From assembly GCF_016863435.1 (NCBI RefSeq), contig NZ_BOOW01000043.1:1-64000 (forward strand): a stretch of DNA of 64,000 bases. Direction: 5' to 3'. The notes beneath the pieces are model-generated. The model was not told the DNA's origin. It made no database searches and saw only the letters and a list, made by a program, of their open reading frames with translations. The translations under genes were made by a program, and so were the position numbers. Below, piece after piece: positions 1 to 64,000 of this stretch. This DNA comes from Sinosporangium siamense. GTDB taxonomy: Bacteria > Actinomycetota > Actinomycetes > Streptosporangiales > Streptosporangiaceae. The first letter of the stretch is position 1. Each line of letters opens with the position of its first letter.

Positions 1-713
1 TTCACCGTTTCCCCGATCCTAGAGGATCCGTTCTCCGGGGCGTTCCCTTCGTTCTGCTGTTGTGTCTCTATTCTTTCCGCTTTCCGCTCCGGCGTCAAAT
101 CCGCTCGTTTCCGGCGGTTTTCCACTCTCGGAGGAGAATTTGGAAGGAATTTCGACTGCCCTGTCTCCAGAGCAACCCCTTCAACCTATCAGCCCCCCGC
201 ACCGCTTGCGAACCGATGCTGAAGAGCGAGAAGCCAAAAGGATTACCAACTATGGGGCAGCACAAACCGCACTTAAGTCACCTTAGTGATGGGAGTGGGG
301 TTTGCCGCACCTCGTCGGCTCGACAAGGTTAGCAGCCCCCCCGACCGACTGTGACACGTTCAATGTACGCACACGCTGCCCCTTCCCTACCCACGCGTCG
401 GCGGGAACCGGCATGTCACCACAAGAGCGGATGGCCTCTCCTCTCGTCGCCACGAGCGCACACTGGGCGGACGAGGCACGCAACCCCCGGAAGGCAGGCC
501 GAGGTCCCGTCTCGTGCCGAAAGACCTCTCCCCCGCAGTAGGCGAAATCAGCCCCACGCTTTGATCGTCTGCCGGAATGCCCACCGCCCCCGCAGCCGCG
601 GCGGTGCGACAGGCCATGCCGGCCAACGACGCGAGCCGATAGGCGGGCCGGTCCACTGTGGCGGGCACTCCCGACCTTTGGAGAAGGCCCGGCCGTACAC
701 CCATGTGCACCGT
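1..713. other. Intergenic stretch, no gene recognised
   Basis: No open frame here has a recognisable protein family or a convincing ribosome binding site. The first 330 bases are visibly richer in A and T than the rest of the window. They could be the upstream region of a gene outside the window. The remainder lies downstream of cydB on the minus strand, and I found no strong terminator hairpin in it. Confidence 0.4.
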
Positions 714-1667
714 TCAGAAGAAGACCACCGAGCGGTCGTTCATGCGGCGCATGAAGAACCACCACAGCGCCCCCTGAGCGAGCAGGACTGCGGGCAGGGC
801 GAAGGTGAGCATGTCCTGCACGAGCGTCAACGAGTTCTCCCCCGCGAGGCTCGCCTGCGCCAACGGTGAGAGCCTGAGGCCGGTCAGCAGCACGAGGCCG
901 GTCAGCGGCACCCCTGTCAGCAGCAGCGCCGCCCGGGGCCGCCGCCCGACCACCGCTTGCGCCATGAGCAGGGCCGACATACCCGCGAACTGGAGGGCGA
1001 TCGACCATATGGCCATGCCGTCCGTGCGCATCGGAGCCTGGGTGGCCACGCCGAGCAGAACGACCGACACATATGCCGCCGCCGCCGGCCCGGCCCACCG
1101 CCGTACCAGCTCCATCGGCCTTCCGGCGAGGTCGAGCGGCAGGCGGGCGGCCTGGAAGGCCGCTCCGTGCAGAGCGGTCAGCAGCACCACCGCGAACGCC
1201 CACGGCACCGCATACCAGGCGAGGTACGGCTGAGCCACGCTGTGGTCCGCCTGGCCGGTCAGCAGGTTGCCGAACAGGAGTCCGGTCGCGGCGGCGAGTC
1301 CCGCCCCGGAGAGCATCAGCGTCCTGTCCCACCAGCGTCGCCACCATGCCGCCTCGATTCGGCTGCGCAGCCAGATCGCGCCGTCTCTGGCCAGCCACGC
1401 CGCGACGAGCACGACCAGAATGGGGAACTGGCTTTTGAAGATCGAGCTCTCCATCGGCGGGAAGACGGCGAGCAGCGCCGCCGCCGTGACCACGAGCCAG
1501 ACCTCGCCGGCGAGGAAGAACGGCCCGAACGAGGTCATGGTCGCGCGCCTGGCGCGTTCTCCCGGGCCGAGGCGCCCATGGAGGAGAGCGGAGCCGGTGA
1601 CGAACCCGTCCAGCGCCATATAGGCGGCCGGGAAGAGCGCGGTGATCATGTACCACTGGGCGGCCAT
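714..1667 (-). CDS. cydB: Cytochrome bd ubiquinol oxidase subunit II
   Basis: Subunit II of the cytochrome bd quinol oxidase, an inner-membrane terminal oxidase that reduces oxygen to water with quinol electrons and works at low oxygen. The 317-residue protein is almost entirely hydrophobic, with about eight predicted helices. It has the N-terminal YMITALFPAAYMALDGFVTG stretch typical of CydB, followed by GP-rich loops and a short C-terminal tail. The ATG is preceded by AAGGGG at good spacing. cydA ends 16 bp upstream on the same strand, so the two are co-transcribed. Length is slightly below the E. coli subunit, as usual for actinobacteria. No cydDC transporter genes adjoin it within the window. 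Confidence 0.93.
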   Translation of the reverse strand: MAAQWYMITALFPAAYMALDGFVTGSALLHGRLGPGERARRATMTSFGPFFLAGEVWLVVTAAALLAVFPPMESSIFKSQFPILVVLVAAWLARDGAIWLRSRIEAAWWRRWWDRTLMLSGAGLAAATGLLFGNLLTGQADHSVAQPYLAWYAVPWAFAVVLLTALHGAAFQAARLPLDLAGRPMELVRRWAGPAAAAYVSVVLLGVATQAPMRTDGMAIWSIALQFAGMSALLMAQAVVGRRPRAALLLTGVPLTGLVLLTGLRLSPLAQASLAGENSLTLVQDMLTFALPAVLLAQGALWWFFMRRMNDRSVVFF

Positions 1668-1683
1668 CGTTCACCCCTTCCTG

Positions 1684-2937
1684 TCACAGGCTCGTGGGGG
1701 CCGGGGCCGGGGTGGGCAGCGGCGTCCCGAAGGTGTTGTCCTCGGGACCGCGCCGGGCATATCTGGCCAGGAGCCACCAGTCCAGCAGCGCCAGCGTGAC
1801 CAGCAGGGTGGTGAACGCCGTGAAGGAGGTCGCCACCGTCAAGGGCGGCATATCGGAGACCGCCTTGGAAGTGAGGAGTTGCCCGTACACCGTCCATGGC
1901 TGGCGGCCGACCTCCCTGATAAGCCAGCCCACCACAACCATGGCGAACGGCACGGGGATCGCGGCTACCAGGAGATACAGCGGCAGACGCAACCGGATCA
2001 CCCAGCCTTTGATAAGCAGGACCAGCCCGGCCGTGGACACCAGTACAAGGGCGAAACCCACGCCCTGCATCGCCTGGAAGAGCGACGCCAGCCAGTCGGG
2101 GGCCATGTAGTCCGCAGGGCCGAGCTGTGCGGAGAGTCGTTCGCGGATCGCCGCCGCCCGGGGGAGATCGCCGGCGAGCAGAGCCAGTTTGAGGGGCTGG
2201 GTCTCCTCGATCACGACGATCTGCATCATGCCGAAGTGAACCGTCGAGAACGCGCCCACGGGGAGCACGGCGAGTGCGAGCCGCAACGATTTGCCGAACA
2301 GTTCGGTCTCGGTGGTGCGTTTGATGAAGTGGTAGGCGCTGATGCCGGCCACGAAGACGGCGCCGAGGGTTATCGCGGCCGAGACGACGTGAGCGACGGG
2401 GTCCCACAGGTGGGGGTTGCTCAGCAGCAGGCCGAAGTCCGTGAGATGTGCTCTGCCGCCGCGCATTTCGAACCCGACGGGGTTCTGCAGGAAGGCGTTG
2501 GCCACGAGGACCCACAGCACCGAGGCGTACGCCGTCAGCGCGACCAGCCAGATCAAGGTCAGATGCGTCTTCTTACCGAGCGTGCCCCAGCCGAAGATCC
2601 ACATACCGAGCAGCGTGACCTCCAGCACGAAGGCGACAAGTGTTTCCAGCGCGAGTGCCGGTCCGAACAGGTCGCCGAATCGGGTGGTGAGTCCGCTCCA
2701 GTTCAGTCCGAACTGGAACTCCATGACGATGCCCGTGATCAGTCCCAGGCCGTAGTTCACGACATAAAGGCGGCCCCAGAATTTCACCGCGCGTTCGTAG
2801 ACGCTCTTTCCTGTGACCGTCCACGCCGTCTGCGCGACGGCCAGGAAGAGGACAAGGCCCAGCGTCAGCGACACGAAGAGAAAATGAACGGACGCCGTCA
2901 CCGAAAACTGAAGCCGAGCGAAAAAGACTGCGTCCAC
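1684..2937 (-). CDS. cydA: Cytochrome bd ubiquinol oxidase subunit I
   Basis: Subunit I carries the b558, b595 and d hemes and the quinol site of the bd oxidase. The N-terminal MDAVFFARLQFSVTASVHFL stretch contains the first conserved heme-ligand His. Later segments WSGLTTRFGDLFGPALALE and the GWLIREVGRQPW motif are hallmarks of CydA. At 417 residues it is a short Q-loop type compared with the roughly 520-residue E. coli protein. The start is GTG with GAGGAAAT just upstream. It leads the cydAB operon and diverges from oligopeptidase B across a 322-bp gap. I looked for a full Rex-type operator in that gap and found only a partial half-site. Confidence 0.94.
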   Translation of the reverse strand: MDAVFFARLQFSVTASVHFLFVSLTLGLVLFLAVAQTAWTVTGKSVYERAVKFWGRLYVVNYGLGLITGIVMEFQFGLNWSGLTTRFGDLFGPALALETLVAFVLEVTLLGMWIFGWGTLGKKTHLTLIWLVALTAYASVLWVLVANAFLQNPVGFEMRGGRAHLTDFGLLLSNPHLWDPVAHVVSAAITLGAVFVAGISAYHFIKRTTETELFGKSLRLALAVLPVGAFSTVHFGMMQIVVIEETQPLKLALLAGDLPRAAAIRERLSAQLGPADYMAPDWLASLFQAMQGVGFALVLVSTAGLVLLIKGWVIRLRLPLYLLVAAIPVPFAMVVVGWLIREVGRQPWTVYGQLLTSKAVSDMPPLTVATSFTAFTTLLVTLALLDWWLLARYARRGPEDNTFGTPLPTPAPAPTSL

Positions 2938-3259
2938 GATTTCCTCGATGCGATTTGCGGAACGGATATGGTGCTCCGAATCCTGATGCCTCGCCGAGCC
3001 GGTGTCGTCAAACGAGGAGTGTGGTCGCGCCTACCGCAGTTGCCGTACCGGCATACGCCGTCCGGGCCATCGGGTCGCACCGGCACACCCCCGGCAACCC
3101 GTCGTCCCCCACACCCCCGGGCCGCGCTCCCGCACGTGGGTTCCGCCCAAAGCCCGGGAATTGCAGGTATGCGGTATCGCCTGCCGGCTGCCCTCTCCCG
3201 GTGCACGCGGGTTTCACACACCAAAGGGGCCAGGTCAAGTCAGGTCATAGACTCGGCTG
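2938..3259. other. Divergent promoter region between cydA and oligopeptidase B
   Basis: This gap must hold both promoters. Two AGGTCA half-sites in direct orientation lie at 3232-3247, right before the oligopeptidase start. A TTCACACA stretch near 3212 recalls half of a Rex site but lacks the symmetric partner. No open frame here looks genuine. Confidence 0.4.
3248..3253 (+). promoter_or_regulatory. Candidate -10 box for leaderless oligopeptidase B transcript
   Basis: TAGACT fits the actinobacterial TANNNT -10 pattern and ends six bases before the GTG start. No Shine-Dalgarno sequence precedes that GTG, so a leaderless mRNA beginning at or next to the start codon is plausible. This is inference from spacing only. 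Confidence 0.4.
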
Positions 3260-5311
3260 GTGAGCAGCGATATGCCACCCGTGGCCAAGAAGGTTGTCAG
3301 CGAGCGGACCCACCACGGCGACACCGTGGTCGACGACTACGCCTGGCTGACGAACAAAGACGATCCCGAGACGATCGTCTATCTGGAGGCGGAGAACGCC
3401 TACACCGAGAAAGCGACGGCCCATCTCGCCGAGCTCCGCGAAGCGGTGTTTCAGGAGATCAAAGGACGGACCCTGGAGACGGATCTGTCGGTGCCGACCC
3501 GTAAGGGCGCGTGGTGGTACTACTCGCGCACCGAGGAGGGCAAGCAGTACGGGATCCAGTGCCGTGTCCCCGCGGCAGGCGAGGACCCGCCCCTGATCAA
3601 AGAAGGTACGCCCCCGGCGGACGAGCGGGTGATTCTGGACGGGAACGAGCTGGCCGGGGACAGCGAGTTCTTCTCGATGGGCACGAGCGCGATCAGCCCC
3701 GACGGGCGCCGCCTGGCCTACTCCACGGACTTAAAGGGCGACGAGCGTTTCACGCTGCGTTTCAAGGATCTGGAGTCCGGCGAGACGCTCGCGGACGAGA
3801 TCCCCGGGGTGTTCTACGGCGGGACGTGGTCGGCCGACGGGTCGGTGTTCTTCTATACGGTCGTCGACGAGACGTGGCGGCCGTACCGCCTTTTCCGGCA
3901 TGAGATCGGCACGTCCGCCGAGCAGGATGTGCTGGTCTTCGAGGAGAACGACGAGCGGTTCTGGGTCGGGATCGGCCTGACGCGCAGTGAGCGTTTCCTG
4001 GTGTTGTCGGCGGGCAGCAAGATCACGAGTGAGGTGCGGCTGCTCGACGCGGCCGACCCCCGGGGCGAGTTCAAGATCGTGCGGCCTCGCCGTACGGGCG
4101 TGGAATACGACGTGGACCACACCGGCGACCGGTTGCTCGTGCTCCACAACGACGGGGCGGAGAACTTCGAGCTGGCGAGCGCGCCGATCGACGATCCCGG
4201 CACGTGGACGCCGCTGATCGCGCACCGGGAGGACACCCGGCTGGTCGACGCGAGCGCGTTCGAGAGCCATTTCGTGGTGGCGTTCCGCAGGGAGGGCCTG
4301 ACCGGGATCCGGGTGGTGCCGAACGAGGGCGAGGCTTATGAGATCGCCTTCCCCGAGCCCATCTACACGGCGTTTCCCGCGGGCAATCCGGAGTTCCGCA
4401 CCAAGCGCCTGCGGCTGAGCTACACCTCGATGGTGACGCCGCCGTCGGTCTACGACTACGAGCTGGCGACGCACGAGTTGATCCTGCTGAAGCGCCGCCC
4501 GGTGCTCGGCGGTTATGAGCCTTCCGACTATGAGCAGTTCCGCGAGTGGGCGACGGCGGAGGACGGCACCCGGGTGCCGATCTCGATCGTGCGGAAGAAG
4601 GGTACGGCGAAGCCGGCGCCGACTCTTCTCTACGGTTACGGAAGTTACGAGTCGGCGATCGACCCGGGCTTCTCGGTGGCGCGGTTGTCGTTGCTGGACC
4701 GTGGGTTTGTGTTCGCGGTCGCGCATGTCAGGGGCGGCGGGGAGATGGGCCGCCGCTGGTACGACGAGGGCAAGCTGCTCAAGAAGAAGAACACGTTCAC
4801 CGATTTCGTGGCGTGCGCCCGGCATCTGCGGGAGGCGGGGTGGTCCGCAGAGATCGTGGCGCGGGGCGGCTCGGCCGGTGGCCTGCTGATGGGCGCGGTG
4901 GCGAATCTCGCGCCGGAGATGTTCACGGGAATCGTGGCCGAAGTGCCGTTCGTGGACGCGCTCAACACGATTCTCGACCCTTCGTTGCCTCTGACGGTGA
5001 TCGAGTGGGACGAGTGGGGCAATCCGCTGGAGCACAAGGACGCCTACGACTACATCAAGTCCTACACGCCCTATGAGAACGTGGACGGCCGGCACTATCC
5101 CCCGACTCTCGCCCTCAGCAGCTTGAACGACACTCGGGTGCTCTACCACGAGCCCACCAAGTGGATCGCACGGCTGCGGGACACCGCGAAGGGCGGCCCC
5201 TTCCTCCTCAAGACCGAGATGGGTGCCGGTCACGGCGGGCGGAGCGGCCGTTACGACGCCTGGCACGAGGAGGCGTTCACCCTTTCGTGGATCATCGACC
5301 AGGTTCGGTGA
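3260..5311 (+). CDS. ptrB: Oligopeptidase B (S9A prolyl oligopeptidase family)
   Basis: Serine peptidase that cleaves short peptides after basic residues, expected to be cytosolic because no signal peptide is present. Residues 1 to about 400 form the N-terminal beta-propeller (motifs PDGRRLAYSTD and FYTVVDETWRPYRLF). The alpha/beta hydrolase domain follows. The catalytic triad can be read as Ser538 in GGSAGG, Asp624 in LNDTRV and His658 in GAGHGG, closely matching E. coli PtrB in position. At 683 residues it has the usual family length. Start chosen as GTG at 3260; an in-frame ATG twelve bases later is an alternative. A strong hairpin terminator follows the stop codon. Confidence 0.93.
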   Translation: MSSDMPPVAKKVVSERTHHGDTVVDDYAWLTNKDDPETIVYLEAENAYTEKATAHLAELREAVFQEIKGRTLETDLSVPTRKGAWWYYSRTEEGKQYGIQCRVPAAGEDPPLIKEGTPPADERVILDGNELAGDSEFFSMGTSAISPDGRRLAYSTDLKGDERFTLRFKDLESGETLADEIPGVFYGGTWSADGSVFFYTVVDETWRPYRLFRHEIGTSAEQDVLVFEENDERFWVGIGLTRSERFLVLSAGSKITSEVRLLDAADPRGEFKIVRPRRTGVEYDVDHTGDRLLVLHNDGAENFELASAPIDDPGTWTPLIAHREDTRLVDASAFESHFVVAFRREGLTGIRVVPNEGEAYEIAFPEPIYTAFPAGNPEFRTKRLRLSYTSMVTPPSVYDYELATHELILLKRRPVLGGYEPSDYEQFREWATAEDGTRVPISIVRKKGTAKPAPTLLYGYGSYESAIDPGFSVARLSLLDRGFVFAVAHVRGGGEMGRRWYDEGKLLKKKNTFTDFVACARHLREAGWSAEIVARGGSAGGLLMGAVANLAPEMFTGIVAEVPFVDALNTILDPSLPLTVIEWDEWGNPLEHKDAYDYIKSYTPYENVDGRHYPPTLALSSLNDTRVLYHEPTKWIARLRDTAKGGPFLLKTEMGAGHGGRSGRYDAWHEEAFTLSWIIDQVR

Positions 5312-5327
5312 CCCATCGGCGCTCGAA

Positions 5328-5364
5328 GGCTCGTGGCCCCCGGAGTTTCCGGGGGCCACGAGCC
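5328..5364. terminator. Hairpin terminator between ptrB and the flippase-like gene
   Basis: Two perfect 17-base complementary arms (5328-5344 and 5348-5364) with a 3-base loop. It lies between the convergent genes ending at 5311 and 5420, so it probably serves both directions. No long T run follows, which is common in actinobacteria. Confidence 0.85.
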
Positions 5365-5419
5365 ATCAGAGGGCTACTAGAGGGCTCGTGTCGAGGGCCT
5401 CTTGCTAATAGGAGTGCCG

Positions 5420-8302
5420 CTAAAGGGCCTCGTGCCGCTGCAGGTAGGTGAACGCCGCCCAGCCGGGCAGGACGGGCAGCCAGAAGGTGAGAAGCCGGAA
5501 CAGCAGCACCGCGGACGTGGCGACCTCGCTGGGCAACCCTGAGAGGGTGAGGCCGAGGATCAGCGACGCCTCCACCGCGCCCAGACCGCCGGGGGTGGGG
5601 GCGGCGGAGCCGATGGCGTTGCCGGCGAGGAAGACGACGGCGACCGCCGCGTAGTTGAGCTCGCCGCCGAAGGCACGCACGGAGGCGTCGAGGCAGGCGA
5701 CGAAGGCCAGAGTCAGCAGCAGCGTGCCGGACGACGCCTGAAGGATCTTGCGCGGCGACTGGAGCACGTCCAGAAGCCGGGGCACGACACCGGAGAACAG
5801 CGAGCGTGTGCGTTTGACGACGATGCGGCGGATCGGGGCGATGCCGAGGACCGCGAGCACGAGCAGCGCCAGACCCAGCAGGGCGACGAGAAGCCCGCGT
5901 GAAGGGGTGAAGGAGGGCGCGGTGCTGGATCCGGTGACATAGGCGAAGAACAGCAGCAGCAGGACGTGGAAGACGAGCCCGATGAGCTGGGACGCGCCGA
6001 CGCTGGCGACGGCCTGGCCGGGCGGGATGCCGCGCTTCTGGAGAAAGCGGGTGTTGATCGCAACGCCGCCCACCACAGCGGGGGCCACCAGCTTTACGAA
6101 GGATCCGGCGAACTGGGCGAGCACCGTACGGCCCAGTGGCAGTTTCTCCGGCACGAAGCCCATGAGCATGAGGGCGGCCGCGAGGTAGGTGGTGGCGGCG
6201 GCGGCCAGGGCGGCGCCGGTCCAGCCCCAGTGGGCCTTGGCGACGATGTCGGCGGGGTTGACCCGGCCGAGCCCGGTGAGCAGGAAGTAGGCGGCGAGAG
6301 CGCCGCCGATGATGGCGAAGAGGGCGCTTGGCCGGAATCGTTCCAGCTGTACTTCCTCGACCTCGACCTCAGGCTCCAGCCTGACGATCTGGTCGCGGAT
6401 GGCCGACAGCAGGTCCTTGTGCTTGGCCAGGGCTGAGCGGGTCTCCCGGGTGAGCGCGATGCGCTGGAGGAGCGGGAGGGCGGCGGCGAGGGCGTTGGGC
6501 CCGAGGACTTCCGCGGCGGCGCGCACCGAACGTTCGGCTCCTACGCGGAGTGCCAGATAGGTCAGGAGCTGGGCGAGGTCGAGCCGGAGGAGGAGGTCTC
6601 CGGCGGCGATCTCGCCGCTGCGCGCGTCCATGAGCACGACCTGACGGGAGGCGTCGAGGTGGATGCTGTCGCCGGTCAGGCGTCGGTGGGCGAGCCGCTT
6701 GGCCTGGAGCAGCTGGATCTGGCGCCAGATGCGGGACAGCAGTTCGTCGTCGATCTCCTCGTCCGGCACGTCCTCAAGGGCTGTGGTCGGAATGTGCTCG
6801 TAGGCGAGGAGAGCGGCGTCGGTGCCGATCTCGCTGGTGCCGATGAGGGACGGAGTGCTGACGCCGGCGGCCTGGGCGGCATAGGCCATCAGCGCTTCAC
6901 GTTCGAGTTCGGCGCGAAGCGAGCGGATAGCGCGTCTGCGGGTCTCGGTGTGGAGCCGCAGCCGACGCCATAAACGGTAAAGCAGCCCGGCCACCTGTCG
7001 ATCGCGATCGAGCACGGTGACGTCGAGGCGGTGTCCGTCGGCGAGGCCGACGGCGTAGCGGCGGCTGCCCTGGGCGTCGTCTTCGATGCGGCGGGCCTTG
7101 ACGGGCGATTGGCCGAGGCGGCGCAGGGCGGCGACCACGGCGCTGCCGGGAGGCCGGGTGTTGGGGCTGCCGACGCTGTAGAGCGTGGCGTAGCCGACCG
7201 CCATGCCGAGCAGGATGGTGACGACGGCCCCGGGCAGGGTGATCGAGGTGCCGGTGTAGAGCGCGAAGATGTTGAGCGCGACAGCCGTCCACATGACGGC
7301 CCGCCACGTGGGTCTTCGCGAGATGCGCACGGCTGTGACGTAGGCGATGACGGAGGTCAGCAGGGCGCTGACCGGTTCGACGTCGTGCCGGCCGCCGGTG
7401 AGCAGCTGTCTTATGTCCTCGGGGCCGGTGCTGATCAGCCATTCGCTGAGGAAGAACGAGACGACCATGCCCATGATCGCCGCTATTAGCCCCTCGGCGA
7501 CCCGCAGGCCGTCGCGGTGCAGGACACGTTCCACCGCGAAGGCGACGGGGATCGCGAGCACCAGCGCGCCACCGAGGAAGGTGGAGACGGTGATCAGGAG
7601 GTCGGGCGCCCGTTTGGCCCCTTCCTCGACGTCGGCTTCGAGACCGTTGAGGGTCTGCTTGGCGACGAGCGCCAGCAGCACCACCGCGATCAGGCCGAGC
7701 AGGGTCGCGAGGAACCGGAGCGCGTCCGAGGGGCGGCGGAGGCGCTGCGGCAGCAGCGGCTCGACCACCAGGACCACGGCGTCCGGTGACGCTCCCGCGG
7801 GGGACACGGCAGGCGCGGGCGCCCCCAACTGGGACGCCCTTGAGGTCGGTTTTTCCGGAGGTGTCGCGGAAGCCGCTGACTTTTCAGGCGATTCGGGCGT
7901 TTCCGAGGTTCCCGGCACATCGGCCCCGCCAGGCGAATCGGCGTTGCCGGAAGCATCGGCCCCACCAGGCGACTCCGGCGTTTCCGGGGTTCCCGGCACA
8001 TCGGACGCGCTGGACGCATCGGAACCGCCGGGCGCGGCGTCAGACCCACCAGACGGGCCGGACTCACGAGGCACATCAGACCCACCAGGCGAATCAGACC
8101 CACCAGACGAGCCGGACTCACGAGGCACATCAGACCCACCAGGCGAATCAGACCCACCGGACGGGGTGTCAGACCCGCCAGGCGCATCAGATCCGTGCTG
8201 AGGGTGCCCGTGCTGAGGGTGTGCGGCATCGCCGGAGGACCCTCCCCCAGAGAGATCCCCCGTTGGCCCCCCAGCCCCGTCTCGTTCCCTTATGTCCGTC
8301 AC
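5420..8302 (-). CDS. Large LPG-synthase-TM/flippase-like membrane protein with pseudokinase-like segment
   Basis: 960 residues in four parts. Residues 1 to about 165 are low-complexity Gly/Ser/Asp/Pro repeats (GGSD-PGGSD type), likely a disordered cytosolic tail. About 180-390 holds five or six membrane helices. About 400-620 resembles the C-lobe of small-molecule or protein kinases: HRRLTGDSIHLD sits where the HRDL catalytic loop would be, and LMDARSGEI where DFG would be. The catalytic Asp is replaced by Arg and the Mg-binding Asn by Ser, so it is probably inactive. About 640-950 is a multi-helix domain of the lysylphosphatidylglycerol synthase TM family (PF03706; AglD/YbhN/MprF flippase type), ending in GGLGAVEASLILGL-like motifs. 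A role in lipid or glycolipid flipping is inference. Start GTG; RBS weak. Confidence 0.75.
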   Translation of the reverse strand: MTDIRERDGAGGPTGDLSGGGSSGDAAHPQHGHPQHGSDAPGGSDTPSGGSDSPGGSDVPRESGSSGGSDSPGGSDVPRESGPSGGSDAAPGGSDASSASDVPGTPETPESPGGADASGNADSPGGADVPGTSETPESPEKSAASATPPEKPTSRASQLGAPAPAVSPAGASPDAVVLVVEPLLPQRLRRPSDALRFLATLLGLIAVVLLALVAKQTLNGLEADVEEGAKRAPDLLITVSTFLGGALVLAIPVAFAVERVLHRDGLRVAEGLIAAIMGMVVSFFLSEWLISTGPEDIRQLLTGGRHDVEPVSALLTSVIAYVTAVRISRRPTWRAVMWTAVALNIFALYTGTSITLPGAVVTILLGMAVGYATLYSVGSPNTRPPGSAVVAALRRLGQSPVKARRIEDDAQGSRRYAVGLADGHRLDVTVLDRDRQVAGLLYRLWRRLRLHTETRRRAIRSLRAELEREALMAYAAQAAGVSTPSLIGTSEIGTDAALLAYEHIPTTALEDVPDEEIDDELLSRIWRQIQLLQAKRLAHRRLTGDSIHLDASRQVVLMDARSGEIAAGDLLLRLDLAQLLTYLALRVGAERSVRAAAEVLGPNALAAALPLLQRIALTRETRSALAKHKDLLSAIRDQIVRLEPEVEVEEVQLERFRPSALFAIIGGALAAYFLLTGLGRVNPADIVAKAHWGWTGAALAAAATTYLAAALMLMGFVPEKLPLGRTVLAQFAGSFVKLVAPAVVGGVAINTRFLQKRGIPPGQAVASVGASQLIGLVFHVLLLLFFAYVTGSSTAPSFTPSRGLLVALLGLALLVLAVLGIAPIRRIVVKRTRSLFSGVVPRLLDVLQSPRKILQASSGTLLLTLAFVACLDASVRAFGGELNYAAVAVVFLAGNAIGSAAPTPGGLGAVEASLILGLTLSGLPSEVATSAVLLFRLLTFWLPVLPGWAAFTYLQRHEAL
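8060..8167. repeat. 54-bp direct repeat inside the flippase-like gene
   Basis: Two near-identical 54-bp units, starting at 8060 and 8114, encode repeated 18-residue GGSDSPGGSDVPRESG-type blocks of the N-terminal tail. Less exact copies extend toward 7920. The repeat keeps the frame, so copy-number change would alter only tail length. Confidence 0.8.
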
Positions 8303-8574
8303 CGCCAGCGATTCTGCACCCTTCCGAAGGATTTCGCCGCTCGGAATCGCGCACCTCCCCTACCGGTATCCCCCCATCGCACCTGCCGTGATCTTTCCCA
8401 AAGCGACCACAAACCCTGCCACGTACGGATCACCGGCGCATGACAGTCTTCCCGGCTCGCCGCGGAATGCACACGAGGAGGTGATGAACCTCTCATGGCA
8501 CGCCGCAAACATTGCCGGGCGGGCGGGACGGAGCCACGACTGACAAGCTGATCACGTCTACGGGGGGAAGTCCG

Positions 8575-10008
8575 ATGCGCTGTCACTTGATCGCCCGCCT
8601 GTTCGCCGCTGCCGTCGCGGTGACTCCACTCTGCCCAACCACGCCCGCGATCGCGGGTGATCCAATGCATATTTTGGAACAGGCCGTATCGGGCGCGGCC
8701 GTGTCCACTCATCTCTCGGCGCTTCAGACCATCGCCGATGCCCATGGAGGCAATCGTGCGGCCGGCCTGCCCGGTTATGGCGCTTCAGTTGACTATGTCG
8801 CTGGATTGTTGAGTAAAGCCGGATACAAGATCACTATCCAGCCCTTCATGTTCAACTTTTACCGTGAGCTGGCGAAGCCAACCCTCGAACGCGTCGGCGG
8901 CACGCCGTACTCCCCGGCGGATATCACCACGATCGAGCGCTCAGGGTCGGGAGACGTGACCGCCCGGGTGCAGGCGGTGGATGTGAAGATCCCGCCGGGT
9001 GACCGCCCCAACACCTCTACCAGCGGGTGCGAAGTGGCGGATTTCCGGGGATTTGTCCCAGGCAATGTGGCGCTTATGCAGCGCGGCACCTGCCAGTTCA
9101 CCACCAAGGTCGCCAACGCGACCGCCGCCGGGGCGGCCGCGGTGATCATCTTTAACGAGGGGCAACCCGGCAGGACGGCACCACTTCTCGGCGAGATCGA
9201 AAACCCGGTCCGAATCCCGGTCATCGCCACGTCATCCGCCATAGGCGAGAATCTGGCCACAAATCCGGTCACCGTACGCGTCACGACACGGGTGGAAAGC
9301 GAACCCCGCCTCACGCACAACCTCTTCGCCCAGACCCCGCACGGCTCGACCGACGACGTGGTGATGATCGGCGCCCACCTGGACTCGGTGCAGGCGGGCC
9401 CCGGCATCAACGACAACGGTTCCGGAGTCGGCGCTCTGCTGGAGATCGCGCTCGCGATGATAGACAAACAACCTCGCCGCGCGGTGCGTTTTGCCTGGTG
9501 GGGAGCTGAAGAAGAGGGCCTGATCGGTTCGAAGCACTATGTGCGCAACCTGTCCCACGCCGAGCGCGAGAAGATCGCCCTGTATCTCAACTTCGACATG
9601 GTGGCCTCGCCCAACCACGTCTACGGCATCTACGACGGCGACGACTCCGACGGCGTCGGCGCCGGCCCCGGTCCTGCGGGGTCGGCGGCGATCGAGCGGG
9701 AGTTCCAGCGGTTCTACGAGAGGCGTGGCCTGCCGTACACCGGGATGGATTTCACCGGCAGGTCCGACTACGGCCCGTTCATCGACCACGGGATCCCGGC
9801 AGGGGGTTTGTTCACCGGGGCTGAGGCGCCCAAGACGGCCCTGGAGGCGGCGAGGTTCGGGGGTACGGCAGGGCAGGCGCTGGACCGGTGTTATCACCGG
9901 GTGTGTGATGACCTGGCCAATGTCGGCGCCACAGCGCTCGACGTCAACACCGACGCCATCGCCTCGGTGACCGCCGCCTTGGCCTGGCAGGTCTCCCGCG
10001 ACGACTGA
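8575..10008 (+). CDS. Secreted M28 family aminopeptidase with PA domain
   Basis: Zinc exopeptidase of the Streptomyces griseus aminopeptidase type, predicted to be exported. The ATG at 8575 is preceded by GGGGGGAAG and starts a classic signal peptide (MRCHLIARLFAAAVAV, cleavage near AIAG). About residues 110-225 form a protease-associated domain (GFVPGNVALMQRGTCQF). The M28 catalytic domain follows, with metal ligands visible in GAHLDS, NDNGSG, WWGAEEEG, LNFDMV and a C-terminal His in CYHRVCDD. The protein is 477 residues. A longer frame opens 63 bases earlier but lacks a ribosome binding site and would spoil the signal peptide. The stop codon is part of a 21-bp tandem repeat. Confidence 0.88.
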   Translation: MRCHLIARLFAAAVAVTPLCPTTPAIAGDPMHILEQAVSGAAVSTHLSALQTIADAHGGNRAAGLPGYGASVDYVAGLLSKAGYKITIQPFMFNFYRELAKPTLERVGGTPYSPADITTIERSGSGDVTARVQAVDVKIPPGDRPNTSTSGCEVADFRGFVPGNVALMQRGTCQFTTKVANATAAGAAAVIIFNEGQPGRTAPLLGEIENPVRIPVIATSSAIGENLATNPVTVRVTTRVESEPRLTHNLFAQTPHGSTDDVVMIGAHLDSVQAGPGINDNGSGVGALLEIALAMIDKQPRRAVRFAWWGAEEEGLIGSKHYVRNLSHAEREKIALYLNFDMVASPNHVYGIYDGDDSDGVGAGPGPAGSAAIEREFQRFYERRGLPYTGMDFTGRSDYGPFIDHGIPAGGLFTGAEAPKTALEAARFGGTAGQALDRCYHRVCDDLANVGATALDVNTDAIASVTAALAWQVSRDD

Positions 10009-10047
10009 TTCGTGGCGATATGAACATGATTCGTGGCGATATGCACG
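10006..10047. repeat. 21-bp tandem duplication upstream of the molybdopterin gene
   Basis: The 17-bp core TGATTCGTGGCGATATG occurs at 10006-10022 and again at 10027-10043, a period of 21 bp. The first copy supplies the stop codon of the M28 peptidase gene. The second lies about 25 bp before the next start codon, so the duplication sits in the promoter region. Confidence 0.85.
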
Positions 10048-10055
10048 GATTAACG

Positions 10056-10061
10056 TAATCT
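10056..10061 (+). promoter_or_regulatory. Candidate -10 box for leaderless molybdopterin oxidoreductase transcript
   Basis: TAATCT, a good -10 match, ends seven bases before the ATG at 10069, and no Shine-Dalgarno is seen. This predicts transcription starting at the start codon itself. Inference only. Confidence 0.45.
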
Positions 10062-10068
10062 TGGCGCC

Positions 10069-12114
10069 ATGTCGGATGAACTACGGGTACTCGGGGCCTG
10101 TCCTCTGGATTGTCCGGACACGTGTTCGTGGGTGGTGACCGTCCGGGACGGCAGCGCGGTGAAGCTGCGCGGCAACCCCGAGCACCCGTTCACGCGTGGC
10201 GCCCTTTGTGTGAAGGTGAACCGCTATCTGGAGCATGCGGCAGCCGGCGATCGCATCCTGCATCCGCTCCGCCGTACAGGCCGGAAGGGTGAGGGGCGGT
10301 TTGAGCGGATCTCGTGGGACGAGGCGCTCGACGAGATCGCCGGCAGGTTGGCCGACATCGTCGCGACCCACGGCGGCGAGGCGATCTGGCCCTATCAGGG
10401 CACCGGGACCCTGGGATTCATCCAGGGCGAGGAGGGCAGGGCCGGTCGCCGCTTCTGGAACGTTCTAGGGGCCTCCGAGCACGACCTGAACATCTGCTCG
10501 CGGGCCGGCAACATCGGGTTGCGCTATACGCAGGGTTCGCCGGGCGGCATGGACACCGAGGACTTCGCGTTGTCGAAGTTGATCCTGCTCTGGGGCACGA
10601 ACACGCTGACCAGCGGCCACCACCTGTGGAAGTTCATCCAGGAGGGCCGGGCCAACGGCGCCTATGTGGTGGCGATCGACCCGATTCGCACGCGTACGGC
10701 GGACCAGGCCGACGAGCACCTGCCGATCCGGCCGGGCACCGACGCGGCCCTCGCCCTCGGCCTGCTGCACGTGGTCGTGTCGGAGGGCGCGGAGGACCGG
10801 GAGTTCCTGGCGAATCACACGCTGGGCTGGGATGAGTTCCGCGCCGAGATCATGAAATATCCCCCGGCGACGGTGGCGGAGATCACTGGTCTGTCCGAAG
10901 AGTCCATCGTGGCGCTCGGCCGCCGCCTCGCCCACACCCGCCCCACCGCGATCCGCGCGACCATGGGCATCCAGCGCCACGCCGGTGGCGGCACCGCTAT
11001 GCGCACGATCTCCTGCATTCCCGGCGTCACCGGCGACTGGCGCCATCCCGGCGGAGGGGTCTCCTACTCCACCAGCGCCCACTACGGCCTGCGCCCGGAC
11101 ACCCGCGACGACCTCCTGCCGCACCCGGTCAGATCGCTCACCATGACCCGGCTCGCCGAAGGGCTCGAAGACATCGAGAACCCGGTCAAATGCCTATGGG
11201 TCTACGCGGCCAACCCGATGGGCAGCACATCCGACCAGAACCGCATCCGCCGCGGCCTGCTCCGCGACGACCTGTTCACCGTGGTGATGGAGCAGTTCCC
11301 CACCGACACCGTGGATTACGCCGACATCGTGCTGCCCGCCACCATGCAGATCGAACACGCCGACCTGCACATCGGATACGGCCATATGTACCTCGTGTGG
11401 AACGAACCGGCGGTCGCCCCGCCCGGCGAGTGCCTGTCCACCACCGAGACCTTCCGCCGCATCGCCCGCCATATGGGCCTGACCGAGCCGTCGCTCTACG
11501 ACTCCGACCTGGAGCTCGCCGAGCAGCTCCTGTCCTCCGGACATCCCGCGCTGGAGGGCATCACCCTCGACCGGCTCCGCAAGGAGGGCTGGGTCCGGCT
11601 CAACTACCCCAAACCCTTCCTCCCGTACGCCGAAGGCTTCCCGACCCCGAGCGGCAAGTTGGAGTTCGTCTCGGAAAGGGCCGTCGCCGATGGCCTCGAC
11701 CGGGTCGCCGGCTATGTGCCCTCCCGCACGGCACGTCAAAAGCGGCGCAAGCCGTACCCGCTTACCTTGATCACCCCCGCCTCGCACACCTTCCTCAACA
11801 CCGTGTTCGGCAACAACCCCGAACTTCTGCGCCGCGCCAAGAACCCCCGTGTGCTCATCAGCGCCGAGGACGCCGAACGGCGGGAGCTCGTCGACGGCGC
11901 ACGGGTGCGCGTCTTCAACGAACACGGCGAGTTCCACGCCGAGGTGGAGATCAGCGACCGGGTGCGGCGCGGCGTCGTGGCCTGTGAGAAGGGCCGGTGG
12001 CTCAAGCACACCATCGGCGGGGCGAACCCGAACGCGGTGGTCGAGGAGGGCGACGCGGACATGGGGCGCGGTCCTCTCTATCACGACAACCACGTGGAGA
12101 TCGCCGCCGTCTAG
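10069..12114 (+). CDS. Molybdopterin-dependent oxidoreductase (DMSO reductase superfamily)
   Basis: Catalytic subunit of the formate dehydrogenase / polysulfide reductase / acetylene hydratase superfamily. The N-terminus has the 4Fe-4S motif CPLDCPDTC with a fourth Cys in ALCVKVN. The core contains LLWGTNTLTSGHH and IRPGTDAALALGLLH, typical of bis-MGD binding. Cys in NICSRAGNIG is at the place of the Mo-ligating residue. A molybdopterin dinucleotide-binding domain ends the protein (about 570-680, SHTFLNTVFGNN and ANPNAVV). There is no Tat signal, so it is likely cytosolic. No electron-transfer subunits are adjacent, and the substrate cannot be predicted. 681 residues, family length. A 13-bp inverted repeat follows. 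Confidence 0.85.
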   Translation: MSDELRVLGACPLDCPDTCSWVVTVRDGSAVKLRGNPEHPFTRGALCVKVNRYLEHAAAGDRILHPLRRTGRKGEGRFERISWDEALDEIAGRLADIVATHGGEAIWPYQGTGTLGFIQGEEGRAGRRFWNVLGASEHDLNICSRAGNIGLRYTQGSPGGMDTEDFALSKLILLWGTNTLTSGHHLWKFIQEGRANGAYVVAIDPIRTRTADQADEHLPIRPGTDAALALGLLHVVVSEGAEDREFLANHTLGWDEFRAEIMKYPPATVAEITGLSEESIVALGRRLAHTRPTAIRATMGIQRHAGGGTAMRTISCIPGVTGDWRHPGGGVSYSTSAHYGLRPDTRDDLLPHPVRSLTMTRLAEGLEDIENPVKCLWVYAANPMGSTSDQNRIRRGLLRDDLFTVVMEQFPTDTVDYADIVLPATMQIEHADLHIGYGHMYLVWNEPAVAPPGECLSTTETFRRIARHMGLTEPSLYDSDLELAEQLLSSGHPALEGITLDRLRKEGWVRLNYPKPFLPYAEGFPTPSGKLEFVSERAVADGLDRVAGYVPSRTARQKRRKPYPLTLITPASHTFLNTVFGNNPELLRRAKNPRVLISAEDAERRELVDGARVRVFNEHGEFHAEVEISDRVRRGVVACEKGRWLKHTIGGANPNAVVEEGDADMGRGPLYHDNHVEIAAV

Positions 12115-12121
12115 AGAGTCA

Positions 12122-12159
12122 CGCCCGCGTCCCGGTCTGGCAGAGGCGGGACGCGGGCG
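12122..12159. terminator. Hairpin terminator after the molybdopterin oxidoreductase gene
   Basis: Perfect 13-base arms at 12122-12134 and 12147-12159 separated by 12 bases, directly after the stop codon at 12114. Confidence 0.75.
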
Positions 12160-12167
12160 CGCTCACT

Positions 12168-12215
12168 GCCCATGACTCAGGCTGCCCATGACTGAGGCCG
12201 CCTATGTCTCAGGCT
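12168..12215. repeat. 16-bp tandem repeat, three copies
   Basis: Units starting at 12168, 12184 and 12200 (GCCCATGACTCAGGCT and variants). The copies differ at one to three positions. They lie between convergent genes and have no coding role that I can see. Confidence 0.85.
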
Positions 12216-12225
12216 GCCTGCGAGG

Positions 12226-12741
12226 TCATCCGACTTCGACGTCGACGCAGTTGTAGAAGGCGTTCGCGGTGTCCGCGATGTTCCACACGGCGAGGATCTT
12301 GTGGCGTCCGCCGGGCAGACCGCTGAGCTGGTGGGAGATGTTCGACGGAGGCTGGCTGTTGTTCTGGCTGAAGGTCCTGAACAACTCACCGTCGACGTAG
12401 TACTCCCAGGTGCTGGTGCGGTGCGGCGCGGTCAGGCGCCACTGGAAGGTGACGTCGCTGGAGACCGAGTTCACCGGCCAGTTCTTGCTGTCGTTGTCCA
12501 ACACGCGGAAGCCACCGCCACCGCTGCATAGGTGTGAACCCTTCGGGGCCTCGACGCTCTGCGGCTCGTACTCGACTCCGCCGCAGCCGCCGACCAGCCG
12601 CTTGGCGCACATGTCCTGACGGCTGGGGGGTGAGGTGATCCAGCCGTGTGCACTGGCCGGGCTCGCCGGGCTGAGAACCACGGCGAGGGGGGCGGCCAGT
12701 GAGAGGGTGACGATGCCTCGCACCCATGTCTTGAAACTCAT
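12226..12741 (-). CDS. Secreted AA10 lytic polysaccharide monooxygenase
   Basis: Copper enzyme that oxidatively cleaves crystalline chitin or cellulose. A 31-residue signal peptide ends in PASPASA, exposing His32 as the mature N-terminus (HGWITSPPSRQ). This is the first half of the His brace; the second copper His is probably His107 in LTAPHRTSTWEY. It is a single-domain enzyme of 171 residues, typical of chitin-active AA10 proteins, with no binding module. Given the GH18, GH19 and GH20 enzymes in the same window, chitin is the likelier substrate. An inverted repeat (AGGTTC-N9-GAACCT) about 150 bp upstream of the start could be an operator. Start ATG with AAAGGAGCC just before it. Confidence 0.93.
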   Translation of the reverse strand: MSFKTWVRGIVTLSLAAPLAVVLSPASPASAHGWITSPPSRQDMCAKRLVGGCGGVEYEPQSVEAPKGSHLCSGGGGFRVLDNDSKNWPVNSVSSDVTFQWRLTAPHRTSTWEYYVDGELFRTFSQNNSQPPSNISHQLSGLPGGRHKILAVWNIADTANAFYNCVDVEVG

Positions 12742-13003
12742 TCGGGCTCCTTTCGGCCAACGTGCCTGGGGGGTGGCACATGGTGACTGGCACCAGGCAT
12801 GTGGGGAGGTACCGGACAGCGCGCCAGCCCGGACGCGCCATTACCAGAGTAAAGGACAGCCCATCTATCCGTTAAGGTTCTTGTCAGATGAACCTGAAAC
12901 TTTTTCGCGACCGCATACGCGGGAGCCTCCTGACGACAGGTGGGGGAACAATCAGGGTTCATCCCCGATAGCCGCAAGGGCCGCGGAGACGCATGCTGGA
13001 GTC

Positions 13004-13450
13004 ATGAAAGAACTGACCCGACGTGACGAGTTCTCTCTCGCAGGCGCGGCGCTGCGGGGTGCTCCTTGGAAGACCGCCGCCATCTCCGGCATGGCTGGCG
13101 CCGCGGCGAGCTACGGCCTCGGCGTGATCCTGCCCGGCCCTGCCAACCTCGATTGGGCGCTCACCCTCGGAGTCGCGCTGTTCACCCTCGTCGCCACCGT
13201 CGGCGCCGTCGCCCGGCCCAACGTGAGCGACCGCGTCACCCGGCAGGCCCGGCTCTGGTCCCTGCGGCACCCGTGGCGATTCGCCCTCTACCCCGGCATC
13301 GGGGCCGCCGTCCTAATGTATCCCGTCAATCTGATCGTCGACCGCGACGGCATGTTCGCCTCGGCGTTCGACTCCCTGTGGAGCGGCGCGATCGTCTATG
13401 TGATCGCCGGCCTGCTGACCACGATGATGCGCGGCAAGGCGCGGCAGTAG
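13004..13450 (+). CDS. Small membrane protein of unknown function
   Basis: 148 residues, not recognised as a known family. A short polar start (MKELTRRDEFSLAGAAL) is followed by about four hydrophobic segments, near residues 24-42, 50-70, 90-108 and 122-142, separated by Arg-rich loops. The frame is open much further upstream, but the start at 13004 is chosen because it follows a purine-rich stretch and gives a sensible membrane protein. The stop is followed by a hairpin shared with the convergent VOC gene. Confidence 0.6.
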   Translation: MKELTRRDEFSLAGAALRGAPWKTAAISGMAGAAASYGLGVILPGPANLDWALTLGVALFTLVATVGAVARPNVSDRVTRQARLWSLRHPWRFALYPGIGAAVLMYPVNLIVDRDGMFASAFDSLWSGAIVYVIAGLLTTMMRGKARQ

Positions 13451-13454
13451 GCGG

Positions 13455-13484
13455 GTCGGCCGCCGGCAGGGATCGGCGGCCGAC
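13455..13484. terminator. Bidirectional hairpin terminator
   Basis: Ten-base perfect arms at 13455-13464 and 13475-13484 with a 10-base loop, between two convergent genes (stops at 13450 and 13490). Confidence 0.75.
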
Positions 13485-13489
13485 ATATG

Positions 13490-13885
13490 TCAGCCGGTGA
13501 CCGCCCGCTCGGCCTCGTTGCTGCATATGCAGAACTCGTTCCCCTCCGGGTCGAGCAAGGTCATCCACCCCTTCCCGCCCTCCGCCGCACGGTGATCTTC
13601 GTACGGCACAGCTCCGAGCTTCACCAGCCGCTCCACCTCGGCGTCCCGGCTGCCACCCGGAGCGGCCTCCACGTCGAAGTGGAGACGATTTTTGACCGAC
13701 TTCCCCTCAGGCACACGGAGAAACAAGACGTCGGGCTGCCCTGGGGCACCCGGCGCCTGGAGCATCACCTGGTCGTCACCCGCCTGTGCCCCCTCCTCCA
13801 CCGCCCAGCCCGTAGCGCCGGCCCACCAGTGAGCAAGCTCATACGGATCGGCGGCGTCGACGGTCACACATGCGAACCGAATCAT
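13490..13885 (-). CDS. VOC (glyoxalase-like) superfamily protein
   Basis: 131-residue protein of the glyoxalase/bleomycin-resistance fold, glyoxalase-like subgroup. MIRFACVTVDAADPYELAHWW starts the first beta-alpha-beta-beta-beta unit, and LLDPEGNEFCI is the characteristic C-terminal motif with the metal-position Glu. Enzymatic activity cannot be told from sequence. It begins 65 bp after the sugE stop on the same strand, so it could be co-transcribed from the guanidine-responsive promoter. Start at the ATG of MIRFACV; the upstream frame is occupied by sugE in another phase. Confidence 0.82.
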   Translation of the reverse strand: MIRFACVTVDAADPYELAHWWAGATGWAVEEGAQAGDDQVMLQAPGAPGQPDVLFLRVPEGKSVKNRLHFDVEAAPGGSRDAEVERLVKLGAVPYEDHRAAEGGKGWMTLLDPEGNEFCICSNEAERAVTG

Positions 13886-13950
13886 GCCGCCAGCCAATCC
13901 GGCACCGGCAAAAGCGTCAAGCAGGCCGGCGTCAAGCAGCGCCACGCAGG

Positions 13951-14274
13951 TCAGTGGCCGCCGCCCGCGAGGTTGAGGCCCACCACACCCGCGAGGATGG
14001 CGAGGATCGAAATGACCTTCATGGTCGACACGCTGTCGCCGAGTAGCAGAATGCCCACGGTCGCCGTGCCCACCGCGCCGATGCCGGTCCAGACGGCATA
14101 TGCCGTGCCGACCTCCAGGGACTTCAGCGCGAACGCCAGCAGGCCGAAGCTGAGCACGGCGAACACCAAGAAGCTGAGGCTCCACCACAGATCCGAGAAA
14201 CCATCGCTCATCTTGAGCGAGTAGGCCATCGCCACCTCGAACAGGCCGGCGAGCACAAGAATCACCCACGCCAT
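13951..14274 (-). CDS. sugE: SMR-family guanidinium exporter (SugE/Gdx)
   Basis: Four-helix small multidrug resistance protein of 107 residues, acting as an antiparallel dimer that exchanges guanidinium for protons. The conserved helix-1 Glu is in LAGLFEVAMA, and GTAYAVWTGIGAVGTA is the signature of the SugE/Gdx branch rather than EmrE-type drug pumps. The start ATG at 14274 has GTGGGG upstream; a GTG twelve bases earlier would bury that site. The leader carries a strong match to the guanidine-III riboswitch, which agrees with a guanidinium substrate. A VOC gene follows 65 bp downstream. Confidence 0.92.
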   Translation of the reverse strand: MAWVILVLAGLFEVAMAYSLKMSDGFSDLWWSLSFLVFAVLSFGLLAFALKSLEVGTAYAVWTGIGAVGTATVGILLLGDSVSTMKVISILAILAGVVGLNLAGGGH

Positions 14275-14311
14275 GTCGTCCCCCACGAGACATCGACTTC
14301 TTCACCGAAGT

Positions 14312-14351
14312 GCGTCGTCTTCGCTTTCCGGGTACGGCGCGTCTCGTCCGG
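14312..14351 (-). ncRNA. Guanidine-III (ykkC-III) riboswitch candidate in the sugE leader
   Basis: Read on the minus strand, the leader contains CCGGACGAG, then two bases, then GCGCCGTACCCGG. This matches the guanidine-III aptamer known from Thermobifida fusca as I recall it. The downstream element AAGACGACGC can pair with GCGCCGT as the pseudoknot, with one C/A mismatch relative to the T. fusca sequence. The CCGG/CCGG arms form P1. The aptamer ends about 38 bases before the sugE start, and GTGGGG serves as the ribosome binding site, so translational control is the likely mode. A TTGACA hexamer at 14373-14378 may belong to the promoter. Confidence 0.78.
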
Positions 14352-14408
14352 GGGAGACCAGTAGGCCTCTCCTGTCAACGGAGGCTAACACACACGCCCT
14401 CACCCGAC

Positions 14409-15215
14409 TTACCGGGTCACATCCCACCAAAGGGTGACAATGCTTCGCCGTACCGAAGGGTCGACGCCGAGGTTCCGGGCGATCTCGGCCACCTCTCCGG
14501 CCATGGAGGGCGGCAGGCAGAGGCGGCGGCAGGCGCTTGCCGCCAGCTCCTCATAAGACGAGTACATGGGTTCCGCCATCACGTCGGGTTCCACGTGCAC
14601 GTCGTGGCCCAGGGCAGCGATCACCTCCGCCACGTCCCTATAGGTGGGCGTCGTAGGCCTGGACAGGCCGTGGAAGTGTTCCCACAGTGGGCTGAGCCAG
14701 CTCAGGGGGTGTCGTTCCGGGACCTCCACGACAACCCGCCGCCGGGCGTGCGTATGCAAAGCGGTCAGGAACGGCACCAGGTCCGGCACGTTGAACACGA
14801 CGTGGGAGCAGATCACCACATCCGCGGCAGGCGCACCGGGGGCGACGTCGGGCCAGCGACCCTCCAGCACGCGGGCGGAGGGGCAGCGCGCGCTGAGTTC
14901 GGCGAGCATCGCGGGGGATTCGTCGACCGCTGTGAGGCGGGCGTCCGCGGCGGGGAGCAGGGGGAGGCTCGCGGCGCCGGTGCCGGCGCCGACGTCGAGC
15001 ACGGTCCCGCCGGCGGGGAGGGCTTCCGCGGCGCGGCGGTGCGTGTGGCCGGGGATGGGGGTGCGCAGGAGGGTGTCGGTGCGGCCGGCGAAGCGGGCGG
15101 GGGTGTGGGTCCAGGGATTGGCAGGGGCTTGGGCCGTGATGTGAGGGGGTATGGCCCAGGCTTCCAGGGCTTGACGCCAGCGTTGAGCGAGTTCCGCGAT
15201 CGTGTCGATGCCCAC
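14409..15215 (-). CDS. Class I SAM-dependent methyltransferase
   Basis: 268 residues with a Rossmann-type SAM-binding core. Motif I is VLDVGAGTGAASLPL near residue 70, followed by LTAVDESPAM (acidic ribose-binding residue) and ADVVICSHVVFNVPDL (motif IV region). The substrate is unknown; the fold resembles small-molecule methyltransferases. The start is GTG with AGGGGG six bases upstream. The gene ends 58 bp before the riboswitch and on the same strand, so read-through into the sugE leader is possible. Confidence 0.8.
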   Translation of the reverse strand: MGIDTIAELAQRWRQALEAWAIPPHITAQAPANPWTHTPARFAGRTDTLLRTPIPGHTHRRAAEALPAGGTVLDVGAGTGAASLPLLPAADARLTAVDESPAMLAELSARCPSARVLEGRWPDVAPGAPAADVVICSHVVFNVPDLVPFLTALHTHARRRVVVEVPERHPLSWLSPLWEHFHGLSRPTTPTYRDVAEVIAALGHDVHVEPDVMAEPMYSSYEELAASACRRLCLPPSMAGEVAEIARNLGVDPSVRRSIVTLWWDVTR

Positions 15216-15322
15216 TTCTGACCCCCTCGGCGCTTCCTTAACTTCCGTGAGCGTACGACCCCCTATGTGTGGGCGACAGCATGCATGGAGTGGTTACTAG
15301 CGGGTAGCATTCCTAGTAGAGT

Positions 15323-15334
15323 TACTGGCCAGTA
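15323..15334. promoter_or_regulatory. Palindromic operator candidate upstream of the acyl-CoA dehydrogenase
   Basis: TACTGGCCAGTA is a perfect 12-bp palindrome 40 bp before the start codon. A related, less perfect element, TTACTAGCGGGTAGC, lies about 30 bp further upstream. The arrangement suggests a TetR-type repressor site controlling fatty acid oxidation. No regulator gene is adjacent. Confidence 0.5.
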
Positions 15335-15373
15335 CGTATCTCGAAGTACCCCCGGTTCAAGGAGCGGACAGCC

Positions 15374-17197
15374 ATGGGCCACTACAAGAGCAATGTGCGC
15401 GACCTGGAGTTCAACCTCTTCGAGGTGCTCGGACGACAGGAAATTCTGGGCACCGGGCCGTTCGCCGATCTGGACGAGGATACGGCGAGGAGCATCCTCC
15501 ACGAGGTGAACCGCCTAGCGACGGGCGTGCTCGCCGAATCCTTCGAGGAGGGGGACCGCACTCCCCCCGTCTACGACCCGGCGGCCCGCACCGTGACGAT
15601 GCCGGAAGGCGTCAAGCGTTCCTTCCGCGCGCTGGTCGACAACGGCTGGTCCCACCTCGACCTGCCGGCCGACCTGGGCGGCGCGGGAGTGCCGAGGAGC
15701 ATGGCGTGGGCGGTCGCGGAGATGGTGCTCGGCGCCAACCCCGGTGTCTACATGTACTCCGGAGGCCCGAACTTCGCCTACACGATGTGGAAGATCGGCA
15801 CGCCCGAGCAGAAGCGCTTCGCCGAGCTCGCCATCGAGCGCAGCTGGGGCGCGACGATGGTGCTGACCGAGCCGGACGCGGGCTCGGACGTGGGCGCCGG
15901 CCGCGCGAAGGCGGTGGAGCAGCCCGACGGAAGCTGGCACATCGAGGGTGTGAAGCGCTTCATCACGAGCGCCGAGCACGATATGACGGAGAACATCTTC
16001 CACCTGGTGCTGGCCCGCCCTGAGGGCGCGGGTGTGGGCACCAAGGGCCTGTCGATGTTCCTCGTGCCGAAATACCACGTCGACCTCGAGAGCGGCGAGC
16101 TGGGCGCGCGCAACGGCGTCTACGTCACCAACGTCGAGAAGAAGATGGGCCTCAAGGTCTCCACGACCTGTGAGCTGACCTTCGGCGACGGCGAGCCGGC
16201 GGTCGGGTGGCTCATCGGCGGGGTGCACGAGGGCATCAAGCAGATGTTCATGATCATCGAGCACGCCCGGATGATGGTCGGCACCAAGGCCATCGCGACA
16301 CTGTCGACGGGCTACTTGAACGCCCTCGAATACGCCAAGTCGCGTGTCCAGGGCGCGGACCTGACCCAGATGATGGACAAGTCCGCCCCGCGGGTGACCA
16401 TCACCCACCACCCGGACGTGCGCCGCGAGCTCATGCTCCAGAAGGCGTACGCCGAAGGCATGCGGGCGCTGGTCCTCTACACGGCGAGCTTCCAGGACGC
16501 GGTGCTGGTCGCCGAGAGCGAGGGCCGCCGGGACCACGACGCCGAGGCGCTCAACGACCTGCTGCTGCCGCTCGTCAAGGGCGTCGGCTCGGAGCGGTCT
16601 TATGAGCTGCTGTCGCGCTCCCTGCAGACGCTCGGCGGTTCGGGATACCTGCAGGACTACCCGATCGAGCAGTACATCCGGGACGCGAAGATCGACTCTC
16701 TCTACGAGGGCACGACCGCGATCCAGGGCCTCGACCTGTTCTTCAGGAAGATCCTCCGCAACCAGGGCGCCGCGATCGGCGCGCTGCTGGCCGAGATCAA
16801 GGCATTCGCCGCCTCCGACGCCGGCAACGGCCGCCTGAAGGAGGAGCGGGTGCTCCTCAACGAGGCGGCCGACGACATCAGGGCCATGGGCGACACCATG
16901 GCCGGATGGGCGCTCGGGTCCCTGGAGAACCCGAAGGAGGTCTACAAGGTCGGGCTGAACACGACCAGGCTGCTCCTCGGCCTCGGCGACCTCGTGATCG
17001 GCTGGCTGCTGCTGCGCCAGGCCGAGGTGGCGCTGACCGCTTTGAGCGAGTCCGAGGAGGACCGCGCCTTCTACACGGGCAAGGTGGCCGGTGCGTCGTT
17101 CTTCGCCAAGACGGTGCTCCCCCGCCTCGCCGCCGAGCGGCGGATCCTGGCCTCCACCGGCCTGGAGCTGATGGAGCTGCCGGAGGAGTCCTTCTAA
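15374..17197 (+). CDS. FadE5-like acyl-CoA dehydrogenase
   Basis: FAD enzyme for the first step of fatty acid beta-oxidation. The start [20 protein letters not shown] matches the mycobacterial FadE5 family, as does the length (607 residues, compared with about 610). An N-terminal helical extension is followed by the acyl-CoA dehydrogenase core ([22 protein letters not shown]). The catalytic Glu lies in [12 protein letters not shown]-terminal extra helical domain (from about residue 470) is typical of this large subtype. FadE5 enzymes accept a broad range of chain lengths; that applies here by homology. ATG start with AAGGAGCGG upstream. A long-arm hairpin follows. Confidence 0.9.
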
Positions 17198-17202
17198 GGC
17201 GA

Positions 17203-17248
17203 ACGACCGCCCGTCACCCTGCCGCGAGCGGGGGGGACGGGCGGTCGT
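17203..17248. terminator. Hairpin terminator between fadE-like and Dabb genes
   Basis: Perfect 13-base arms at 17203-17215 and 17236-17248 with a G-rich 20-base loop, between convergent stops at 17197 and 17253. Confidence 0.75.
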
Positions 17249-17252
17249 GTGT

Positions 17253-17552
17253 TCAGCCCTGCCAGGTGTATTGAATGGCGGACCGGCCCGCGAGGATCGG
17301 GTTGATGTGCTCGGTGATCACCGCTTGGTGCGCAGGGTGGTTGCGGTAGGTGAGAAAGTCCTCCGCCGAGTCGAAGTCCGCCACGAGCGCGAAGTCCACC
17401 GTGCCCGGGCTGACCCCCGCGTCCTTCCCCATCACATAACTCTTGATCTGCGGAATGATCCCCGGCAGCTCGCCGAGTTTCGCCGCGACGGTTGCCCGCT
17501 GCTCCTCCGTGGCGTCCTCGGACCAGGTGAACAGCACGACGTGGCGCAACAT
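17253..17552 (-). CDS. Dabb (stress-responsive A/B barrel) domain protein
   Basis: 99-residue dimeric alpha-beta barrel protein. MLRHVVLFTW at the start and the FALVADFDSAEDFLTYRNHP block with PAHQAVITEHINPI are diagnostic of the Dabb family (PF07876). The role in bacteria is unclear. Start ATG has AAGGGGAG just upstream. It lies about 110 bp downstream of the E2 gene on the same strand and could be the last gene of that operon. Confidence 0.85.
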   Translation of the reverse strand: MLRHVVLFTWSEDATEEQRATVAAKLGELPGIIPQIKSYVMGKDAGVSPGTVDFALVADFDSAEDFLTYRNHPAHQAVITEHINPILAGRSAIQYTWQG

Positions 17553-17661
17553 CTCTCCCCTTCCCTTGGGCCGGACGGCCCCGCCACGAGAGTACGGCGT
17601 CGGCCTCGCGCGACACGGCCGGGACCGGCCAAGCCGGCCCCAGCCGTACCCCACCGGAGGA

Positions 17662-19053
17662 TCAGCTCCAGGCGAGCATGCGGAGGGGGTCCTCCAGCAT
17701 CGCCCCGACGTCGCGGAGCATCTTGGAGCCGAGCTCGCCGTCGACGATCCTGTGGTCGAAGGAGAGCGCGAGGGTGCACACCTTGCGCGGCACGATCTGC
17801 CCGTCCACGACCCACGGCAGGTCGCGGATCTGGCCGAAGGCCAGGATCGCCGACTCACCGGGGTTGAGGATCGGGGTGCCCGCGTCGACGCCGAAAACGC
17901 CGACGTTGGTGATGGTGATCGTGCCGCCCGCCATCTCGGCCGGCTGGGTGCGGCCCGACCGCGCGGTGTCCACGAGCCCGCCGAGGGCGGCGGCGAGCTC
18001 GGGGAGGGGCAGGGCGTGCGCGTTCTTGACGTTCGGCACGATCAGCCCGCGCGGGGTCGCGGCGGCGATGCCCAGGTTCACGTAGTGCTTGACGACGATC
18101 TCCTGGTTCGCCTCGTCCCAGGCGGAGTTGACCATTGGGTAGCGCCGTGCCGCGATAAGCACCGCCTTGGCCACGAGCAGCAGCGGCGACACCTTGACGC
18201 CGGCGAAGTCGGGCAGCGTGCGCAGCCGCTTGACCGCCTCCATCGTCTCGGTGACGTCGACCTGCAGGAACTCGGTGACGTGCGGCGCGGTGAAGGCCGA
18301 GGCCACCATGGCCTGCGCCGTCGCCCTGCGCACACCCTTGACCGGGACGCGCTCCTCGCCACCGGACGGTACGGCTGCCGCCCGCGTGACCTCCGCGGGC
18401 ACGGCCGCCGTCTCGGCGACGGCGTGCACGTCGTCCCGCGTGATCGAGCCGTGCGGGCCGGTGCCGGGGACGGTGGCGAGGTCGACGCCGAGGTCCTTGG
18501 CGAGCTTGCGCACGGGTGGCTTGGCGAGCACCGCGACCGAGGTGGGGACCTGCCGTACGGCGGGAGCCGGAGCAGGAGCCTGGGCCGGGGCGGCATTGGG
18601 CGCCGGAGCCGGAGCCGGGGCGCTCTTGAGTGCGGGGGCCGGGCCGCCCTTGCGCGGGCGGCGCTTGGACGACGACGGCATGACGCCGTAGCCGACGAGG
18701 ACGGGGGTGCGCTTCTCCTCCGCCGGGGGCTCGGGGATCGACGGCACCATGTCCTCGGCGAGGGCCTGGCCGGCTTCCGCCGTACCGCCCGCCGACAGAG
18801 CAGGCTCGCCCGGCTCGTCGGTGTCGACGGCGATGATCGGCACGCCCACGTCCATGGTGCGGCCCTCTTCGCCCATCAGCTCGGCCACGACCCCCTCGAA
18901 GGGGCTCGGCAGCTCGACCACGGCCTTGGCGGTCTCGATCTCCACGATCGTCTGGTTGATCTTGACCGTGTCGCCGACCTTGACGTGCCAGCGGACGATC
19001 TCGGCCTCGGTCAGGCCCTCACCGACGTCGGGGAGCTTGAACTCGCGTCGCAT
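17662..19053 (-). CDS. bkdC: 2-oxoacid dehydrogenase E2 (lipoyl acyltransferase), branched-chain type
   Basis: Core subunit that moves acyl groups from E1 to CoA. There is one lipoyl domain at the N-terminus (lipoyl-Lys43 in IETAKAVVE). A Pro/Ala-rich linker follows (about 85-165). The E3/E1-binding domain is near 165-205 (PPVRKLAKDLGVDL...GPHGSITRDDV). The catalytic domain (about 230-463) has the active-site SFDHRIVDG. With 463 residues and a single lipoyl domain it fits the actinobacterial Bkd/Pdh-like E2. Gene order E1alpha, E1beta, E2 without E3 is that of bkd operons. Branched-chain substrates are favoured, but pyruvate cannot be excluded from sequence alone. Confidence 0.9.
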   Translation of the reverse strand: MRREFKLPDVGEGLTEAEIVRWHVKVGDTVKINQTIVEIETAKAVVELPSPFEGVVAELMGEEGRTMDVGVPIIAVDTDEPGEPALSAGGTAEAGQALAEDMVPSIPEPPAEEKRTPVLVGYGVMPSSSKRRPRKGGPAPALKSAPAPAPAPNAAPAQAPAPAPAVRQVPTSVAVLAKPPVRKLAKDLGVDLATVPGTGPHGSITRDDVHAVAETAAVPAEVTRAAAVPSGGEERVPVKGVRRATAQAMVASAFTAPHVTEFLQVDVTETMEAVKRLRTLPDFAGVKVSPLLLVAKAVLIAARRYPMVNSAWDEANQEIVVKHYVNLGIAAATPRGLIVPNVKNAHALPLPELAAALGGLVDTARSGRTQPAEMAGGTITITNVGVFGVDAGTPILNPGESAILAFGQIRDLPWVVDGQIVPRKVCTLALSFDHRIVDGELGSKMLRDVGAMLEDPLRMLAWS

Positions 19054-19067
19054 CGAGAACCCCTCTC

Positions 19068-20048
19068 TCAGTAACCGAAGGCGCGGTCGACGGCGTCGAG
19101 CACACGGTCGAGGTCGGGGAGGTAGTGCTCCTCCAGCCGCGAGGGCGGGTAGGGCGTAGAGAAGCCGCCGACGCGCAGCACCGGGGCCTCCAGGTGGTAG
19201 AAGCACTGCTCGGTGATGCGGGCGGCGAGCTCGCCGCCGAGGCCGCTGTAGACGGGGGCCTCGTGCACGATGACGCAGCGCCCGGTGCGCCGCACCGACT
19301 CGATCACCAGCGGCAGGTCGACGGGGTTGAGGGAACGCAGGTCGATCACCTCGACGTCGCGGCCCTCCTCCGCCGCGGCGCCCGCGGCCAAGAGGGCGGT
19401 CTTCACCATGGGCCCCCAGGCGAGCATGGTGAGGTCGGCGCCGGGTTTGGCGATCCTCGCCGCGTCGAACGGGTGCCAGGTGGCGGCCGGGGAGGTGTCG
19501 ACGTCGGCCTTGTCCCAGTAGCGGCGCTTCGGCTCGAAGAAGATGACCGGGTCGTCGCTCCGGACGGCCTGCTGGATCATGGTGTAGGCGTCGACGGGGT
19601 TGGAGCAGGCGACGACGCGCAGACCGGCGGTGTGGGTGAAGTATGCCTCGGGGGACTCGCTGTGGTGCTCCACGGCGCCGATGCCGCCGCCGCAGGGGAT
19701 GCGCACGACGACGGGGAGTTTCAGTTTGCCGAGGGAACGCAGCGGCATCTTGGCGAGCTGGGTGATGATCTGGTCGGCGGCGGGGAAGACGAACCCGTCG
19801 AACTGGATCTCGCACACCGGCCGGTAACCCCTGATGGCCAGGCCGATCGCGGTGCCGATGATGCCGGACTCCGCGAGCGGGGTGTCGATGACGCGGTCCT
19901 CGCCGAAGTCCTTCTGCAAGCCGTCGGTCACCCGGAACACGCCGCCGAGTTTGCCGATGTCCTCGCCCATGATGAGGACCTTGGGGTCGTCCTCCATGGC
20001 CTTGCGCAGCCCCATGTTGAGGGCCTTGGCCAGCGTCAGCGTCGTCAT
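19068..20048 (-). CDS. bkdB: 2-oxoacid dehydrogenase E1 component, beta subunit
   Basis: 326-residue transketolase-like beta subunit that pairs with E1alpha to decarboxylate 2-oxoacids. Recognisable motifs: LIMGEDIGKLGGVFRVT near the N-terminus, DTPLAESGIIGTAIGLA, FDGFVFPAADQI, and EAPVYSGLGGELAARI in the C-terminal transketolase domain. Its ATG overlaps the E1alpha stop by four bases (ATGA), and its own stop lies 14 bp before the E2 start, so the three are tightly coupled. Confidence 0.93.
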   Translation of the reverse strand: MTTLTLAKALNMGLRKAMEDDPKVLIMGEDIGKLGGVFRVTDGLQKDFGEDRVIDTPLAESGIIGTAIGLAIRGYRPVCEIQFDGFVFPAADQIITQLAKMPLRSLGKLKLPVVVRIPCGGGIGAVEHHSESPEAYFTHTAGLRVVACSNPVDAYTMIQQAVRSDDPVIFFEPKRRYWDKADVDTSPAATWHPFDAARIAKPGADLTMLAWGPMVKTALLAAGAAAEEGRDVEVIDLRSLNPVDLPLVIESVRRTGRCVIVHEAPVYSGLGGELAARITEQCFYHLEAPVLRVGGFSTPYPPSRLEEHYLPDLDRVLDAVDRAFGY

Positions 20049-21145
20049 CGCGCACCCTCCTCAAAGGAGTTGAGGTAGGCGGCGAACTGCTCGCGCTCCT
20101 CGGCCAGCAGAGCGTGAGGCTCGTTGTAGACGTGGTCGAAAATGGCCAGCGGCTGTGGATCGGGCATCGCGAGACAACGCCGCCGCAGGTCGCGGCCCAG
20201 CTCGTCGGCCTCGGCGTCGATCTCCGCGAAGTATGCCTGGTCGGCGATGCCGTTCTTGGAGAGATAGGCCTTGACCCGCTCGATCGGGTCCTTCAGCTTC
20301 CAGGATTCCAGCTCGTCGGCCACGCGGTAGCGGGTGGGATCGTCGGAGGTGGTGTGGGCGCCCATCCGGTAGGTGAACGCCTCGATCATCGACGGCCCCT
20401 GCCCGGAACGCGCGTCGGCCAGGGCTTTGCGGGTCACCGCGAGACAGGCCAGCACGTCGTTTCCGTCGACGCGCACCCCGGGAAAACCGAAGCCCGCGGC
20501 GCGGCGGTAAAGCGGAATGCGGGTCTGCTTCTCAAGCGGTTCCGAGATGGCCCACTGGTTGTTCTGGCAGAAGAAAACGACGGGGGCGTTGAAAACGCTG
20601 GCCCAGATGAACGCCTCGTTGACGTCGCCCTGCGAGGTCGCGCCGTCACCGAAATAGGCGATCGCGGCGGACTCGGCGCCGTCGCGCTGAATGCCCATCG
20701 CATAGCCGACGGCGTGCAGGGTCTGGCTGCCGATGACAATGGTGTAGAGGTGGAAATTGTGCTCGACCGGGTCCCAGCCGCCGTGATTCACTCCGCGGAA
20801 CATCCCGAGTAGTTGCACCGGGTCGACTTTCCTGCACCAGGCGACCCCGTGCTCGCGGTAGGTCGGGAACGCCATGTCGGCGTCGGTCAGAGCGCGTCCG
20901 GACCCGACCTGGGCGGCCTCCTGGCCGAGCAGGGAGGCCCAGAGGCCGAGCTCGCCCTGGCGCTGGAGCGCCACGGCCTCGAGGTCGACGCGCCGCACGA
21001 GGACGAGGTCCCGGTAGAGACCCTTCAGCTCCTCATCCGACAGGTCGATGTCGTAATCGGGATGCTCGACCCTTTCCCCTTCGGGGGTGAGCAACTGGAC
21101 GAGCTCCGGCGGGGATTGATCCCCAAGAGAGACGTCGGCTGTCAC
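20045..21145 (-). CDS. bkdA: 2-oxoacid dehydrogenase E1 component, alpha subunit
   Basis: Thiamine-diphosphate-binding alpha subunit. The TPP motif runs from GDGATSQGDVNEAF to FCQNNQWAIS. RMGAHTTSDDPTRYR is the conserved phosphorylation-loop-like segment of BCKDH/PDH alpha subunits. Start chosen at GTG 21145 (VTADVSLGDQ) because CAGGAG lies at good spacing; another GTG 27 bases upstream lacks a ribosome binding site. The protein is then 366 residues. First gene of the E1alpha-E1beta-E2 operon. The operon could feed branched-chain starter units into fatty acid synthesis, together with the valine dehydrogenase at 39.3 kb. Confidence 0.92.
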   Translation of the reverse strand: MTADVSLGDQSPPELVQLLTPEGERVEHPDYDIDLSDEELKGLYRDLVLVRRVDLEAVALQRQGELGLWASLLGQEAAQVGSGRALTDADMAFPTYREHGVAWCRKVDPVQLLGMFRGVNHGGWDPVEHNFHLYTIVIGSQTLHAVGYAMGIQRDGAESAAIAYFGDGATSQGDVNEAFIWASVFNAPVVFFCQNNQWAISEPLEKQTRIPLYRRAAGFGFPGVRVDGNDVLACLAVTRKALADARSGQGPSMIEAFTYRMGAHTTSDDPTRYRVADELESWKLKDPIERVKAYLSKNGIADQAYFAEIDAEADELGRDLRRRCLAMPDPQPLAIFDHVYNEPHALLAEEREQFAAYLNSFEEGAR

Positions 21146-21624
21146 GTGCCACTCCTGTGCTTTCCGGGCCACGGCGGTGGGATCGCCACTGCACGTCGGC
21201 CTGCTTTGACGCGCCTAGCCCCGGTTTGTAGTGGAGCCAGGCGCTTTGCGACCCATCGTGGCAGACGCCACGCCACTGGGCGCAAGCCCCATTCGCTTGT
21301 GCTCCGCACTCCCGGTCTGGCGCGTCACCTGCCAGGACGTCGTTGCCGACGCCGCTGCGGCCACTGCCCGGCCGGCCCCGACGACTGTGGTCGACCCCTG
21401 TTTTCCAGTCCTATCAGGCCCTCCGTTCGCATAGGTCGTCAGGCGGGACAACGGTCCGGCCAGATCTTCGTCACGTCCGACAATGGACTTTCCTGCCCCG
21501 TGGATCACGACGAGACACCCATGGACCGCGACAAACCACCCCGTGGCCCGGCGGAGGGCACGCGGCCAGGGCCGTTAGGCTGTACGCGCCCCGACCACCC
21601 CCGCCACACACAGGAGGACGACCC
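21146..21624. other. Divergent promoter region between bkdA and purS
   Basis: About 480 bp with no credible gene. It must contain the promoters of the bkd operon (leftward) and purS (rightward). I found no long inverted repeat, riboswitch-like fold or tandem repeat. AGGAGG at 21612-21617 is the purS ribosome binding site. Confidence 0.4.
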
Positions 21625-21870
21625 ATGGCGCGCGTCATCGTGGACGTCATGCTCAAGCCCGAGATCCTCGACCCGCAGGGCCAGGCCATCGCCCGCGCGC
21701 TGCCTCGTCTGGGCTTCGCCGGCGTCACTGCCGTACGGCAGGGCAAACGTTTTGAAGTCGACCTCGAAGGCCCCGCCGACGAGGCCGCGCTCGCCGAGGT
21801 GCGCAAGATGGCCGAGACCCTGCTCGCCAACCCGGTGATCGAGGACTTCACGCTTCGCGTAGCCGAATAG
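21625..21870 (+). CDS. purS: Phosphoribosylformylglycinamidine synthase subunit PurS
   Basis: 81-residue dimeric subunit that bridges PurL and PurQ in the FGAM synthase complex of purine synthesis. MARVIVDVMLKPEILDPQGQ and the LANPVIEDFTLRV ending are characteristic. Strong AGGAGG site eight bases before ATG. Normally purQ follows at once; here 1.44 kb with three other genes intervene before purQ. Confidence 0.95.
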   Translation: MARVIVDVMLKPEILDPQGQAIARALPRLGFAGVTAVRQGKRFEVDLEGPADEAALAEVRKMAETLLANPVIEDFTLRVAE

Positions 21871-22044
21871 GCAAGGGTCCAACCCGTGGGGAAAACCTCG
21901 GCATATAGGCGTAAAGCCAGCTCAGAGCGTGTCACAATGCCACGGGTCGGCCAACAGTGAATAACAACAACGTGATTTCGCGGTTAGCCCTGATTCCACG
22001 GGGAAACCTTCCGACGAAGATGTTCAACGCCGGGGAGGGGTCCG

Positions 22045-22491
22045 GTGGACTTTGAGTTCTCGTTGGCACTACCACGGGATGCGGTGGGCATTCCGATGGT
22101 TCGCCGGGTCTTGAGCGACGCATTGCGTTCACTCGGCGTGACCGAGGACTGCATTGCCGACATCCTCCTCGCCGTCTCCGAAGCCTGCGCCAACGCCGTC
22201 CGCCACGGCGGCCCCGCCTCCCGTTACGAGGTCGTCGCCGCGATCGGCCACGGCCGCTGCGACGTGCGGGTCATCGACGGCGGCGCCGGGCTGATCCGCA
22301 TGCCCGAGCACTATCCGCCGTGCGACACCGAAAACGGCAGGGGCCTGCTGATCATGCAGTCGGTCGTCGACGACATCTCCTTCGACATCGCCCCGGGCCT
22401 CGGCACCACGGTCCGGCTCCTCAAACACCTCGACTGGTCCGACAAGGCCGCCCACCTCCACTCCCGGAGCCGCGTCCTCGCCTCGGTCTGA
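22045..22491 (+). CDS. RsbW-like anti-sigma serine kinase / HATPase protein
   Basis: 148-residue ATP-binding protein of the GHKL type found in anti-sigma factors and SpoIIAB/RsbW relatives. The N-box is SEACANAVRHG (about 51-61), the G1 box VIDGGAGL and the G2 box GRGLLIM. A transmembrane part is absent, so it is a free regulator that probably binds a sigma factor or anti-anti-sigma protein not encoded nearby. Start GTG with GGGGAGGGG upstream. It lies 174 bp after purS on the same strand. Confidence 0.85.
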   Translation: MDFEFSLALPRDAVGIPMVRRVLSDALRSLGVTEDCIADILLAVSEACANAVRHGGPASRYEVVAAIGHGRCDVRVIDGGAGLIRMPEHYPPCDTENGRGLLIMQSVVDDISFDIAPGLGTTVRLLKHLDWSDKAAHLHSRSRVLASV

Positions 22492-22538
22492 CCGGACGCT
22501 CCACTCGAATGTCCTCGCGCCACCGACCAGCGCGCATG

Positions 22539-22552
22539 TAAAATGCATGCAT
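22539..22552 (+). promoter_or_regulatory. vapB -10 box and palindrome over the start codon
   Basis: TAAAAT (22539-22544) is followed after six bases by the ATG at 22551, so the message is probably leaderless. ATGCATGCAT (22543-22552) is a perfect palindrome overlapping both the box and the start codon. This is where a VapBC complex would be expected to bind for autoregulation. Confidence 0.5.
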
Positions 22553-22787
22553 GGTTGCGCTGCAGATCAGAGACGTCCCCGAGGAGGTTCGCGACGTCCT
22601 CGCCGCACAGGCGAAGGCTTGCGGGAAATCTCTTCAAGGGTTCCTTCTCGAACTCATCACCGAGGAGGCTCGCAGAGTGCGCAATGCAGATGTGCTCGCG
22701 CGCTTCGCCAGGCGAAACGACGGGGCACGGGGGAGCGACATCACTGCGGATCTCGCTGAGGCTCGTGCGGAACGAGAGCTCCAGTGA
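22551..22787 (+). CDS. vapB: VapB/FitA-type antitoxin (ribbon-helix-helix)
   Basis: 78-residue antitoxin. The N-terminal MVALQIRDVPEEVRDVLAAQ stretch is a ribbon-helix-helix DNA-binding unit of the FitA type. The charged C-terminal tail (DITADLAEARAERELQ) would wrap the toxin. Its stop overlaps the toxin ATG by four bases, the usual antitoxin-toxin coupling. No Shine-Dalgarno precedes the ATG. Confidence 0.88.
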   Translation: MVALQIRDVPEEVRDVLAAQAKACGKSLQGFLLELITEEARRVRNADVLARFARRNDGARGSDITADLAEARAERELQ

Positions 22788-23191
22788 TCGCTATCGACGC
22801 ATCCGCACTCGCCGCCGCACTCACAGACGATCTTGAGGTAGGAGACTCCGCACGTCAGAGATTGGAAGAGCACACTCACTGGGTAGCCCCTTCACTCCTG
22901 TTCGTAGAGGTGTTGTCCGTCATCCGTGGGCGACTTCTCGCCGGAAAGATCGGCGCCCGGCGGGCTGCGGATAGTGTTCAAGCTCTTCGCGAACTGGTCA
23001 TCGACCGGATTGACGATGCGGCGATCATCAACAGGATCTGGGAGCTTCGCAGCAACCTAACCGCCTATGACGCCAGCTACGTGGCAACGGCTGAAGCGCT
23101 CCACTGTCCCCTCCTCACTGCCGACGCCAAGCTTGCACGGGCTTCCGGCCCGCGCTGCGAGTTCCTTCTGCTCGGTGAGACGTGCCTGTGA
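22784..23191 (+). CDS. vapC: VapC-type PIN-domain toxin ribonuclease
   Basis: 135-residue PIN-domain endoribonuclease, the toxin partner of the preceding antitoxin. The acidic quartet expected to hold Mg is present: Asp5 (IAIDASAL), Glu42 (FVEVLSVIRG), Asp96 (TAYDASYVATAEA) and Asp114 (LLTADAKLA). Nothing suggests inactivation. VapC toxins usually cut tRNA or rRNA; the target here is unknown. The gene ends 118 bp before purQ, so the toxin-antitoxin pair sits within the purine gene cluster. Confidence 0.9.
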   Translation: MIAIDASALAAALTDDLEVGDSARQRLEEHTHWVAPSLLFVEVLSVIRGRLLAGKIGARRAADSVQALRELVIDRIDDAAIINRIWELRSNLTAYDASYVATAEALHCPLLTADAKLARASGPRCEFLLLGETCL

Positions 23192-23309
23192 AGTGTCTGG
23201 CAGGCGTCGGATAGCCTGAGGCGTACCGCCGCAGACCTTTGCCCGTTGAGTGAGGCATGGGCGCGGCGCGCGCATGTGGAGGGAAAGCTCTCGTGTGGAG
23301 GCAACAAGC

Positions 23310-23990
23310 ATGAGTGGTGCACGTGTGGGCGTGGTCACTTTTCCCGGAACTCTCGACGATCAGGACGCGGCCCGGGCCGTGAGGTTCGCGGGGGGTGAGG
23401 CGGTGCCGCTGTGGCACGCCGACCACGACCTCAAGGGGGTGGACGCGGTCTTTCTGCCTGGAGGGTTCTCCTACGGCGACTATCTGCGCTGCGGAGCCAT
23501 CTCCCGGTTCGCGCCGCTGATGGACGAGCTGATCCCGGCGGCCCGCGCGGGCCTGCCCGTGCTCGGCACCTGCAACGGATTCCAGATCCTCTGCGAGGCC
23601 CACCTGCTTCCGGGTGCTTTGACCCGCAACGCGAGCCTCCACTACGTCTGCCGCGATCAGCGGCTGCGGATCGAGAACACCACGACGCCCTGGACGTCCG
23701 ACTACAGCGTCGGCCAGGAGGTGGTCATCCCGGTGAAGCACGGCGAGGGCCGCTATGTCGCGGACGAGGCGACGATCGCCGAGCTTGAGGCGAACGACCA
23801 GGTCGTGATCCGTTACCTCGGCAACCCCAACGGGTCGATCAACGACATCGCGGGCATCCGCAACCGGGAGGGCAACATCGTCGGCTTGATGCCGCATCCC
23901 GAACACGCCGTGGAGGAGCTCACGGGCGCGCCGAGCACCGATGGTCTTGGTTTCTTCACGTCGATCCTGAAAGCGCTGGTGAACGCATGA
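23310..23990 (+). CDS. purQ: Phosphoribosylformylglycinamidine synthase subunit PurQ
   Basis: Class I glutamine amidotransferase subunit that supplies ammonia to PurL. The nucleophile Cys88 is in [11 protein letters not shown], and the catalytic His/Glu pair in MPHPEHAVE. 226 residues. ATG at 23310 chosen because GTGGAGG precedes it; the frame is open 60 bases further but without a ribosome binding site. Stop overlaps purL start by four bases. Confidence 0.95.
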
Positions 23991-26242
23991 CCCTGGACAC
24001 CGTCCACCGTGCGGGGCAGACGCCCGGCGAGCGCCAGCCGTACACCGAGCTGGGCATGAAGGACGACGAATACGCGAGGGTCCGCGAGATCCTGGGGCGC
24101 CGGCCGACCTCGTCGGAGCTGGCGATCTACAGCGTGATGTGGAGCGAGCACTGCTCCTACAAGTCCTCCAAGGTGCATCTGCGGCAGTTCAGCACCAAGG
24201 CCCCCAAGTCTGAGGCGCTGCTCGTCGGCATGGGCGAGAACGCCGGTGTCGTCGACATCGGCGACGGCTGGGCCGCCACCTTCAAGATCGAGTCCCACAA
24301 CCACCCCTCGTACGTCGAGCCCCACCAGGGCGCGGCCACAGGCGTGGGCGGCATCGTGCGCGACATCATGTCGATGGGAGCACGCCCGATCGCGGTCATG
24401 GACTCCCTGCGCTTCGGCGCCGCCGACGCGCCCGACACGCGGCGTGTGCTGCCCGGCGCGGTGGAAGGCATCAGTTCGTACGGCAACTGCCTGGGCTTGC
24501 CGAACATCGGGGGAGAAGTCGCCTTCGACCCCTGCTACATCGGCAACCCGCTCGTCAACGCCCTCTGCGTCGGGCTCCTGCGCAAGGACCAGATCAAGCT
24601 GGCCACCGCGCCGGGCCCCGGCAACAAGGTGGTGCTGTTCGGCGCGCTGACCGGCCCTGACGGCATCGGCGGGGCGTCGGTGCTCGCCAGCGCGACGTTC
24701 GAGGACGAGTCGCAGGCGAAGCGGCCGAGCGTGCAGGTCGGCGACCCGTTCATGGAGAAGCTCCTGATCGAGTGCTGCCTGGAGCTCTTCGCGGCCGATG
24801 TGGTGGTCGGCATCCAGGACCTCGGCGCGGCCGGGGTCTCGTGCGCGACCACCGAGCTCGCCGCCAAGGGCACAGGTGGCATGGACGTCAAGCTCGACCT
24901 CGTTCCGCTGCGTGACCCCACGCTGCGGCCCGAGGAGATCCTGATGAGCGAGTCCCAGGAACGCATGATGGCGGTCGTCACGCCCGAAGACATCCCGGCG
25001 TTCACCGCTATCTGCAACAAGTGGGACATCCCGGTGACCGTGATCGGTGAGGTCACCGACACCGGCCGCCTCGTCATGACCTGGCACGGCGAGACGATCG
25101 TCGACATCCCGCCCGGCACGGCCGCCGACGAGGGCCCCGTCTACGAGCGGCCCTACCACGAGCCAACCGGTCAGGCTGCGCTCAACGCGGCCGGCCCCGA
25201 CGGACTCCCCCGCCCCACCGACCTGCGGGCCACCCTGCTCACGCTGCTGGGGGCGCCCAACGTCGCCTCCAAGGAGTGGGTCACCTCGCAATACGACCGC
25301 TACGTGCGCGGCAACACCGTGCTCGCCCAGCCGGCCGACGCGGGTGTGCTGCGCATCGACGAGGTCATGGACGGCGCTACCCCCACCAACCGGGGCATCG
25401 CCCTCGCCACCGACGGCAACGGGCGCTACGCCAAACTCGACCCCTACGCCGGCGCGCAACTCGCCCTCGCCGAGGCATACCGCAACGTCGCGATGAGCGG
25501 CGCCGTGCCGCTCGCCGTCACCAACTGCCTTAACTTCGGCTCCCCCGAGGACCCCGAGGTCATGTGGCAGTTCGCCGAGGCCACCCGCGGCCTCGCCGAC
25601 GCCTGCCGCACCCTCGGCGTGCCCGTGACCGGCGGCAACGTGTCCTTCTACAACCAGACCGGCTCGGCCGCCATCCACCCGACCCCCGTCGTCGGTGTGC
25701 TCGGCGTCCTGGCCGATGTGCGCCGGCGCGTGCGCCACGGCTTCCCCGAAGCCGGTGCCCGCGTCGTCCTGCTCGGCGAGACCCACGCCGAGTTCGGCGG
25801 CTCCACCTGGGCCGACGTCGTCCACGGCCACCTCGGCGGCCTCCCGCCCGCGGCCGACCTCGCCGCCGAGCGCGCCCTGGCCGCCGTCATGGCCGAAGCC
25901 GCCGAACGCGGCTACCTCTCCGGCGCCCACGACCTGTCCGACGGCGGCCTCGCCGTCGCCCTCGCCGAGGCGTGCCTCGCCTCCGGCGTCGGCTGCACGG
26001 TCTCGCTGCCGGGCGAGGACGCGTTCACCGACCTGTTCAGCGAGTCGTCCGCCCGCGCGGTCGTCGCGGTCAAGCCCGAGCACTTCGACGACTTCGCCGA
26101 CCTGTGCGCGAGGCGCGAGGTGCCCTGCTACGGCCTCGGCGTAACGGGCGGCGACAGCCTGGTTGTGGAGGAGACCTTGGAGATCCCGATCGAGGAGCTC
26201 CGCCACACCCACCAGGCGACGCTTCCGGGCATCTTCGGCTGA
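23987..26242 (+). CDS. purL: Phosphoribosylformylglycinamidine synthase subunit PurL
   Basis: Catalytic subunit of FGAM synthase, small (bacillus/actinobacterial) type of 751 residues working with separate PurS and Pur[15 protein letters not shown] and [10 protein letters not shown] near the N-terminus form the ATP/FGAR site. [11 protein letters not shown] and [11 protein letters not shown] mark the second PurM-like half. Translationally coupled to purQ by an ATGA overlap. A repeat cluster and a terminator lie downstream. Confidence 0.96.
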
Positions 26243-26311
26243 TCCCGATTCCGGCGGGAGCGGCTTCCTTCGGGGAACGCTTTCCCGTGCCGGGCACAGC
26301 CTCTCCGCCGG

Positions 26312-26362
26312 GCACAGCTTTTCAGTAAGCACAGCTTTTCAGTAGGCACAGCTTTTCAGTAG
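26312..26362. repeat. 17-bp tandem repeat, three copies, after purL
   Basis: GCACAGCTTTTCAGTAA/G at 26312, 26329 and 26346, back to back and differing only in the last base. A degenerate fourth copy begins at 26363, and another GCACAGCCTC block lies just upstream near 26294. Noncoding, between the purL stop and its terminator. Confidence 0.9.
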
Positions 26363-26405
26363 GCACAGCCTCCCCGCCGCATACGGCTCCCACCCGGTAC
26401 GGCAG

Positions 26406-26436
26406 AAGCCCCGGATCACAACGTGATCCGGGGCTT
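26406..26436. terminator. Hairpin terminator downstream of purL
   Basis: Perfect 14-base arms at 26406-26419 and 26423-26436 with an AAC loop, ending in a short T run (CTTTC). It probably ends the purQ-purL transcript. Confidence 0.88.
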
Positions 26437-26668
26437 TCACATGTGCTGCACCGCTTCCCACCCGCACGACCTGCTTCCAAGCCACACGGCCCGCCTGGTG
26501 CGCCTTCAGCCCAGGCGGCTTGGAGGCTTGGCCTTCATCCCGCAGCCCGGCCTCACCTGTCCGGTGACTCGGGCCGTTGGATTTTCGGCTTATGTGGGTT
26601 GGTGGGGGCCGGCGATCGCCTGCCCGGGGGCTTGGCCCCCACCATGTGAAGCGGGTGTCGGCTTAACC

Positions 26669-27844
26669 TCAGCGGCCAGGGGTTCCCGAGGGCTGTGGGG
26701 TGGCGGGAGCCTTGTCCTTGTAGGAGCCGCCGTCATCCTCACCCTGGTCGTCCTCGCCGGGCTGCTCCGCCCCGCCGCTGAAGCCTGTCGAGCTGCTGGA
26801 CCCGCCGCCGGCGGCACCCGACACACAGATCACGTAGACGGTTCCGGTGATGGAGTTACTGCCGCCGCCGTTGACCAGGGCGGAGAAGGTCCATCCCGTG
26901 CCAGCCGCCGTAGGCATGCTGCCGGTGATCCTTGATAGGCCTTGGCTGCTGGTGAGCTGGAAACCACCGCCGGTGGCCACCATTCCCCTGTCGCAATTCA
27001 CCGTGGCCGACCTGGTGGAGCTGTTGATGGTGAAGCTCTCGTCCTCCACCTTCACCGACGCGATGCCGGAGTCACCCTTATCGCCCTTGTCACCCTTGTC
27101 ACCCTTTGGGCCGCGCAGCCCTTGCTCACCGGCAGCGCCCTTTTCGCCTTGGTCACCCTTCGCGCCCGCAGCACCATCGGTACCGCGATCACCCTGGGTA
27201 CCCTGGGCGCCTTGGTCGCCCTTGTCGCCCTTCGCACCCGCAGCACCATCGGCGCCACGGTCACCCTGGGAACCCTGAGCGCCCTGGGCACCTTGATCGC
27301 CCTGGTCGCCCTTGTCGCCCTTCGCGCCTGCAGCGCCGTCGGCACCGCGATCGCCCTGAGCTCCGGTCTCACCCTGAGCGCCCTGAGCGCCCTGAGCGCC
27401 CGCCTCACCCTGAGCACCCTGGGCTCCGGCCTCACCCTGAGGCCCCTGAGCTCCCGCCTCGCCCTGGGCGCCCTGAGCGCCGGCCTCGCCCTTCGCGCCG
27501 CGGGAGCCGGTGGCCCCGGTGGCACCGGCGGCGCCGGTGGCTCCGGTCTCGCCCTTGTCTCCCTGGGCGCCACGCTCGCCGGCCTCGCCCTGCTGGCCTT
27601 CCTCATTCCACGAGACGCGGGTCTCACCCGTCCGGCACTTGGTCTTCGCCGCGATGATCCGTACCAACTGCGTCTTCTTATTCACACAGGCGTAGATCTT
27701 GCTCTGGTCCGAAGTCGACGAACTCGCCAGCACCACACCACCGGCGGTCATCCCCCCACCGACGACTACGGCTGCCGCGATAATCGCGGCGAGTTGTAGG
27801 CCTTTGCCACCAATCCGCACGCGTCCGCGTGTTCCTGCACCCAT
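26669..27844 (-). CDS. Collagen-like repeat surface protein
   Basis: 391 residues. A hydrophobic segment at about 16-41 (LAAIIAAAVVVGGGMTAGGV) serves as signal or membrane anchor. A small Cys-containing domain (YACVNKKTQLVRI...KCRTGETRVSW) precedes 59 uninterrupted Gly-X-Y triplets from about residue 83 to 259. The triplets are rich in GAQ, GEA, GDK and GAD and contain only two with Pro, so helix stability would rest on charge pairs such as KGD. The C-terminal 130 residues form a compact, Ser/Thr-rich domain ending in a disordered acidic and Pro-rich tail. An outer surface or spore/hyphal coat role is inference. ATG start with AAGGAGGGG upstream. Confidence 0.85.
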   Translation of the reverse strand: MGAGTRGRVRIGGKGLQLAAIIAAAVVVGGGMTAGGVVLASSSTSDQSKIYACVNKKTQLVRIIAAKTKCRTGETRVSWNEEGQQGEAGERGAQGDKGETGATGAAGATGATGSRGAKGEAGAQGAQGEAGAQGPQGEAGAQGAQGEAGAQGAQGAQGETGAQGDRGADGAAGAKGDKGDQGDQGAQGAQGSQGDRGADGAAGAKGDKGDQGAQGTQGDRGTDGAAGAKGDQGEKGAAGEQGLRGPKGDKGDKGDKGDSGIASVKVEDESFTINSSTRSATVNCDRGMVATGGGFQLTSSQGLSRITGSMPTAAGTGWTFSALVNGGGSNSITGTVYVICVSGAAGGGSSSSTGFSGGAEQPGEDDQGEDDGGSYKDKAPATPQPSGTPGR

Positions 27845-28190
27845 GATGGGCCCCTCCTTGCCTCGTCTCCGAGGCCAAATGGAGTGCCGCCCCACCCGTC
27901 CCGTAGGCACGGGCGCGAGACCGGCATCCGAACAGGCGGAAGATCGGTCTCAGTCCGTTGGCAGCCTACGGCGGCTCTGACCAGCACTCATCTCTCATGC
28001 GCGCGGGGAAATCTATCTAGACATCTCTCAACGAACTAGCCCAAACCCATAGCAATGCGATCACGTTTCACTTTTGTCATAAAAACCAACTGATCGGTGT
28101 ATGGACCGCTCCAAACACAGACGTATGTCGCGTTGCACTGGATAATCAGGAAGTTCGGGGCCGATCGGTGAAGTAACGCGGAGGAGGAGC
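27845..28190. other. Divergent promoter region between collagen-like gene and cyclase
   Basis: 346 bp, noticeably richer in A and T around 28010-28150 than flanking genes. It should contain promoters for both divergent genes. GATAAT at 28140-28145 is a candidate -10 box for the cyclase. I could not find a convincing Crp-type palindrome. Confidence 0.4.
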
Positions 28191-30269
28191 GTGACGAGAT
28201 CCGGCACGGTCGACGAGGCTTCAGGGCGGGAACCATATCTTCCCCCCGCGACCCACCCGGTCAGGGTGTTCGTATGGCTGATCCACCTCGCCGCCCCGAT
28301 GTTGGGGTTGTGGCTGCTCTTGGCATATCCCACCCAGCTCAACATCAAGTGGGAGCACAACCACGGACACTTCTGGCTGATCCTCCTCATAGCCGCAGTC
28401 AACGTGGTGCTCGGTCTCATGATCAGCCAGGCGGCGGCGTCCCGCGGAGACGCGCGCCTGCTACTTGTCTCCCTGCTCTTCTTGAGCAGCGCGGGATTCT
28501 TTGTGCTCCATGCCCTCTCAACCCCGAAGATCATTCTTCCGGGGGGAAACGTAGGGTTCGATCTGGCCCAGCCGGTCGGCATGACAATCGCGTCGGTCTT
28601 CGCCTTCATCTCGGCGCTGCCGCTGCGGGCACGGGCGGCCAGGCTGGTGCTCAAGCTCCAGATGCCGCTGCGCGCCGGGCTCGTCCTCGTGCTCGTCGGC
28701 TGGGGAGTGGCGTCGCTCGTGCCGGGACTCACCCCGCTCAGCGCCAAACCGACCGAGGCCGGAGCCGGCCTCGGGGTCTATTCACTGGGCGCCGTCGTGT
28801 TGTTCGCCGGCGCCTCGCTTCTCATGTACCTGCTCTATCGCAGGCGCCCCTCGACGATGCTGATCAGCCTCGTCACCGCCTACGCCCTGCTGGCCGAGGC
28901 GATGATCGCCGGGATGTCCCAACGTAATTGGGCGCTGTCCTGGTGGGAGTGGCACCTGCTTTTGCTGTTCGCCTTCATGTTCGTGGCGTACAGCGCGCAT
29001 ATCCAGTTCAGGCGGGAGGGCGGCAGCTCCGGTCTCTTCGACTCGGTCGCGCTCTCGGAAACCGTGCGCCGCATCCAGGCGGAATACGGAAGAGTCCTCG
29101 AGGAACTGGTCGACCACATCCGGCAGCGGAGCACCACCGACGGGCTGCCCACGGCGTTGCGGCTGGCCGGCAAGTTCGGCTTGACCGAGGGGCAGGCCGC
29201 GGTGCTCGATCGCGCGGGGCTGGCGCTCGCCAACGAGCGCGAGCTCTCCGACCGGCTCAGCGCTCTCGTGGCGGTCGGCCGGGACTCGCGGGTTGGACTC
29301 CCGGAGTCCGACCTGATTAACGCGACTTTGGACAGAGTGCGCAAAGCGTACGGCGATGTCCGAATCGGGCTGATGGTCGATGGCGCGATAGTTCCTGGAC
29401 CTTTCGGGCTGCGTATGCCTTATGAGCTGGACAACTTGCCCCTTTATCTGGATGGTGTAGTGGTGCACCCACTGACGGTGAAGGACCGGCTTGCCGGTGT
29501 ACTTGAAGTTCCCGTCGGACGCACACCCCACGATGAGGCGCTGGCCGAGACGCTGGCCGGGCAGGTTTCCATCTCTCTGGAGAACGGCAGGCTTTACCAG
29601 GAGCTTGGGACGCTTTTCCGGCAGTACATGTCACCGGATGTCGCCGCGTCACTGCTCGCAGATCCGGCCCAAGCCGCGCTCGGCGGTTCACTCGTCGAAC
29701 TCACCGCGCTGTTCGCCGATCTGAAAGGTTTCACCACGTTCTCCGAGCGGGTCCCGCCCGAGGAGATCGTGGAAATGCTCAATCGCTATCACACAGCAGC
29801 CGTCCCTTGCATTCTGGACAATGGGGGAACCATCGTGCAGTTCATAGGCGACGCACTACTAGCCCTCTTCAACGCACCCGCACGGCAGCCCCACCACGCC
29901 GAAGCCGCAGCTCGCGCCGCACTCGCGATGCAGGCGGCGGCCAAGCGCGTAGCAGCCGAAGTGGCCGCCGAACAACGAGCGGGTCTGATGCGCCGGGTCG
30001 AATGGCCGCGCTGGCGCGTTGGCATTAACACCGGCCCTGCCCTGGTGGGCAATATCGGCAGTCCTGAACTACGCGGCTTCAACGCCATGGGCGACTGCGT
30101 CAATGTCGCCGCCCGTCTGCAAACCCTGGCCGAGCCCGGCACAGTCGTCATAGGCGCCGACACACGCAACATGATCGGCCCCGGAGCGACCGTCTGGTCA
30201 CTCGGCGACCTTCATCTCAAAGGCAAAAAGCATCCCGTTCACGCCTATGTCCTTACGAGGCTGGCATGA
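28191..30269 (+). CDS. Membrane class III nucleotidyl cyclase
   Basis: 692 residues. The N-terminal 260 residues hold about seven membrane helices. A linker/GAF-like sensor region (about 300-470) follows, then the class III cyclase domain (about 485-690). Metal-binding Asp510 (LFADLKGFTTFSE) and Asp554 (QFIGDALLA) are present, as are the transition-state Asn638 and Arg642 (VNVAARL). The substrate-selecting pair is unusual: Gln550 stands where adenylate cyclases have Lys, and Asn631 (FNAMG) where they have Asp or Thr. The nucleotide made is therefore uncertain; cAMP remains likeliest from the neighbouring Crp protein. Start GTG behind GGAGGAGGA. Stop overlaps the next start by four bases. Confidence 0.87.
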   Translation: MTRSGTVDEASGREPYLPPATHPVRVFVWLIHLAAPMLGLWLLLAYPTQLNIKWEHNHGHFWLILLIAAVNVVLGLMISQAAASRGDARLLLVSLLFLSSAGFFVLHALSTPKIILPGGNVGFDLAQPVGMTIASVFAFISALPLRARAARLVLKLQMPLRAGLVLVLVGWGVASLVPGLTPLSAKPTEAGAGLGVYSLGAVVLFAGASLLMYLLYRRRPSTMLISLVTAYALLAEAMIAGMSQRNWALSWWEWHLLLLFAFMFVAYSAHIQFRREGGSSGLFDSVALSETVRRIQAEYGRVLEELVDHIRQRSTTDGLPTALRLAGKFGLTEGQAAVLDRAGLALANERELSDRLSALVAVGRDSRVGLPESDLINATLDRVRKAYGDVRIGLMVDGAIVPGPFGLRMPYELDNLPLYLDGVVVHPLTVKDRLAGVLEVPVGRTPHDEALAETLAGQVSISLENGRLYQELGTLFRQYMSPDVAASLLADPAQAALGGSLVELTALFADLKGFTTFSERVPPEEIVEMLNRYHTAAVPCILDNGGTIVQFIGDALLALFNAPARQPHHAEAAARAALAMQAAAKRVAAEVAAEQRAGLMRRVEWPRWRVGINTGPALVGNIGSPELRGFNAMGDCVNVAARLQTLAEPGTVVIGADTRNMIGPGATVWSLGDLHLKGKKHPVHAYVLTRLA

Positions 30270-30964
30270 CTCCACATACACAGAGAACCAATCTCGCAAA
30301 CCAGCCCTTCGAATCCGATGTCTTTCTAGACCTCCTGACATCCGATGAAGTCGCCCAACTCCAGGAGGGCGGCCGTCCGCGCAGCTGGGAGCGAGGAGCC
30401 ACCCTTTTCACCGAAGGGGAGACCTCCGACTGGGTGCTCGTCTTGACGTCGGGACGGGTGAAGGTCTCCTCCCATACGACCGCGGGCACCGAGGTGGTGC
30501 TCGCGATCCGCGGGCCCGGCGCCCTCATCGGTGAGATGTCGGCGATCGACGGCCTGCCACGCTCGGCCACCGTCTCCGCGCTCGAACGAGTGGAAGGCAT
30601 CGCCGTCCACGACTTCTCCGCCTATCTGCGGGCCAACGGCCGGGTCGCGGTGCTGCTGATGCGCCTCGTCACCGCCAAACTCCGCGACGCCGACCGCAAG
30701 CGCATCGAATACGGCGCCTACGACACCACCGGACGGGTGGCCACCCGCCTGGTCGAACTGGCCGAGCGCTACGGCGAACCCACAGCTCACGGCTTACGTG
30801 TAACGCTCCCGTTGTCCCAGGACGAACTGGCCGGCTGGACGGGCTCGTCCCGCGAGGCCGTCAGCAAGGCACTCCGCCTCCTGCGCGACCGCGGCCTCAT
30901 CGAAACCGGCCGCCGCCGGGTCGTCATCCACGACCTCGACGGCCTACGCCGCCGCGCACGATGA
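30266..30964 (+). CDS. Crp/Fnr family cyclic-nucleotide-responsive regulator
   Basis: 232-residue transcription factor with an N-terminal cNMP-binding domain (about 15-135) and a C-terminal winged helix (about 150-225, LSQDELAGWTGSSREAVSKALRLL). The phosphate-binding cassette GEMSAIDGLPRSATV keeps the Glu and Arg that contact a cyclic nucleotide. The ATGA overlap with the cyclase gene shows the two are made together, so this is probably the dedicated receptor of that cyclase. Targets are unknown. Similar in size to actinobacterial Crp proteins (about 224 residues). Confidence 0.9.
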   Translation: MTPHTQRTNLANQPFESDVFLDLLTSDEVAQLQEGGRPRSWERGATLFTEGETSDWVLVLTSGRVKVSSHTTAGTEVVLAIRGPGALIGEMSAIDGLPRSATVSALERVEGIAVHDFSAYLRANGRVAVLLMRLVTAKLRDADRKRIEYGAYDTTGRVATRLVELAERYGEPTAHGLRVTLPLSQDELAGWTGSSREAVSKALRLLRDRGLIETGRRRVVIHDLDGLRRRAR

Positions 30965-30992
30965 CCCGGCGGCGCCCCGGCGAGCCCGCCGC

Positions 30993-31264
30993 GGCCACCG
31001 ATACGGCTTCCGCCGCACAAGCCGGTACGGCAAAGCCGCCATGTACGGCGAAGCCGACGCGGATGCCCGCCCGGCAACGCCGCCGCACCCGGTGACCGCC
31101 CGGCGACCTGGCCACCGGCACGGCTTCCGCCGTACAGGCCGGTACGGCAAAGCCGCCACGAACACGTACGGCAGCCCCGCAACGCCGCCGCACCCGGTGA
31201 CCGCCCGGTGACCCGGCCACCGGCACGGCTTCCGCCGTACAGGCCGGTACGGCAAAGCCGGCCG
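30993..31264. repeat. Long-period direct repeat, three partial copies
   Basis: A block beginning GGCCACCG and containing ACGGCTTCCGCCG and CCGGTACGGCAAAGCCG starts at 30993, 31110 and 31215, giving spacings of 117 and 105 bp. Copies two and three are nearly identical; the first is more diverged. Much of the unit also has local dyad symmetry. Confidence 0.8.
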
Positions 31265-31285
31265 CCTCCAGGAGCGGCCCGCCCC

Positions 31286-31489
31286 CGGCGGCCCCCGCCG
31301 GGAGGTTGCAGGGCCCCGGCGGCCCTGCGCCCGGAGGAGGCCCTCCAGGCGCCCTTGGAGGGCCGTACGGCGGAGACCCGGGGGGCGGTCCCGGTGGCTA
31401 CGCGGCTACGGGAACGTGCCAGGGGGGCAACCACCCGGCTACCCGCCCCCGCCGGGACCGCCGCCCGGACCTCCGCCCCGGCCCGCCGG
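31286..31489 (+). pseudogene. Inverted, frameshifted duplicate of the Pro/Gly-rich part of the DUF4190 gene
   Basis: This plus-strand segment matches the coding strand of 34597-34800 (read on the minus strand) over about 204 bp with most bases identical by eye. It translates as GPGGPAPGGGPPGALGGPYG, like the functional gene's linker, until an 8-bp insertion (a second GGCTAC near 31402) shifts the frame. No start, no membrane domain and no ribosome binding site are present, so it is a fragment rather than a gene. Confidence 0.8.
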
Positions 31490-31609
31490 GCGGTGGGACG
31501 TCGTTGTGAATCACCACGGCTTCGCCGCCGGGGTCATCGACCGTGACAGGGCCGCACGCACAGGGCCGGCCCGGCGGATCGGGCATGCCGACCCGGCAAG
31601 ATAGGGGGC

Positions 31610-32056
31610 GTGCCACCTCGTAAACCCGACCCGCACACCGTGCGCGCCGCGCTTGACGCACAACTGATCGCGGCCGGCGAACCGCCCTATGACGGACCCG
31701 AGCGGCTTGAGCACCTTCTGGGGGCGCTTGTCGCCGCGGTGCTCCGTGCCTATGACGCGGATCGCGGTATGGAGCGCGATGCCGTACGGCTCGCCGTGCG
31801 GCATCTGCTCGACCGGCTCGCCGCCCAGGCGCCGGGGCGGTCGGTGGAGGTGCGGGTTCCGCCATATGCCGCCGTGCAGTGCGTGGAGGGCCCACGACAT
31901 ACGCGCGGCACGCCGCCCAACGTGATCGAGCTGGCGCCGAGGACCTGGCTGGATCTTGCCGCAGGCCGCATGACCTGGGCCGACGCACTCATGCTGCCCA
32001 CGACGAGCGCTAGCGGCCCCCGCGCCGATCTCTCGCCCTACCTCCCACTGACGTGA
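31610..32056 (+). CDS. Sterol-carrier-like (SCP_3) family protein
   Basis: 148-residue protein of the bacterial SCP_3 family (the Rv0807 type in mycobacteria, which also lies beside purF). Recognisable features are VRVPPYAAVQC in the middle and RTWLDLAAGRMTWADAL near the end, resembling the ligand-binding fold of sterol carrier protein 2. Function is unproven. In other actinobacteria it directly precedes purF; here 3.7 kb with three genes lie between. Start GTG with AGGGGG overlapping the immediate upstream bases. Confidence 0.82.
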   Translation: MPPRKPDPHTVRAALDAQLIAAGEPPYDGPERLEHLLGALVAAVLRAYDADRGMERDAVRLAVRHLLDRLAAQAPGRSVEVRVPPYAAVQCVEGPRHTRGTPPNVIELAPRTWLDLAAGRMTWADALMLPTTSASGPRADLSPYLPLT

Positions 32057-32293
32057 AAGTCGCTCCCTAGGGGCGCGTGCCCACAACCCCGCAGGTCACC
32101 ACAGCTAGGGGCCGTCCGCCGGTTTTCCCGCCCCTGGGACACGACCGGCGGCCGGGCCGGACTTCCCCCGGGCGTTCGCCGTCCACACCCCCTGAGCACG
32201 CACCGGCGCCCGTGAAGAAGAATCCGGGGTCCAGCGGAGTCATGGCGTGAATCAGAGTGGACACACCTCCTTAGCGGACCGTCGGGAGGGCGC

Positions 32294-32938
32294 ATGACGG
32301 TCCGGCCGCAGGTCTCCCACCTCACGCGAGAGGTCGACGACCAGGAGATTGACGACCAAGAGGTTGACGACGCCGCCCTCGTCGAGCAGTCCCACCATTC
32401 CCCCGAGCGGTTCGCGGTTCTCTACGACCGCTACTTCCCTGAGATCTACCGCTATGTGGCCGGTCGGCTGGGGACGCAGGTCGCCGACGATCTCGCCGCC
32501 GAGACGTTCCTCGTGGCGTTCCGCAAGAGGGAGAGCTTCGACGCGGCACGCGGCCAGGTGCGGGCCTGGCTCTACGGGATCGCGACCAACCTCGTCGCGC
32601 AGCACCGCAGAAGCGAGGCCCGCCGCCTCCAGGCCCTCCAGCGGACGGCGGGCGAGCGTGTGACGGACTCCGGCCACGAGGATCTCGTGGCCCAGCGCCT
32701 GACCGCCGCCGCCGTGCAGGGCCGGCTCGCGTCCGCGCTGGCGGCGCTTTCCGCGGCCGACCGTGACGTGCTGGTCCTCACGGCCCTGGCCGGGCTCGGC
32801 TACGAGGAGATCGCCCAGGCCCTCGGCATCTCCCCCGGCACCGTCGGGTCGCGGCTCTTTCGCGCCCGCAGGAAGCTTCGTGATGCTCTGGGCGGCGTCA
32901 ACCCGATGCGCAAGGACTTTGGAGACGCAGATGGATGA
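32294..32938 (+). CDS. ECF-type RNA polymerase sigma factor
   Basis: 214-residue extracytoplasmic-function sigma factor. Sigma region 2 spans about 38-105 (FAVLYDRYFPEIYRYV, ADDLAAETFLVAF, VRAWLYGIATNLV). Region 4 spans about 140-200 (LSAADRDVLVLTALAGLGYEEIA, then GISPGTVGSRLFRARRKLR). An acidic N-terminal extension of about 30 residues is unusual. The next gene overlaps by 8 bp and encodes a single-pass membrane protein, the usual position of an anti-sigma factor. Confidence 0.92.
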   Translation: MTVRPQVSHLTREVDDQEIDDQEVDDAALVEQSHHSPERFAVLYDRYFPEIYRYVAGRLGTQVADDLAAETFLVAFRKRESFDAARGQVRAWLYGIATNLVAQHRRSEARRLQALQRTAGERVTDSGHEDLVAQRLTAAAVQGRLASALAALSAADRDVLVLTALAGLGYEEIAQALGISPGTVGSRLFRARRKLRDALGGVNPMRKDFGDADG

Positions 32939-34223
32939 CTTGAACACCGTGCGGGACCTGCTCTCCGCGCCCTCGCCCTCCCCGCAGGTGACCATGGAGG
33001 GCCGTGCCCGGCTCCTCGCCTCCCTCGGCGTCCGGACAACCGCCCCGAACGCCGGGGAGAACTTTCCCCCGGCCACAGCGACCCGCTCCCGCTCCCGCCG
33101 GTCCGCCGCCGAGGCGGCGCGCCGCGACGGCGCGCCGCGCACGGCCAGGTGGACGGCGCTCGGGACGGGACTGCTCGCCACGGCGGCCGCCGTCACCGTG
33201 GTGATCGCATCGGGTTCGGCCCCGGACAGCCCGGACTCCATCACGCTCGCCCAGCCGTCCTCCGCGAGCGCGTCCCCCGGCTTGTCCACGCGGCCCGGCG
33301 CGGCACCGTCGGCCCGGCAGATCCTGCTCGCAGCCGCGACGTCGGTCGCGAAGACCTCCGCGGACGGCGACTACTGGGTGAAGCATGTCGTCGTCGGCGG
33401 CACCGAGCCCGCCCCCAACGGGAAGTACCGGCTGAGGCGGACCTGGTCGCAAGAACTGTGGGCGTCCCCGGCGGCGGGCGAACCCACCTGGCGAATCTCC
33501 CAGTTCCTGGGGGCCAAGCCCGCCGGACCGGAGGACGAGAAGGCGTGGCGCGCCGACGGCTCGCCGAAGACCTGGACGTATCCGGCGAAGCAGATCACGA
33601 CCGACGGTAAGTCCACCGTGGTACCGGGCCGGACGGTAACCAGCGCCCCGGGCGCACGCGAAGCCCAGCGGGAGGACGCGGGCGGGTCACTGGGCACGCT
33701 GGCCGGCGGCGAACCGATGACCCCAGACCGGCTGGACAGGCTGCCCGCCACCCCTGAAGGGCTCCGGGACTATTTGGAGAAGGTCGTCGAGAAGACCGTC
33801 GCGCGCGGCGGCATGCCGCCGCTGGGCAAAGGCGAGAACACCGACCAGCGGCTCTACGACCTCGGCGTGACCGTCATCATGCACTTCCCGGTGTCCCCGC
33901 AGGTGCGGGCCGCCGCATACCGGATGCTCGCGTCCCTGCCCACCGTGACGGCGCTCGGCGAGGTCACCGACGCGCTCGGCCGCCGCGGCCGGGCCGTCGG
34001 CATCCCGCGCACAGCCGCCCTGGGCGCGTCGGAGGGCGCGGAGCGGCTCGTGGTGGACACGGAAACCGGGCTGCCGCTGGCACTGGAGTACACCGATGCG
34101 CCGGACTGGTCGAGGCAAGGGGCGGCGGTCCTGTTCTACGAGGCGCTCAAGGAGAGCCGTTGGACCGATGAGAAGCCCGACCTGCCGGCGAAGACGTCTG
34201 GCCCCAAGGACGCGGCAGGCTGA
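32931..34223 (+). CDS. CU044_5270-type single-pass membrane protein, putative sigma-factor partner
   Basis: 430 residues. The cytosolic N-terminus (1-72) starts MDDLNTVRDLLSAPSPSPQV, the usual beginning of CU044_5270 family proteins coupled to ECF sigma genes in Streptosporangiales. One transmembrane helix lies at about 74-94 (WTALGTGLLATAAAVTVVIA). The rest is an extracytoplasmic domain with no recognised enzyme motif. No zinc-binding anti-sigma motif (HxxxCxxC) is visible, so an anti-sigma role is inferred only from the 8-bp overlap with the sigma gene. ATG at 32931 follows GGAGACG. Confidence 0.8.
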   Translation: MDDLNTVRDLLSAPSPSPQVTMEGRARLLASLGVRTTAPNAGENFPPATATRSRSRRSAAEAARRDGAPRTARWTALGTGLLATAAAVTVVIASGSAPDSPDSITLAQPSSASASPGLSTRPGAAPSARQILLAAATSVAKTSADGDYWVKHVVVGGTEPAPNGKYRLRRTWSQELWASPAAGEPTWRISQFLGAKPAGPEDEKAWRADGSPKTWTYPAKQITTDGKSTVVPGRTVTSAPGAREAQREDAGGSLGTLAGGEPMTPDRLDRLPATPEGLRDYLEKVVEKTVARGGMPPLGKGENTDQRLYDLGVTVIMHFPVSPQVRAAAYRMLASLPTVTALGEVTDALGRRGRAVGIPRTAALGASEGAERLVVDTETGLPLALEYTDAPDWSRQGAAVLFYEALKESRWTDEKPDLPAKTSGPKDAAG

Positions 34224-34289
34224 TCTCAGGCCTCGCCCTCGCCCCTGCCCGAGCGGTCTACGGCGGAGCCGGCGGGATCCCCATCGGAC

Positions 34290-35507
34290 CTAGGGGGCCG
34301 CCGGGCTTGTCACGCCGAGCTTGCGCTCCAGGCAGCGCTGGACCAGGTCCTGGGTGGGCAGGTTGAGGCATTCGCCGAACCTGTTCGCGAACCAGACCAT
34401 CGCGATGATCGCCAGCACGATGGCGATGAGGCTGAGGACGATCCCGGCGATCGCCCGTCCGCGCCCAACCCCTTTGACGGTGGCGACGATGCCGAGGATC
34501 AGGCCGAGGATCGCGATCGGCAGCCCGATCCCGAAGATCGGCAGAAGCAGGATGCCCGCGATGCCGAGGACGAGGGCGGTGGTGGCGAGCCCGCCGCCGG
34601 CGGGCCGGGGCGGGGGCCATCCTCCGGGCGGCGGTCCCGGCGGGGGCGGGTAGCCGGGTGGTTGCCCCCCTGGCACGTTCCCGTAGCCGCCGGGGCCGCC
34701 CCCAGGGCCTCCGCCGTACGGCCCTCCAGGGGCGCCTGGAGCGCCTCCTCCGGGCGCGGGGCCGCCGGGGCCCTGCCGTCCTCCCGGCGGGGGGCCGCCG
34801 GGTGTGGGCCGCTCCTCAGGCGGCCGGCCGGGGGCCGGGCCATCAGGGCGTTCGGGGTGATCGGGTGTCTCGGGGCCAGACGCGGTTACGGTGGGCGGCA
34901 CGGGGGTGACCCGGGGCGAGCCGGGAATATCCCAGTACGGCATGGGCGTGGTCGGCGGGTCATATCGCGACGCCGTGTTCACCGCCGCCGTGGGCTGCGT
35001 GGTGCGCAGCGCCTCATCCACGTCACCGGGGACGAGCACGTTGAGGGGCAGCGTCTCAGCGGCCCCCTGCCAGCCGGGATAGGCCGCTGGGGGCGATCCT
35101 GGAACGGTGCAGGCGTCCTGGCTGTCCTGCGGCGAGACGGCTCGATCCGCCGCGGCGAGGTCGAGCTCGAACTCGATCGTCCGCTCCCCCTCGCTCTCCT
35201 GCAGCGCGTCCCACCAGGCCTCCGCGTCCTCGGCGTCGACGTCGACATGCATGCCGCGCAGCTCGTCGGCGTCCTCCGTACGGTGACCCGCGACCTTGAC
35301 GTCGCCGGTCATCTGATGGCACGCGGGTTGCCGCCCGGTGGGGAAGGCCCAGGGCGCGTCCCCCGAGTCACGTTCGGCGATCGCGGCCCATCCGTCACCC
35401 GGCTCACGGTCGGCTCCTTCGTCCCAGGCGTCCCAAGCGGCACCGGTGTCCTGGCCGGAGTCGTGGCCTTTCGGACCCTTCTGCGGCGGTTCCCCTGGTG
35501 CTGTCAC
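34290..35507 (-). CDS. DUF4190 membrane protein with Pro/Gly-rich linker
   Basis: 405 residues in three parts. The acidic, hydrophilic N-terminal half (1-200) is not recognised. A Pro/Gly-rich linker (about 215-315, PGGPPPGG and YPPPPGPPPG runs) follows. Two close hydrophobic helices (about 320-380, ALVLGIAGILLLPIFGIG and IAGIVLSLIAIVLAIIAMVW) form the DUF4190 domain, with a short Cys-containing tail after them. Proteins of this form are common in actinobacteria and of unknown function. Part of the linker is duplicated in inverted orientation at 31286-31489. Start at the ATG-equivalent codon giving MTAPGEPPQKGPKG. Confidence 0.78.
   Translation of the reverse strand: MTAPGEPPQKGPKGHDSGQDTGAAWDAWDEGADREPGDGWAAIAERDSGDAPWAFPTGRQPACHQMTGDVKVAGHRTEDADELRGMHVDVDAEDAEAWWDALQESEGERTIEFELDLAAADRAVSPQDSQDACTVPGSPPAAYPGWQGAAETLPLNVLVPGDVDEALRTTQPTAAVNTASRYDPPTTPMPYWDIPGSPRVTPVPPTVTASGPETPDHPERPDGPAPGRPPEERPTPGGPPPGGRQGPGGPAPGGGAPGAPGGPYGGGPGGGPGGYGNVPGGQPPGYPPPPGPPPGGWPPPRPAGGGLATTALVLGIAGILLLPIFGIGLPIAILGLILGIVATVKGVGRGRAIAGIVLSLIAIVLAIIAMVWFANRFGECLNLPTQDLVQRCLERKLGVTSPAAP
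34597..34800 (-). repeat. Inverted-repeat partner of 31286-31489
   Basis: About 204 bp inside the DUF4190 gene that matches 31286-31489 in inverted orientation. The two arms bracket 3.1 kb containing the SCP_3, sigma factor and CU044_5270 genes. Confidence 0.8.
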
Positions 35508-35816
35508 GTCTAAGCCTCCCGACCTGTCGGCGCGGCAACCACGGCGGCCGAGATCCGATCCGCGCCCTCAGGTGGCCGTCCGTGGCCACAATCGCCTCTG
35601 ACCAGCTAGAAGGGCGTCGAAGGAACTCAGAACACCGTTTCGCGGCAAGGGATGAAAGATCCTCAACTCACGATCCCCCGAACCCGATCCGGCGACTCGC
35701 GAGACACGGCAAAACCGCGGCGAGGGTTGCACCACAGTGTGACAAGGCGTGACGGTTGACCTCAGTCGTGTACCCGGAGGTGCGAGCACGAAAGAGTCCG
35801 ACCTAAACTGAAGTAC
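35508..35816. other. Divergent promoter region between DUF4190 gene and purF
   Basis: About 310 bp without a credible gene. TAAACT at 35804-35809 is a plausible -10 box for purF, eight bases before its GTG, with no Shine-Dalgarno in between, so purF may be leaderless. A TTGACC at 35756 is too far away to be its -35 box. No PurR-like palindrome was recognised. Confidence 0.4.
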
Positions 35817-37253
35817 GTGCTTAAGGGCGACGGCCGACTGGGCCATGACCTGGACCTTGACGACCGCGCACCGAAGGACGCCTGCGGCGTCTTCGGGGTG
35901 TGGGCTCCTGGCGAGGAAGTTTCCAAACTCACCTACTACGGACTGTACGCGCTCCAGCACCGCGGGCAGGAGTCCGCGGGCATCGCGGTCAGCGAGGGTT
36001 CCCGCATTTTGATTTACAAGGACATGGGTCTTGTCGCCCAGGTCTTTGATGAGTCTGTGCTGGGCACACTGCGCGGCCACATCGCGATCGGTCACTGCCG
36101 GTATTCGACCACCGGTTCAAGTGTCTGGGAGAACGCCCAGCCGACTCTGAGTTCCACCGATGTGGGCGGGCTCGCGCTCGCGCACAACGGCAACCTCATC
36201 AACACCCCCGAGCTCGCGGCGCGTCTCGCGCCCGGTTCGACCCGGGCGACCACCGACACCGAGGTGCTGACCGCACTGCTCGCCCGCGATATGGGGCAGA
36301 CCGTCGAGCAGACGGCTGCCGAGCTCCTGCCGCAGGTCAGGGGCGCCTACTCGCTGGTGTTCATGAACGAGAAGACGCTTTTCGCGGCTCGCGACCCGCA
36401 GGGTGTCAGGCCGCTGGTGCTCGGCCGCCTGGAGCGTGGCTGGGTGGTGGCGTCCGAGACGGCGGCGCTCGACATCGTCGGCGCCACGTTCGTGCGTGAG
36501 ATCGAGCCGGGCGAGCTGATCACCATCGACGAGCGCGGTGTGATCTCGCGCCGGTTCGCGCTGGCCGAGCCGAAGGGCTGCCTGTTCGAGTATGTCTACC
36601 TGGCCCGTCCCGACACCACGATCGCGGGCCGCGGCGTGCAGGTGACCAGGGTCGAGGTGGGCCGCAGGCTCGCCCGCGAGCACCCGGTCGAGGCCGACCT
36701 CGTGATCCCGACCCCAGAGTCGGGTACGCCGGCGGCGATCGGCTACGCCGAGGAGAGCGGCATCCCCTACGGCCAGGGCCTGGTCAAGAACTCCTACGTG
36801 GGCCGCACGTTCATCCAGCCCTCCCAGACGATCCGCCAGCTCGGCATCCGGCTCAAGCTCAACCCGCTGCGCGAGGTCATCGCGGGCAAACGCCTGGTGG
36901 TCGTGGACGACTCGATCGTGCGCGGCAACACCCAGCGGGCCATCGTGCGCATGCTGCGCGAGGCGGGAGCGCTCGAAGTCCACGTGCGGATCTCCTCCCC
37001 GCCGGTGTCCTGGCCGTGCTTCTACGGCATCGACTTCGCCACCAGGGCGGAGCTGATCGCGGGTTCGCTGAGCGTCGAGGAGATCAGGGCCTCCCTCGGC
37101 GCCGACTCGCTCGGCTACATCTCCCTTGAGGGGCTCACCGAGGCCACCACGATCCCTGAGGACCGGTTGTGCCGGGCCTGCTTCAACGGTTCCTACCCGA
37201 TCCCCATCGATCAGGACAACGTGGGCAAATACGTTCTGGAGGCCAAGGTATGA
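35817..37253 (+). CDS. purF: Amidophosphoribosyltransferase
   Basis: First committed enzyme of purine synthesis, converting PRPP and glutamine to phosphoribosylamine. A 22-residue propeptide precedes Cys23 (KDACGVFGVW), the N-terminal nucleophile after processing. Glutaminase motifs LQHRGQESAG and GHCRYSTTG follow. The PRPP loop is VVVDDSIVRGNT. The C-terminal Cys residues (RLCRACFNGSYP) are those of the Fe-S type seen in Bacillus. 478 residues. Start GTG 35817. It overlaps purM by four bases. Confidence 0.95.
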   Translation: MLKGDGRLGHDLDLDDRAPKDACGVFGVWAPGEEVSKLTYYGLYALQHRGQESAGIAVSEGSRILIYKDMGLVAQVFDESVLGTLRGHIAIGHCRYSTTGSSVWENAQPTLSSTDVGGLALAHNGNLINTPELAARLAPGSTRATTDTEVLTALLARDMGQTVEQTAAELLPQVRGAYSLVFMNEKTLFAARDPQGVRPLVLGRLERGWVVASETAALDIVGATFVREIEPGELITIDERGVISRRFALAEPKGCLFEYVYLARPDTTIAGRGVQVTRVEVGRRLAREHPVEADLVIPTPESGTPAAIGYAEESGIPYGQGLVKNSYVGRTFIQPSQTIRQLGIRLKLNPLREVIAGKRLVVVDDSIVRGNTQRAIVRMLREAGALEVHVRISSPPVSWPCFYGIDFATRAELIAGSLSVEEIRASLGADSLGYISLEGLTEATTIPEDRLCRACFNGSYPIPIDQDNVGKYVLEAKV

Positions 37254-38275
37254 CCAGCTACGCCGCCGCCGGTGTGGACATCGAGGCGGGTGAGCGTGCT
37301 GTCGAGTTGATGAAGGAGAAGGTGGCGCGGGCCACCAGGCCCGAGGTGGTCACCGAGGCCAGCGGCTTCGCCGGCCTGTTCGACGCCTCGGCCCTCCTTC
37401 GCTACAAGCGCCCCCTGCTCGCGAGCTCCACCGACGGGGTGGGCACCAAGGTCATGCTCGCCCAGATGCTGGGCAAACACGACACGATCGGCCGCGACCT
37501 GGTCGGCATGGTGGTGGACGACCTGGTCGTGTGCGGCGCCGAACCGCTGTTCATGACCGACTACATCGCCTGCGGCAAGGTCGTGCCCGAGCGTGTCGCC
37601 GAGATCGTGGGCGGTGTCGCCGAAGGTTGCCGCCTGGCCGGCTGCGCGCTGGTCGGCGGCGAGACCGCCGAGCACCCCGGGGCGATGGGCCCCGACGAAT
37701 ACGACCTGGCAGGCGCCGCCACCGGGGTCGTCGAGGGCGACGACCTGCTCGGCCCCCACCGCGTGCGCGAGGGCGACGTGGTGCTCGGGCTGGCCTCCTC
37801 CGGCGTGCACTCCAACGGCTATTCGCTGGTACGGCACATCGTGCGTACGGCGGGCCTCGACCTTCTGGCCGAGGTCCCGGAGCTCGGGCGCACCCTCGGC
37901 GAGGAGCTGCTGGAGCCGACCAGGATCTACTCCCTGGACTGCCTCGCTCTCGCCAAGGCCGCCGACGTGCATGCGTATGCGCACATCACCGGTGGAGGCA
38001 TCGAGAGCAACCTGGCCCGCTCCCTGCCCTCGCACTTGGACGCCGTGCTCGACCGCTCGTCGTGGACACCACCGGCGATCTTCGAAGTACTCGCGGGCCA
38101 CGGCCGGGTGGAACAGGCCGACATGGACAAGACCTTCAACCTCGGCGTGGGCTTCTGCGCGATCGTCGCCCCCGGCACGGTCGACACCGCCCTCGCCACC
38201 CTGGCCACACGCGACCTCCCCGCCTGGGTGATGGGCGAGATCGTCCCCGGCCACGGCCAGGCAAACTACCGCTGA
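37250..38275 (+). CDS. purM: Phosphoribosylformylglycinamidine cyclo-ligase
   Basis: AIR synthetase, which closes the imidazole ring in purine synthesis. 341 residues with the PurM fold: MTSYAAAGVDIEAGERAVEL at the start, SSTDGVGTKVMLA (ATP-binding), VDDLVVCGAEPLFMTDYIACG and ITGGGIESNLARSLP. The ATG overlaps the purF stop (ATGA), so the two are translationally coupled. Confidence 0.96.
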   Translation: MTSYAAAGVDIEAGERAVELMKEKVARATRPEVVTEASGFAGLFDASALLRYKRPLLASSTDGVGTKVMLAQMLGKHDTIGRDLVGMVVDDLVVCGAEPLFMTDYIACGKVVPERVAEIVGGVAEGCRLAGCALVGGETAEHPGAMGPDEYDLAGAATGVVEGDDLLGPHRVREGDVVLGLASSGVHSNGYSLVRHIVRTAGLDLLAEVPELGRTLGEELLEPTRIYSLDCLALAKAADVHAYAHITGGGIESNLARSLPSHLDAVLDRSSWTPPAIFEVLAGHGRVEQADMDKTFNLGVGFCAIVAPGTVDTALATLATRDLPAWVMGEIVPGHGQANYR

Positions 38276-38754
38276 CCCCCACCCGCCCACCGGCCGGCCG
38301 CTCCCGGCCGATCCAGGCACGGCCACGCGGGTTCTCCCTCCGGGCGGGCAACCCATCCGGGTAGGCGATCGCCCTTCCATCGGGCGGCAACCCGCGGGGC
38401 CGGTCCGGCAAGGGCGACCCGGCCTACCGGCCGGTCGGCCTTGACACCGCCGACCAGGCGAAAACACCGGTCCACCGGGCCTGCCCTGGCATGGCCCGGC
38501 AAACACCCCAGAACACCCGAGTCGGCCCGAGGGTGGTGCGGACTTGTAGACATCACCTCAGACCCGACCGGTCCAGAAAAACGGCAATCCGGGCCTGCTC
38601 GGCGCGCACCGGACGGTCTGCCGTGGCCCTGCCGGTACAAGCCGTGAAGCTTGTCGGCCGCAGCCGCCCGAGGTGACGAGGCAACCGGTGCGGTTCAGGT
38701 TCTGCACGGCAAAGTCATGGCCGACGGCCGCGGCTTGTTGTCTGTACAAGACTT

Positions 38755-38785
38755 TGTCCGGCCATGTCTCTGACATGGCCGGACA
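38755..38785. terminator. Strong perfect hairpin, possible terminator or structured RNA
   Basis: Arms of 14 bases (38755-38768 and 38772-38785) are perfectly complementary with a TCT loop. It lies 480 bp past purM with no T run, so it is not a standard purM terminator. Lower GC than its surroundings. Confidence 0.55.
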
Positions 38786-38867
38786 TGCATATTGACGTTT
38801 AGCCGTGTGGCAGGCCGGAGGGCACGGAGGTCCTCCTGTGCCGGCCACGAAGCGATGACGGAGAAGA

Positions 38868-38893
38868 CACCCGGTGGCCGAGGCCGCCGGGTG
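38868..38893 (-). terminator. Likely terminator of the DUF3073 gene
   Basis: CACCCGGTGGC and GCCGCCGGGTG flank a four-base loop with one mismatch. On the minus strand the stem is followed by TGTCTTCTCC, a pyrimidine-rich tail. It lies 26 bases past the DUF3073 stop codon. A third hairpin (38813-38846, ending CCGGCC) follows just beyond. Confidence 0.65.
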
Positions 38894-38918
38894 CCTGCTC
38901 TGTCAAGGATGAAGATCC

Positions 38919-39143
38919 TTAATGCCGGCCCGGATGCCGGTCGTCCCGGTCATCCTCGTCGCCGCCATCGTCGGCGTAATCGGCATAACGCTCGGCGAGC
39001 TCGTTGTAAGCGTCGTCGTCGTGGGTGGAGTCATGGCTGACTCCGAGCTCCTCACGCAGACGTTCGAGATCGGTGCCGCCGCTGTTGTATTTCAACCGGC
39101 GGGCAACCTTCACCTGCTTGGCCTTGGCTCGGCCGCGCCCCAT
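38919..39143 (-). CDS. DUF3073 family small protein
   Basis: 74-residue protein, highly basic at the start (MGRGRAKAKQVKVARRLKYN) and very acidic at the end (DDGGDEDDRDDR). The family is conserved across actinobacteria next to purM and bldC-region genes (Rv0810c in mycobacteria). Function unknown; the charge split suggests nucleic acid or ribosome contact, which is speculation. The start is chosen at the conserved MGRGRAK; a longer frame upstream is not conserved in type. Confidence 0.88.
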   Translation of the reverse strand: MGRGRAKAKQVKVARRLKYNSGGTDLERLREELGVSHDSTHDDDAYNELAERYADYADDGGDEDDRDDRHPGRH

Positions 39144-39202
39144 CGGCTCGACCCCCTCATGCGGGGTCGTAGCTCGACCCCTCGTCGCTGACGCATCACA
39201 CA

Positions 39203-39229
39203 CTGGCGCCGCCTGACTTCAGGCGCCAG
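39203..39229 (-). terminator. Hairpin terminator downstream of valine dehydrogenase
   Basis: CTGGCGCC (39203-39210) and GGCGCCAG (39222-39229) form an outer stem; GCCTGA/TCAGGC forms an alternative inner one. It lies between the vdh stop and the DUF3073 start, both on the minus strand. Confidence 0.6.
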
Positions 39230-39295
39230 CTTCTCGTTCGCCTATTACCGTACCTGTTTTGCGCTCAGCTCGGTACGCCGTATGGGCGTGGTGGG

Positions 39296-40399
39296 TCACC
39301 GGCCCAGCCAAATGCTCCCAACTCGCCCGACATCCGACATTCTGCGCTCTGCCAGCCTATCGGCTGCCACCGCGGGAGCCACACCGTCCTCATCCGCGAT
39401 GGCGAAAATCTTGAGTGTCGTGTCGTAGATCTGAGTGGCCCTCGATCTCGCCCGCTTCATCGAGAAGCCGTGGAGCTCGTCGGCGACCTGGATCACGCCG
39501 CCGGAGTTGACCACGTAGTCGGGAGCGTAGAGGACGCCGCGCTCGCTGAGCTGCTTCTCCACGCCGAGGTGGGCGAGCTGGTTGTTCGCGCCCCCGCAGA
39601 CGATCTTGGCGGTCATCCGGGCCACGGTGTCGTCGTCCAGCGCGCCGCCGAGGGCGCAGGGAGCGTAGACATCGATCTCGGCTCCGATGAGGGCCTCTTT
39701 GCCGTCGACGACCTCGACCCCGGGGTGGCGGGCCTTGACCGTCTCCACGGCACGCTCGTTGACGTCGCAGATCACGACCTCCGCGCCGTCCTCGATCAGG
39801 TGCTCGACCAGGCGGTGGCCGACCTTGCCGACACCCTCGACACCGACCCTGCGGCCGTGGAGGGTGGGCGCGCCGTAAAGGTGCTCGGCAGCCGCGCGCA
39901 TGCCTTGGAACACGCCATATGCGGTGAGGACCGATGAGTCGCCGGCGCCGCCGTTGGCCACCGTACGACCGGTGACGAAGCGGCTTTCGCGCGCCATGAC
40001 GTCCATGTCCTCGCTGTAGGTGCCGACGTCACATGCGGTGATGTATCGGCCGCCGAGTGATTCGACGAATCTGCCGTAAGCCCGCAGGAGGGCCTCGCTC
40101 TTGTCCTGGCCGGGGTCGCCGAGGATCACGGCCTTGCCGCCGCCGTGATCGAGCCCGGCAAGCGCGTTTTTGTAGGCCATGGCGCGTGAGAGATTGAGCA
40201 CATCGGCCAGGGCCGCCTGCTCGCTCTCGTAGGGGTAGAACCTCGTGCCGCCGAGCGCGGGGCCGAGGAGGGTGTTGTAGATCGCGATGATTGCCCGCAA
40301 ACCACTCCGCTCGTCAGAGCAGAAAACCACCTGTTCATGGCCGGTCTGGCCGGAGTATGAGCTGACGTCCTTGTGAGACAGCCCGAAGACGTTGGTCAC
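39296..40399 (-). CDS. vdh: Valine (leucine/Glu/Phe/Val-type) dehydrogenase
   Basis: NAD-dependent amino acid dehydrogenase that deaminates branched-chain amino acids to 2-oxoacids. [36 protein letters not shown] (catalytic Lys) and the nucleotide-binding [15 protein letters not shown] match Streptomyces Vdh closely throughout. GTG at 40399 gives 367 residues, the usual size, and has GGGAG eight bases upstream; an upstream ATG at 40465 lacks a ribosome binding site. It sits beside bldC as in Streptomyces. Its products are substrates for the bkd-type complex at 17.7-21.1 kb. Confidence 0.92.
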
Positions 40400-40516
40400 T
40401 GTGGTGACTCCCGGTCCGGTCCGCCGCCTCTTTGCGGCGGGAGATCGCCTCCAGGGTAGCGACATGCTGACTTGTGATGCCGGACAGCATGGGCTTCTTC
40501 ATGACACGATGCGTTG

Positions 40517-41389
40517 GTGCTGCCCTATGCCGCGTACCTCCGCGTCTATGAGCCGCTGAGCGCGTTTCCCGAAGCCCAGAGACACGTGTGGTCGGCCTAC
40601 GCCGACTCCACCGATCGGCCGAGGCGCGCGGGAGCACTGCGCGTCGAGCACGGCGAGGCCGTGCGGCGGTTACTGAGCCTGCCTCCGATGCCGGCTCCGC
40701 ATGAGGAGAGCGAGAACGCGTATCTGCGGCGTGTGGACAACATCCTCTACGTCTGCCCCTGGCAGAGCAGGCTGCGTTCGTGGCTCGCTTTCGCGAAACT
40801 GCGCGGAAGCACGCCGGTCAGGCTGATGAACCGCCTGGTGCCGCAGGCCGTGGCCGATCAGACGGCCGATGATTTCGACATGTTCAAGCGCCGGTCGGGT
40901 GCCAATGCCTTGCGCACGCACATCCGGACGGCCACCTGGCACGTGCCATCCTCGTGGTTCACGCCGTTCGACGGCGCCGAGCGCTGGCTGGTGCTCGGTG
41001 AGCCGGTCGAGCACCAGCAGGACGGCGCCACCACCATGACCCCGACCCGCAATCTCATCTATGTCACCTCGATGTCGCAGGCCAGGCGCAGGGTGGCCCG
41101 TTCGCTCCAGGTGATCCGCCGGCATGCGGGCGAGGCCACGACCGCGGCCGAGGTGGAGGATGTGGCACGGTGGCTGGAGGAATTCCACCCACATTCGCTG
41201 GTCGAGCTGGATTACGGCGGCCTGGTCAACCTGATGGACGACGAGACGCTGCGCGCGGACCAGTCGGTAGCCGAGCTGAGTGCCGCTCTCACAGGTTTGG
41301 ACACTGGTCAGGAAGAACTTGCCTACGCCATGTATCAGAGGGTGATCCTCCGGTGGAGGTCGATCCAGATCCTGGAATCAGCCAACTGA
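40517..41389 (+). CDS. Conserved actinobacterial protein of unknown function
   Basis: 290 residues, soluble, without recognised motifs, signal peptide or membrane helix. The C-terminal half has a regular helical pattern (RRVARSLQVIRRHAGEATTAAEVEDVARWL). An equivalent gene occupies the vdh-bldC interval in Streptomyces, so position supports it being real. The start is uncertain: GTG 40517 is chosen, with a TTG three bases earlier possible; no clear Shine-Dalgarno is present. Divergent from vdh across about 117 bp. Confidence 0.75.
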   Translation: MLPYAAYLRVYEPLSAFPEAQRHVWSAYADSTDRPRRAGALRVEHGEAVRRLLSLPPMPAPHEESENAYLRRVDNILYVCPWQSRLRSWLAFAKLRGSTPVRLMNRLVPQAVADQTADDFDMFKRRSGANALRTHIRTATWHVPSSWFTPFDGAERWLVLGEPVEHQQDGATTMTPTRNLIYVTSMSQARRRVARSLQVIRRHAGEATTAAEVEDVARWLEEFHPHSLVELDYGGLVNLMDDETLRADQSVAELSAALTGLDTGQEELAYAMYQRVILRWRSIQILESAN

Positions 41390-41712
41390 GCACCAAAGAA
41401 GCAGTCTGACCTGCATCGCCAGGTCAGGCGATGACACATCGCGCATCTGCGAACTGAGTAGTTTGCCGTTTTCACTGCGATACCACGAAACGTGTCGCTA
41501 GAATCACCGAGCGTGACGACGCCGCGCAGGCAGGGAGTTGAGCCCAAGAAGGGTCTCGCCAATCGCTCTGCGTGGCTGTATGGTCACATCGGGTGATGCC
41601 GCATATGGTCCAGAAAAGCCGCACGCAGAGGGCCATAGGGGGACATCCGTGACAAGCGCAATGGTAGTCGCAGGATCGCTTTCGCGGTCCACACGGAGGA
41701 GAGGCCGCACAA
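41390..41712. other. bldC upstream region
   Basis: 323 bp between the unknown gene and bldC with no credible gene. TAGAAT at 41499-41504 is the best -10 candidate and would give a leader of about 200 bases. GGAGGAGAGG at 41695-41704 is the bldC ribosome binding site. Confidence 0.4.
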
Positions 41713-41916
41713 ATGTCAGCTCGTACACCCGAGGCCGAGCCACTGCTCACACCGGCTGAGGTCGCCACCATGTTCCGCGTCGACCCCAAGACCGTTACAC
41801 GGTGGGCCAAGGCGGGCAAGTTGACGTCCATCCGCACCCTCGGCGGTCACCGACGTTATCGGGAGACCGAGGTGCGTGCTCTGCTCGCGGGCATTCCGCA
41901 GCAGCGCTCGGAGTGA
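41713..41916 (+). CDS. bldC: Developmental regulator BldC (MerR-like, DNA-binding domain only)
   Basis: 67-residue protein consisting solely of a MerR-type winged helix-turn-helix: LLTPAEVATMFRVDPKTVTRWAKAGKL, then the wing GGHRRYRETEVRALL. In Streptomyces BldC binds direct repeats in cooperative arrays and holds back development during vegetative growth. The sequence appears essentially full length and intact. The context (vdge-type order with vdh and DUF3073 upstream) matches the Streptomyces bldC locus. Confidence 0.95.
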   Translation: MSARTPEAEPLLTPAEVATMFRVDPKTVTRWAKAGKLTSIRTLGGHRRYRETEVRALLAGIPQQRSE

Positions 41917-42735
41917 GCACGGGGTCGTCACGAGCCTAGGGGGGTTTAGGTGGACTCGGGGGCGGCGGTGTTAGCCGGCCGTACGCCCCATGGTCCGCCC
42001 ACGTGACGACAGACCGCATCACACCGCAACCCACGGGGAGTTGGCGCCGCCCGCCCGGCGCCATCCTTCCCCGAACGACGACAACCCCGACGCACGACCC
42101 ATCCCCCTCTTCAAGGCCGACCGGCTGACCGGTCCACCCCTCGTCTCCTCCCGACTCCCCGGCTCCACCCGCGCGACACCACTTGACCGCACTCCCGGTC
42201 ACCCCGTCACCTCGCGCGAGCCCAACCCTCGCGCGCCCCCACCACGCGCGTGTTCCCCGCCTTACACGTTCCCGGCCTCCACGTTCCCCGCCGTGCTCGC
42301 GCATCTCACTCTGTGTGACGTGTTCGCATCCCTCCGCACGGCCCTCGTGACTGAGTCCGCCCACTATGCGGTCAACCCGTTCTGTCTGAGTTGTGGAATA
42401 CGCCACTGTCTGGCACCGCCGTACCCCTCGTCCAGTACATGATCTCTGTGCATCTCGCCACACAACGTGAGACGACCTCACTCTTCGATTCCGTCCGTGT
42501 CACCGCACGCCCGCGAGCCACTCATGTTCCTTCGCGGAGACATTTGCCTAGTCAAAGCGGTGCCGGCGGTCTCCGGCGGTGCTCCGCGCACGCCCGCCGC
42601 CGCCCCTCGGAACGCCTCTGGAGAGCCCCCTGGGGACACCGGAAAACGCGGCTTCTCTTACGGCGAGCCGTACCCTGCGCGGAACTCGATCGTTTGGTGT
42701 GACAGGTGCCCATCCACACATCGCGGGGGAGACAC
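41917..42735. other. Long intergenic region upstream of the LacI-family gene
   Basis: About 820 bp. Open frames on both strands exist but show no family resemblance and strongly biased, low-complexity translations (Pro/Arg/Ser or Gly/Arg/Val). I see no tandem repeat or strong hairpin. GGGGGAG just before 42736 is the ribosome binding site of the next gene. Confidence 0.4.
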
Positions 42736-43845
42736 ATGTCAGGACCGCCAGTCAACACCACAGCACCGCGCGCCCGAGATGAGCAAGAACGTGCCACAAC
42801 CGTCGCCTCTGACGGTTTCGGCCCTCGGCCCCGGCCCACCATCCGCAACGTGGCCGAACGGGCCGGCGTCTCCAAATCGCTGGTCTCCTTGGTCTTGCGC
42901 GGTTCACCGCACGTCAGCGAGCATCGCCGCCAGGCGGTGCTGACGGCGGCGCGAGAACTCGGTTATCGCCCCAACGCCGTGGCGCGCAGCCTCGTCGAAG
43001 GGCGCACGCACCTGGTCGGCGCACTCGTGGCCGACCTGCACAATCCGTTCTACGCGGAGTTCCTGGACGGGCTGCAGGAGAGCCTTCACGGCGACGGGCT
43101 CCGCCTGCTGATCGGCAACAGCCAGTGGGATCCCGCCTTCGAGGACGAGGCCGTCGAGGCGTTCCTCGAACTGCGGGTCGACGGCCTCGTGTTATTGGGG
43201 ATCGCCCCCACCAGCGAGACTCTGATCGAGGCCACGTCCTACACCCCCACGGTCGTCGTGGGAGAACGTGACATCGAGCTGGACAGCGTCGACATCGTGG
43301 TCGACGACGACCAGCTGGGCGCACGTTTAGCCGTCGACCACCTCGTCGAGCACGGCCACAGGCGCATCGCCCACATCGAGGGCGCACGGTCGTCGGCCGC
43401 GCGGTTCCGGTGCGAGGGTTACCTCGTGGCCATGCGCCGGCACGCGCTCGCGCCGTACATCATGGTCGAGCACGGCGACTTCAGCGAGGAGGGCGGACGG
43501 CGAGCGGCGCACGCTCTGCTGTCGCGCGACCCCCGCCCCACCGCGATCTTCGCGGCGAACGACGTGGTCGCGCTGGGCGTGCTCACCGCGGCCACGGAGA
43601 TGGGCCTGTCGGTGCCCGAGGACCTCTCGGTCGTCGGCTATGACAACACCCACCTCTCCTCAGTGCACCACATCTCGCTCACCACGGTGGATCAACCGCG
43701 CCGCGCCATGGGCCGGTCCGCCGCCGCGCTGCTCAGCGACCGCATCGGCGACCCGGCCAAGGTCGCCAGGCTGCGTCAGGTGACTCCGCAACTCGTCGTA
43801 CGGCGGAGCACAGGTCCCGTTCCGCAAGGAGCGGACAACGTGTGA
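42736..43845 (+). CDS. LacI-family transcriptional regulator
   Basis: 369 residues. A nonconserved N-terminal extension of about 33 residues precedes the LacI helix-turn-helix (TIRNVAERAGVSKSLVSLVL, 35-54) with the hinge helix ending YRPNAVARSL. The periplasmic-binding-protein-like effector domain spans about 90-345 (VGALVADLHNPFYAEFLDGL, DDDQLGARLAVDHLVEHGH, AIFAANDVVALGVLTA). A sugar effector is expected from the family. No sugar transporter adjoins it, so the targets lie elsewhere or include nearby hydrolase genes. Start ATG 42736 with GGGGGAGA upstream. Confidence 0.9.
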   Translation: MSGPPVNTTAPRARDEQERATTVASDGFGPRPRPTIRNVAERAGVSKSLVSLVLRGSPHVSEHRRQAVLTAARELGYRPNAVARSLVEGRTHLVGALVADLHNPFYAEFLDGLQESLHGDGLRLLIGNSQWDPAFEDEAVEAFLELRVDGLVLLGIAPTSETLIEATSYTPTVVVGERDIELDSVDIVVDDDQLGARLAVDHLVEHGHRRIAHIEGARSSAARFRCEGYLVAMRRHALAPYIMVEHGDFSEEGGRRAAHALLSRDPRPTAIFAANDVVALGVLTAATEMGLSVPEDLSVVGYDNTHLSSVHHISLTTVDQPRRAMGRSAAALLSDRIGDPAKVARLRQVTPQLVVRRSTGPVPQGADNV

Positions 43846-43860
43846 GCACAGCTCACGATC

Positions 43861-43884
43861 GGCACGCCAAGACCCCGGCGTGCC
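43861..43884 (+). terminator. Short hairpin after the LacI-family gene
   Basis: GGCACGCC and GGCGTGCC (8-base perfect arms) around AAGACCCC, 15 bases past the stop codon. Confidence 0.5.
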
Positions 43885-43976
43885 AAGACCTGGCCAAGGC
43901 TAGGTCAAGCTCGGAAAGACCCGTCTCAGGCTGGTGTTGACTCGGGCCGTCATGACCTGAGACGGGAGCAACAGCC

Positions 43977-44435
43977 ATGCGCGATCCAGAACTCTCCTCC
44001 TGCGCCCAGCGTGCCGCTGCCGAGCTCGAACGCGGGTGGGCACATTGGAGTGCCGCCCGCGGCAGGAGTGGTGAGGACGGCGCGCAGTCCGTGGCCGGCT
44101 ACGTCGCCCACTCGGTCGACCACCCGTGGGGCCGCCCCCGGGTGGTGCTCGGCCTCGACGCCGAGGACGCCAGAGAGCTCGCCGCACTGCTCCAGCGGCA
44201 GGAGTTCCAGCACCACGAGGTCCTGCATCCCGACCTCCAGCACCACGATCTTCAGCAGCACGATCTTCAGCAGCACGATCTTCAGCAGCAGGATGTTCAT
44301 CAGCGCGACCTTCAGCAGCACGATCCGCAGCATCGTGATCTTCAGCACCGTGAACTTCAGCACCACAGCGGCCCGCACCAGGAAGTGCCACGTCACGAGG
44401 CTCAGCGCCAGGAGGTCGGCGAGCACGTGTGGTGA
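43977..44435 (+). CDS. Small protein with His/Gln-rich pentapeptide-repeat tail
   Basis: 152 residues, family not named but the first 75 residues (MRDPELSSCAQRAAAELERGW, GYVAHSVDHPWGRPRVV, LDAEDARELAALL) look like an ordinary folded protein. From residue 77 to 136 there are twelve in-register five-residue units of the form LQ(Q/H)HD, encoded by a 15-bp tandem repeat. The tail contains over 20 His residues and many Asp/Gln, so it could bind metal ions such as nickel, zinc or copper. That is inference. GGGAG precedes the ATG. Frames on both strands are open through the repeat, but only this one has a ribosome binding site and a normal N-terminal domain. Confidence 0.68.
   Translation: MRDPELSSCAQRAAAELERGWAHWSAARGRSGEDGAQSVAGYVAHSVDHPWGRPRVVLGLDAEDARELAALLQRQEFQHHEVLHPDLQHHDLQQHDLQQHDLQQQDVHQRDLQQHDPQHRDLQHRELQHHSGPHQEVPRHEAQRQEVGEHVW
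44205..44384. repeat. 15-bp tandem repeat, twelve units
   Basis: Units of the form CTTCAGCAGCACGAT run in frame through the 3' half of the preceding gene. Units 3 to 6 are almost identical; outer units have diverged. Confidence 0.88.
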
Positions 44436-44562
44436 GTCCCATCGCCCTGGCGGCCACCCGGGCGGGAGGACTTCCGTAAGGTGGGATCTATGCCTCTCAT
44501 CCCAATTTGATCATTTGGCGTTGGGAAGGACCCGAGGGGCTCGTCGACATAGGGGGATTCAC

Positions 44563-45408
44563 GTGATCGGCCGAGCACTCGCGACAAGCGTCCTGGTTCT
44601 GACCGGACTGGGCATCACCGCCTGCGGCGGCGCGCAGGCCGGATCCGAGCAGGCCGCCGGGGGCGAGGTGGCCCTCCGCACCGCGGCACAGGCGACCGTG
44701 ACCGAGGCTCCCCCGGCCTCCGCGGGGGCCGCGCGCGCGACCGCACGACCGCCGCTTCAGGGCAAGGTCGTGCTGATCGACCCGGGCCACAACGGGGCCA
44801 ACTACAAGCACCCGGAGATCATCAACCGCCAGGTCGACGTGCTGACCGGCAAGAAGGCGTGCGACACCACCGGCACCCAGACCGCGAACGGCTACACCGA
44901 GGCGGCCTTCAACTTCGACGTGTCCCAGCGGCTGGCCAAGCTCCTCAGCGCCAGGGGGGCGAAGGTCAAGGTCACGCGCACCAACAACACCGGGGTCGGC
45001 CCCTGCATCACCAAGCGTGCCGAGATGGGCAACGCCGCCAAGGCCGACGCGGCGCTCTCGGTCCACGCCGACGGGGCGGCGCCCAGCGCCAAGGGGTTCC
45101 ATGTGATCCTGCCGAAGAAGATCAACGGCCCGGTCGACCCCGTGGTGGCCGACTCCAAGCGGCTCGGCATCGACATCCGCGACGCCGTCAAGGCGGGCAC
45201 CGGCCTGCCCTACTCCACCTACATCGGCACAAATGCGCTCAACTTCCGCAACGACATCGGCGGGCTCAACCTGTCGACGGTGCCCAAGGTGCTCTTCGAG
45301 GCGGGCAACATGAAGAACCCCAGTGAGGCGGCGAAGTTCCAGACCCCCGCCTTCCGCCAGAGGCTCGCGGAGGCGCTGGCAACAGGGCTTCAGAACTATC
45401 TCAAGTAG
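44563..45408 (+). CDS. N-acetylmuramoyl-L-alanine amidase lipoprotein (Amidase_3)
   Basis: 281 residues. The N-terminal signal ends in the lipobox LGITAC with Cys21, so the protein is a predicted lipoprotein on the outside of the membrane. After a Thr/Ala-rich linker, the zinc amidase domain (about 65-280) shows VLIDPGHNG (zinc His), Glu in NGYTEAAFNFDV, ALSVHADG (zinc His) and the catalytic Glu in LFEAGNMKN. It would cut the bond between muramic acid and the stem peptide. The start is GTG at 44563 behind AGGGGG. Role in hyphal wall turnover is inferred. Confidence 0.9.
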   Translation: MIGRALATSVLVLTGLGITACGGAQAGSEQAAGGEVALRTAAQATVTEAPPASAGAARATARPPLQGKVVLIDPGHNGANYKHPEIINRQVDVLTGKKACDTTGTQTANGYTEAAFNFDVSQRLAKLLSARGAKVKVTRTNNTGVGPCITKRAEMGNAAKADAALSVHADGAAPSAKGFHVILPKKINGPVDPVVADSKRLGIDIRDAVKAGTGLPYSTYIGTNALNFRNDIGGLNLSTVPKVLFEAGNMKNPSEAAKFQTPAFRQRLAEALATGLQNYLK

Positions 45409-45579
45409 CGGACACTCTCTTCTCACCAGTCGGACCGACAACAGTCGCCTCCGTGGACGCTCCCGCCGGGAGCCGACGAGGACATTTGTGCTGGTCAGCA
45501 TAGTTTCGTGCCTCAAAGCGCTGTTAAGGCATGATGATTACTTGATCCACAAGCCTGGGGGAACTAAGGGTTGTTTGGC

Positions 45580-47214
45580 ATGATTCCCCTCATGACTGAT
45601 CTGCTGCCGCGTCCGCGTGTGGTGAACTCCGCGGAAGGGACCTTCGAGCTCCCCCTCCGCCCTCCGGTGTCGGGCCCATCCGAACTGGTGGGTGCGATCC
45701 GGGTCGCACTCGCCGCACTCGACCCGAAGCCTGGCGAGTCTGGAACGATCGACGTGACCCTGGTCCCAGAGCTCGGCCCCGAGGCCTACACCCTCGCGGT
45801 CGACGCCGACGGCATCCGCATCGCGGCGGGCGACCGGGCTGGAGCGTTCTACGCCGGCCAGACGCTGCGCCAACTGCTGCCGCCCGCGGCATATCGGACC
45901 GTCGCCATCCCGGGCACGCAGTGGACCGTCCCCTTCGTCCAGATCGAGGACTCCCCCAGGTTCACCTGGCGCGGCGTACACCTCGACGTGTCCCGTCATT
46001 TCCAGCCGAAGCGTGAAGTGCTCCGCATGATCGACATCATGGCGGCGCACAAGCTCAACCGGCTGCACCTGCACCTCGTCGACGACCAGGGCTGGCGCAT
46101 CGAGAGCCGTGCATACCCCTTGCTCCACGAGGTCGGCTCGCACCGGCCGCGCACGGCGAGCAGCCACTACGGCGAGGAGCTGACCTACGACGAGGTGCCC
46201 CACGGCGGCTACTACACGCTCGACGACCTCTCCGAGATCAGCGCCTACGCGCGGGCGCGCGAGGTCACCGTCGTGCCGGAGATCGACGTGCCCGGCCACG
46301 CATCGGCGATTCTGGCGGCCTATCCGGCCTTCGGCCCGCGGGGCGAGCAGTTCGCCGTGCTCGACCGGTGGGGCATCTCGCCAGCGATCCTCTCCCCTCT
46401 CCCCGGCACGATCGACTTCCTCACCACGATCATCGATGAGCTGCTCGCGGCTCTCGGGCCCACGCCGTACGTCCATATCGGCGGGGACGAGTGTGTGCTC
46501 GACGACTGGGCCGCCTCCGAGGAGATCATGGCGTTCAGCCGGAGTCTCGGCCTCAGCGAGCTCGGCGACCTGCATGCGTGGTTCCTGCGCCAGCTCGCCG
46601 ACGTGCTCGCCGAGCGGGGCAGCCGCGCGGTGGTGTGGGACGAGGCGTTCGTGAGCGGCATGCTCAGGGACGACACGGTCGTGATGCCCTGGCGCGGGAC
46701 CGGTGTCTCGCGGCGCGCCGCCGCGGCGGGGCACGACGTGGTGCAGACGCCGGTGTTCCCGCTCTACTTCGACTACATCGAGGCGGCGTCCGAAGAGGAG
46801 CCGCTCGGCATCGGCGAGACGACCACGGTGGCCGACGTCGCCGCCTTCGACCCCGCGCCGGAGAGCTGGGACCCGAAGGATGCCGCCGGCGTTGTCGGCG
46901 CGCAGTTCCAGCTGTGGACCGAGCGGATCCCGGACGCGCGCACGCTCGACTACCGGGCGTGGCCGCGTGGCGCGGTGCTCGCCGAGATCACCTGGTCGGG
47001 CGGGCAGCCGGATCTCACCGAGCGCCTGCCGAGGCATCTCGCCCGGCTCGACGCGATGGGTGTGGAATACCGCCCACTGGAGGGGCCGCGACCGTGGCAG
47101 CGCGGCGGCACCGGCAGGCGCCGGCACCGGCCGGGGGTCATCAACGTGGAGGAGGTCATGTCGAAGCTGGAGACGATGACGCTGCACGCCGACTCCACCC
47201 GGCCGAGCCTGTGA
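45580..47214 (+). CDS. GH20 beta-N-acetylhexosaminidase
   Basis: 544 residues. An N-terminal GH20b-type domain (about 1-120) precedes the TIM barrel. The catalytic Asp303-Glu304 pair is in HIGGDECVLD, and the substrate-binding WRGVHLDVSRHF, HLVDDQGWRIE and PEIDVPGHASA motifs are all present. No signal peptide is seen, so it probably acts in the cytosol on chitobiose or GlcNAc-containing oligosaccharides after uptake. ATG 45580 follows AAGGG; an ATG 12 bases later is possible. A 13-bp-arm hairpin follows. Confidence 0.92.
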   Translation: MIPLMTDLLPRPRVVNSAEGTFELPLRPPVSGPSELVGAIRVALAALDPKPGESGTIDVTLVPELGPEAYTLAVDADGIRIAAGDRAGAFYAGQTLRQLLPPAAYRTVAIPGTQWTVPFVQIEDSPRFTWRGVHLDVSRHFQPKREVLRMIDIMAAHKLNRLHLHLVDDQGWRIESRAYPLLHEVGSHRPRTASSHYGEELTYDEVPHGGYYTLDDLSEISAYARAREVTVVPEIDVPGHASAILAAYPAFGPRGEQFAVLDRWGISPAILSPLPGTIDFLTTIIDELLAALGPTPYVHIGGDECVLDDWAASEEIMAFSRSLGLSELGDLHAWFLRQLADVLAERGSRAVVWDEAFVSGMLRDDTVVMPWRGTGVSRRAAAAGHDVVQTPVFPLYFDYIEAASEEEPLGIGETTTVADVAAFDPAPESWDPKDAAGVVGAQFQLWTERIPDARTLDYRAWPRGAVLAEITWSGGQPDLTERLPRHLARLDAMGVEYRPLEGPRPWQRGGTGRRRHRPGVINVEEVMSKLETMTLHADSTRPSL

Positions 47215-47272
47215 GGCATATGCGGGTGTGACATATGCGCTGCGTGTGGCTCATGTGAATTGAGAGATCCGT

Positions 47273-47307
47273 GTACGGCGGGGCCTGGTTGCCGGGCCCC
47301 GCCGTAC
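47273..47307 (+). terminator. Hairpin terminator after GH20 gene
   Basis: Perfect 13-base arms (47273-47285 and 47295-47307) with a nine-base loop, 59 bases after the stop codon. Confidence 0.8.
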
Positions 47308-47504
47308 GCATGTTCGGACAAATACTGATCAAGGGTGCAGGAAGCTTAAGAGCACCTCAAACTTTCTTAGGACAACCGCCGCGAGTCCTTAGCAAAGCCG
47401 CATCTCACGCGTCTCTCGGGCGGTTCCGTCACCGAGCACCGGCTTGCGGGGTGCGCGTATCGTCATTGACGACTGCGCTGGCAGGGGTTAAGTTCTCCTC
47501 GAAA

Positions 47505-47530
47505 TTAACAGGAAACCTTCCTAATAGTTT
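47505..47530. promoter_or_regulatory. Palindromic AGGAAACCTTCCT element upstream of GH18 chitinase
   Basis: AGGAA-ACC-TTCCT at 47511-47523, with TTAAC on the left and TAATAG on the right extending partial symmetry, lies about 60 bp before the start codon. Probably an operator for induction of the chitinase. I do not know the cognate regulator. Confidence 0.5.
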
Positions 47531-47581
47531 GAGCTCCTACCCCCCCATCCCATCCCCCCAAACCGGATGTCGGAGCAATAC

Positions 47582-49558
47582 ATGAATCGCAGAACTCTAA
47601 GCAAGTTCGTAGCGGCCACGGCGGTGGTGGCCATGCCCCTCACCGCAGCCGCTCTGACCCCGGCAGTCGCCGCCGCCGCGCCCGCCGCCGCTCCCGCGGC
47701 CGCGAAGACCGCAGCGGCCCCCGCGTGGGCGCCGAACACGGCGTACGCCAAGGGCGCCATCGTGTCCTACAACGGCGTCGACTACGAGTGCGTTCAGCCC
47801 CACACCTCGCTGACCGGCTGGGAGCCCCCGAACGTTCCGGCGCTGTGGAAGCCCTCGACCGGCAACCCGCCCGTGGACCCCGAGGCCCCCTCCAAGCCCG
47901 GCAACCTGCGTTCCACCGCGAAGACCGCGACGAGCATCACGCTCGCCTGGAACGCCTCGACCGACAACGTCGGCGTCACGAGCTACGAGGTCCTGCGCGG
48001 CGCCAACGTCGTCGGCACGGTCACCACGGGCACGACCTACACCGACGAGAACCTGACCGCGAACACCGAGTACACCTACACCGTCAGGGCCAAGGACCGC
48101 GCCGGCAACACCTCTGTCGCCAGCGACCCGGCCACTGTGCGGACGGACACCACCGGCGGCGGCGACCCCGAGGCGCCCTCCAAGCCGGGCAACCTGCGTT
48201 CCACCGGTAAGAGCGCGACCACGGTCTCGCTGGACTGGAACGCCTCGACCGACAACGTCGGCGTCACGGGCTACGACGTCCTGCGCGGCACCACAGTCGT
48301 CGACACGGTCACCACGGGCACGAGCTTCACCGACCGCGGCCTCACGCCGAACACCGAGTACACCTACACGGTCAAGGCCAAGGACCGCGCCGGCAACGCC
48401 TCCGTTCCCAGTGACCCGGTCACCGTGAAGACCGACCCCGGCACGGTCAACCCCGGCGACAAGCTCATGGGCTACTTCGTCCAGTGGGGCGTCTACGCTC
48501 GGAACTACCACGTCAAGAACATCGACACGAGTGGTTCCGCGGCCAAGCTGACCCACATCAACTACGCCTTCGCCAAGTCCCAGGGCGGCGTCTGCTCCAT
48601 CGGCGACAGCTACGCCGACTACGAGAAGGCCTACACCGCGGACCAGAGCGTCGACGGCGTGGCCGACACGTGGGACCAGCCGCTGCGCGGCAACTTCAAC
48701 CAGCTCCGCAAGCTCAAGGCGAAGCACCCCCACCTGAAGATCCTCTTCTCCGTGGGTGGTTGGACCTGGTCCGACGGCTTCGGGCAGGCTGCGGCCAACC
48801 CGGCGGCCTTCGCCGAGTCCTGCTACCGCCTGGTTGAGGACCCCCGCTGGGCCGATGTCTTCGACGGCATCGACATCGACTGGGAATACCCCAACGCCTG
48901 TGGTCTCACCTGTGACACCAGCGGCCCGGCGGCCCTGAAGAACGTGGCCCAGGCCCTGCGCCAGCGGTTCGGTCCGAACTACCTGATCACCGCTGCCATC
49001 ACCGCCGACGGCACCAACGGTGGCAAGATCGACAAGGCTGACTACGCGGGCGCGGCGCAGTACTTCGACTGGTACAACGTCATGACCTACGACTTCTTCG
49101 GCGCCTGGGCCGCCCAGGGTCCGACGGCCCCGCACTCGCCGCTGCGCGGCTACCCGGGCATGCCGACCGCGGGCTTCGACAGCGACACCGCCATCCAGAA
49201 GCTGAAGAGCAAGGGCATCCCCGCCAACAAGCTGCTCCTCGGCATCGGCTTCTACGGCCGCGGCTGGTCCGGCGTCACCCAGGCCACGCCGGGCGGCACC
49301 GCCACCGGTCCGGCTCCGGGCATCGAGCCGGGTAACGAGGACTACAAGGTCCTCAAGCAGCGCTGCCCCTCGACCGGCACCATCGCCGGCACCGCCTACG
49401 CCAAGTGCAACGACCAGTGGTGGAGCTACGACACCCCGGCCACCATCAGCGGCAAGATGGGCTACGCCAAGGGCGAGGGCCTCGGCGGCTCCTTCTTCTG
49501 GGAGCTGAGTGGTGACACCACCAACGGTGAGCTCATCACCGCGATGAAGAACGGCTAA
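47582..49558 (+). CDS. Secreted GH18 chitinase with CBM5/12 and two FnIII domains
   Basis: 658 residues. Signal peptide (1 to about 32, MNRRTLSKFVAATAVVAMPL), then an Ala/Pro linker. A CBM5/12-type chitin-binding module follows (about 47-92, WAPNTAYAKGAIVSYNGVDY). Two fibronectin III domains (about 101-188 and 196-285) are close copies of each other at the sequence level. The GH18 barrel starts near 293 with the catalytic DxxDxDxE as Asp428, Asp431, Asp433 and Glu435 (FDGIDIDWEYP). Start ATG 47582 with GGAG six bases upstream. The FnIII pair likely arose by tandem duplication. A strong terminator follows. Confidence 0.95.
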   Translation: MNRRTLSKFVAATAVVAMPLTAAALTPAVAAAAPAAAPAAAKTAAAPAWAPNTAYAKGAIVSYNGVDYECVQPHTSLTGWEPPNVPALWKPSTGNPPVDPEAPSKPGNLRSTAKTATSITLAWNASTDNVGVTSYEVLRGANVVGTVTTGTTYTDENLTANTEYTYTVRAKDRAGNTSVASDPATVRTDTTGGGDPEAPSKPGNLRSTGKSATTVSLDWNASTDNVGVTGYDVLRGTTVVDTVTTGTSFTDRGLTPNTEYTYTVKAKDRAGNASVPSDPVTVKTDPGTVNPGDKLMGYFVQWGVYARNYHVKNIDTSGSAAKLTHINYAFAKSQGGVCSIGDSYADYEKAYTADQSVDGVADTWDQPLRGNFNQLRKLKAKHPHLKILFSVGGWTWSDGFGQAAANPAAFAESCYRLVEDPRWADVFDGIDIDWEYPNACGLTCDTSGPAALKNVAQALRQRFGPNYLITAAITADGTNGGKIDKADYAGAAQYFDWYNVMTYDFFGAWAAQGPTAPHSPLRGYPGMPTAGFDSDTAIQKLKSKGIPANKLLLGIGFYGRGWSGVTQATPGGTATGPAPGIEPGNEDYKVLKQRCPSTGTIAGTAYAKCNDQWWSYDTPATISGKMGYAKGEGLGGSFFWELSGDTTNGELITAMKNG

Positions 49559-49598
49559 CACCGACGGGTAAAGCGTTCACCCGCTTGACCGCCACATG

Positions 49599-49633
49599 AG
49601 TGGGCCGGTCCCGGATTCCGGGACCGGCCCACT
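49599..49633. terminator. Hairpin terminator between GH18 and copZ genes
   Basis: Sixteen-base perfect arms (49599-49614 and 49618-49633) with an ATT loop, followed on the plus strand by TCCTTTT. It can also serve the convergent copZ transcript. Confidence 0.92.
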
Positions 49634-49711
49634 TCCTTTTGCATTTGTCCGTCACATCGGGCCGTACGGCATAAGCCTGCGGAACCGCCCGACGCCCATC
49701 TGGCCGGGGCT

Positions 49712-49915
49712 TCAAACGACCTTGTAGCCGGCTTCCTCAACGGCGGCATGGATGAGGGAGTCCTCGACCGGGCCGTCAGTGGTGACGTCGACACGCCCGG
49801 TGGCCAGGTCGATCTTGACGTCGGTGACGCCGGGAACCTCGCTGACCTCCTCCGTGACCGAGCTCACACAATGACCGCACGTCATGCCGGTAACCGTATA
49901 TGTCGCCACACTCAT
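49712..49915 (-). CDS. copZ: Heavy-metal-associated domain protein (CopZ-like copper chaperone)
   Basis: 67-residue ferredoxin-like metal chaperone. The Cu(I)-binding motif GMTCGHC has Cys13 and Cys16. The remaining pattern (VTEEVSEVPGVTDVKIDLATG, AAVEEAGYKVV) is standard for the family. It begins 23 bp after pyrD on the same strand with GGGAG upstream and so may be transcribed with pyrD. No CopA ATPase is nearby. Confidence 0.9.
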   Translation of the reverse strand: MSVATYTVTGMTCGHCVSSVTEEVSEVPGVTDVKIDLATGRVDVTTDGPVEDSLIHAAVEEAGYKVV

Positions 49916-49938
49916 GGACATCTCCCTGAAATCCGGAA

Positions 49939-51027
49939 CTACCCTCCCAGGGTATCTGCGGAGCCCGCCGTACGCCCCACAACCTCACGAACCGATGTAA
50001 TGCCCCGCAATCTCAGCCGACGCGACAACTGCCGATGGATGCGGGACGCCCACAGCGGACCGCCGTAGATCATGCCGGTGTAACCCTGCACAAGCGTGGC
50101 CCCCGCGAGCAGCCGCTCCCAGACGTCGTCAGCGTTCTCGACCCCGCCCGCCGACACCAGCGTGATGCGGTCGCCCACCCGGGCGCGCAACCGGCGCAGC
50201 ACCTCAAGCGAGCGCGCCTTGAGCGGACGCCCCGACAGGCCGCCGGTCTCCCTGCTCGACACCCCCGCCCGGCTGATCGTGGTGTTGGTGGCGATGATGC
50301 CGTCGAGCCCGAGGTCGAGAGCGAGGTCGGCCACCGCGTCGACGTCCTCGTCGGAGAGGTCCGGCGCGATCTTCACGAGCAGCGGCGTGCGCCGGGGCGT
50401 GCCGTCGGCCACCTGCTTGACCGCTACGAGCAGCGGCCGCAGCAACTCGACCGCCTGAAGGTCGCGCAGCCCCGGCGTGTTGGGCGAGCTCACGTTGACC
50501 ACCAGATAGTCGGCGAGCGGCGCGAGTTCCTTGGCGCTCGTCACATAGTCGTCGACCGCCGCGGACTCGGGCACCACCTTGGTCTTGCCGATGTTGACGC
50601 CCACCACCACGGGCACGCCGCGCGGCCGGGACAACCGTCTGGCGGCGGCGTGGGCGCCGCCGTTGTTGAAGCCCATGCGGTTGATGAGGGCCCGCTCGCG
50701 CGGCAGCCGGAACAGCCGGGGCCGGGCATTGCCCGGCTGGGCGTGGGCGGTGATCGTGCCCACCTCGACGTGGCCGAAGCCGAAGGCCGCGAGCCCCTCG
50801 GCGCAGGCGGCGTCCTTGTCGAACCCGGCGGCGAGGCCCAGCGGACCGGGGAAGTGCACGCCGAAGGCCTCGACGCGCAGCGCCGGGTCGCGGGGCGCGA
50901 GGCGGCGGTGGAGCACCTTCTTGACCACCGGCGCTCTGGACAGCAGTGCGAGGGCCCCGACCGTCGCATGGTGCACCTGCTCGGCATCGAGGCGGCTGAG
51001 GAGCAGCGAGAACACGAATTTGTACAT
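49939..51027 (-). CDS. pyrD: Dihydroorotate dehydrogenase (quinone), class 2
   Basis: Membrane-associated flavoenzyme of pyrimidine synthesis, oxidising dihydroorotate with a quinone. 362 residues with the N-terminal membrane-binding helices ([20 protein letters not shown]), [10 protein letters not shown], the NRMGFNN motif and catalytic Ser in [26 protein letters not shown] and [11 protein letters not shown] bind the FMN phosphate. It stands apart from the pyrimidine operon, as usual for class 2 enzymes. Confidence 0.95.
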
Positions 51028-51232
51028 CGACGCAAAGGCTACCGGAGCCCCTGCCAGGGCCTCCGCTCTCGTACGCGAACGACACCGAACGGCATAGGCC
51101 TGTCCGACGGCGAGGCGTCACGGTGACGGACACGAGAGGAGCCCTGCGGTGATCCGCAGGGCTCCTCTGTGATGCCGCTCCGGGGGCTTGGAGAGCAGGC
51201 TAGGTCAGATCGCCATGGTCAAGTCACCGCGG

Positions 51233-51940
51233 TCAGATCGCCGCAGTGCCGACGTTGCGCCGGCGCATCCGGACGAGGCCGTAACCCGCGGCGGCGGCGA
51301 GGCCGAGACCCAGGTAGAGGCCGGCTCCGGAGGCGAGCGGGATCACCGGGCTGGCGTCCGGCGGACCACACTGGGCCTGGCTGACGATGATGTCGGTCCC
51401 GGGCACGATCGTGGTGATGTGGACGGCGTTGACGGTCAGACTGCCGTTCGCGTTGGGGATCTGCTGGTTGAAGACGACGGTCAGCACCGGAAGGCCCGCT
51501 GGAATGTTGAACGTGGTGTTGGCAGCGGGGTTGGACCCGACCGAGATACCCGGGATGTTGACGTTGGCCAGCGTGGTCGAACCCGTGTTGCCGGCGGCGC
51601 TGGCGTTGCAGGTTGCCTCGGCCGCGCCGATGGCGAGGGCGATCCCCGCCACGGTGGCGCCGAATCCGGCCGTCTGCGCGGTCGCCGACTCGGTGCCGGC
51701 CGCGGGGGTCTGGGTCACCGACACGGTGACGACCCCTGTGGTCACCGGTGGAATGTTGACGCTCGCGACAGACGCGTGGGGATTGTTGACGTTGGCCAGC
51801 GGAGTTCCTGGCGACCCTCCGACGGATATGCCATACGCGTGAAGCGTCGTGTTGTTCTTGGCCGCCTCACTGGACGTAACCGCCGTCAACAAACTCAATC
51901 CGGTCATCGCGGCGACCGCGAGCCCCCGCTTGATAGACAC
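51233..51940 (-). CDS. Secreted choice-of-anchor-P-like surface protein
   Basis: 235 residues. A signal peptide (about 1-26, ending SSEAA) is followed by a beta-rich, Ala/Asn/Thr-rich domain (LHAYGISVGG, TTLANVNIPGISVG, VFNQQIPNANGSLTVNAVHI) of the type found in choice-of-anchor P proteins. The C-terminus has a sorting-signal layout: PVIPLASG, then a hydrophobic helix (GLYLGLGLAAAAGYGLV), then RMRRR. It has no LPXTG motif, so it is a candidate substrate for the exosortase-family enzyme 4 kb away. GTG 51940 chosen with AGGGGG upstream. A palindrome lies 94 bp before the start. Confidence 0.72.
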   Translation of the reverse strand: MSIKRGLAVAAMTGLSLLTAVTSSEAAKNNTTLHAYGISVGGSPGTPLANVNNPHASVASVNIPPVTTGVVTVSVTQTPAAGTESATAQTAGFGATVAGIALAIGAAEATCNASAAGNTGSTTLANVNIPGISVGSNPAANTTFNIPAGLPVLTVVFNQQIPNANGSLTVNAVHITTIVPGTDIIVSQAQCGPPDASPVIPLASGAGLYLGLGLAAAAGYGLVRMRRRNVGTAAI

Positions 51941-52033
51941 CGTCAAGCACCCCCTGCTTACTTTCCATCTCAATGACGCCTGGCGCCACACTAAGAAGAC
52001 CTGACCAGCAGAAACGCCATTCGAGCCGCAGGT

Positions 52034-52049
52034 TCACTCCATAGGGTGA
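52034..52049. promoter_or_regulatory. Locus palindrome, copy A
   Basis: TCACTCCATAGGGTGA, two mismatches per arm from perfect symmetry. It lies 94 bp before the start of the choice-of-anchor-P-like gene on the minus strand. Confidence 0.65.
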
Positions 52050-52186
52050 GTGAATGGAGTTAAACCACCCTGGCCGGAAAACACCGATATTTGCCTTTTA
52101 GGCGTGACTAAGGATGGCGTTTAACGGACGCAGCGCGTGTTCCCCACCGCCGCTTCACGCCGATGAGGTGAGTCAAGGGGGGTTAA

Positions 52187-52202
52187 TCACCCCAGGGGGT
52201 GA
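52187..52202. promoter_or_regulatory. Locus palindrome, copy B
   Basis: TCACCCCAGGGGGTGA: seven-base arms are perfect around AG. Ends 78 bp before the ATG of the atypical response regulator. It is the exact reverse complement of copy C. Confidence 0.78.
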
Positions 52203-52280
52203 GTGTGTCGCGGAACCTCACGGTTGCGCACGACTACATTGATCATCGAATTGCTCGCCCACGAGCCGGAAAGGGGGGTC

Positions 52281-52982
52281 ATGGCCGAGAACTCACTCGG
52301 TTCCGGAACGTCTACCGCTGATGTGCGGAACGCGGAATGCCGGATCGTCATCGTCGACGAGGCCAAGCTGATTCACCTGGCTCTGCGGGTGGTGTTCACC
52401 CGCACTCCGAGGTTCTCCCTCGTCGGGTCCGCGTCGGCGGTGCCCGAGGCGCGCAGCATCATCCTGCAACTGAAGCCCGACATCCTGCTGTGCGAGGTCG
52501 ACATCGCCGGCAACAACGGGCTGGAACTCTGCGACTGGACCCGCTCGGCGAGTCCGCGCACGTCACCCGTCATCCTCACCTCCCGCGACGACCCGCTGCT
52601 CGCGCGGTCCGCGCTCGACTCGGGCGCCCTCGGCTATCTGCTCAAGACGTCACCGCCGGAAGACCTCGTCTTCCACCTGCAAAGTGTGCGGGCGGGGCGA
52701 AGGGTGCTGGACGACAGGATCGGGCGTTGCCGTACCACCTCCTGGGAGAACCACCAGAACCGCTTCGGGCTCAGCCCCCGCGAGTGTGAGGTGCTGGAGG
52801 AGGTCGTGCTGGGGCTGGACAATCGCACCATCGCCGGACGGTTGTGCATCGCCCACGACACCGTGAAGAGCCACATCAAGGCGATCCTCCGCAAAATCGG
52901 CGCCCGGGACCGCGCACACGCCATCGCCCTGGTGCTCAGCGCGCGGCCCAGCGAGGTGCCCGGTCCCCGGCGCCCGCAATAA
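52281..52982 (+). CDS. Atypical NarL/LuxR-type response regulator (phospho-Asp replaced by Glu)
   Basis: 233 residues. A receiver domain (about 20-140) is followed by a LuxR helix-turn-helix (about 165-225, LSPRECEVLEEVVLGLDNRTIAGRLCIAHDTVKSHIK). The receiver keeps the acidic pair (VDEAKL), the Thr (ILTSRDD) and the Lys (YLLKTSP). At the phosphorylation site it reads LLCEVDIAG, with Glu72 where Asp is expected. Glu often mimics phosphorylation, so it may be constitutively active or respond to another cue. No histidine kinase gene is adjacent. The palindrome copy upstream suggests autoregulation. ATG 52281 directly follows AAGGGGGG. Confidence 0.85.
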   Translation: MAENSLGSGTSTADVRNAECRIVIVDEAKLIHLALRVVFTRTPRFSLVGSASAVPEARSIILQLKPDILLCEVDIAGNNGLELCDWTRSASPRTSPVILTSRDDPLLARSALDSGALGYLLKTSPPEDLVFHLQSVRAGRRVLDDRIGRCRTTSWENHQNRFGLSPRECEVLEEVVLGLDNRTIAGRLCIAHDTVKSHIKAILRKIGARDRAHAIALVLSARPSEVPGPRRPQ

Positions 52983-53067
52983 CACCTCTCCCCGGGGTTG
53001 AGGGGTCCTGTCCCGGCCGGACCCGCCGCAACCCGCGACCCCATATGCGCCGGGGGTGGGAGTGCTC

Positions 53068-54201
53068 ATGCGGAAACAGGTGGTCGCGGTCGTCATCGGC
53101 ACGCGACCTGAGGCGATCAAACTGGGACCGGTCATCGCCGGCCTGACCGGCAGCGGATGGGCTGAGGCGTTCGTCGTCACCACCGGGCAGCATGGACGGG
53201 TCGTGGATGACATGCTCGCGTTGTACGGCACGGCGCCGGCCTGCCGCCTGCCGCTCGACCGGCGTGGCGAGGACCTCGCCCAACTCGCGTCCGCGCTGGT
53301 CGCGAGGCTCGGCGACACCTTCGTGCGTGCCGCGCCCGACCTGGTGGTGGTGCAGGGCGACACCACGTCGGCGTTGGCGGGGGCGCTGGTGGGGCACCTG
53401 CTACAGGTGCCGGTGGCCCATGTCGAGGCGGGGTTGCGCAGCTACGAGCCGCTGCCGTTCCCCGAAGAGATCAACCGCAGGCTCATCGGCCCGCTCGCGG
53501 ACCTGCATCTGGCCCCCACGCCCGCCGCCCGCGACAACCTGCGTTCCGAGCGTGTCGCCGGCGCGCGCATCGTGGTGACCGGCAACACGGTGATCGACGC
53601 CCTCGCCCACGTGGCGGGGCTCGCGGGCGGCACACCGGGGGAACGCCCGCTGGTGCTGGTCACCGCGCACCGCAGGGAGTCGTGGGGCGAGCCCATGCAC
53701 CGGATCGCGCGGGTGGTGCGCCACCTCGGGGCGCTCTATCCCACGGTGGACTTCTTTGTCGCGACCCACATGAACCCCGCGGTGCGGTCGGTCTTCGAGA
53801 CGGAGATCTCCGGGCTGGACAACGTGGTGTGCGCGGGACCGCTGGGTTATCGGGAGTTCGTGGAGAAGCTGATCCACTGCGAACTGGTGATCACCGACTC
53901 CGGCGGCGTCCAGGAGGAGGCCGCCTCCCTCGCACTGCCCGCGCTGGTCATGCGGGAGCAGACCGAGCGTATGGAGGGCCTGATGGCCGGGCTGGCGCAC
54001 CTCGTGGGCACCGACGAGGAGCTGATCGTCAAGACCGCGGCCGGCTTTCTGGACCACGCCGGGCCGCCGCGTCGCCGTACGGCACGGGCCTGCGCATATG
54101 GGGACGGAAAAGCGGCCGAGCGCACCGTGCGAGCCTGCGGCTGGCTGCTGGGACTGGACGAGCGGCCGTCCGATTTTTCCTTCTCTCACCCCCTGGGGTG
54201 A
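53068..54201 (+). CDS. wecB: Non-hydrolysing UDP-N-acetylglucosamine 2-epimerase
   Basis: 377 residues. Interconverts UDP-GlcNAc and UDP-ManNAc for surface glycan synthesis. Diagnostic motifs: GTRPEAIKLGPVI, TGQHGRVVDDML, VQGDTTSALAG, HVEAGLRSYEPLPFPEEINR, TGNTVIDAL and ITDSGGVQEEA. ATG 53068 with GGGAG upstream is preferred to a GTG twelve bases earlier. It follows the atypical regulator by 85 bp. Its last codons and stop overlap palindrome copy C. In this locus it probably supplies ManNAc-type sugar for the glycosyltransferases. Confidence 0.93.
   Translation: MRKQVVAVVIGTRPEAIKLGPVIAGLTGSGWAEAFVVTTGQHGRVVDDMLALYGTAPACRLPLDRRGEDLAQLASALVARLGDTFVRAAPDLVVVQGDTTSALAGALVGHLLQVPVAHVEAGLRSYEPLPFPEEINRRLIGPLADLHLAPTPAARDNLRSERVAGARIVVTGNTVIDALAHVAGLAGGTPGERPLVLVTAHRRESWGEPMHRIARVVRHLGALYPTVDFFVATHMNPAVRSVFETEISGLDNVVCAGPLGYREFVEKLIHCELVITDSGGVQEEAASLALPALVMREQTERMEGLMAGLAHLVGTDEELIVKTAAGFLDHAGPPRRRTARACAYGDGKAAERTVRACGWLLGLDERPSDFSFSHPLG
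54186..54201. promoter_or_regulatory. Locus palindrome, copy C
   Basis: TCACCCCCTGGGGTGA, identical to copy B on the other strand. It covers the last codons and the stop of wecB and ends 79 bp before the ATG of the LPFTG protein gene. Confidence 0.78.
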
Positions 54202-54280
54202 TGTCACGTGCGTCGCCGGACCGGTGGAGAAACGCCGTGTGACGGTGGATGCGAGCTCAATTTGACTATGTGAGGTGCGA

Positions 54281-54523
54281 ATGTACGGCCATGGAGAAGG
54301 TGGTGGCATCGCCGCCGGTGCTGCCGGAGCCGCCGGCCTCATCAGCGAGAGGGTGGATAAGAAGGTCGTCGCCGTCACCGATGGAGGGACAAACGTCGGA
54401 ACCTGGGGTGCCGAACTTCCCTTCACCGGATTTCCGGTGATGTTCAGCATGGCGCTTAGCGTCGCACTCATCCTGGGTGGCCTACTGATCATCCGGAGCG
54501 TGAGGCTACGACGGGCCTCCTGA
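54281..54523 (+). CDS. 80-residue LPXTG-tailed small protein
   Basis: Gly/Ala-rich N-terminus (MYGHGEGGGIAAGAAGAAGL), short hydrophilic middle, then a complete sorting signal: LPFTG at 46-50, hydrophobic helix 52-72 and RLRR at 75-78. No N-terminal signal peptide is visible, and an in-frame stop 18 bases upstream excludes a longer form, so insertion would rely on the C-terminal helix. GAGGTG precedes the ATG. Its own palindrome copy lies 79 bp upstream and a strong terminator follows, so it is an independent transcription unit. Confidence 0.72.
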   Translation: MYGHGEGGGIAAGAAGAAGLISERVDKKVVAVTDGGTNVGTWGAELPFTGFPVMFSMALSVALILGGLLIIRSVRLRRAS

Positions 54524-54543
54524 GGAAGGTTCTCTCAGCAAGG

Positions 54544-54584
54544 CAAGGGGAAGGCCCGGACAGCCGGTCCGGGCCTTCCCCTTG
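54544..54584. terminator. Strong bidirectional hairpin terminator
   Basis: Perfect 18-base arms (54544-54561 and 54567-54584) with a five-base loop, followed by TTG. It lies between the convergent LPFTG and glycosyltransferase genes. Confidence 0.92.
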
Positions 54585-54599
54585 TTGTGCGGCGTATGG

Positions 54600-55979
54600 T
54601 CATCTCTCATGGGCCACGGGCCGCCCCCGGGTGTGCACCTCGCTGTTGCGGCGGGTCTTGGCCCAGCCGTCCCTGCGGCGTATCACGCGGATGAAGGCGC
54701 GCCAGGAGGTGATGTAGAAGTTGTAGATATAGAGCGCGTATGCCACGCCGTAGGCCAGGCTGCGCCAGAAGCCGACACCGGGTTCACACTTCCACCAATA
54801 GATCGGCCCCCACACGAGGAACGGCAGGATGCCGAAGGACGCGTAGATCGCGAAGAGGATCCAGCCTCCTTCCGCGAGCCACCCGGCCATGCCGACGGGG
54901 TCGTTCGCGACTCTGACGCACAACAGCAGCAGCGGAATCGGATAGATCAGGGTGCCGAGGAGCTGCAACCACGGTTGCGCCAGGTAGTAGAGCACCTCAA
55001 GCGCCCCGAGGCCGCTGAAGTGCCGCGACCTCCACACGTCCTGGAGATACTTCGCGCACTGCATGGTGCCCTGTCCCCAGCGGGTGCGCTGGGTGATGAG
55101 ACGGCGCAGGGACCAGAGCCCCTCCTGCTCGACCCAGGTGTCGGGGGTGTACTCGTTGCGTTCGCCCGCCAGCAGCAGTTGGATGCCGAGTTCGAAGTCC
55201 TCCAGCAGGGAGCCGCCCCACGGCATGCGCCCCTCGCCGGCGATCTTGTCGAGGGCTGAGAGCCGGGAGAGCTGGCCGTTGCCCCCCATCGCCACCGTGC
55301 CGCTCTTGCGGCGGCTGAGCTGGATCGCGGAGATGGCCCCGCGGAACTCCAGGTCCTGCATTTTGATCAGCGTGCGGCCGAAGAGGTTGCGCAGCCGTCC
55401 GCCGTTCAGACTGGGACGCCGATCGTGCCGGTTGATCATCCACACGTCGATCTGCACGGCGCCGATGGTCTCGTCGCCGAACAACCGGGGCCCTGCGCAG
55501 ACGCGCAACATGTTGGCCGCGGGCCGCCCGTCCGCGTCGAGCACGCACACGATGTGCCGGCGGCGGTCCGCATCGGGGCCGAGCCAGTCGTCGAGCATAC
55601 GGTAGGCGGCGTTCAGCGCCTCACCTTTGCCGACCCTGGCCTCGGGGCGCTTCCGCTGTACCAGATGCACGAAGGAGTCGCGGCCGGCCAGCTCGTCCAC
55701 GATGCGAGCGGTGCCGTCGTCGGAGTCGTCGTCCACGACCCACAGGTGCGCGGCCGGGAAGGTGGCGCGCAGATAGCGCACCGTGCCGCCGATGACCGCC
55801 TCCTCGTCGCGGCAGGGGATGAACAGGTGCCAGTTGTATTGATCGGCGTCGCCCACCGGGTCGGGCTGCTGTTTGAGGTATGGGCGCAGGATGGTCATGA
55901 CGTAGACCAGGAAGGTGACACTGAGGAACAGCGCGAACGCCTGCGTCAGCCCCAGAATGTAGCCGAGTCCCCCCATCAT
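54600..55979 (-). CDS. Processive membrane glycosyltransferase, family 2
   Basis: 459 residues. One N-terminal helix (about 8-33) precedes the GT-A catalytic domain: WVVDDDSDDGT (UDP-binding Asp), VLDADGRPA (DxD), LLEDFELGIQL (acceptor Glu-Asp) and QRTRWGQGT (the Q-x-x-R-W motif of processive enzymes such as cellulose and hyaluronan synthases). Four or five C-terminal helices follow (about 320-440), which could form a translocation channel. Its ATG overlaps the stop of the exosortase gene by four bases (ATGA). A polysaccharide or glycan product tied to the anchoring system is inferred. Confidence 0.88.
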   Translation of the reverse strand: MMGGLGYILGLTQAFALFLSVTFLVYVMTILRPYLKQQPDPVGDADQYNWHLFIPCRDEEAVIGGTVRYLRATFPAAHLWVVDDDSDDGTARIVDELAGRDSFVHLVQRKRPEARVGKGEALNAAYRMLDDWLGPDADRRRHIVCVLDADGRPAANMLRVCAGPRLFGDETIGAVQIDVWMINRHDRRPSLNGGRLRNLFGRTLIKMQDLEFRGAISAIQLSRRKSGTVAMGGNGQLSRLSALDKIAGEGRMPWGGSLLEDFELGIQLLLAGERNEYTPDTWVEQEGLWSLRRLITQRTRWGQGTMQCAKYLQDVWRSRHFSGLGALEVLYYLAQPWLQLLGTLIYPIPLLLLCVRVANDPVGMAGWLAEGGWILFAIYASFGILPFLVWGPIYWWKCEPGVGFWRSLAYGVAYALYIYNFYITSWRAFIRVIRRRDGWAKTRRNSEVHTRGRPVAHER

Positions 55980-56608
55980 GGCGCGTTCACCGCCTGACGT
56001 TCGGCGGTGCGGGCGTCGTTCCTGCGGATGGCGAGCAGCACGTAGGCGACGAGCGCCGTGCCGATGCCGATCACACTGATCACCGAGCCGACCATGGTGT
56101 GGCCCCAGTAGTAGCCGGGGTCGAAGCCGAAGCCCTTGATGAGGAGAACGCAGGTCAGAATGCGCACCTGGTTGGTCGTGGCGAGCAGGAGGATCGCGGC
56201 CAGCAGCGCCAGCATCGGCCAGAGCGTTACCTTGCGCCGGAGCCACACCAGCAGGGCGGTCACGATGATCAGCGGCACGACGAGGAACGCCGAGGTGCAC
56301 TCCGGTGTGATCATCAACCCGCCGGCGTTGGCGGTGCCTTCGTCGTAGGAGACGACGGCGCGGGTCAGGCTGTAGTCGCTCTTGGTGCGCGCGCCGAGGG
56401 CGACGACGTGGCTGGCGAGATAGGCCTCCCAGCCGCGCAGGCGGTCGTCCACGCCGAGGGCGAAGCCGAGGAGCGCGGCGAGTACGAGGGTGAGCGTGAC
56501 GCGGTACGGCAGGCCGCTCCTGGCCGTGCCTGGTGGATCACCATTGCGTGGGGTTGTTCGCAGGGTGCCGCCACCGATCGTCGCATCGCTCCGGGCCTGA
56601 TTGATCAT
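55976..56608 (-). CDS. Exosortase/archaeosortase family transpeptidase
   Basis: 210-residue membrane protein with about five helices. The invariant triad is visible: Cys104 (TPECTSAFLV), Arg149 (TTNQVRI) and His170 (YYWGHTMVGS). These are the hallmarks of the exosortase/archaeosortase family, which cleave C-terminal sorting signals and transfer proteins to a surface molecule. Actinobacterial members are sparsely characterised. Start ATG 56608 with GGGGG upstream. It forms a two-gene unit with the glycosyltransferase and shares a divergent region, with one palindrome copy 95 bp upstream, with the lipoprotein gene. Confidence 0.87.
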   Translation of the reverse strand: MINQARSDATIGGGTLRTTPRNGDPPGTARSGLPYRVTLTLVLAALLGFALGVDDRLRGWEAYLASHVVALGARTKSDYSLTRAVVSYDEGTANAGGLMITPECTSAFLVVPLIIVTALLVWLRRKVTLWPMLALLAAILLLATTNQVRILTCVLLIKGFGFDPGYYWGHTMVGSVISVIGIGTALVAYVLLAIRRNDARTAERQAVNAP

Positions 56609-56702
56609 GCATCCCCCAACACATAAGGCCACCGATGACTACGCAAAGTAGCCGTTCCGAGTGGAGCGGTCAGGGACGGACACGCGCCCCCGACACGGCC
56701 TC

Positions 56703-56718
56703 TCACCCCCTGGAGTGA
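56703..56718. promoter_or_regulatory. Locus palindrome, copy D
   Basis: TCACCCCCTGGAGTGA, one base different from copy C. It is 95 bp before the exosortase start (minus strand) and 77 bp before the lipoprotein start (plus strand), so it may control both. Confidence 0.76.
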
Positions 56719-56795
56719 GGGGCCGCGTGGGCAGGGTGGGGACACGCCGACCGGGGATTAACGTTCGGCCTCGTCGTCTACGAGGAGGGGTCGGC

Positions 56796-57614
56796 GTGTC
56801 ACGACACTGGAAGGTCACAGCCGTGCTCGCGGGTGTCGCGTTGACGGGAACCTCATGCACTCCGGCCGGCCGGGCGGTGCCGTACACCGAGCCCTATATC
56901 CAGGGGCTTGAGGTGCGGCAGGCCGGTGTGGTGACGAGTGCGGCGCTCGGGATCGGGACATGTCACCGCATGGAGCTGCCGGAGGAGCTCTACAACGGCA
57001 GCGACGTCGCGCCACCCGTGCCCTGCACCGAACCCCATCAGACCGAGACCTACATGGTCACGGTGTTCACCGGTGCCTTGGCCGCCCATCGGGAGCGGCC
57101 CAACCCCGAGCAGCTCGTCGCGGCGATCGACAAAGCCTGCAGCTATCAGCCGATCCGCCCCTACCTCGGCGCGGGCACGCACGACGGGCAGTGGGGGGTG
57201 GCCATCTGGGGAAAGTTCCCGACTCGTGCTGACTGGGCGAAGGGTGACCGTACTCTCCGGTGCGATCTGCTCGGGCCGACCACCGCGGCCGAGAGGGGGC
57301 CCGAGTTGCGTGTTCCCCTGCGCAACATCATGAGGCGCCGCGAGTCTGCCGTCGTACGGCGCTGCCGCCTCGGCGCCCGCGACGTCACCTGCGCCGAGCC
57401 GCACCACGCGGAGTGGGTGGAACCGCCCGCCCCCTTCGACCCGCGCCCCGACGTGCAGCAGGACATGTGCCGGCAGAACGCCCGCGCCTTCCGGCAGGGG
57501 AGCTTGTCGGGACTGACCGTGTCGGCGGAGGCGATGGACGGCTATGTCGCCTGCTGGCTGAGCCACAAGGACGGACGGATGAGCGTCGGCACCCTGCGCG
57601 GAGGACTCACGTGA
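56796..57614 (+). CDS. Septum-formation-family lipoprotein
   Basis: 272 residues. The GTG start behind GAGGAGGGG opens a signal sequence (VSRHWKVTAVLAGVALTGTSC) whose Cys is probably lipidated, although the lipobox GTSC is imperfect. Six or more further Cys residues occur in a regular pattern (GTCHRMELP, PVPCTEPHQTETYMV, KACSYQ, DVTCAEPHHAEWVEP, DMCRQNARAF), with two repeats of a C-x-x-PH-x-E/T-type unit. That pattern is typical of the actinobacterial Septum_form domain. Function unproven; probably an extracytoplasmic wall-associated protein. Overlaps the next gene. Confidence 0.75.
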   Translation: MSRHWKVTAVLAGVALTGTSCTPAGRAVPYTEPYIQGLEVRQAGVVTSAALGIGTCHRMELPEELYNGSDVAPPVPCTEPHQTETYMVTVFTGALAAHRERPNPEQLVAAIDKACSYQPIRPYLGAGTHDGQWGVAIWGKFPTRADWAKGDRTLRCDLLGPTTAAERGPELRVPLRNIMRRRESAVVRRCRLGARDVTCAEPHHAEWVEPPAPFDPRPDVQQDMCRQNARAFRQGSLSGLTVSAEAMDGYVACWLSHKDGRMSVGTLRGGLT

Positions 57615-59143
57615 TGGCAGCACATTCCCGCCGCGCGTTGTACGGCACAGCCGCGGCGACCGGCGTCGCCTGGATCGGCGTCATGCTGGCCCGCCTGTTC
57701 GCGGGCGGTGCGATCGGCCTGGCGGAGCAGGGTGACGGCAAGCGTCTGCTGTGCACGTTCGGGGTGGCCAACGCGCGGCCGTGGAACGCCGACATGTGGC
57801 GCCATATCTATACGACGTGGGTGCCGCACACCTGGTACGGCGAGACCTGCGGAGCCGACGGCTCCGGCGAGGTGTACCACTCCACCCAGATCTGGATTCT
57901 CTGGCTGGCGAAGCTCATTCACGGCCCGCTCGGCCTGCCTGGCGCGCTCGACACCCGGGCCGTGGGTGTGGTCGGCGCCGTGTTTGTCGGGGTGTTGTGC
58001 GGGTTGTTCGTGCTGGTGCTGCCGGGGGCACTCCGGTTGCGGGTCCTCATGTCCAGTGCCTTCGGGCTGGTCTACGCGGATTCGGCGTTCGCCGGATATT
58101 TCATCTCGCCGTTCGCGGAGCCTGCGGCGCTGCTCGGGCTCGGCGCGCTGGTGTTCGCACTACTTCTCCTGTGGAGGAAGGGGCGGGCCACCTGGCCCAG
58201 GCTTCTGCTGGTGCTCGCGTGCGCTCTATTCACGATCGCGGCCAAGATCCAGCTCGCGTCGTTCGTGATCCCGGTGGCGATCGCGGTGGTGTGGCTGCCG
58301 CATCGCGGGTCGGCGCGGTGGTGGCCGCGCCGGGGTGTGGTCGTCAGGGCGGTGACCCGGCGGGCGCCCGCGCTGCTCGTCAGCCTGGCCCTGGCGGGCT
58401 CGACCGGCTACTACCTGCTTCAGCAGCCCAAGCGGCAGACGGAGGTGGCGATCTACGACGTGGTGTTCGGCTCGATCCTGCACGACAACCCCTCGGCCGT
58501 CGCGGACCTGCGCGATCTCGGCCTCCCCCCGCACCTCGCCAAGGCGGCCGACACCAACATCATCAGTGCGAACTCCATCGCCCGCACTCCGGACTACCCG
58601 CACTTCCACAAGGTGGTCACCCCCGCCACGATCGCCTACTTCTACCTCGCCCACCCGGCCCACGCGCTGCGCGTCTTCGGGTGGGGGCTTGAGGGCATCG
58701 CGGAGATGGAGACCCACTATCTCGGCTCCTATCCGCCCGACTCCGGTCAGCCGCCCGGTGCGCGGGAGCAGCGTGTCCGGGTCTACGGGTTTCTGTGGGG
58801 GGTGTTCAGGTTCGCTCCGGGTCTGCTGGTGGTCCTGTGGGTCCTGCTGTTCTGCCTGGGGCTGCTGGTCGTACGGCGGCGCACGCTCACCATGGCCGAG
58901 TCGGCGATCGGGCGGCTGGCGGTGATCACCCCGATCATGATCATCACGCAGATGGGGGTCGTGCTGCTCGGGGAGGGCCGGATCGAGGCCACCCGGCACC
59001 AGACCTACGTGACCTTCCTGACGGCGCTCGCCATTCCGCTCGCGGCGCTCTGCGTGAGGTATCTCGTCATCCGGATGCGTCCGGTTTCGCGCCAGGAGCG
59101 GGCACCCGGTTTCGACAGGCACCCCACGCTGACGTCGCGTTAA
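57614..59143 (+). CDS. WsfD-like multi-pass membrane glycosyltransferase
   Basis: 509 residues with about ten membrane helices. The N-terminal half has a large loop between helices 1 and 2 (FGVANARPWNADMWRHIYTT, CGADGSGEVYHSTQIW). It resembles GT-C enzymes and specifically the WsfD-type hexose transferases of glycan biosynthesis. Such enzymes use lipid-linked sugars on the outer membrane face. The ATG at 57614 overlaps the preceding stop (GTGATG), with GTG 57611 as an alternative. Coupled to the septum-formation-like lipoprotein gene. Confidence 0.75.
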   Translation: MAAHSRRALYGTAAATGVAWIGVMLARLFAGGAIGLAEQGDGKRLLCTFGVANARPWNADMWRHIYTTWVPHTWYGETCGADGSGEVYHSTQIWILWLAKLIHGPLGLPGALDTRAVGVVGAVFVGVLCGLFVLVLPGALRLRVLMSSAFGLVYADSAFAGYFISPFAEPAALLGLGALVFALLLLWRKGRATWPRLLLVLACALFTIAAKIQLASFVIPVAIAVVWLPHRGSARWWPRRGVVVRAVTRRAPALLVSLALAGSTGYYLLQQPKRQTEVAIYDVVFGSILHDNPSAVADLRDLGLPPHLAKAADTNIISANSIARTPDYPHFHKVVTPATIAYFYLAHPAHALRVFGWGLEGIAEMETHYLGSYPPDSGQPPGAREQRVRVYGFLWGVFRFAPGLLVVLWVLLFCLGLLVVRRRTLTMAESAIGRLAVITPIMIITQMGVVLLGEGRIEATRHQTYVTFLTALAIPLAALCVRYLVIRMRPVSRQERAPGFDRHPTLTSR

Positions 59144-59145
59144 GC

Positions 59146-59160
59146 CGCCTTAAGAAGGCT
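59146..59160 (+). terminator. Small hairpin after the WsfD-like gene
   Basis: GCCTT-AAG-AAGGC with flanking TTAAGCC/GGCTTAA symmetry, immediately after the stop codon. Weak, but the only candidate before the GH19 promoter. Confidence 0.4.
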
Positions 59161-59178
59161 TAAGGGTCTCTTGTCTTG

Positions 59179-59194
59179 ACTGGTATAGACCAAT
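59179..59194. promoter_or_regulatory. DasR-type operator (dre) upstream of GH19 chitinase
   Basis: ACTGGTATAGACCAAT matches the Streptomyces DasR consensus ACTGGTCTAGACCACT at 14 of 16 positions. It overlaps a TTGACT hexamer (59176-59181) that could be the -35 box, so repression by DasR and release by GlcN-6-P type effectors is expected. Confidence 0.8.
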
Positions 59195-59287
59195 TCCTGT
59201 TCATTGTTCGACGCACGACGCTCAAGTGCAGATCGGTCCGACCGTCGATCAGTGCGGCCGTACGAACCGCACCAAGGAGTGATCCGA

Positions 59288-60418
59288 GTGTTGAGGAAAC
59301 GCATCAAGGCGTCCATGGCCGCTCTGGCGGCGGCCGCCACCGTGGCGGTCGCCGTGCCTCTGACGATCGCCGCGACGGCCTCCGCTGCCGTCGAGTGCGC
59401 CCCCGCGTGGAGCGCCTCGGCCGTCTACACCGGCGGGAACGTGGCCTCGCACGGCGGGAAGAACTGGCGCGCCAAGTGGTGGACCCAGAACGAGACGCCC
59501 GGCGGCAACTCCGGCGTCTGGGACGACCAGGGAGCCTGTGGCGGCGGCGGGACTCCGACGCCGACTCCGACCCCGAACCCCACCTGTCCTTACGCCCCCG
59601 ACTGGGCGGCGGGCACGTCCTATGCCGCAGGTGCGGTCGTGACCTACCGCCCCAACGGCAAGCAGTATCGCGCCGTGCACGCGAACCCGGGCTACGACCC
59701 GACGATCAGCACCTACTTCTGGCAGCCCTACGTGTGCGACGACAACCCGCAGCCCACGCCCACACCGAGCCCCAGCCCCACCTCGACCAACCCCGGCGAC
59801 CGCTATGTGATCACCGAGGCGCAGTTCAACCAGATGTTCCCTAACCGGAACACCTTCTACACCTACCGCGGCCTCACCGACGCCCTCAGCGCCTATCCCG
59901 CCTTCGCCGGCACCGGCAGCGAGACCGTCAGGAAGCAGGAGTTCGCCGCATTCCTCGCCAACATCAACCACGAGACCGGCGGGCTCGTCCACATCGTGGA
60001 GCAGAACACCGCCAACTACCCGCACTACTGCGACCGGACCCAGCCCTACGGCTGCCCCGCCGGCCAGGCCGCGTACTACGGCCGCGGGCCGATCCAGTTG
60101 AGCTGGAACTTCAACTACAAGGCCGCCGGTGACGCCCTCGGCATCAACCTGCTCGGCGACCCCTTCCTGGTCGAGCGCGACCCGGCCGTCGCGTGGAAGA
60201 CCGCCCTTTGGTACTGGAACACCCAGAACGGCCCCGGCACCATGACCGCCCACGCCGCCATGGTCAACGGGCGCGGCTTCGGGGAGACGATCCGCAGCAT
60301 CAACGGCGCCCTCGAGTGCAACGGGGGCAACCCGGCACAGGTGCAGAGCCGGATCAACTCCTACCAGCGCTTCACATCGCTCATCGGAACGACGCCTGGC
60401 AATAACCTCACCTGCTGA
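59288..60418 (+). CDS. Secreted GH19 chitinase with two chitin-binding modules
   Basis: 376 residues. Signal peptide (1-34, ending ASAA). CBM5/12-type module one at about 36-84 (CAPAWSASAVYTGGNVASHGG), a Thr/Pro linker, module two at about 100-150 (CPYAPDWAAGTSYAAGAVV), a second Pro/Ser/Thr linker, then the GH19 domain (about 172-376). The catalytic Glu229 is in INHETGG, with Glu238 as likely second acid. YYGRGPIQLSWNFNY is the family signature. Start GTG 59288 behind AAGGAG. The DasR-type site upstream ties it to GlcNAc sensing. Confidence 0.95.
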   Translation: MLRKRIKASMAALAAAATVAVAVPLTIAATASAAVECAPAWSASAVYTGGNVASHGGKNWRAKWWTQNETPGGNSGVWDDQGACGGGGTPTPTPTPNPTCPYAPDWAAGTSYAAGAVVTYRPNGKQYRAVHANPGYDPTISTYFWQPYVCDDNPQPTPTPSPSPTSTNPGDRYVITEAQFNQMFPNRNTFYTYRGLTDALSAYPAFAGTGSETVRKQEFAAFLANINHETGGLVHIVEQNTANYPHYCDRTQPYGCPAGQAAYYGRGPIQLSWNFNYKAAGDALGINLLGDPFLVERDPAVAWKTALWYWNTQNGPGTMTAHAAMVNGRGFGETIRSINGALECNGGNPAQVQSRINSYQRFTSLIGTTPGNNLTC

Positions 60419-60434
60419 GCCATCGTTAATCACA

Positions 60435-60469
60435 CGGGGAAGGGACGGCTTTTGCCGTACCCTTCCCCG
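60435..60469 (+). terminator. Hairpin terminator after GH19 chitinase
   Basis: CGGGGAAGGG-ACGGC and GCCGTACCCTTCCCCG pair around a TTTT loop with one bulged base, 16 bases after the stop codon. Confidence 0.85.
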
Positions 60470-60552
60470 CACTACATATTCACTCGAACATTTGATCGGG
60501 CGCGGGTAGTACCTTGGGCGGGGACGACATCCGGCTGTCAGGGGTGATGGGC

Positions 60553-61314
60553 ATGGCTCTTCTAGGGCACGAGCGCTATTGCGACGAGGTCGTGGCTCAG
60601 GTCGGCATGCTGACCGACCTGCTGGTGGGCGCCGACATGGCGGTCAAGGTGCCGACCTGTCCCGAGTGGACGCTGGACGACCTAGTCCGGCACGTCGGCA
60701 CCAATCTGCGGGTCATCGAGACCGCCGTCCGCACCGAGACCCCCGTCGTCGACCACCACGAGCCCGGCCCAGGCCGACCGGCCACCTGGCTCGCCGACAC
60801 CGCCGCGGAGTTCGCCGACACCCTGCGCAAGGCCGGACCCGACGCCGTCGCCCGCGTGTGGGGCCTGGCCGCCCGCACCGACTACCTCGCCCGCCGCGCC
60901 ACCCACGACCTCGTCGTCCACCGTGCCGACGTCGCGATCACGGTCGGCGCGGACTACGCCGTCTCCCCCGAGGTGGCGGTCGACGCCATCGACGAGCTCC
61001 TTGAGATGATCGGCGACCCCGGCGTCGTCTCCGCCAACCCCCGCATGGCCGAGCTCCGCGGCTCCGGCACCACCATCCACCTCCACGGCACCGACGACAC
61101 GCCGGACCTCGCCCCCGAGTGGCTCATCGAGTTCCACTCCAAGGGCTTCACCTGGCGCCGCGGCCACGCCAAGGCCACCGTCGCCGCCCGCGGCACGGTG
61201 CGCGACCTGCTCTTGGTGTTCTACCGCCGCCTTCCCCCAACCGACCGCCGCATCGAGGTCCTGGGGGACGCCTCTTTGCTGGACTTCTGGCTGGACCGGG
61301 TGTCCCTGGAGTGA
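60553..61314 (+). CDS. Maleylpyruvate isomerase family (mycothiol-dependent, DinB-fold) protein
   Basis: 253 residues. The N-terminal four-helix domain (about 1-150) begins like other MDMPI_N proteins: GHERYCDEVVAQVGML, VPTCPEWTLDDLVRHVG (first metal His region) and ATHDLVVHRADV (second). The C-terminal domain (about 165-253, TIHLHGTD, FTWRRGHAKATVAARG, RIEVLGDASLLDFWL) is the usual partner. These proteins are thought to catalyse mycothiol-dependent reactions. ATG 60553 chosen with AGGGG at good spacing; upstream GTG and ATG codons are possible. Confidence 0.87.
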   Translation: MALLGHERYCDEVVAQVGMLTDLLVGADMAVKVPTCPEWTLDDLVRHVGTNLRVIETAVRTETPVVDHHEPGPGRPATWLADTAAEFADTLRKAGPDAVARVWGLAARTDYLARRATHDLVVHRADVAITVGADYAVSPEVAVDAIDELLEMIGDPGVVSANPRMAELRGSGTTIHLHGTDDTPDLAPEWLIEFHSKGFTWRRGHAKATVAARGTVRDLLLVFYRRLPPTDRRIEVLGDASLLDFWLDRVSLE

Positions 61315-61336
61315 CTCGTGGCCTACGCTCCGCACC

Positions 61337-61585
61337 ATGAGGACGATCACAGAGCGTGAGCTGCGCGACATCCTGGCCTCGGTTATGGACGCCGTGGAAT
61401 CCGGTGAAATCTTCCACATCACGAGAAGGGGCGTCGAAGTCGCCGAGCTTCGGCCTCTGACCCGCAGGCGCGAGTCGACGGCCGAAGAACTCGTCGCCAG
61501 GCACCGGCGGCTGCCACACGTCGATTCCCGGCTCATGCGCGAGGAGTCCGACAGGTTGTTCGGTGAACCCGGTGAGCCGGTCTGA
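61337..61585 (+). CDS. Phd/YefM-like antitoxin without adjacent toxin
   Basis: 82 residues. The N-terminal RELRDILASVMDAVESGE and ITRRGVEVAELRPL segments are those of prevent-host-death antitoxins, which bind DNA as dimers. The C-terminal third (RHRRLPHVDSRLMREESDRLF) would cover a toxin. No PIN or RelE toxin gene follows: the next gene is on the opposite strand ten bases after the stop. No Shine-Dalgarno; TACGCT lies seven bases before the ATG, suggesting a leaderless message. Confidence 0.8.
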   Translation: MRTITERELRDILASVMDAVESGEIFHITRRGVEVAELRPLTRRRESTAEELVARHRRLPHVDSRLMREESDRLFGEPGEPV

Positions 61586-61594
61586 GCCGCGGGT

Positions 61595-62242
61595 TCAGGA
61601 GCGGAGGTAGGCGAGGACGGCGAGGACGCGGCGGTGTTGGTCGCTGTCCTCGGCGTGCAGGTTGAGCTTGGCGAAGATGCTGCGGATGTGCTTCTCGACG
61701 GCGCCGTCGCTCACGACGAGCCGGCGGCCGATGGCCTGGTTGGACTTGCCCTCGGCCATGAGCCCGAGGACCTCGCGCTCGCGTGGGGTGAGCGTGGCGA
61801 GGGGGTCGTTTCGCCGCCGGCGAACCATCAACTGGGACACCACCTGTGGGTCGAAAACGGTGCCGCCCGTCGCGACCCTGCGCAGACCGTCGAGGAACTC
61901 GTCGACGTCGACGACCCGGTCCTTGAGGAGGTAGCCCACCGCGCCCCGGGCGTCGGCGAGCAGGTCGTCGGCATAGGAGACCTCGACATATTGCGAGAGG
62001 ATCAGCACCGGCGCGCCGGGCACGAGGCCTCTGGCCTCGACCGCCCCGCGCAGCCCTTCGTCGGTGAAGGAGGGCGGCATGCGGACATCCACCACTGAGA
62101 CGTCGGGGCGGTGCTTGACGACCGCCTGGACCAGGCTCTCCCGGTCGCCCACCGCCGCCACGACCTCGTGACCGAACTCTTCCAGCAGGCTGATCAGGCC
62201 GGCCCTGATGAGCACTGCGTCATCGGCCACGACTATCCGCAC
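61595..62242 (-). CDS. NarL/FixJ-type response regulator
   Basis: 215 residues. Receiver domain with Asp7/Asp8, phospho-acceptor Asp52 (SVVDVRMPP) and Lys in GYLLKDRV. A LuxR helix-turn-helix is near 150-205 (LTPREREVLGLMAEGKSNQAIG). Canonical in all key residues, unlike the regulator at 52.3 kb. Its start overlaps the end of the histidine kinase gene by ten bases, so the pair is translationally coupled. Confidence 0.93.
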   Translation of the reverse strand: MRIVVADDAVLIRAGLISLLEEFGHEVVAAVGDRESLVQAVVKHRPDVSVVDVRMPPSFTDEGLRGAVEARGLVPGAPVLILSQYVEVSYADDLLADARGAVGYLLKDRVVDVDEFLDGLRRVATGGTVFDPQVVSQLMVRRRRNDPLATLTPREREVLGLMAEGKSNQAIGRRLVVSDGAVEKHIRSIFAKLNLHAEDSDQHRRVLAVLAYLRS

Positions 62243-63480
62243 GGCACCTCCGCGACGATCATGGTTGGCCCTCCCGCGGGCGAGCGCACGGCGAACTCGC
62301 CGTCGATCGCACGCAGCCGGTCGGCCAGACCGGACAGGCCGTGTCCCTTGGCGACGTGAGCGCCGCCCACACCATCATCGCCGATCGTCAGAAGCAGTCT
62401 GTCCCCGGTGCGCACCATGCTCACCATCGCGAGCTCGGCGCGGCTGTGCTTGGCGATGTTGGTGAGCGACTCGGCCACGACGAAGTAGACGGCGTTCTCC
62501 ACCACGGCTGGGAACCGCTCGACCGTCTGGATGTCGAGGTCGACGGGCACCGTACACCTGCCGGCCAGGGCCGCCAGGGCGGCGCTGAGCCCCCGGTCGG
62601 CCAGGATGGGCGGGGCGATGCCGCGGGAGAGGGCGCGCAGCTCGTCCAGCGTCTCGCGGGTGGCGGCGATGGCGTCGCTGAGGGTGTGCTCGGCCGCCGA
62701 GGGGTCCTTCTTGAGCTGGCGCTGCACCTTCGACAACTCCATCGCGAGGTGCACCAGGCGCTGCTGGGGACCGTCGTGGATGTCGCGCTCCAGCTTGCGC
62801 AGCGCGTTGGCCTCGGCGGAGACCGCGGCGCGGCGGCTCTCGGCCAGGTCGTCGATGCGCTGGTGGAGCTCGGCGTTGCCGGACAGCATGACGCGGCTCA
62901 GACCGGCCTGCGTGAGCGCCACTCCGCGAATCACGAAGGGCAGGGTCAAGAGGATCGGCACCAGGATCGCGGTGTGCACGGCCACCGCCAGGGGCACGCT
63001 GTCACCCCAGCCGAGCAGCTCCGGAATGCCCTGGTTGCCGGGTATCCCGGCGAGGAACCACCCCAGGAACGGATAAAGGATCGCCGCCACCGACACCGCC
63101 CACCAGACGACAGTCAGGACGAAGGCGACGATCGCCAGCGGGAAGTTGAGGAGCACCCACAGCGCGTCCATCCACGACTGGCTGCGCGTCAGCGGGTTGA
63201 TCATCTGCCGGAACCACCCCGCTCCCCTGGGCGCGGGACGGTATACGGGGCGCGCCACCGGCCGGTCCAGCACCTCAGGCAACCATCTGCGCTCCACGTT
63301 GGCGAAGGCGCGGGCGGTCAGCAGCGCGCCCGCCAAGATGGGGAAACCGAGAAACACGACCAATGTCCCCAACCCAGCGGAGACCCCCGCCACAATCAAG
63401 ACGAAAGCCACGATAGCCAGGGGAAAACGCAGGATCACATAGCGGCTGAGGATCGCGGTGCGGAGGAGGTACGGCTTCAT
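62233..63480 (-). CDS. NarL-type sensor histidine kinase
   Basis: 415 residues. Five or six membrane helices arranged as two sensor-like repeats (both containing FPLAIVAFVLTV-type helices, near 15-60 and 105-185). A HisKA_3 domain has phospho-His235 (ERDIHDGPQQRLVHL), and the HATPase domain has N-box ESLTNIAKHS and G-boxes GDDGVGG and GHGLSGLADR. No large extracellular domain, so it probably senses membrane or cell envelope stress. ATG 63480 has no good Shine-Dalgarno and TACCTT lies six bases upstream (leaderless candidate). An inverted repeat GTTAC-N7-GTAAC (63482-63498) sits exactly there. Confidence 0.9.
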   Translation of the reverse strand: MKPYLLRTAILSRYVILRFPLAIVAFVLIVAGVSAGLGTLVVFLGFPILAGALLTARAFANVERRWLPEVLDRPVARPVYRPAPRGAGWFRQMINPLTRSQSWMDALWVLLNFPLAIVAFVLTVVWWAVSVAAILYPFLGWFLAGIPGNQGIPELLGWGDSVPLAVAVHTAILVPILLTLPFVIRGVALTQAGLSRVMLSGNAELHQRIDDLAESRRAAVSAEANALRKLERDIHDGPQQRLVHLAMELSKVQRQLKKDPSAAEHTLSDAIAATRETLDELRALSRGIAPPILADRGLSAALAALAGRCTVPVDLDIQTVERFPAVVENAVYFVVAESLTNIAKHSRAELAMVSMVRTGDRLLLTIGDDGVGGAHVAKGHGLSGLADRLRAIDGEFAVRSPAGGPTMIVAEVPCG

Positions 63481-63481
63481 G

Positions 63482-63498
63482 GTTACAAGGTAGGTAAC
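63482..63498. promoter_or_regulatory. GTTAC/GTAAC inverted repeat at the histidine kinase start
   Basis: GTTAC and GTAAC separated by seven bases, overlapping the presumed -10 box and transcription start of the two-component operon. It could be an operator for autoregulation. Confidence 0.4.
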
Positions 63499-63635
63499 TC
63501 TCACCACCTGCTCGACCCTGCCGGCAGGCGTGCAGGGGTAGGGCTGGCGCTACCCCTACGGGTGGTGCCATCTCACCTCAAAGAGGCGGGCACGCGTCAC
63601 TGTGTCAACCCGTGATCCACTGACAGCCTCAATGT

Positions 63636-64000
63636 ATGCCTTCCCCCCTTCTCGAAGCCCCGGCGCGGCCCGGCCTCCCCAGCGGCACCCCGCTGCGGCC
63701 TGCCGAGAAGGCCGGCGCCCGCAGGTCCGCGGCGATCCGCGACCCGTTCATCGACATCCTGCGTGTCTTCGGCATGGCGCTCGTGGTCCTCCAACACTGG
63801 ACCATGCCCATGCTCGCCTTCGACGGCGAGCGCATCACCACCGGCAACGCGCTCTCCTCCCCCGGCATGTTCGTCGTCACCTGGATCAGCCAGGTCATGC
63901 CGCTGGTCTTCTTCGCCGGCGGCGCCGCCAACGGCATCGCCTGGCGGCGCGCCACCATCAAGGGCGAGGCCGCCCCGTCCTGGCTCGCCGTGCGCCTGCG
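63636..64000 (+). CDS. Acyltransferase family 3 (OafA/YrhL-like) membrane protein, truncated by window end
   Basis: The first 121 codons are inside the window; the gene continues beyond it. After a Pro/Ala-rich cytosolic start of about 30 residues comes RDPFIDILRVFGMALVVLQH, the usual beginning of acyltransferase 3 proteins with the conserved Arg/Asp and the first helix containing His. A second helix (VTWISQVMPLVFFAGGAANG) follows. Substrate unknown. Divergent from the histidine kinase gene. An in-frame choice between ATG codons near 63632-63636 is settled by the frame of this domain. Confidence 0.75.
   Translation, partial: MPSPLLEAPARPGLPSGTPLRPAEKAGARRSAAIRDPFIDILRVFGMALVVLQHWTMPMLAFDGERITTGNALSSPGMFVVTWISQVMPLVFFAGGAANGIAWRRATIKGEAAPSWLAVRL

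Follow-up and report, generated by a model that had tools for sequence, protein, structure and literature searches.

An orphan NarL/FixJ-type regulator and BldM-like palindromes proposed to control an exosortase-P-like gene cluster in Sinosporangium siamense

An inverted repeat laid out as 7-2-7 follows the NarL-type arrangement, and at the ogt promoter of Escherichia coli two such sites in tandem, at -44.5 and -77.5, serve NarL in activating transcription (according to the available part of PMC7419079). In Streptomyces venezuelae the Group I operator of BldM, TCACcCgnncGgGTGA, was footprinted with purified BldM, which, like the regulator proposed here, is an atypical orphan of the NarL/FixJ family believed to work without phosphorylation (available part of PMC4125116). 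A literature search found no work on the XrtP/CoaP system or its regulator, a search by the operator letters gave nothing specific, and the regulation of actinobacterial exosortase-like systems was absent from the literature found. For one such cluster we propose here an operator with its regulator, the promoters under its control and their geometry.

The window, meaning the whole stretch of 64,000 nucleotides of S. siamense DNA that was analysed, carries a cluster that, judged by its protein families, appears to be an exosortase-P-like system anchoring proteins to the cell surface. On the minus strand lies the gene for CoaP (51233-51940), a choice-of-anchor P protein (NF040603, 74.3 bits, cut-off 27) with a CoaP C-terminal sorting domain (NF053845, 43.9 bits, cut-off 35). 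It is followed on the plus strand by the regulator (52281-52982), a UDP-GlcNAc 2-epimerase of the wecB type (53056-54201; TIGR00236, 323 bits, cut-off 210) and a small LPFTG protein of 80 aa (54281-54523; NF058583, 17.8 bits, under the cut-off of 65). An XrtP-associated glycosyltransferase (54600-55979; NF053846, 695 bits, cut-off 520) and an exosortase-P-like protein (55976-56608) are encoded on the minus strand, and a Septum_form-domain gene (56796-57614; PF13845, 52.9 bits), labelled lipoprotein-like when the DNA was first read, and a WsfD-family glycan hexose transferase (57614-59143; NF051875, 338 bits, cut-off 80) on the plus strand. The genes proposed to be controlled belong to the same families as the NCBIfam set of XrtP, CoaP and XrtP-associated glycosyltransferase, with the reservation that the exosortase scores 117 bits with NF012139, under the cut-off of 200, a model that exceeds its cut-off in 0 of 150 family genomes.

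Four 16-bp palindromes had been claimed for this DNA in an earlier note, and all four are present, none with an assigned strand. Operator A (TCACTCCATAGGGTGA, 52034-52049) is proximal to CoaP, and its reverse complement is the S. album site at L057:12825; operator B (TCACCCCAGGGGGTGA, 52187-52202) is proximal to the regulator. The LPFTG gene is preceded by operator C (TCACCCCCTGGGGTGA, 54186-54201), whose final TGA is also the epimerase stop codon; operator D (TCACCCCCTGGAGTGA, 56703-56718) separates the XrtP-like and Septum_form genes, which diverge from it. Their architecture is a 7-2-7 inverted heptamer, TCACYCY-NN-RGRGTGA; MacR is another 7-2-7 case. The exact pattern TCACYCCNNRGRGTGA gave 7 strand matches at 4 places in the window (dinucleotide-shuffle mean 0.01, n=100), a count that was equalled in 0 of 100 window shuffles. 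When the window was scanned with the looser TCACCCCNNNGGGTGA at up to 3 mismatches, the 34 matches were not above chance (37.2), so only the exact class of matches is informative. The scan pattern of the earlier note, TCACYCCNNNGGRGTGA, is 17 bp long, one base too many, and occurs at 0 places in the genome. The note had also overlooked a degenerate 17-bp site, operator A' (TCACGCCGATGAGGTGA, 52155-52171, likewise strandless), which ends 15 bp before operator B. Six of six relatives with two sites have the same 15-bp gap, their second site being exactly 31 bp away, and operator A' would be what remains of such a conserved pair once 122 bp had been inserted or duplicated. The operator had been described as not recognised from known systems, but it resembles the BldM Group I type: it is a 16-bp palindrome with the TCAC/GTGA arms and 7-2-7 layout of that site, from which most half-sites depart at positions 7 and 10 (available part of PMC4125116).

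The regulator consists of a receiver (PF00072, 53.3 bits) and a LuxR/GerE helix-turn-helix (PF00196, 59.4 bits), and its best PDB match is NarL (1a04). A Glu aligns with the phosphoacceptor Asp of NarL, while the receiver Lys is retained; a degenerate pocket lacking this Lys marks WhiI. Glu is found at this position in 12 of 13 aligned orthologs (the 14th, G149, lies outside the alignment), the remaining one, L066, having Asp there and Thr in place of the receiver Lys. This makes it an atypical regulator, like some other members, that still belongs to the NarL/FixJ family. That a Glu at the phosphoacceptor might make a regulator constitutively active has been discussed (available part of PMC12632262). 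Because Glu replaces the phospho-Asp and no kinase gene was seen beside the regulator gene, the regulator is probably active once made. MadR was considered as a better-known relative and rejected; for two next-best regulators NF047785 is the top-scoring model, yet under its cut-off, and the literature on MadR yielded nothing of use.

The reading that we consider probable is that the palindromes are operators bound by the cluster's own regulator, which would activate its own gene and switch the cluster on. Regulator orthologs were found at 14 loci from 341 family genomes, and a site with at most one mismatch lies upstream of the regulator, in the regulator/CoaP position, in all 14; these come from few genera, seven being Herbidospora, and the shuffle statistics ignore kinship, so that the 14 do not count as independent tests. 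Around next-best NarL-type regulators, used as control loci, a site anywhere in about 3.6 kb was found in 1 of 26 (L145, near its regulator). At the same threshold the LPFTG side has a site in 6 of 14 loci, including none of the seven Herbidospora, and the XrtP/Septum side in 3 of 12 XrtP-bearing loci. Each Herbidospora locus has one site, with none ahead of LPFTG or XrtP, and the XrtP/Septum-side site is also absent from L065 and L066. The earlier note held that absence at orthologous loci would speak against an operator; conservation is complete for the regulator/CoaP site and mixed for the others. On this distribution, the core target would be the regulator with CoaP, the LPFTG and XrtP sites would be lineage-limited, and XrtP itself would be a target in only 3 of the 12 XrtP-bearing loci. 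An XrtP match at E <= 1e-20 was obtained in 10 of 150 family genomes, all 10 with the regulator. The regulator occurs with a pair of sites in two further genomes (G027 and G149) that gave no XrtP match; the site thus tracks the regulator and not the exosortase.

The spacing of sites to start codons had been put at 77-79 bp for plus-strand genes, which is correct (78 bp for the regulator, 79 for LPFTG and 77 for the Septum_form gene), and at 94-95 bp for minus-strand genes, where the gaps are 93 bp (CoaP, GTG at 51940) and 94 bp (XrtP-like, ATG at 56608). This constancy had been offered as an argument for function. However, the regulator gap ranges from 57 to 121 bp across 12 loci, the start in relatives being taken as the first plausible start codon, and start-codon spacing was rejected as a conserved quantity; the distance to a putative -10 is conserved instead. 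These putative -10s are pattern matches. In the regulator promoter of the window, TACATT (52235-52240, plus strand) lies 32 bp past operator B, and TANATT was found 32-34 bp past the site in all 14 loci (shuffle mean 0.01 loci), each time as its sole occurrence in the 110 bp past the site. On the CoaP side, TAGTGT (51988-51993, minus strand) lies 40 bp past operator A, and TANNNT was found 39-41 bp past the site in 12 of 14 loci, not in L057 and L066 (shuffle mean 0.36, largest 3), with additional TANNNT at other offsets in some loci. The putative -10 of the Septum_form gene, TAACGT (56759-56764, plus strand), is 40 bp past operator D, and the distances in the three loci with this site are 40, 40 and 39 bp. 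The distance on the XrtP side is not constant (TACTTT at 56645-56650, minus strand, 52 bp past operator D; 52, 42 and 34 bp in three loci), and on the LPFTG side TANNNT occurs within 80 bp of the site in 0 of 6 loci. A promoter scan found no sigma-70 pair, a weak absence given a shuffle mean of only 0.5.

With the sites upstream of putative -10s at 32-34 and 39-41 bp, the placement is that of an activator. A regulator that represses the cluster and itself until a ligand or partner removes it is an unlikely alternative. Autorepression is common, and the conserved orphan receiver could offer a binding site for a ligand or partner. However, the palindromes stop short of the core promoter, 32-34 or mostly 39-41 bp before the putative -10s, and 7-2-7 sites serve activation both by NarL at ogt and by homodimers of BldM (available parts of PMC7419079 and PMC4125116).

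The likeness of the operator to that of BldM raises another explanation, namely that BldM of the host (or BldM-WhiI) binds the sites and the cluster belongs to a general sporulation regulon. Positions 7 and 10 account for most of the difference between the motif and the BldM Group I consensus: where that consensus has g, 57 of 62 half-sites here have C or T at position 7, a frequency that is biased because the 31 sites behind it were selected by pattern match. The regulator itself does not appear to be a BldM ortholog. The two proteins share 29% identity over 222 aa and 46% over 54 aligned residues of the DNA-binding domain, and they fall in separate clades with 100/100 support each in a tree built without six Herbidospora orthologs (near-copies) and without L152, L203 and L211 (DNA-binding domain unrecognised). 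The BldM query, identified by synteny in S. chumphonensis, has a 100% identical protein in G057 and orthologs of 57-72% in 12 further genomes (13 of 19 class genomes from other families). Searched with the same query, 37 family genomes (S. siamense among them) and 4 order genomes gave no protein above 47% identity among the best 40-53 candidates per genome, and the S. siamense genome gave no match at E <= 1e-35 among its best 40-53 candidates. The gene bldM stands in a whiD-bldM-sigD-guaB neighbourhood, which is present in L183; the regulator described here has the XrtP-like cluster around it instead. The groEL-to-guaB interval of the S. siamense genome has no regulator gene, and the sigma factor ORF within it is presumably sigD. 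The sequence TCACCCGNNCGGGTGA has 0 occurrences in this genome, and WhiI is reported as absent from Streptosporangium in the available part of PMC4255298. On the candidates scored, control by BldM is very unlikely and largely refuted, and because the host appears to be without BldM, the cluster's own regulator most likely reads the palindrome.

The 8.86-Mb genome of S. siamense has 5 exact places, 4 of them inside the cluster; together with the site kept at every ortholog locus, this supports the earlier proposal of a functional operator with a small regulon. Another 22 places have one mismatch; gene neighbourhoods were read for two of them (C42:118264 and C56:36062), and three on C29 and C43:87881 were compared only with the cluster's proteins. 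Many occurrences elsewhere had been named as evidence against such a regulon, and in the family this partly applies: 85 of 150 genomes carry an exact match at one place or more, while XrtP was found in 10. Other regulators therefore probably use similar palindromes. The same motif adjoins another NarL-type regulator of this genome at C22:41056 (L001), and a separate site lies near other NarL-type regulators in 5 of 5 Herbidospora genomes examined; these would suit a different NarL-type regulator that reads the sites and has the cluster regulator as one target. However, the sites co-occur with the cluster regulator at each of its 14 loci, and among 296 genomes sampled at class level no ortholog of that regulator was found beyond the family, which makes this explanation highly improbable. 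That the palindromes are RNA hairpins, terminators or dispersed repeats, as perfect or near-perfect inverted repeats may be, was rejected and has next to no probability, since full pairing leaves a 2-base loop, the terminator scan has no entry at the sites, there is one exact genome match outside the cluster, and the sites keep their place relative to genes and putative -10s across several genera.

In the preferred reading, that of an auto-activating cluster regulator, a dimer would bind the 7-2-7 BldM-like palindromes and recruit RNA polymerase to its own promoter and that of CoaP; the S. siamense lineage would add the LPFTG, XrtP/glycosyltransferase and Septum_form/WsfD genes as targets. The Glu-bearing regulator would act independently of phosphorylation, and the cluster may be switched on by synthesis of the regulator, through positive autoregulation, or by a ligand or partner. 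Binding, activation, phosphorylation independence and the trigger are what we infer from this arrangement. A wider and more tentative suggestion, possible though not favoured, is that a BldM-lacking branch of the Streptosporangiaceae took over or kept the BldM-type operator code with an always-active pseudo-receiver regulator, whose paired, helically phased sites would drive its own gene and an exosortase-type surface-anchoring cluster. Such an on-switch would sustain itself and would have outlived the exosortase in some genomes. One operator type would then apparently be read by two separate regulator clades, a natural case in which one clade has a phosphomimetic-like receiver; how such receivers are controlled is an open question in the available part of PMC12632262.

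Compared with known systems, the cluster differs from BldM in that the targets proposed here sit in one cluster and not in a developmental network. Like NarL at ogt, it has 7-2-7 sites in tandem upstream of the promoter, with about three turns of the helix between them, whereas the centres are 33 bp apart at ogt and 31 bp here, NarL responds to nitrate via phosphorylation, and its heptamer sequence is unlike the operators here (available part of PMC7419079). The PrsK/PrsR system and the sigma-54 motif of PEP-CTERM genes, found by phylogenetic profile, likewise tie the genes of an exosortase sorting system to a response regulator and to a cis motif that they share (available part of PMC1569441). 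That system, however, is proteobacterial, NtrC-type and sigma-54 dependent, usually with the kinase in tandem, while the regulator described here is NarL-type, with only receiver and GerE domains in Pfam and so not PrsR-like.

The four 16-bp palindromes that an earlier note had placed at 52034 (A, CoaP-proximal), 52187 (B, regulator-proximal), 54186 (C, ahead of the LPFTG gene) and 56703 (D, between the XrtP-like and Septum_form genes) were confirmed on the sequence. The strict form TCACYCCNNRGRGTGA occurs at 4 places with 7 strand matches in the window, against a mean of 0.01 and none at 7 in 100 shuffles. In the complete assembly (8,855,038 bases, 84 contigs) it was found exactly at five places, the window's four and position 41056 of contig C22, with 22 more places at one mismatch. 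The scan pattern suggested in the earlier note had one N too many and returned 0 places in this genome. When positions 7-10 were relaxed (TCACYCNNNNGRGTGA) eight places were obtained, the new ones being C36:119628, which is within an ORF, C42:118264 and C56:36062. The fifth exact site, C22:41056 (L001:1501-1516 of the fetched locus), follows the stop of another NarL-type regulator by 27 bp and sits where an ORF begins; read by eye, this ORF is a candidate beta-lactamase-type serine hydrolase. The similar site at C42:118264 (L176:4265) adjoins a truncated HTH ORF resembling that NarL-type regulator, and the two sites possibly belong to a separate regulator family with the same operator.

Searches with NCBIfam and Pfam identified in the cluster the choice-of-anchor P protein CoaP (51233-51940, minus strand), sorting domain included, and an epimerase of the wecB type. 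The XrtP-associated glycosyltransferase scored 695 bits; the XrtP-like protein stayed at 117 bits, short of the 200 that its family requires. Further matches were a Septum_form protein, a WsfD-family transferase and the regulator (52281-52982, plus strand), which has a receiver-GerE architecture. The small protein downstream of the epimerase carries LPFTG in its sequence. CoaP_CTERM was found at a single place in this genome, the cluster itself, with 150 of 320 candidates scored.

A profile scan of the genomes' contigs with the glycosyltransferase alignment gave 12 related loci, in Sinosporangium album, Rhizohabitans, seven Herbidospora, Acrocarpospora phusangensis, Streptosporangiaceae NEAU-GS5 and the distant Streptomyces chumphonensis, and these were scanned for the symmetric form TCACYCYNNRGRGTGA. 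A site with at most one mismatch is present upstream of the regulator in 11/11 Streptosporangiaceae loci, and CoaP adjoins in 10/11; the S. chumphonensis locus had no regulator match and no TCACYCYNNRGRGTGA site. The regulator profile, applied to the top 8 candidates of each genome, matched 14 genomes out of 341 in the family at E <= 3e-104 (next match 3e-52). In a class-level sample of 296 genomes no ortholog was found outside the family (best 9e-48). All 14 regulator loci have the upstream site, whereas only 1 of 26 control loci (about 3.6 kb around next-best NarL-type regulators) has a site anywhere. Two regulator-bearing genomes, G027 and G149, keep a pair of sites with no XrtP match at E <= 1e-20. 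The LPFTG-side site occurs in 6/14 regulator loci and the XrtP/Septum-side site in 3/12 XrtP-bearing loci; thus regulator and CoaP form the conserved core, the rest of the regulon being restricted to particular lineages. The 150 family genomes scanned for exact matches include 12 with the regulator; these 12 have 39 exact places, of which 18 fall in the cluster by manual count. Of all 150 genomes, 85 contain one or more exact matches.

Loci L109 and L164, whose genomes fall in the genus group of A. phusangensis, retain the regulator, sites, Septum_form and WsfD genes; the XrtP gene and the XrtP-type glycosyltransferase gene were not found in them, and CoaP is only a weak remnant in L109. The fetched S. 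album locus (L057:7887-12840) had no CoaP, Septum_form or WsfD match; a chitinase gene faces its XrtP-side operator, and its epimerase match is limited to a 3' remnant adjoining the LPFTG-side operator. A second site, TCACTCTCYGGAGTGA (L104:4413, L105:4619, L106:4409, L107:4499, L108:4582), is common to all five Herbidospora genomes examined. It immediately precedes a 697-aa ORF, and a NarL-type two-component system lies about 0.8 kb away (ORFs listed for 2/5).

The 62 half-sites of 31 sites from the cluster loci read T62 C59 A61 C59 [C30/T32] C62 [C38/T19/G4/A1], with arm frequencies biased upward by selection of the sites by pattern. Exactly 31 bp separate the sites in all six two-site relatives; the intact sites A and B of the window are 153 bp apart. 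Because a degenerate copy sits 15 bp ahead of the second intact site, we infer that an insertion or duplication of 122 bp spread the window pair apart. The last TGA of operator C (54199-54201) is the epimerase stop codon, as in L058, L065 and L164 (4 of the 6 loci with an LPFTG-side site).

On the regulator side, TANATT, a putative -10, follows the site by 32-34 bp in 14/14 loci, and the 110 bp after each site contain no other copy; shuffles, which ignore kinship of the loci, gave a mean of 0.01 loci and at most 1. On the CoaP side, 12/14 loci have TANNNT 39-41 bp after the site (mean 0.36, largest 3 in shuffles that likewise ignore kinship), the exceptions being L066 and L057, where no CoaP match adjoins the site. 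TANNNT lies at 39-40 bp on the Septum side (3/3 loci) and at 52, 42 and 34 bp on the XrtP side (3 loci), and is absent within 80 bp on the LPFTG side in 6/6 loci. No sigma-70 pair was detected in a promoter scan, against an expectation of 0.5. With the -10 at its usual place, the centre of the regulator-side site would fall near -53. In the receiver, Glu replaces the phospho-Asp in 12/13 aligned orthologs, a change that may confer constitutive activity according to one review, which gives examples on both sides (PMC12632262). The regulator is most likely a phosphorylation-independent activator that would switch on its own gene (positive autoregulation).

Accounts of NarL-type regulators describe binding to two inverted 7-base elements with a 2-bp gap (PMC7419079), and BldM, an orphan atypical Streptomyces regulator, is described as binding TCACcCgnncGgGTGA as a homodimer (PMC4125116). 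The window motif resembles this operator in arms and spacing, with a different base at positions 7/10 in most half-sites. The regulator is not BldM itself, as the two form separate clades in a tree (7 and 14 rows, each 100/100; the regulator stem is long and carries a long-branch warning). In the DNA-binding domain it shares 46% identity with BldM and 46-61% with the next-best regulators. With a query located by synteny in S. chumphonensis and 40-53 candidates per genome scored, BldM orthologs (57-100% identity) were found in 13 of 19 other-family genomes of the class, and nothing above 47% in 37 genomes of the family and 4 of the order. An atypical orphan NarL-type regulator with a 7-2-7 operator is a kind already known; within the openly licensed papers searched, the regulon is new. 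Its closest analogue in role is PrsK/PrsR of the proteobacterial PEP-CTERM systems (PMC1569441), in which one PEP-CTERM gene has been demonstrated to depend on sigma-54 (PMC9850573).
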